Shown one piece after another: positions 1-64,000 of a stretch of 64,000 bases of DNA. The DNA is taken from NCBI RefSeq assembly GCF_030936135.1, contig NC_082600.1, forward strand, positions 3,286,001 through 3,350,000, read 5' to 3'. Numbering within the stretch: the first letter of the stretch is position 1; each line of letters starts with the position of its first letter. The notes under the pieces were generated by a model. That model had not been told where the DNA came from. It made no database searches and worked only from the letters and a program-made list of their open reading frames with translations. The position numbers and the translations under genes were made by a program. The DNA is from Gavia stellata (Eukaryota > Chordata > Aves > Gaviiformes > Gaviidae).

Positions 1-106
1 AAAATATCCAAGCTTGTTCTAGGACAAACTAAACTAACTTAAACTTCTGGCAGGTTAATTTTCAGCATTCTTTGAAAACTTGTTTTTGTTTATTTGTTTC
101 ACCAAG

Positions 107-3100
107 AATTAATATCAGTGGAGAGAAACCAAAAGATCGATCCTGGCACACGTTGACTCCAATAGGAGATGACAGACTTTTTCTTTTTGGTGGACTAAGT
201 TCTGACAATGTCCCTTTAAGTAAGTAATTTAGAGACTATATTCAGTACAACCTCGTATAGTATGCACATTTGTTGTCTTTCTCAAACTGCTTAGACCTGA
301 ATCTTGTTACAGAATTTTCATTGTGCTTGAATATTTCTCTAGCTATCTTATTATTTTTATAGAAATGTAGAAGCACATTGTGTAGTACAGGGAGAACGTA
401 TGATAATAAAACTTTCATCAAACTGTCTATCATCTAAAAGAATAAAGGCAAGAGTCTCACGCATTCTGATATGAACAAGGGGGAACTTTGATATCAATAG
501 CAACTGCAGTAAGAAGATACAAATAATAATGTCAACGTAATGTAGATTTGTGGATAAGTAAATCACAGCTTCAAAGTGTTAAATAGGAAGTAGCGTAGTC
601 TTTTACAGAGTTCCTTTTCTAGAAAAGGCAACTTCTTTTCATGAAAAAAATTTGAAATTAGCGAAAACAACCTTAAGTCTCACAGATATATTCCACTGGG
701 AGGGGGTGATTTTCAAAGCGACGTTGACCTGTTTTCTCAATATATCTAAAAGAAAAAAAGTAAGTGCATTTTAATTCCAGATTTCAATGCAGTGAGCTTT
801 CTGTGACTCAATGGTTAGGTTAAATTACAAAAACTGAAAAGATGCAAGTTAATGTACTGATGATGTTACTGTTATGTTAATATAATGTCCTCTTAGAACA
901 CAGAGCTTTTTGTAGATATAAATAAAAATGGTAATACATTGTCCCAAGAAAAAGTACTAATGTATGTTCTTATTTGTAGGTGATGGCTGGATTCACAGCA
1001 TTACAACAAATGGATGGAAACAACTTACCCATTTGCCTAAGAGTAGGCCTAGGTATACGAAAATAGATAATGTTTGCTGAAATTTAGGCATTTTAAAATA
1101 TTAAGTAATTTTAAATTATTGAACAGTATTTTTAAACCACATTGTAAGAATATTTTAGAAAATTAATGCAGTATGATTGGATAGTTTGCTTTACTAACTT
1201 ATGTTCCTTCATACCTGATACAGCATTATTACTTTCTATATTCGTTATAGTTGATGCTTACTTGCATTATGATGCTTACTTGATTAAAAGATTTTTTTTG
1301 TGATGAAGGATCTGGGTGTCCAACTGACATTGGTGTTCTATATCCAAATTATTTTTATATAAGAAAATGTATATCACATAACTTTTGGGGAATTAATAAC
1401 CTATGAAAATAATAAAAGTTGATTAATGTTGATACATTATTAGAAACATTGGGGAGACAACCATGAAAATGTTGATGCACCTTTCAGGATTCAAAAGTAT
1501 GATAAAATACCTTGTTTGTTTGGGTTTTTTTCCCTGAGCAGAAGCAGCTAATTATGATTACAGTTTTGCAAAACTGAATTTAGTACTAAACAGCACAGTA
1601 AATGACTGTGGAGTTTTGTTATTTCAAGGACTTAACTGTTAACCAAAAAGGACCTAGTTCTAGAATATGTATTGTTCATACTGGGAACAATACTGTCTCT
1701 TCCAGACTCTGTTCCCCTCCCCTCTCTAGTTTAAGACTACAGAAAAAGAGAGATTCTTCCTGACTAAAGAAAGCAAGTTTCATGTTCTGAACCTGGAGGT
1801 TATTTAGAATCTGCCATTGAAAACAGGTGCTTGCTGTATCAGAGCACAGACTTTTTTTTTTAACACAGTGTTTGAAGCTTTCTCTGTATTTGTAATGTAA
1901 ATACTATTGAATTGATTTGCTGTAGATAGTAAATATTTGTTTTTTCATGGAATTCATTCTATACAATCACCCAGGTACCGTCAGCACAATTTTATATCAT
2001 TCTTTTAGCATAGTGTACAATTCTGGCCTGGCATTTGCATGCTTCCTGCCTTATGTTCTGTTTTCTATTACTGAAATATCTTTACCTCAATTAATTGTCT
2101 TCCTGTTTTATCCTGTTCTAGGGTGTCTTTTAAATATAACAGCACTGTTTTCTGCTTTCTAATATTTCAGACTCTTTCAAGCCCACAAAAACTTACCCCT
2201 TAGCTTCACAGAATATTTTCTGTCTTTTTACGATCAGTGAACTGATAAATGAAGGGACTGATGACTGCCTCAAATAACAAAGCACATCATTAGCAGTCAA
2301 GGATCATGTCTGTCTTGGTGTCCAGTTCTTTACATGGATGGTCTCATAAAAGTTAACTGCTGAAGTGGACTGCCTCGCCTTATGTAATTATTTTTACTGG
2401 TGCATCACGAAAAAGGATCAGGAGGGGACAGAATGTGCTCTTTGTACAGGCAACAGCCCAGGGAGCTGCAGCTCAGCCTTTACTCTGCAATTAAGCTGGA
2501 ATAACGTTTGTGCCTCAGGTGGTGGCAGGGCTGGGTGTTAGGAACCTGTGACTCTTGAGCCCCAAGTGGCTTTTAGGCAATTCAAGGGCAGATCCCATAC
2601 TGGGCTACAAAGTGGAACTGTCACTTGGCTGTGCAGAGAGGCTGTTGAACAAGGCACCTCCCTTGCTGCAGCGGAAGCACCAAAGAGGCTTCCTGAGGTT
2701 GACGCTGCTAAATTTGCTGGGGGCTGTATGGCACACGCAGACCAGACCCTCCTAAGAGAACAGAGCTTCTGGGTCGCGTGCTGCCAAGAGTCTTACAGCT
2801 CCCTCAAGTCCAGACGTGTCCTATGGTTCTCCACCATCTGAAGATTTTGGGATGCAGATTGTAGGCTGAGGACAGTTGCCTTTCATTGACCTAATCCTTT
2901 ATTGAAGTAAATTATATCCCCCACTTTTTTTTTTTTAAAAAGATACTCAATAACCTTTTTCAGGAAGTCCTGGAAACATGGATAAAAGCCTCTCTGTGTA
3001 TTGAACTACTTTGAGTGTGAAGTACTTGCTTGTACCATAATTGTATCCCTGTTCTTGCACAGGATTACTGCAGGACCTCTGCAGCTGAAAAAGGTTTCAG

Positions 3101-6100
3101 TCAGTTCTATCACTTACATGACTTTACAGCAGGACTTAAAATGCGCTGACAATAATACATATATGTGTACTTCTTTTATATATTTCTATGATTTTATAAT
3201 ATACACAGTATATCACACGCATTAGTGTATTTTCCTGATGCTTCTGCAAAATTGATCGCCTCCTTAAATTCTGTAAAGAATCATTTCCTTCAACCTTCAT
3301 TTTTAGTAATTTCTAAAAAAATTGTCTTCCAGGTTATAGAGCTGTGATTCTGTATTGGTAGAAAATATTTTTCTTCTTTCTGTCCATCAGTTGTACTTCA
3401 GCTAACATTTTGAATGCCAGGTTAAAATACAGAACAAATTGTATGTTTAACTTACAGATTCCCAGTGTTTTCATTACAATGTAATTCTGTTATCCTAGTT
3501 AGAAGAGCTGTGTAAAAAGCTTACATCAATTCAGCATCTGTATACTTTAAATAACATGCTCTATTAGAATGTTTAGGTGGTAAGTTAGAGCAGCTGTGAG
3601 AGGACGTAAACTCTGTCAGTCTGTAGAAAGAGCATCAGGTTGCGAGCTAGGATGTCAACAAAGTCAAGGCAGGAAAGGCTTCCCAGTGTTCTCCGGTGAT
3701 GAAGTCCAGGCCAGAGTTTTCCTAATGCAGATAAGGCAGAGACAGATCTATCGACAGGTATGAGGAAGAGAAAAGGTGGGATACAGTTTAGCCTAAGGAG
3801 AACGGTGAATAATTACTGATATGAATGGAGAAAGAAAGTGAGAACGTTTACTTTTGCATGAAAGTTCTAGTGGTGCGTATTATTTTGGTTAAGTAGACTT
3901 AAAGGGCCAGAGCTCTGTGGTGATAATCATCTTGTGATACTTACTTCAGTGGTGATACACCAGTAGAAAAATTATGGATTTTGATCTGCCAATAATAAAA
4001 AGTAAATCTAGCAAGGTGTAGCTGCTGAAGTAGCAGAATCTTTGTTAAAGCAAGATTATACAAGTCAGGTTTTGGGTTGGTTTAGTTTTTTTTTAATACG
4101 ATGTGCTTTTATATGCACAACACAAAACTTAACTTGTGGGCGTGATGTAAGTAATTGACACACAGAAGATGATCCCCAGGAATCTTTGGGGGAAGCATAA
4201 AACTGAAAAGGGGTTAACTTGTGTTCTGAAGCTCTCATCCTAGTGTTCAGGGATAAGAGTCAGTACCGAAAACCCCACAATCTTAAAGCCTTTAGAATTG
4301 TAGTTATGAATTAAAGAAATAGTGGAAAATTTAAAAAGTAATAAGGAAAAGCTGTTCTTGGCAAAAGCTTGTTTTGTATAGTTATTTTGTTTTCTAAAAA
4401 TTTTCCACTGTAGCATTTTGTTGAAGTAGTGATAAATAAGGCAAAGTAAATATAACTAGAGTACAGAAAAGTCAAATAATGACAAAAATATATTGGTCTG
4501 TATGACATGTAATCATTTAGCAAAACTCTCATGAGATGGATAGTCACATTGCTCTCTCCTTTTATATTGTTAAAGAAATGAGTAATATCATATTTTAAGG
4601 TATTTTTTTTTTACCTCAGAAGACTTTTGAAATAATGTCTTTGTCTTGGTTTTCTAAGAAGTAGGGGTTTCATTACAGTGCTCTGTGCATGCGTGGCTGC
4701 CTCTCCTGCCCACGTACGTTATGAATCAATTGACCCATTTCAGTAATATATGAGAAAAAAATAGGAAGCTCAGAGATACTAAGTCCCAACATACTCTGTG
4801 CAAGTAAATGGCTAAACAGAAAAGAGAGACTCTCGTAATTGCGTCGCTCCAGTGAGCGCTCAGCACGCTTATTCTCCATTCTTCCCTAAGAACGGAAGGT
4901 CCGCCTTGAGACACAGGTTGATAAAGAACAGGCTTTATTGTTTCTGCAGCTCACAGAGCAACTTGTAAAACACATTATTTAAAATTGTAACATTCGTCTG
5001 GGTAACTAGTGAGGCCAGTAAGACTTCAAGGTTCTGTGCATAAGTAGTGGAATCACAGGACTAGAAAAGTGACCTTTCCGTTTTAGTTAAAAAGAACTTA
5101 CATCCTTACAGCAAAAGAATCTTTTGAAAAGAATGGAGGAGAGTCTGTGTGAGGTGAAGAAGTTAATATGCAAGTAAACGTACTGCTTCTCCGAAACCCT
5201 TAAAAACATGTAGTTTTTAGATTTGTTTTGCTGATAACACACAACTGCCTGTTATTACTTGGTCACTAATCCTATTTATAATTTTATTTCTAGACTGTGG
5301 CATACAGCCTGTCTTGGAAAAGAAGGAGAAGTGATGGTGTTTGGTGGAAGCAAAGATGACTTGCATTTCATGGACACAGTGAGTAAACTGAATAATGAAA
5401 TCCTATCACTATGATAATTAAAATTGATATAAAATAAATACTATTGCTGATAATATTGGGTTCATTTGTATTATATGGTTTTGTGAGATGTGACCTTAGG
5501 TGTTCTTGGAAAGTAATTTAGGAGGGTTTTTTCCTGCCCTTGTTAGGCTTATAAAAAGGAATTTGTTATTCAGATTCTTTATAAATAATGATTTAGGTAT
5601 TCTGAGTTTTAAATTATGAATGTGATAATGAATGTTACATTAATTTAGAGAATAGCAGCATTTCTGAGATAAGCTGTTTGTCACTTTAATGGTTCTTTTT
5701 TTCCTCTTCATCAGGGTCACTGCAGTGACTTGTTGATATTTCAGACTCAACCTTATTCACTCCTCAGGTGAGTTGAGGTTTTTGGCACAAAAAGTCTAGA
5801 CTAAATTAATATGGTGCTGTGCTTTCACACACGGGTTTTAACCATGTACTCCTACATAGGCAGGTAAAATATAAAATTAGCTCCTCAGTCAATATTTGAA
5901 ACATACAACATATGGCAATCCATAGCAGTTTAAACACTGGTGGCGTGTAATAACTCTCTCCTGCACGTGCTAGCACAACATACGTAATGAACGTCACAAG
6001 CTTTTATTAGATGTCATTTTTTTGTATTTAGGTTATAGACCCATTTACTTAAATCCTTCTTTTCTTTTTTTTTCTCTCTTTTTTTTTTTTTTTTCCTTTT

Positions 6101-6288
6101 TTTCCTTCTTCAGGTTGTGTCTTGACTGCATTGGTAAAAATGCAACTCTCTTAAAGAACCAAATACCCTGCTTGCCATCCAAACTTTTGCAGCAGGTGCT
6201 GAAAAAAATAACCTTCTGGGCTGCAGTTAACCACCGGCAAGAGAAGAAAGCTGAAACTGAAAGACAAAGTCAACTAAATACCACATGA
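107..6288 (+). CDS. KLHDC1: KLHDC1, 3' part (last five coding exons)
   Basis: Kelch domain-containing protein 1 is a six-bladed beta-propeller substrate receptor of a cullin-2 E3 ligase that binds C-terminal degrons. Coding exons read here are 107-219, 980-1052, 5294-5378, 5715-5767 and 6114-6288 (TGA 6286-6288). All are flanked by AG/GT and joined in one frame. Visible kelch motifs are KPKDRSWHTLTPIGDD, LFLFGGLSSDN, DGWIHSITTNGWKQL, LWHTACLGKEGEVMVFGG and the C-terminal CLDCIGKN...LPSKLLQQVLKKITFWAA, which matches vertebrate KLHDC1 rather than KLHDC2. The 5' exons lie left of the window; 1-106 is intron. The 4.2-kb intron 1053-5293 holds nothing I recognise. The gene lies head-to-tail before KLHDC2 and shares its exon phases. 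The C-terminal tail after the propeller is the least conserved part. Confidence 0.95.
6050..6113 (+). promoter_or_regulatory. Long T-rich polypyrimidine tract before the last KLHDC1 exon
   Basis: About 60 nt of almost unbroken T with a few C runs directly before the AG at 6112-6113. It would serve as the polypyrimidine tract for U2AF binding at the terminal exon. It is much longer than at the other acceptors of this gene. Confidence 0.7.
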
Positions 6289-7110
6289 ACAATGGCAACA
6301 AAAACGTCGGATACGTTGGTTTATTTACGGCGTACGGCAAAGTCTTTTGTTAGTGAACTTTACTAATGCTACGGAACAACTGTATGTTAAGCTGAGTTTC
6401 TAAGTGAAGTTTGAGAACAAAGAAATCCTTTTTATGGAAGTCTCTTTTGTTTTCTGCATTATAGAAAACTGATAAAACTTCATTTGTATATATTGTTAAC
6501 TTCTGCTGTTGTGGTCTTAATGAGACAGTCCATACAACTTGTTCTTTTTGAAGGTGACAGATGATAGAAAAAGTTTTCCGTTGGATAAAATAACGGCTCA
6601 AGTCTAAAATCTTACTACAGCCTTATCCCATCAGCCTTTCTGAAAAGATAAAATTAGTTCAATGCAGTCTCTCTGGAAGAGTCACACTTGCCAGTCGTGA
6701 GAAAGGTAACCGATTTGCTACCACCACTGAATCTTATTGTTTGATTCCACCAGACTCTCTCGTCTGACCATCGAGCCAAACGATGGAGCCAGACGTCCTA
6801 GTCCAAGTAGGAAAATCAATAAGCTAACTGTGGAACTTGAAGAAAAAGCTGCAGTGAGCAGCATTACCGTTTGTATAGGAAAGCTTACACGCAGTTCATA
6901 ATACAGTTTTACTATGTTTCTGTAATCAATGAGTCCTTTTTGAAATAGGTTGTATATTGTATTTTGGATGTGTAAAGTTTATATTTAATTCTTGTTTAAA
7001 AAAATGCTTATTTATTGTTTAAAAAGAGCGTATGTAGTACTTGCTATTTTTCTGTTTCAACTATTTAGTTAACAGGAGCACAGTCATTAAAATTTTATAG
7101 AGAGTTGAAT
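6289..7110 (+). promoter_or_regulatory. KLHDC1: KLHDC1 3' UTR with ATTAAA poly(A) signal
   Basis: The sequence after the KLHDC1 stop has no further coding signal. The first convincing poly(A) hexamer on the + strand is ATTAAA at 7086-7091, so cleavage is expected near 7105-7115. That leaves only about 400-500 bp before the KLHDC2 promoter. The end point is inferred from the signal, not from transcript data. Confidence 0.6.
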
Positions 7111-7369
7111 CGAGACCAATTTTGACTAGTTTTTTGACATTTTGACAATCTGCAAAACTTCCTTAATCGGGGAAAGCAGTTTTTGGAGCAAATTTCTATT
7201 GTAAAGGGAAGTTTTGTGAGAGGGTGTTGTACCAGAGGCATATTTTTGTATGTGCTGAACTTTAAGCAAAGCGTGGTGGCTTTTTTTTAACCGAGGAGTT
7301 GTTATTTCTGGGGTTACACGGTTTTCTCTTGACAAAGAAATACCGCAGATCTCTGCTGGTCCCAGTTTT

Positions 7370-8115
7370 CTTCGGGGGGGCGGGAGGTTCAGGCAACAGC
7401 CCGCAGCACCGCCATTTTCCACCCAGACGGGCACTCCCCGTCCCCCAGACCCGCCTCGCTCCCAGACGGCGCCGTCCCTGCAGGTGATGTGTGGTGGATG
7501 GGCTCCGCAGGCACCGCGCCGGCCTCCCGGCCTGGGGTTACTCCCGGAAGGAACCGGGCCGGGGAGCCCCGCTCCCGCTCCCGCCCCGGCTCCTGCCGCC
7601 TCCCCGGGCCGCGGCGGCGCTGGACGGCGCCTGCGCGGCGCTGCCGGAAGCGGCCGCCCGCGGCGGATGTTGACGCTCGCGGCCCGCTGAGGTGAGGGAG
7701 AGCGGAGGGGGCGGCCGCGCCGGTCGGCCCGCAGCCCCCCCCGTCGCCGCGGTAGGGCCCGGACCCCGGGGATCGAAGGGGAAAGCGGCTCGGCAGGGTG
7801 CTGGGGGGCTCTGGAGCGCGGGTCAGGGGGCCGAGGCGGCGCGGGGGGACTGAGCCGTGGGGGGACACCGGAGGGAGGAGCGGGCGGGGAGGGGGCTGCG
7901 CGCTGTGGGGCACGGGGAGGGGGGGCCCGAACAGAGAGCGGGCAGGGCCGGGGGGTTGTTAACGGGTCTGGTGCCTGCGGTGATGGCGCATTGCTCTGCA
8001 CAGCGCTGCTGCTGCTGCTCAGCTTGGGTCCTGTGTTCGGGTATGTCCCGACAGGCGAAATTTATCGGGCTCAGCACGGGAGGAGGCCACGTCTGGCCGG
8101 TCGGGGTGTCGTGAG
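7370..8115 (+). promoter_or_regulatory. KLHDC2: CpG-island promoter of KLHDC2
   Basis: An abrupt change from AT-rich DNA to very GC- and CpG-rich sequence, typical of a housekeeping promoter. ETS-type cores CCGGAAG are visible near 7545 and at 7644-7650. There is no TATA box at a sensible position. Long open frames on both strands here come only from the base composition. Confidence 0.85.
7560..7691 (+). other. KLHDC2: Probable noncoding first exon of KLHDC2
   Basis: A good splice donor (CTGAG/GTGAGG) at 7691/7692 lies inside the CpG island. The coding exon starts at an acceptor (GCACGTAG, AG at 9424-9425) only 12 nt before its ATG, so a noncoding exon is required upstream. The 7691 donor is the best candidate. 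The left boundary is only approximate. Confidence 0.5.
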
Positions 8116-9437
8116 GGATGCGGACAGCCAGGGCAGAGCCCCGGGGGACTGGCAATCGCAGTGACTTGTGAGAAGTGTTTCAGTACGGGACTGGAAAATG
8201 ACTGAAGGGGGACAGTTGTCCAGTGTGCCTTCGGTTGTTAAAAAAATTAAAATAAAAATGCTTATCACCGGGGAGAGGTCAGTAAAAATCTGGTTAACTT
8301 GAAGCAGACAGATTTCATTGAGGTGTGAGTAAGGCTTTCTAATTTAAAGCATAATTAAAGCTCAAAAATAAACTACCGAGGGTGCTGTAGTGTTTCCATC
8401 ATTGGAGCGATTCAAATTAAATGACAATCTGTCAGGAGTGGTGTAGGTGTCAAGGATTTTGTGTGAGTGCAGCGTTTGATAGTCTCATCAAGATCCTTTT
8501 GCACAAAACCACTGCTTGGACTGTCCAACTTCCCTGACCTTTTGATCTGTGTCTGAAAATCTTTGTGTGGTGACAGTTTCAGCTTAGAGCTGTAGGAAAG
8601 CTAAAAGCAGAAGGGGACTTGGGAGTGGCTCCTATGTGGAAGGTGACTTTGGCTTTTCAGGGGTCCCGCTGCTCCGTTGCGGGCTGAGGCAGAGCGTGTA
8701 GGCAGCTTCCAGGATGACCTGGCAGAGCTGACTTCAGCATCTCCTCCTGGCTTGATTCCTCCCACCATTGGGGCTTTGAATTACCAGTGCCCCAGTGACA
8801 GCGTGGCCCTGGGGCTCCTCGCGTACCCAAGCCCTGGCATGGAGGCTGCTCTTACCTCTAAGCTGCACAGCGCTCAGGAGCCGTAGGCTGGGTGCGCGTA
8901 GCTGTTGTCTTTCCAGGACGCACGGGGTTTTGGCCTTCTGCATGCCAGCATGATTTAGGGCAAGGGGCTTTGTTTTGTGAGGGGGTTTTTTAGCGTAGGT
9001 AATGTGTCCTGCATTTGACAGCTGTGGGAAGGTTTGTGTGTGGGAGGCTTGGCTAAGGCAGCCCAAAGGGACTTTGTCTGAAAAGCTGCAGGAGTTTTCA
9101 CTTTTGTGAAAACCATACTGTAGGCAAAGCTTGCAAATTTATTCTGTTGTGGGTTGGTTTTTTGGTCATCAATTAATGTATTTATAGATAACTGTGATTT
9201 AAAAAAAAATAGAGACCTCAGCTTAAATTGGCAACCGAAATGCTTAGAAATTACACACAACTGAGGAATGCCCATCTGAAACTTTCTTGGCTGATGGGAT
9301 AACTTCTTCCACTGAAACATCATTGTGAAAGAAACACCAGTGTGTAGTTTCTCTTTTTTTTACCTCTGGTGGTTTCCCCTGATGGTTTTCAAAGCTCCAT
9401 ACTATGTGTTATTCTGTGCACGTAGCACTGTATCGAA

Positions 9438-12400
9438 ATGGCCGATGATAACGAAGACCTGCAGGCAGATGAAGAGCTCCCAGCTCCAGCTGAGGACAGC
9501 TTTGAGCAGCTGGAGAACGACAGCCCTGCCGAGCGCAGCGGGCACGTGGCAGTCACTGATGGACGGTGCATGTATGTCTGGGGAGGCTATAAGGTACGCT
9601 ATTCTCCTTGTTAAGTAAGCCTTCTGCCACCTGGGGTGCTGGTAATGATGTCCCATTAGTTTGGGAGTGACTCAGTAAAACTATCCCTCCCTTGGAAAAG
9701 AAAAGCTCCAGTTATCAAATTAGAATATGACATTTAAGAGTTTTGAAATACTGAAATAAATCATGAGCGTTAAATGCAGATCTTGGCAAACAGGTAACTT
9801 CTGTGGGACGCAGGGTGGTGTTTGCCTTTGTCACCTCACGTGTCTGTTGGAAGAGAAGGCAATACTGTCTGATTTGACATGCACACCGTGCGAAATGGTG
9901 CTTTTATTTACGGCATTATCAGCACAACTATATATTGCATGTTAATGATCAGGGGTTGGTTGTTTATCACACTGGGGTGTGCGTGTACTGCCAGCAGAAC
10001 CAAGTAATTTTACAATTTTGACAGGAATGAAGATGAATTGTCAATGACCTCGGTAAATAAATTGGTAGCTCAAGACAAAGCTCTGATGTATTGTTCTGGT
10101 GGTGTCACGCAGGGGGTGGGGAAACTAAAAAGGAAATTTTGGCTTATTTATGCACTCTAGATATCCTGCTCGGGCTGTGAAAAGGAGGTTTAACTTCCAT
10201 TTACCCCAGCCTCTGGCTCTGCTGGGAGCTTGTCTGGTCCCCAACAGAAGCTAAAATAGGCTAATACCTGCTCTCCGAGGGCTGCTGCGCAGGTGAGAGG
10301 TGCAGGAGCACCACAGGCACTGCTCCTGCTGTCTTCTGTTCTGCAGTTAGATCTCTGAGGGGGTGTAAACATTCGCAGGAGTCTGTAACTCAATATGTCA
10401 AGCATCCTTCTAATGTTGCTTTTTCTTTTCTGACCTGTTCTGCAGAATGCTCAAGTTAGGGGATTTTATGACTTCTATCTGCCTAGAGATGAAATATGGA
10501 TCTACAACATGGAAACGGGGAGATGGTACAGTAAATAATTAACTTAATTGTTGTTTTGGGGGAAAAAAAAGATAAATTTATAAATTGGTATAGAAAGCAT
10601 GCTGAGGGTCTGTGAATAGAAAGAGAATTCCCTGATTTCTTTGTTCCCACCTATCAAACTGTTGCATAAACATGTAAAATATTTCCAGGTTTTTTTTTTT
10701 CTGTGAAAACAACAAATATGTTTTCACAGGATGAAGCAGGAAAGGCAGCTCAGACAGGCAGCTTGTACAGGAGTATGTGATCAACAGCGTGAAGTGTTTT
10801 GGGATGCCTGGTATAGGATATAGCACCTGAAGACTGTATTTGTACCACTTTTGATTACAGTGGTACATTGGTGAGGGAACCCGTAGTGAGTTTTTTATTT
10901 GTTGGCCTTTTAAGAAGTTGTTTTTAAATGTTGATGCAGCCAAAGAAACTACCGTGTCACCTTAGATCTTTGGGAGCCTGGAAGTTGTGTCAAACCTGCG
11001 TGCCTGAGAAGGGAATCCAGTGCTCTGGTTCTCGGCGCTTTGCAGAAAGTGCAATTTCAGCAGTGCTTCCAGTCCTCAGTGTGGCTAGGGAGAGCCTTGG
11101 ACATGGGCTGGAAGCTCATCTTTGTGGTTGTGATGTTTACAAACATTAACAATCCAGGAGCAAAATAGAAACCTCCAGTTTAGACAGGTGCATCCTCTTT
11201 GCCTGAGGATCTCTCTGGGGATTTTGACTGTGAAGGGCATACCAAACTCCTGAACTGGGCAGACGGGATTCCTCCCCCGCAAAACATGTATTAATTAAAT
11301 TGCCTTTTCCCCACCCCCCTCCATCACACCAGGTTAGTGTTGTAAATTGTTAAACCTGCAAGGGTGTGAAGAACTCATAACTGAATGGTCCACAATGGCC
11401 TATCGTCATTAAAAACATACTAGTAGTGTTATAAAATTCCACTCCAGATAAAATCATTATTGCTCATTTTTATCAGATAAAATATTTTACACTGTGCTTC
11501 TAGGAAGAAGAGTAAAACAGAGGGAGATGTTCCACCTTCCATGTCTGGAAGCTGTGCCGTGTGTGTAGACAGAGTGGTGTACCTCTTTGGAGGACACCAC
11601 GCACGTGGCAATACAAACAAGGTTAGTAATTTAAAGGTAAACCCCTCCTCATAAATAAGTTTCTCCTCATTAGCTTTTGTTCCCTTTTTTTTAATAAACT
11701 AGAGGTGGCCTTTGCAGTTAATTAAAATCCATCCAAAGCAAGAAATGTATAATCTTAACAAATCAAGGAGGCATTTTCTTCTGAATGACTGGACAGGTTG
11801 GATCTCGTTTCAGAGCTTAAATGTTAATAACAGGGGATGCTGAACGTGTGTGCAGTCATTGTCCCCTCCATGGCTTCTGCAGCATAGTATTTTCATCTAC
11901 TGGCTGTATCTCTGGTTCTTGGAAGCAGATAATCAGCTTTCTCGTCCTGTCAGTGGCTTCCCCAGATGTGAACTAGTTGAAGCCATGGGTTTTTTGTGCT
12001 TGCATGAGAAGTTTTGACTAACAAAATACGATGCTTACCGCTTGGATTTTTCTTCCGTGCAGGTGATGAGCTAGCTGACTTTTACCAGTTCACTGTATTA
12101 ATTTCTCTGCAACAGGTCAGCCTTCAGCTCTGCATCGTTTCACACGATGATTGTACTTTGGTAGCTTTACACCGCTGAAGAAACACCATGACCTATTACT
12201 TGTTTTGGTTGCAGTTGTTCTTGAGCAACTCACCCTATAAATTGTATTGCATTGGTGCCTTTGAGTTTGCTTCTTTTGAAAGACGGGAATTTCCAGACTT
12301 CGCTGAAATAATATCAGGAGGTGATTTGTAGCTGCTCTGTAGATGTTTGAAATGTTGCTCTTCTCTGGAGTATCTGATAACACTTTCTGACATTCTGGAA

Positions 12401-15400
12401 GTGTGGTTTAAATTAAACAGTTTTGGCCTCGCTCTTCAGTATAAACTGAAAGTAGCTTGATGCAATGCTTGCAAACAGTCTGAAAGAAACTATGCTTATA
12501 AAGTGTGACTTGCTTCCTTCCTGCTGTGGTATTCTTACATTTCAGTTAGTTTATATATGTGTATCAGCTGTTTCTCTCCATGTAACATGATGTAACACGC
12601 AGAGAAGGGATGATACCGTAAAACTCACTTTTTTTAACCAGATTTTTTTTTTTTTTATTGTAAGACAGCTGCTACTTTGTACACAGCTGCATTGCATCCC
12701 ATTTCAGCTTTTGGATGGTAAAACTCAATGTCCATAGTCCTGTTTCTTTTTTAAAAAAGTGTTTGGGGCTTGAGTCTGCAACAAGATAAGGATCTTTGGA
12801 TCCATATTTTGTTCCAAACATTGTCAGTGCTCTGTGCAGCTAGGAAAAGAACTTTTAAAGTATTTCTATACCAATACATGCTAATTAAAAGTTAATATTT
12901 TAACATCAGTCAGACGTAAGCTTTAAGCTAACTGGGTAAAAAAAATCTTTTTATTTTCTGCAGTTCTACATGTTAAATTCCAGATCCACGGACAAAGTGC
13001 TGCAGTGGGTCAGAGTAGAGTGTCAGGGGATACCCCCTTCATCAAAGGACAAACTTGGCGTTTGGGTTTACAAAAACAAGTAAGGCTCCAGCAACGAAGT
13101 CAGCACAGCTATACTTGCGCATGTGTTTGCTTTTAATCACTCTTAGTCTTGTCATTGTTGTGTCTTTTTGTTTGAACAAGCGCTGCAGAAGGACGTCTTG
13201 CCTGCAGCACATAACGTGCTTCAGGAAGATGCTGCATTTCTTTCCCAGCCAGCCTTTTAAAACAGCTCTGTCCTTTAACGGTTGATAAGCGAAAAACCTC
13301 ACTCCCAATTTGGGTGTATGTAAGCTGCAAAGTATCTGTGTGAGTCACAGTCCAAAACGTATGCTCATTACAGGCAAATCTTCCACGGTGTGTTCTCAGT
13401 ACATCACTTTAAAGACACTGTATTGTGGTTACTTGTATCAGCGTCATTCCTCTTGGCAGTTGCATCGGGAATTATTCTTCACAGAAGCCTGTTCTAGGAT
13501 TCCTCCTATCATGCAACATGCAGTCTTTTGGTCAAGTCTTGTGGGACAGCTTGCATTTCTGTGGTAGTTGAAGAGCAGGAAGCTGTTTTAATCTTAAAAT
13601 TGTGTGCGGCTTTTTCAGCGATGCACATGCTTAATTCGATGTGTTTTGTGCCGGTTGCACAAAACCAGGAACGTGTTAGGTGAACTGCTGTTGATGTTAT
13701 CTGATTTAATGTGTTGGGATAGTGTCCCAGAGGTGCCAGAAGGCCTTTTGGCACTGCAAACCTTGGAAAAGATGAGGAAGACAAGGAGAATGTCTTGAAG
13801 CCAGAAGAGCTGATGTGCAAAACGTTGTTGTTGCTTTGCACCCTCCTCCCCCACTCAGTTAGTGTAGTACTAGTCCCCTAAGCAGGGAGCTGCGTGATGA
13901 GATTGTTCCAGCCTTCGGGTGCTGGAGGACAGACAGCAGAAAGCCCTTCATGTAGGTAGGTAGTCACCTGCTTCCACAGGCTTGGTGTATCCCAGCTGCT
14001 CGGGAGGTTGGGGTGGAAGGGAATTGTCTTGGGGAGGGCAGGGACTTTTGGCTCTCCTCTTGGAGTGTCTGCCCAGGCCTGATTTCTCAGAGGGTTCCTG
14101 GCTTCCAGAGAACAGAACTCCAAAATGCAGTGGCACAGGTGACAGCTCACATGGCCAGAATTGTCCCCTTGCAGGAGAAGCTGGAAGGGCTGATCCCCGC
14201 AGAGCAAGGCCCTCTCCGTGGGCTGTGAGCCAGACACCCGGCGTGGGCAGCACTGCGGGGGTACGTGATGCCAGGGGCTGAGGAGCTCTGATGCGAATAT
14301 GAGGTGACAGCCAGGGGCCTCTGGTTCCTCTGTGGTCACAACTGGCAAGAGTTACGGTTCTTACTGTCTTGTCAGGGTAGGGGTTTAAGTTGTTATCTAC
14401 AAAACCTTACCTGGACAGCACAGCCATCTTCTGCCTGTTAGCACAACCAGTCTTGACTGTATCGTCTCTGGCCCTACTGAGGCAGAGGAGATCAGAGATG
14501 CTGTATGTCCTTGTGTTTGAGCCATGTATGGTGATTTTGGTGTATAACACTACAGATGGCTGTGCTGCTTTGTCCAGTACCTGGAGAGAAGGCTCCCTGT
14601 TACGGGATTTGCTGTGGGATTTGCTGCAGAAACTCAGGAAAGATAAGAAATTGCCCGTGGAGCTAGTTTTCAGATTCTTGACTGTTACGGTGCTTTATGT
14701 TCAGTTTAGTTGTAAATCTGTGCAAGACCGGAGCTGTGGCTGTTTAGGTGGTGTAGATTGTTTTCTGTTACTTCATAATTCACTAAGAATTTCTGGCAAA
14801 CCCATGCTGTTAGTTTCTAATAAGTGCTAAAACCCAAACATAAAACATAAAGGTAAATTATATTTTTAAAAACCAAAAATAACAGTAAAAACAGATGAGT
14901 GACTGCTCGTAGTAACTGTTCTTCAGGCTTTGAAACAAAATGCAGCAAGTACAAAGGAAAATGTCTTCCTCCCCCCAAACTAAAAACTTCCCAGGCAGCT
15001 TCATTGGTAGAGGGTCTCCTGCGTGTAGCGTCCCTTGGTCTCCTCCTGCCCTGCCTAGCACACAGCTCCACAGTGACCGTGGCCCAGTTGTAATGCTTTC
15101 CCTTTGCTTCTTAGAGGAGTGTTTGTGAACATTTCTGGCTCAGGGAAAACGGGCAGAGGGCTTGGAAAGGGTGGAGGCAGGAAACCGCAGGAATAAACAC
15201 CTGTAGCCGCTGTATGAGAGCTCCGATAGCAAAAGCTGAAGTGCAGTGACCAGGCAGCAGGCCTGGCAGCATCACACATTTGGAACCGGAGTAAATCTTG
15301 GAAGCCTGAGGCCTGGGAAACAGCTACAGAGGGATTTCATGTGGGTGGTAGGGTCGATTAGGCAAGAAGCAGGGCCTGACACCTGGAAAACTTGCATTGT

Positions 15401-18400
15401 AGCCATATTGGAAGTAATGAAGCCAAAGGAGCTTCCCTGGCTTTCCTGTCGTCTGTTTGAGCACAGCCTTTACAGAACTTTAAGTTGTAGCAACAGATGT
15501 ACTAGTATTTCTAATAGATCTTGATGCACATTTTGTTTCAGGCTAATATTTTTTGGAGGCTATGGTTATTTTCCTGAAGGGAAACAACGGGGAACTTTTG
15601 AATTCGATGAAACCTCTTTTTGGGTAAGTAAACCTGGAAGTAATTTCTATTTAAACTTTAATATTTGATTAGTGCTTATTAAAAATTGTTGCTTATTTAA
15701 TATTTTTAAAGAATTCAGGTCTTCCTAGAGGGTGGAATGACCACGTGCATGTTCTGGACACTGAAACTTTTACTTGGAGCCAGCCTATAACTACGGTAAT
15801 TATTAGTCTTATGTCAGTTATTTTAAGTTACGGCTCTTAAGAAGTATGGGCGCTGTGTGCCGTATCTCTTGTAGCATCCTATGAAAATAAGCATGATTCT
15901 GCTAGGCCTGGGTTCACTGCTTTAATTTGTGTCAAGTTAGAAGAGGGCGCTGATAAAACGGCCTCCCTGCGTAGCTGTGCGGGGTTAGTAGTGGGTGGTC
16001 CCAGCAGCAGTGGCTTTGGGCCGCAGATGTTCCGAGTGCCTGGCCGGGTGCTCGGTTAACTTGCTGTGTGAAGCTGTCTTAACCTGTTGTATCTCATGGG
16101 GGGGGTCCTATCTCTAGTCTGTATCTCCCTGGCGTTATTTTAGAAGATGTGGTTAACTGTTTGCAAGTAAGAAGCACGAAAATTCACCCAAAATACATGT
16201 TTCTACTTTCCTGCTCCACCTGCAGCCTTGTTTACATGTCACCAGTCTTTAACTGCCAGGTGTTCAGTTGTCAGGTGCTCTGGCGTCCTGCCTTTTTCGG
16301 GATATAAACCAGTCCCTAAATGCCAGGAGTTAGGAAAGATGGAAGAGCTCTCTGAAGTACCGAGTGCTAGCTAGCAGGAGGACGTGAGAAATGCCCTGCA
16401 GGGCCACGAGACTGGGACTCCACAGGTGGACCGTGTGGAGCTGATCTTGTTTTCTCTGTGGGATGAATCCCAGGCTGATGATTGAGTGCTGCTCACTCCG
16501 GCTGTAGCTGGCGGGAAGCACCCCGTCTGCAGCACTGCTGGTTTCTGCTGTTCTGGCTTCCCTCCTGGGACACGCAGTCTTTCAGATCCAACCAGGGGAG
16601 GAAACCTGGCCAGGAGCTAAAGCTTAGGACTGTGTGATCAGGGCACTCTCCCTTTCTCACGCTTCCTGAGCGAGCTGTCGTAATTCCCTGTATCTTGCTC
16701 TCTTGCCAGTGAAGTGGGACTGTTAATTTCTCTCCTATATACAGACTCCATGAGGTGTCATGAGCTTGTGTTTGCAGTCTTACCTACAACATGCTTGTAG
16801 GGGAAGGACTGTTAAGAGAGGTGTTTGAAACACTGTTGGTAGAACTAGCTTTGGAAACATTCCCCCAAAGTAAAAAATTACCTGCTGCCTATTCAGTAGC
16901 ATTCTCTAGGCCATTTAAACTGAATTTAAACCATTCATTTACCTAGGTCCTCTCTCCTCTCCAAAAATGAGAAACTTGCCTTTTATTTTCATCTGTCTTT
17001 CTCTCTCCATCTTTTTTCCCGTTGACTTGCTTTCTTTCATGCTTCAGTGGCATTGTGCTCATGGGGAGCTCAGGAAAACAAAATGTATGGTTTCCTGTCA
17101 TCCTCACTGTTACGTGATGGTTTGGTACATTTCACTTGGGCGCTGGATTGTGGTCAAAACAAAACAAAACGCTCCGTAATTGCAAATAAACATCATTTGA
17201 AACATCCCAGAAGTATTCAGGAACAGGCAAATGGAATGGTATTGCCACAGAATGGGAGGAAATGAAATTTGAGATCAGTAGCTCCTTATTCAGATTGCCA
17301 AAGCATTGCTTTGACTTACTACATAGAGATCCAAATATTTCCGAGATAACTCAAGAAAAATACCATTTAACAGTTCATTATGTCATTGTCTCATTTTCAG
17401 TCTGCGGTGTTCTGTGACTGTCTGAACCCCCTTATAAAAGCAAAATTTATATCTTGACACTTACAGAGGAAAAAAAGCCAACCAATTTTTAATGAGTTTT
17501 CTGATCTTCCATCCATCAAAAAAAGCAAGTTTCTGCACACAGAATGACTTGCTGGATGTTTTTTCACTCTCTGTTCCTTGTTGGCGTTAAATCTGACTTT
17601 AGTTCAGCCTTTCATCTCCTCGGGTGACTGATTTGTGGAACTGTGAGACCTTGCTTGCCTTGAGTGCGATGTGCAGGTGAGCTCTCCTGGGCGGCCTGAG
17701 AGGAGCCCGGCCCCTGCCCCACCGCCGTTGCCCCACGCCTCCCAGGGTGCCTGGTGTGGCCGTAGCCGTGCTGCTTCGTGTGTGTGATGGGCATCTTCAG
17801 CCCAGCTCCTCTTCGCTTGATCTGCTGCAGGTTTCTGGTGAAATGGCGTTTTCTTTGTTAATGTATCGAATAAACTTACCTTCTTCTTTCACGTTTTCTT
17901 TTCCCAGGGTAAAACTCCATCACCACGAGCAGCTCACGCCTGTGCTACAGTTGGGAACAGAGGCTACGTGTTTGGTGGCAGATACAGAGTAAGCCCCAGC
18001 CCAGTTTAATGATGTGTTACCAAAACCTAAACGGAGAGTTCCAACTGTGGTCTGCTTTGTTGTAGGAGTCCAGAATGAACGATCTTTACTATCTGAATCT
18101 GGATACGTGGGAGTGGAATGAAATGTAGGTACTAAAGCTTGAGTTCCTTTGTTTGTAAACCAATAGGAAGATGCCATTTTTAGTCACTTCTAATCATTCT
18201 AGTGAAATTTGGTAAACTCCAGCAAGTAAGTAAACTCAAGTAGAACTGATCCTCCTGATCAGTTGCTGACTCTTGCTGTCAGGCTTTTTGAAGTATTGAT
18301 ATGAGTAAAATTCTTCTACTGTGTCGAAAGAAATTAAACTTGCTGTTGGGTCATGAGCTGTGTGCATTATGAAGCTGCGTCCTTCAAATATCTGAAAAAT

Positions 18401-21400
18401 AATCAAAAAAGAGCAGCAGTATTTTATTGTAGTGCACGTGTAATTTATGGTGTATTTTATTGAAATACAGAATCACGCAAGGCATTTGCCCAGTTGGCCG
18501 ATCGTGGCATTCTTTAACGCCAATTTCCTCAGATCACCTCTTTCTCTTTGGAGGATTCACCACTGACAAGCAGCCATTAAGTAAGTCATTCCAAAAGGAT
18601 TTTGTGTTGTCTTTGTGTTCTGAAACAGTTGTGCACAGGACCTTGAATTACTGCCTAGTCACCTTAAGTTCTTTCTAAATTCCTTCCATGCACTTATGAT
18701 GCGACTCCTTATGGTCAACAGCTAATTTCACAGAGTAGGAGTCACTCAGTGTGTTGAGACACTATTATTTACAGAAATTAATCTGCTCTAAAAATGTATC
18801 TAATGCAAATTGCAATTAGTAAGAGCTTTACACTTCTCCATCTTTCCCGTCTGACTTCGCTCCCATAAACCATTATTAAACGCCGGTTTTCAAATAGACT
18901 GCCCAAAGTTTCATAGAGTTTCTCCTAAAAAAACTTGTTTAAGAACAAAAATGGACCGTGTTACACCAGAGTACATGTGTATTGCAGCAAACATGAAAGA
19001 ACTAACAAGAGTACTATTTGTATTTGGGGTTTTGCTTGTTTTCAGGTGATGCCTGGATTTATTGTATCAGCAAGAATGAGTGGATACAGTTTGAGCATAA
19101 CTATTCTGAAAAACCAAGGTATGGTAGACACTTTCCTGGAATTAAAGAGTGAGGAAGCTTTTCATGTTGGCTGTCGGAGAAAGGACACGCGTTCCTCTTT
19201 ACAGCACTCCTTTTTCTTAACAGTACAATACTAATGCCAGCTCCTACCCCAAAAACGCAGGTGTATTGAATGTACGCACAAAATCCAAGATGAATACCAC
19301 TGTACGACCGGTGCTGGAGGTAGCACATAGTTCAGTGTTTGTGAAACAGCAGGAAAGACAGGGATTTAGGGTTTGCTCTCCTGGCTGCAGAGGTGTCTGA
19401 GCTGTGAGTGCCAGCACAAGAGTGCCAGCGCAAGAGCTAACTGGAACCTGCGTGTTCTTGCTCTGCCAGCAAACTGGACACAGGCAGGTGTCACTGTTTT
19501 GAGCAGCCTTGCTGGTGGCTAATCCTGTGCACACCCAGGATATTTTTGTCTTCCTGCTGAGTAAATTAGAGATGATGACCTGCAATTTAAAAGCATCAAA
19601 ACTACTGTGATGCACGTATATGGCATTGAAAACATTCGTGTCACGTCAGTTACTGTGATCCATCTTGTTTGGGGAAGTGTTCCAATCCGAGGTTAAATGA
19701 GTCAAAGCAGCGATGCTTCCTGGCCTGCCCCCTTTGGCCTTGCTCATGCTGCTGCTGGGGATGAGGAGGGGTCTGTTATCCTGGGGCAGTAACAAGGCTG
19801 AGCTGCTGCCCCCCACCCGCTTTTCCCCACTTTGGAGCAGCGGGACGGGGCCGTGGTGTTGCTGAAGGCACGTGTGAGGTCAGTTGTTTCCCCAGGTCCT
19901 GGAGAACAATACAAAATCTGACTCTGTTTGTTCAGTCTTTTGACTCAAGCGGGACCTGAAAATAAAGTTTGTGCAAGCAGATCATTACAGCCGTCTGCCA
20001 GAAGCAACAGGGCTGTGGGTTTCACACATGCCTGCACTTGCAGGCAGCGTGCTGCTGAGTCCCGCAGCTCTGCAGCCCTGCGCTAACCAGGACACCTTAC
20101 ACAGCTGGCAGTTTGCTGACCAGTTTTCTTTCTCGGAACATAAACTCCCATTGAATTAGTCATGTCTGCAGCGTACTGGTGGAAGGGCAAACTTGCATGT
20201 GTTAACTGTAAATACAAATCCCAAAGGTGCCGTATTGGGTGGGGTGTTTTTTGGTTTAATGCTGTGCTGACTTCTGTTTCTAGGCTGTGGCATACCGCTT
20301 GTGCAAGCGAAGAGGGAGAGGTGATCGTCTTTGGGGGCTGTGCCAACAACTTACTTGCCCATTCGAAAGCTGTAAGTTTATTTTGAGCTTTCCCTTCCTG
20401 TGCAGCCCGGCCCTTCCTGCAGGAGCCGTGCTGTCTTACACTCTAGCGAGTGTGAAATGCTTGTAGTTGGCAGCACGATCTCGTGAGGACTGACTAAGGT
20501 GCATAAACAAAGCTTGAAGGGGAAATGTTTTGCTCCTTTTCTGGAAACCAGGTCATTATTATTTAAACAAACTATGACTCGCTTTCCCTCACACATGTGT
20601 TTCACTTGGAGGCTGTTCTTGCCTCCCAACTGCTTCTTTAGCTTTGCCCTGTGCTTCTCATGGGGGTGTTTTCAGGGAGCCCCTCCAAAAGCAATTGCTT
20701 CGCTGTGATGCTTGCAGGGAGGCCTGGTGAGAACAGGCTGATCGGAGAGGGGCTCTTCAGCCAGGACAGGGCTGTCCTAAGGTCTGTAAAAACAGGAGTT
20801 GGCTGGAAAGGGAGACCGGGAACAAACGCCTTCTGGGGCAAGAACCAGTGGGCGTCAGCTGGAACGGGCGAGTGGCAAACAAGCGTGGTGCAACAGTTCT
20901 TTATGCGCCAGCAGCTCAGCTCTGGCAGATAATATGTTTATGTGCACTCAAGGAGCAGGCATAAGCATCTAAAAAAAAGGAAAAACATTTGACTGCTGAG
21001 CCTGATACAGTCCCCGTGTCTAAAGTCCCTCAGCACCAATCCCTGAAGACTTGGAAGCTCTGCCCACAGGTGGTGTTCCTGTTCTCTCCCCCTGAGCACG
21101 GGTGGGCTAGCAGGGCCCTCCCATATACCAGCTGTAGCTTCCAGCCCTCCCGGGCTCCACCCAGCCCGGTCCTGCTCTGCCAGCAACAGGAGGTGCTGCA
21201 CAGGGAGAGCACATGAGCCTGGCGGCTCGGTGCACCCGTTCCCCTCCAGCTGTTTGTATGAAGTGGCATTAGATCTGGTTTGTGGTTGAGCTGTAGTTCC
21301 CCGAGTGCCCATACCTTCCCGTGGTGTAGGATTTGGTGAGCAATTCTGCATTCAGCTTGTCTGCTCCCTTTGTGATTTACGTGAAGTCTGGTCTACTCCC

Positions 21401-21999
21401 CAGAGCCATGCTGCTTGCCTTCCATTCCAGGGTCTGTTTGTGTGAGCCTTGGCTGGTTTGGCTCCTGCTGTAATAATGTGAATCCACATAACCAAACTGC
21501 TTCTCTCTCTGTCTCTCCCTCCCCACCCCCAGGCTCACAGTAATGAAATACTTGTGTTTTCTCTACAACCAAGATCTCTTGTCAGGTAAGAAAGCCAGAC
21601 TTCAACATTAAATTGTTGTGGCTCCATCTAAGTAAGTCAGGTAGCGCAGGGTTACCGCCAGACCTGTTTCTTACGTTCCTAAAATACTTGAAAACTTCCC
21701 CTAAAGAATGCTGAAAGAACAGCAGTCAATTATGAGAGGATAGAGCAAGATTGGTTTCAGAAGCACGCATTGGGCACTGACGATGGGAACAGCCCTCACT
21801 CAATAGCTGTAAAGAATGAGCTCCCCTTGCAGCCCTTGTTCATGCTAACACCAGCCACGTTTCCCTCTCCCCAAGGCTGTGCCTCGAAGCGGTCATTTGC
21901 TTCAAGGAGATGCTGGCCAGTTCCTGGAATTGCCTCCCCAAGCACTTGCTGCACAGCGTCAATCAGCGGTTTGGAAGCAACAACACCTCGGGCTCCTGA
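9438..21999 (+). CDS. KLHDC2: KLHDC2, complete coding region (13 coding exons, 407 aa)
   Basis: Substrate receptor of a cullin-2 RING E3 ligase that recognises proteins ending in diglycine or a similar C-terminal degron. Coding exons: 9438-9593, 10446-10525, 11504-11621, 12964-13079, 15542-15623, 15712-15795, 17908-17988, 18066-18124, 18471-18580, 19046-19118, 20284-20371, 21533-21585 and 21876-21999 (TGA 21997-21999). The sum is 408 codons including stop; human is 406 aa from memory. The start follows the acceptor AG at 9424-9425 and opens MADDNEDLQADEELPAPAED. Kelch blades include AERSGHVAV, CMYVWGGYK, SGSCAVCVDRVVYLFGGHH and HACATVGNRGYVFGGRYR. The degron-pocket residues known in human (Arg236, Arg241, Ser269, Trp270) correspond to Arg237, Arg242, Ser270 and Trp271 here. 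The protein ends NNTSGS, the self-inhibiting degron-like tail known for human KLHDC2. The C-terminal region carries the cullin-2/elongin-binding segment. Confidence 0.97.
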
Positions 22000-22193
22000 G
22001 CCCTCTGCAGCCATCGCTGACCAAGCTGTGCGTGGATGAGCAGCTCTAAGAAGATGTAATAATCCTACCCAGTGTGGCAAACATGAAACTTGTATAGGTT
22101 AAATATCCGTATCGTTGTAGGTAGTAGCTTCTTTGCCTTTACGTTGCATGTGAATGGCCTAGAGAGAACCTATTTTTGTGTAAAGATGTTTGC

Positions 22194-22199
22194 AATAAA
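22194..22199 (+). promoter_or_regulatory. KLHDC2: KLHDC2 poly(A) signal AATAAA
   Basis: Canonical AATAAA about 195 nt after the KLHDC2 stop codon, with T/G-rich sequence following. Cleavage is expected near 22215. A minus-strand ATTAAA (22204-22209) sits almost on top of it, which could serve the convergent NEMF transcript. Confidence 0.75.
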
Positions 22200-22214
22200 T
22201 GTATTTAATGCAAG

Positions 22215-23694
22215 TGGAGATGTAGCCTGTGCTTAAGCTAAAACTAGTTCTGGGTTTGTCCACCTTGAAGTACGTGTGAGGGCCAGCCCCAAGCGAGGAG
22301 ATGGGGTGTGCGTGTGTGGAAAGACTTGTTACGGAGTCCCTAGTCGAGGACGTGAGGACTTTAGTGGTTGTGTGGGAAATACTGAGGCACACACCATGAC
22401 TACTGAAGAGGAGTGTTGCTTTAGTCTAGGCTGAAGATTGCTGTGACAGGTGAGCAGTCCTGTTTTAGTCTACAGCATTAGGAAACCATCTGCTTAACAT
22501 TTCGCCACAAATGCTTAAGGTCAGAGAAAGGGGATTTGGAAATTCTATGTTGTCAGAGTTGATAAACTGTCGTAAACCTTCAGATGTTAAAGCACCACTA
22601 CTCTCTGCTTGTTTGTAGTTTGGTTTTTTGGAACTCTTTATGTTGTGGAACTTCAATTGTGAACCTTAGGTAGCAGATATTCTGCCCTGAGAAGTGTAAG
22701 TGAAAGTGCTTGAGCCTGTTAGCAGCCGTGTCAGTAACCTGTGGAGCTCACCTACAGCTGGAACAGCCTGCAGGACTTCAGCTTGGTGGAAGTACGCCAG
22801 TCAGTGCCCGCCGTCGCTGACTCAGCGCCATCGTCAGCAGCCCCAGCAGGTGACACTGGGGACAAGGAAGAGGCTGTGCTGCTGTGGGGAAGGGGTGAAA
22901 CCATGTTTAAGCTGTCCTCAAAAAAAAAAAAAATTAAAAACCTTGACTTCTAGAACAAAGTAGTTCCTGTATTGTAATTCCTGCGCCGGTTTCTTTTGTA
23001 ACCTTTAGCTATGGCTTGAGTAAGGGCTCGGGGTGGTGAGCGTCAGAGCCAAGCTGGGGTTTCACATCTCTCCCGGGGGTGTGCTCTGACCCTCAAGCCC
23101 CAACTCTTCCTCCCTGCATGTTCCTCACCTCCGCAGGGGTAGTAATTACACAGCACAGTTCGGCTGTGCTGGTGGGAGCAGGTGCTCTGGAAGGCTAGAG
23201 CTGGAGCTGCACCTTCCATCTTTTGGGAAAAATAAAATTCTGCCTTTTCTCCCATGAAGCATTTTGCACTGAAAATGCTCCTACTAGAAACTGCAGTCCC
23301 CTTCAGAGGAAAGCAGCAGGTATTGGGAAGAAAACAACATCACAGAGTTTTGCTGCAGGAAATTCAGGTACATCTTTGCCCAGCAGCGTGGGGAAGGAAC
23401 ACTCGGCTCCTGCATTCAAAGCACGAGAGAACGAACAGCGTGAGGTCACATCGCTGACCAAATGCCAGCAATTTACTTGCATATCTTTCTGCTATTTGTA
23501 TCGAGTTGTTAGAGTCCATCTAAACCGCGACGCAGGAACTGGTCCTCGTCCGCCAGCTACCATGGAAGCTAAATTCAGTCACATTAATGGCAGTCCGAGT
23601 AGGTTGGTCAGTCTGTCTGTCTGCCCCATCCGCAGGTGCTGGATTCTGACTGTGCAGCAGCGGCAGTTTGGTGGCGAGAAACCCAAGTACGGAA
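22215..23694. other. Tail-to-tail interval between KLHDC2 and NEMF
   Basis: No convincing gene. NEMF's 3' UTR must lie here, running leftward from 23695. I find no AATAAA on the minus strand between 22210 and 23690; weaker candidates are CATAAA at 22637-22642 and ATTAAA at 22204-22209. An A-run plus AT-rich stretch lies at 22921-22937. A small open frame at 22741-22953 (+) matches no family I know. Confidence 0.5.
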
Positions 23695-54529
<30,835 letters not shown>

Positions 54530-54802
54530 GGTGCCGCCGCCCGCTCCGACCGACGGCGCTCCCGGCAGCCCCGCCGCGCGCCCCGCGCCTGCGCCAACGC
54601 CCCGCTACGGGTCGCGCCGTGCGCCAATTCTCTCCGCTCCGCGGCAGCGCGCTCGCCGCCTCCCGCGCATGCGCTGAGCCGCGGATGGGGGGGCGGGCGG
54701 GCGGAGGCAGCGGGCCGCGTTGCGGTGGTGTGCCGGCAGGAGGCGGTAGCGTGCGCGTGTGCGGGGTGCGGCGCGGGGCAAAAGCGGTCGCGGGGTGTGT
54801 CA
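54530..54802 (-). promoter_or_regulatory. NEMF: CpG-island promoter of NEMF with NRF1 palindrome
   Basis: Very CpG-rich DNA directly upstream of the NEMF ATG and only about 270 bp long before the 3' end of a 7SL gene. It contains the NRF1-type palindrome GCGCATGCGC at 54665-54674 and a CCAAT core at 54624-54628 (inverted relative to NEMF). There is no TATA box. Confidence 0.75.
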
Positions 54803-55104
54803 AAAGGAGCCCGCGTCTCTCTGTGTTGCCCAGGCTACGCTGCAGTGGCTATTCACAGGCGCGATCCCGCTACTGACCGGCACGGGAGCTTTGACCTGCT
54901 CCGTCTCCGACCTGGGCCGGTTCACCCCTCCTTAGTCAACCTGGTGTGCCCCGGCTCCCCGGGGCTCACCATATTGATGCCGGCCTTAGCGCGGACGCCC
55001 GCTCGGCATAGCGCACTGCAGCCCAGAACTCCTGGGCTCAAGCGATCCGGCGGGCTCAGCCTCCCGAGTAGCTGGGACTACAGGCGCGCGCCACCGCGCC
55101 CGGC
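54803..55104 (-). ncRNA. RN7SL: 7SL (SRP) RNA gene, copy 1, nearest NEMF
   Basis: The reverse complement begins GCCGGGCGCGGTGGCGCG and follows vertebrate 7SL RNA through both the Alu and S domains. Landmarks: CTGTAGTCCCAGCTACTCGG, GATCGCTTGAGCCCAGGAG, then GGAGGGGTGAACCGGCCCAG, GGAGCAGGTCAAAGCTCC, GATCGCGCCTGTGAATAGCC and GCCTGGGCAACACAGAGAGA. It ends in TTTT (complement of 54803-54806), a Pol III terminator, at 302 nt; human 7SL is about 299. 7SL scaffolds SRP, which pauses translation and targets signal-peptide-bearing ribosomes to the ER. Its Alu-domain hairpin is closest to human of the three copies, so it is the likeliest main gene. Confidence 0.95.
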
Positions 55105-55161
55105 GCTCACCGCCTCGCGCTGCCGCCTCTACTGCCGTCACACCGCCCGGGGACAGCTCGG
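55105..55161 (-). promoter_or_regulatory. Upstream Pol III promoter of 7SL copy 1 with CRE-like site
   Basis: In transcript orientation TGACGGCA (complement of 55133-55140) lies about 30-36 bp before the RNA start. It resembles the ATF/CREB site that drives human 7SL, although that one lies somewhat further upstream. The rest is GC-rich until the C/T tract begins at 55162. Confidence 0.45.
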
Positions 55162-55872
55162 TCCCCTTCCCCTTCCCCCTTCCCCTTCTCCCTTTCTCCT
55201 TCCCTTTCTCCTTCCCTTTCTCCTTCTCCTTCCCCTCCCCCTTCCCCTTCCCCTTCCCCTTCCCCTTCCCCTTCCCCTTCTCCTTCCCCTTCTCCTTCCC
55301 CTTCTCCTTCCCCTTCTCCTTCCCCTTCCCCTTCTTCCCCTTCCCCTTTCCCCTTCCCCTTCTTCTTCCCCTTCCCCCTTCCCCTTCCCCCTTCCCATTC
55401 CCCCTTCCCCTTCTCCTTCTTCCCCCTTCCCCTTCTCCTTCTTCCACCTTCCCCCTTCCGCCTTCCCCTTCCCCCTTCCCCTTCCCCTTCCCCCTTCCCC
55501 TTTCCCCTTCCCCTTTCCCTTTCCCCTTTCCCCTTCCCCTTTCCCCTTCTCTTTCCCCTTTCCCTTTCCCCTTCCCCTTCCCCCTTCCCCTTCCCCCTTC
55601 CCCTTCCCCCTTCCCCCTTCCCCTTCCCCCTTCCCCTTCCCCCTTCCCCTTCCCCTTTCCCCTTCCCCTTTCCCCTTCCCCTTTCCCCTTCCCCTTTCCC
55701 CTTCCCCATTCCCCTTTCCCCTTCCCCTTTCCCCTTTCCCCTTTCCCCTTCCCCCTTCCCCTTTCCCCTTCCCCCTTCCCCTTTCCCCTTCCCCCTTCCC
55801 CTTTCCCCTTTCCCCTTCTCCTTCCCCCTTCCCCTTCTCCTTCCCCCTTCCCCTTTTTCCCCTTCCCGCCCC
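55162..55872. repeat. About 0.7-kb pure pyrimidine (C/T) repeat tract
   Basis: Almost unbroken CCCCTT/CCTTCCCC-type hexamer repeats with TTC and TCC variants. The + strand is essentially all C and T, and the minus strand all G and A, for about 700 bp. Only a few interruptions occur (for example single A or G near 55398, 55445, 55459, 55706). Long open frames of Pro/Ser/Phe/Leu or Gly/Lys/Glu across it are artefacts. Confidence 0.97.
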
Positions 55873-55876
55873 CCCA

Positions 55877-56280
55877 GCACACACTCACATTGTACCTGCT
55901 GAGAGGGCAGCCGGGCTCTGAGCTGGTGGAGGACAGGGAGCCCCTTCCAGGGCAGCCGGCACCCCCTCAGCACAAACCCCAATTTTGTTGTTTCTTACGT
56001 GATTTGGGGTTTGCTGCCAGGGCCTCACGGTGGGATCTAGCTGGGGGCCAGCGGAGGATCGGGGGCATCTCTTTGATGAAGGAATTTCTTTAAAAGAGTG
56101 TTTCTGGGCCCCCTCCCTCCCCTTTAGAAACATCTTTTTTTCCCTCTGTTCCTCTCTCTTCCCCCAGAGAAGCCCCCGTGAGATGTGGTCGCCGCTCCTC
56201 TGTCCCGGCTGGGATTCCTCGGTTGTGTCGGTGCCGCTCGTGCCTCAGCGTTAATAGATCCCGATCCCTCGCTTCCACGC
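55877..56280. other. Interval between C/T tract and 7SL copy 2
   Basis: No gene recognised. Moderately GC-rich unique-looking sequence; a C/T-rich patch lies at about 56107-56166. Confidence 0.5.
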
Positions 56281-56582
56281 AAAAGGAAACTGGGTCCCGC
56301 TCTCTCGCCCGGGCTGTGCCACAGGGACTGTTCACAGGCGCCATCCCGCTACTGATCAGCACAGGAGCTTTGACCTGCTCCGTCTCCGACCTGGGCCGGT
56401 TCACCCCTCCTTAGGCGACCTGGTGGCCCCCGGCTCCCCCAGGACCACCATATCGATGCTGAACTTAGCGCGGACGCCCGCTCGGCACAGCTCGCTGCAG
56501 CCCAGAACCCCCGGGCTCAAGCCGTCCACCAGTTTCAGCCTCCCCGGCGCTTGGATTACAGGCACAAGCCACCGTGCCCGGC
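56281..56582 (-). ncRNA. RN7SL: 7SL (SRP) RNA gene, copy 2
   Basis: Reverse complement begins GCCGGGCACGGTGGCTTGTG and keeps the full 7SL layout: Alu domain, S domain with GGTCGCCTAAGGAGGGGTGA, and the 3' arm. It ends in TTTT (complement of 56281-56284), giving 302 nt. Compared with copy 1, the Alu-domain hairpin reads TGTAATCCAAGCGCCGGGG instead of TGTAGTCCCAGCTACTCGG, a change shared with copy 3. It has private changes (TTCAGCATC, GGCTGAAACTGGTGGA) near positions that are constant in copies 1 and 3, so it may be less active or decaying. T-rich DNA (GAAAAATA) lies just upstream of the start. Confidence 0.88.
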
Positions 56583-57435
56583 TATTTTTCAGGATTTTGC
56601 AGATTCCCGACATCCATCCTGTGCGGGCTCTGCCCGGCCACACAGTGGCAGTGGGGAACTGAGACACCATCCTTGGGCTGCTTGTATTTTATGTTTAAAA
56701 ATGGGTGGATGGATACACAGGAAAGATTTCTGAGCACAAGCAGGTTTAAGCAGCTGAGAAAGCCCAGACTTCTTGTTTTGAGCGAGAAGAGGCACATCAT
56801 TATGCTCTATTTTCCTTTTAAGCCAAGTGAGGTGCATCAGGCAGCTCTACCTCCAGGACAGCTCAGTACGCTTCATTTACTGAAGAGCAGATAAGAGATG
56901 TCTCACTCCCTGCTTTGAAATACTCCTCACAAAAAAGGCTTCTTGATTTGCCAGTGTTTTGCCAAGAGTGTAAAGCTCAGAGCTGAGGACACAAATGAGC
57001 TGTGACAGTAAATACCTGACGGAGCAGACTAATGAGACACTCCTGAGAGCCGGAGCCCCAGCTCGGTCTGGGGCGGGCTGCCTAAGCCAGCAGTGTTTGA
57101 GGGATGCTTATTGACTCACTGGTGTGCAGCGTCTCTGAGCCAGAAACACGATGGGAAATTCTGCTGCCCGTCATTTCCCATTTTAGTAGTTATATCTATT
57201 GGGATCCCAAAGGTCTGGCTGGGTCCCGCACTGCGGCCCTTTCACCGCTGCAAGAAATCACAACACACGCCACCAAAACATGAGTACGCCTGAGCGAGCA
57301 AGGCTGGGGCGGCATCTTCAGGTCGAACATCTGTGGGAGATGCTTTTGCCTTTCCCCAGTATTACTTGACCCTTTTGTGATCGCTCCCCGACACAGACAG
57401 CTGACAAGCGCAGAGTCGTGCGGGGGAAAGATGCC
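56583..57435. other. Spacer between 7SL copies 2 and 3
   Basis: About 850 bp with no recognisable gene or repeat. It should contain the upstream promoter of copy 2 (56583-56700) and the 3' flank of copy 3. Confidence 0.5.
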
Positions 57436-57736
57436 AAAAGAGGCTGGGTCCCGCTCTCTCGCCCAGGCTGTGCTACAGGGACTGTTCACAGGCGCCATCC
57501 CGCTACTGACCGGCACGGGAGCTTTGACCTGCTCCGTCTCCGACCTGGGCCGGTTCACCCCTCCTTAGGCGACCTGGTGGCCCGCGGCTCCCCCAGGACC
57601 ACCATATCGATGCCGGCCTTAGCGCGGACACCCGCTCGGCACAGCTCGCTGCAGCCCAGAACTCCCGGGCTCAAGCCGTCCGCCAGCCTCAGCCTCCCCG
57701 GCGCTTGGATTACAGGCACAAGCCACCGTGCCCGGC
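57436..57736 (-). ncRNA. RN7SL: 7SL (SRP) RNA gene, copy 3
   Basis: Reverse complement begins GCCGGGCACGGTGGCTTGTG and spans the whole 7SL RNA, ending in TTTT (complement of 57436-57439) at 301 nt. It shares the altered Alu-domain hairpin with copy 2 but keeps the normal GGCTGAGGCTGGCGGAC and GGAGTTCTGGGCTGCAG stretches. The S domain (AAGGAGGGGTGAACCGGCCC) is intact. It looks able to fold like SRP RNA. The upstream flank is GC-rich with no clear CRE site. Confidence 0.92.
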
Positions 57737-58817
57737 TGGCCGCAGCTCCCGCTGCCTCCGCTCTCCAGCGCTCGAGGACCAGCTCCTCCAGCCTTGCCGT
57801 GGCAGCCGGGAATTCAGGCAGTGGGATGCATTAATGCTTCAGCAGCACAGTGGGAACACAGGGGTGAAGGAGAATCGAATACAGGAAGCAAGATTTAGCT
57901 CTTCAAGCGAAGATTCAACACAATATCTTGTTTTAGAAAGGCCAAGTTAAGCTGTTGTAGGCCAAAAAATTAAGTTCATGGTCCTGCTCTAGGGTGTCCA
58001 GTGAGAGCTCAGAAGGATTTGCTGAAGACAGTCTAAGAGGCAACCTACTTGCTGCAGTAAGTACTTGCAGATGTAATGAATTGGTTTGGTTCTCAGAGAA
58101 GGATATAAAAGAAACAAAAACATAATGCAAGGAATAAAATGCAGGCGCTTCTTGCCTTTATCCGTTCACTGCTGCAATAGACAGCTGTCTAGAAATACTT
58201 TTGCAGAGTATTTGAGCTGTTCACTGTGTGTTTCACCTCTCTCGGACGCCTGTCCAAGAGAGCTCCCCCAGACATCCCGTGACAGTCACTCTGCAGCTGG
58301 CCGGGGCTGGGGATGCTGCAGGCCCCGCACCTCTCTCTGGCTCCACGGAGACCCGGGGCTGCAAGGAGAGCTTGGAGCCAGCGTGCTCAGAGAGCCGAGG
58401 CAGCCTTTGGTCTGATCCAGAAGTGTACACTGCACCGCCCCTTTCCTAGCAGAGCGAGTCAAAGCTGATGCCAAACCATGCAATGCCATTGCCAAAACGG
58501 CCTTTTTTTTTTTCCCCTCTCCAGATACACATTATTTCTTCAGACACGCTGAGCGCTAGCCTGGGGGATCGCTGGTGGGTGCGAACATGCACAGCAGAGT
58601 GAGGGTCCTCAGACTGTCGTGTCTATCCACAAAGCCATGCAGACCACCTCCGAGGGCAGCAACCATCCCTGACTCCACGCCAGCCGGGAGGAGAACGGAA
58701 CGAGCTGCTGAGATCACAAACGCTGCTGGAGAGCCGCACCAGCCCAGCCAGAGCCTCCTGCTGCTGCCTCCGCCTCCAGAGACCCCCTCCAGGCTCTCCC
58801 CACCAAGGCTGTCGCTG
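57737..58817. other. Intergenic DNA between 7SL copy 3 and CR1
   Basis: No gene recognised on either strand. The segment close to 57737 would hold the promoter of 7SL copy 3. Small open frames here lack splice context or family similarity. Confidence 0.5.
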
Positions 58818-59660
58818 ATCACAGAATTCCTAAGGTTGGAAAAGACCTGTAAGATCATCAAGTCCAACCATCACCTCAACCCCACCATGTCCATTAAACC
58901 ATGTCCCGCAGTGCCACGTCCACACATTCCTTGAACACCTCCAGTGACGGTGACTCCACCACCTCCCTGGGCAGCCTCTTCCAGTGCTTCACCTCTCTCT
59001 CAGTAAAGAAATTTCTCCTAATATCCAGCCTGAACCTCCCCTGGTGCAACTTGAGGCCATTCCCTCTTGTCCATCACTTGTCACTTGGGAGAAGAGACCA
59101 ACACCCACCTCACCACAACCCCCTTTCAGGTAGTTGTAGAGAGCGATGAGGTCTCCCCTCAGCCTCCTCTTCTCCAGACTGAACACCCCCAGCTCCCTCA
59201 GCCGCTCCTCATCAGACTTGTGCTCCAGACCCCTCACCAGCTCCGTCGCCCTTCTCCGAACACGCTGCAGCACCTCAATGTCCTTCTTGGAGTGAGGGGC
59301 CCAAAACTGAACACAGTATTCGAGGTGTGGCCTCACCAGCGCCAAGTACAGGAGCACGATCCCCTCCCTACTCCTGCTGCCACACTGCTTCTGATACAGG
59401 CCAGGATGCCGTTGGCCTTCTTGGCCACCTGGGCACACTGCTGGCTCATATTCAGCCGGGTGTTGATCAACACCCCCAGGTCCTTTTCTGCGGGGCAGCT
59501 TTCCAGTTACTCTTCCCCAAGCCTGTAGCGTTGCATGGGGTTGTTGTGACCCAAGTGCAGGACCCGGCACTTGGCCTTGTTGAATCTCACACAATTGGCC
59601 TCGGCCCATCGATCCAGGTCTGTCCAGATCCCTCTGCAGAGCCTTCCAGCAGATCAGCCA
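58818..59660 (-). mobile_element. CR1 LINE, 5'-truncated, 3' end of ORF2 and 3' UTR
   Basis: On the minus strand a nearly open frame encodes the CR1 ORF2 C-terminus: [40 protein letters not shown] and [16 protein letters not shown]. The 3' UTR follows (TTGGACTTGATGATCTTACAG, TTCCAACCTTAGGAATTCTG). The 3' end is at about 58818. The 5' break near 59660 is the usual truncation of reverse transcription. CR1 is the dominant LINE of birds and the main clue to the host. One or two frameshifts are present, so it is a younger copy than the one in NEMF intron 6. Confidence 0.95.
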
Positions 59661-62600
59661 GCATGCAGCCAGCTTAGCCCTGACCAAAGGGCTAAAGACA
59701 CCAAAGGAGGGTGTCTTTGCATTGCATTTCTTAGGCGCAGAGGTCAAGGCACGGGTGTACCTCCTGCCCAAGCACGGACATACCACCTCCTCCTCAAGGC
59801 GCAGGCACACCGCCTGCCCAAGGCCAGACCCAGCAGCAGCCACTCAGGAGGTATCTAAGCATTTCTCCCAGACTGCCTGACCCAAGTTAGCGGAGCAAAG
59901 TCCAGGGCTAAAGTACACACACAGCAATCCCGTCTCAGAAAAGACAAACAAGATCTTCCCCAGCGAAGCCTGAAGTCCTTAAGGGTATGAGGGCTGCACA
60001 GGAGAGAGAGACATCTTGTTCTGGGCTCCTATTATCTACTTAAGGAAGAGCTGTCAGTGACAGCTGGAGTTTTGGTTAAAGGCATTAGGATAATGACTTA
60101 GGGGTCATGGGCATGAGGAGATGCAGGCTTGACATCCACAAACAGGGGAGAAAGGCAAGCCGTCCACAGAGAAATAACACAACGCCAGGCTGGGCATCCC
60201 TCTCCTGTCCCCTCCTCCTACCAGTAACATGGGGACTATTTCTTCCTATACTAAAATTTTTCATTAAATGAAAAAACATAGCAGGAGTGAACCAAGACAG
60301 CAGGGGCATGAAACTACCTGGTTTGCCTGAGAAAATCTGATAGGAATGAGTTTGGCAGACTGAGGAGGGACATTGCACAGCCAGGATGCAGATACAGAGT
60401 CCTGACAGCAATGCCAGCCCGCCGGCACAGAGGTGTGCCCTGGTGTGGCTCCCGGCCACCAAAGCAACACCTGAAATAAAAAATGAGGCCACTCAAAGCT
60501 GAGGAAACCTCGGTTGCTCAGCTCTGAGCTCAGAAGGAGCTCTGCCCCGCGGTGCTCATCTGACAGCCGGTTGCTGCATCTTGCTCAGCGGGAGCAGCTG
60601 CTCCAGGCTCCTGCTGAGCTCCCCCGCGCACAGGAGCTGCAGCTTTGTGCAAAGCGTTACGGGTAAGCTGGGCTCCAGCCTCCCCAAGAACCGGCTCTGG
60701 GATCCCACTGAGCTCCAAACTTCCACCCCTCGCGAGGTGCCAGGCAATGCTCGCACTGTATCTGGAACCAGAGACCCTTTGAACGACAACTAAAACACAC
60801 CTTACAGGAAAAAAGCCTTTGGAAACTGCCTGCAAAACCCCTCTGCGTTAGAGCGCGGATGCAGAATACAGCAGATTTCTGCTGGCCCGCAGCGGTGACT
60901 GCAAAGCATCCCCACCCTGAGCTTCTCGGGCATCCCCATGTCACTGCCATGCTTTGTAAGGCACCAGGATGGCTCAGAACGTCTGGGCATCAGCAATGGC
61001 CTGGCTTGAGGTCCAAAAACCTGGGGGTGCAGGTCTCCATGGGGTCAGCCAGCACATCCAGCTGAGACCCGGAGGTCACCAGTGTATCTCCCGCTTTGTT
61101 GCTGCTGGGAAATAATGGGGTGTGAAAATGCAAAAATCAGAGAGGGAAGGAAAAGCCTCACAAATTATTTTTACTCTTGTTAAGGCTTCATGATTTTTCA
61201 GGCTGATATTGTCATGGCGGTGACTCAGGATTTTGGCATATGGAAATTTGGTCAGGCAGTATCCCCCACCTACATTTCCCGTCTGCTCCTGAAAATAACC
61301 TGTGAAAGGAGAAGCCAGCTTGTTTGCCTGCAAAGGCATTTCGATGTACTTAAGATACAAACCAAACCCAAACAGCCTGGAGGCCAAACTGTTTTTCCTG
61401 CTGGGAGGCCACTTTGGAAGAGCTCTTTCCCAACTCCCAGGAGGCTGAAGGAATTCCAGGGAGACCAGGACAGGGCTTTCTTCCTGATGAGAAATGTGGG
61501 GTTTCTAGTGACCCTTCAGGGTCCTCATTACACCGTTTCAGCACAGGCGAACAGAAATCTGCCGCGGCCAGAATACTCTACAACACCCCCTTCCCACCTC
61601 TACTCCTTCCCTGAAGCTGTTACATTAACCTTATGGAAGAGCCCAAGGATCTGTTTAATGCCACGCTGCCAGTAAAGCACACACCGCCGGAGTTGCAGCT
61701 TTAGTTTCCTGGCCAAGCCCAGTTGCGGTTGCACAGACATCGCAGAATCGCAGGAAATAGGGCTGAGACGCCCGTTTGGGGACCATCTCCGCCACGCCCT
61801 GCCTGCAGGCAGGAGTGACCGCAGCCCATGGCTCATGGAAAGAGCTTCTCTAAGCCGACTCACCCCCAGAGAGGACGCTTGGCCCATTGTATCAGATATC
61901 TCGATGATCAGAAATCTACCAGTGGAATGCAACTGTAATATCAAGGATGTAATTCATTTTTACAACAGAAGAATTTATCTAACATAGATACTAAACCCAA
62001 AGCGTTATTATATTCCGCTTTCCTTCCTTGGAAAGCCACAAAGGTCTTTGAAGGATCAGTGCCACAGAGTCTTTTCCCACCTCCCTCTGCCAAAAAAAAA
62101 AAAGAAAAGTGAGAAAGATGAGCTAAACCGTATTAAAACAGGTTTGGTCTGATAATCCAAACTGATCGGGAAGGTAGTTATATTCAGAGATAAAAGCAAA
62201 GGGGGGTATCGATCCATTTCCTTGAGGTTTGCTTATTCCGATGCGATGGCTATTACGTAGTTGAAGGTGCATTGTTTTCGTTCACCTCTTTATTGTGAGA
62301 GCACTTGGATCACTGGTGGAGGACAGAACATGCAAACACAGCCTTACAAAACTCTGAAAAACAATAGATGCAAACCTTCGTACCTGCACCGAGAAAGAAA
62401 AGATAAGGAAGAGGCTGCCCCGCAGCCAGGCCCCGATGAGTTATCAAAAGGTCCTACAGATATTTGCTATCTTTTTCCCCAGGCTTTAACCCATAATCGC
62501 TTTATAACCATAATTGCTTTTTACGCTCTGGGCTGTAAATCCATACTGGCATACAACAGGCACTCCATCCAGTGACACATTGTCAGCCAGTGCTTACTTT

Positions 62601-64000
62601 TAAAATATTTAACTTCTGCAGGCTACCCAGTAACTGGCCGGGTGTTGCCAAGGACCCGAGAAGGTTTTTAATTCTTAAGCAGGTATGTGAAACTGAACCC
62701 CTTCTAAGAGGTCACGTTTTTCAGGTACCCTAGAACACGTTCGGCTACTGTAAATGCTTTTGCTGGGTATTTGACCTTGAAAAATCAACCAGCAACGTAA
62801 GAGCTTATGCTGTATCAAGTACATATAGTGCCTAACGTGCACTTCTTTCCCCGGGAGGTGTTACAGGCTGTAGATTTGTATCAACTTTCTGCAGGCTGAG
62901 CACTAAGAGTCAGTTTTGCTCAGACCATCACACTTCATCTTTGATGACACTTTTCCATCCCACAGTTACTTAAGTCGCTATCTTAAAAATAAGAACCTGT
63001 CTTTCGAAACACAAATTCACATTTTAAAGGCTCGTAACACAAGCTCGTAACACAACACATCTCCAAGGCAAGATGCAGTAACTCTGCAAGGACACAGCAG
63101 TGGGGTTCGTCTGACAACGAAGCCTTTCTTTGCTTTACTACATTCTGCCATTTACATTCTGCTTCCTGTTTACTGTCCTTTTTGTTCATTTATGGAAACT
63201 AATATGACTCTACATAAAAATGTTTCAAAAGTAGGTGGTGCTCTCTCACCAGCTTCTCACCCATTCTCTGCGGGATTGGTAACTGTGAGCTACAAGAATT
63301 GACGTGCACAGAGTTTATTAGTGACTAATTTGAGATCTTAACTATTGAAAGTGCTGAGCTCTCAAAATGTCTTTTTGCTATATATCATCCTAAAGAGCAG
63401 TAATAATTACTTTAAAAACAGATGCCAAACCATGTAAAATCTTCTGGTGCACAGACCATACGGACAGAAAGTTTTCCTGAAGGGCAGGGAGGATCCTCAC
63501 AAATAAAGCCCAGGGCAGGTGAAAAAGCATTTGCCTGACTGGATCCCCATTTCTCTTCTACGCCACATGCCCACGTCCTCGATTAAGTTTTGGATTTCCT
63601 ATGCAGTGCAGCATATCGCTTCTCTTTGTCAGGTTTTTAGACTCGGATGATGGCAAGATCAACCTTGGACGCTTTCGGCGGGTCACACAGTGGCAGCTGA
63701 AGAATACAGCACCATGCTCCAGCTCGGGGCTGGTCCAAGCTGCAAAGCGCTGATCAGCAGCAGAGGCAGCAGTGGGAGAGCTCAGAGAGCTATTGGGGTG
63801 CCCAGCCTGTCCCCGTTCCGGCTGCCAAGGGACAGGACATGCGGCTGCTAAATGCTCAGGGACCCACGGGGCAAAGGCAGTTGAGCAGAAGCTGCCGACC
63901 ACAGCCTGGAGCAGCATGGCTCATCTCGGCCACCGGCCCGCCCAGGGCAGGACACGCACCGGGAAAGGAGCGGGCCCATGCTGGCAAAGGGATAATACAG
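59661..64000. other. Right-hand intergenic region
   Basis: I see no exon, RNA gene or recognised repeat in this 4.3 kb. Short open frames on both strands have no family motif. In human the next gene is ARF6; its coding start is not seen here and may lie beyond the window. Confidence 0.45.

Follow-up and report, generated by a model that had tools for sequence, protein, structure and literature searches.

The signal recognition particle (SRP) has 7SL RNA as its scaffold, and both CRE-like and TATA-like upstream elements matter in the promoters of 7SL genes. Retro-inserted 7SL copies are common in mammals. For the human map, we take the distance between ARF6 and RN7SL1 to be far greater than 50 kb, and RPPH1, which shares a table cell with RN7SL genes in one of the sources below, to lie at 14q11.2. 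The sections consulted of one source describe the 7SL promoter as mixed, with internal and upstream parts, and trace primate Alu elements, along with further 7SL-derived SINEs, back to 7SL (PMC10498592). Regarding the human genes, and in the excerpts available to us, one table cell puts RN7SL2, RPS29 and RN7SL1 at 14q21.3 together with RPPH1 (PMC11209625), RN7SL is assigned to 14q21 (PMC4924754), a single browser panel contains RN7SL2 and RN7SL3 (PMC10854548), and POLE2, RPS29, MGAT2 and ARF6 are treated as cis genes of RN7SL1 by a 50-kb criterion (PMC10999094). In the portion of Gardner et al. 2015 that we used, the human genome has 941 SRP RNA annotations, chicken has 4 SRP RNA loci and the mean of 48 birds is 3, and SRP RNA is counted among the classes with a majority RNA-seq confirmed; positions, classes and neighbours of the avian loci are absent from that portion (PMC4378963).

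We scanned the whole window (the 64-kb stretch of DNA analysed here) with the Rfam model of metazoan SRP RNA (RF00017, gathering score 70 bits). Three matches were obtained at the gathering threshold, each covering model positions 1-299 and all on the minus strand: c1 (class A; 54805-55104; 269.8 bits), c2 (class B; 56284-56582; 252.0 bits) and c3 (class B; 57438-57736; 246.4 bits). Chance similarity as their source is ruled out by the E-values (2e-73 to 1.2e-66). A TTTT terminator run is present in 4/4 full-length copies, counting a fourth gene, c4, found outside the window (see below), and the S-domain stretch GGTGAACCGGCCCAGGTCGGAGACGGAGCAGGTCAAA is the same in all four. The three genes in the window lie upstream of NEMF, on the same strand and pointing towards it. 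A tblastn search with the presumed human N-terminus placed the first five blocks of NEMF at 50983-54529 (minus strand), within which the Pfam domain NFACT_N scores 34.1 bits at 51125-51253 (cut-off 31), the sole place reported for this domain in this genome. The NEMF ATG lies at 54529, leaving a gap of 275 bp to the 3′ end of c1.

The preliminary description had seen three full-length, same-strand 7SL sequences with TTTT terminators, the first about 270 bp upstream of the NEMF ATG, and all of this is borne out. The model body measures 299-300 nt, so that its length of 301-302 nt would take in part of the TTTT run. The tandem trio stands as an arrangement but not as three equal copies, as c1 matches c4 over 432 bp and c2 and c3 belong to a diverged class without the tested upstream elements.

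To place these genes in their genomic context, RF00017 was searched against all 1185 contigs (1.32 Gb), with the best 26 of 23684 first-look candidates scored; the resulting counts are lower bounds for this reason. At least four loci exceeded the cut-off (4/5 among the matches listed). The additional full-length gene c4 (class A) is located at C7:3201530-3201829 on the plus strand (269.8 bits, positions 1-299), and a decayed copy (L005; C2:15951748-15952031) matched RF00017 below the cut-off. A DNA search with c3, again with the best candidates scored, returned the same four full-length genes and a decayed partial copy (L027; C5:20705566-20705709). In both decayed copies the BLASTN similarity to c1 stops near 7SL position 206-208, so that the 3′ third seems to be missing. 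An exact 7SL pattern gave 0 matches in non-vertebrate viral and genome contig collections, which has no bearing on synteny.

The start of c4 lies 226 bp from the RPS29 ATG, and with c4 on the plus and RPS29 on the minus strand the two form a divergent pair; Pol II and Pol III promoters therefore share a short stretch. This gap (L001 1274-1501) holds a TGACGTCA site. The distance from c4 to the NEMF-side trio is 139 kb, in opposite orientation. We surveyed 230 kb around the window (72 undetermined bases) by tblastn and Pfam, POLE2 and KLHDC2 being outside the query set, and found the order RPS29 (−, two exons), c4 (+), LRR1 (+), MGAT2 (+), DNAAF2 (−), a Kelch gene (+) and NEMF (−), followed by c1, c2 and c3 (−) and then ARF6 (+). 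Pfam matches above their cut-offs in the block were MGAT2, LRR1, PIH1 (DNAAF2), NFACT_N, Arf and Ribosomal_S14. The Kelch gene, which we take to be KLHDC1 from its likeness to the presumed protein start, reached 16.5 bits for Pfam Kelch, far under the cut-off of 50. RPL36AL went unmatched by tblastn across the 230 kb, and Pfam gave nothing for a frame that we had suspected of being SOS2. Within the window, two direct copies of a 300-nt repeat (98% identity; start-to-start distance 5003 bp) at 33937-39239 enclose long plus-strand frames, one with a weak Pfam match to DUF7900 under its cut-off; this element resembles an endogenous retrovirus and is located 3′ to the NEMF exons that we identified.

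From its sequence and surroundings, we regard it as likely that this is an old two-site 7SL locus in which c1 and c4 are the likely main genes, while c2 and c3 form a constrained side class that is perhaps silent now. The old arrangement would consist of one 7SL gene next to RPS29, in divergent orientation to it, and, 139 kb away and inverted, three more upstream of NEMF; both sites would predate the bird-mammal split. RNA polymerase III would transcribe the genes from an internal and upstream promoter and stop at TTTT. Gene conversion would keep c1 and c4, the putative main active genes, alike, while c2 and c3 would derive from an earlier local duplication of DNA and would have been fold-selected for much of their life.

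The upstream regions separate the two classes. c4 has all three tested CRE-like and TATA-like elements, namely TGACGTCA at -50, TGACGGCA at -36 and TAGAGG at -27, and c1 has two of them, TGACGGCA from -36 and the TATA-like TAGAGG from -27 (55105-55146, minus strand); the full TGACGTCA of c4 is absent upstream of c1. None of TGACG, CGTCA, TAGAGG or TATA occurs in the 200 bp upstream of c2 or c3. Because the tested elements are absent there, we file c2 and c3 as SRP RNA family sequences rather than as proven active genes. A pyrimidine tandem array of the CCCCTT type (~700 bp; 55162-55867) lies directly upstream of c1, and the identity between c1 and c4 stops before it.

The missing elements favour reading c2 and c3 as pseudogenes, that is, dead tandem copies that look intact through late death or patching by conversion, and the divergence of class B bears on the same question. 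c2 and c3 differ from each other at 17/299 positions, and from c1 at 54/299 and 45/299 positions, respectively, each with one additional gap. The presumed human 7SL sequence differs from c1 at 34/299 positions and from c2 and c3 at 55 and 51 (of 298); class B is thus farther from c1 than this human sequence is, a distance that may reflect age or speed. Despite these 54 and 45 differences there is no net loss of pairs, which speaks against dead copies: the family structure has 120 pairs, of which 103 form in c1, 105 in c2, 104 in c3 and 101 in the presumed human sequence. When the substitutions of c2 or c3 were placed at random on c1, 0/10,000 runs reached the observed pairs for either gene. 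The path from c1 to c2 includes 12 compensatory changes and 4 broken pairs, that from c1 to c3 8 and 4, respectively. As the simulations start from c1, not the true ancestor, some compensatory changes may have arisen in class A. Compensatory changes also occur between c2 and c3 themselves, again contrary to the pseudogene reading, with 4 such changes and 1 broken pair from c3 to c2 and the pair count reached in 18/10,000 random runs. Conversion could, however, likewise yield paired changes.

The decayed copies served as a control for the pairs inside 7SL positions 4-206 only, the 3′ part of the C2 alignment being non-homologous. The C5 copy pairs at chance level (14/21 pairs; reached in 5001/10,000 runs), but the C2 copy does better than chance (29/34; 90/10,000). 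Over the same positions, c2 forms 32/34 pairs (0/10,000) and c3 31/34 (8/10,000). The control is therefore mixed, and the contrast of class B with decayed copies is weakened.

Predicted folds point in both directions. Within the first 48-49 nt, pairing of helix 4 is predicted with a probability of 0.01 for class B vs 0.38-0.52 for class A, while that of helix 2 is predicted with 0.41 vs 0.28. Pairs of the 5′ fold of the Alu domain (helices 2, 3 and 4) can form in both classes, and the Alu-domain loop is altered in c2 and c3; near position 35, class B has a loop shorter by one base. In full-length minimum-energy folds, c1 has Alu-domain helices 2-4, and c2 and c3 are without helices 2 and 4, which, together with the low helix 4 probability, again favours dead copies. 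Stability compared with shuffled sequences gave z scores of -5.51 (c1), -3.87 (c2) and -3.52 (c3), and 0, 0 and 1 out of 200 shuffled versions, respectively, reached the same stability. A table row for chicken also lends the pseudogene reading some weight: 2 (50%) of the 4 SRP RNA loci are given as RNA-seq confirmed, in an excerpt read apart from its column headings (PMC4378963). This count would fit two active and two weak genes, and the excerpt does not say which loci are meant. Weighing both sides, we consider pseudogenes a serious candidate, though one we somewhat doubt, and in our view selection on the RNA fold has acted on class B over much of its history.

A stronger version of this view would be that the NEMF site of birds holds a second functional class of 7SL RNA, its S domain intact, its Alu domain changed and its fold kept by selection. 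This appears unlikely to us; if true, the second class would give an SRP with different elongation arrest or act outside the particle.

In class A, the gene bodies of c1 and c4 are identical at 300/300 positions, and the tract identical to c4 extends over 432 bp (42 bp upstream, the gene and 90 bp downstream; 54715-55146, minus strand). The BLASTN alignment as a whole spans 435 bp with 1 mismatch, and the flanks beyond it are without a match at E 1e-3. This suggests recent gene conversion between inverted copies, the best reading because inverted copies that are 139 kb apart in unlike surroundings share identical margins with sharp ends. The same 432-bp identity would fit a short copied insert equally well, in which case c1 would be a recent duplicate of c4 inserted beside NEMF, c2 and c3 would be the sole old residents, and the RN7SL3-like position of c1 would be coincidental. 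Yet the distance from c1 to the NEMF ATG is 275 bp, which puts c1 near the place that we presume for human RN7SL3, and BLASTN finds ~25 bp upstream of c3 that resemble class A in a gapped alignment, although a MAFFT alignment of the upstream regions shows little of this. We consider such an insertion improbable and retain gene conversion between old residents as the preferred explanation.

That c1, c2 and c3 were retro-inserted is the least credible reading. We reject it because there is no A-tail (A runs in 60 bp reach 1-2 nt at most), because flank repeats that might mark a target-site duplication do not exceed chance length (the longest common flank word is 5-6 nt, the lengths that turned up most often in 2000 random draws) and because the genes stand in tandem on one strand within the gene block where they are expected; both decayed copies identified are on other contigs (C2 and C5). 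Its one point of support, that the similarity of c2 and c3 stops no more than a few bases from either transcript end, would also be expected of old tandem copies with drifted flanks. Recent retro-insertion with A-tails and target duplications, which the preliminary description had itself named as the finding to look for against its claim, thus left no sign.

That claim was a synteny predating the split of birds and mammals. We take the gene order and strands of the block at human 14q21.3 to be the same as in the bird, with RN7SL3 and RN7SL2 presumably directly upstream of NEMF and c1 near the place of RN7SL3; RPL36AL, which we believe to be part of the human block, is the one departure of the bird block. 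The claim is upheld insofar as the arrangement is real, free of signs of retro-insertion and set in a block of the presumed human order; its human side is a map that is largely presumed. The human sources cited above support this map weakly, since the table cell with the RN7SL genes also contains RPPH1 and the 50-kb criterion takes in ARF6. As the neighbours appear to be the same as in human, the 7SL address is probably older than the bird-mammal split, judged from this genome and that map. The case is stronger than in the preliminary description because the RPS29 side also holds a 7SL gene. A 7SL synteny with NEMF or RPS29 was not found in titles and abstracts of mostly open-access literature, and it may well be in print. 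To the origin of Alu elements from 7SL, which is already established, the present locus adds nothing beyond the address.

Compared with the avian SRP loci of Gardner et al. 2015, in the part consulted, the pattern of few copies per bird is found here as well (PMC4378963). If the RPS29 and NEMF addresses date from the amniote ancestor, the address could tell working 7SL genes from other matches in mammals. The locus would further exemplify concerted evolution of inverted copies 139 kb apart, with the order of the interval seemingly held, and variant SRP RNAs in birds would become testable if the second class is indeed constrained. As with human RN7SL1, RN7SL2 and RN7SL3 at 14q21.3, in the excerpts of the human sources at hand, the bird 7SL genes lie in a block with RPS29, MGAT2 and ARF6. 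In contrast to the three human genes, which we take to be nearly identical to one another, the NEMF site of the bird has a divergent class, with c3 differing from c1 at 45/299 and c2 at 54/299 positions.
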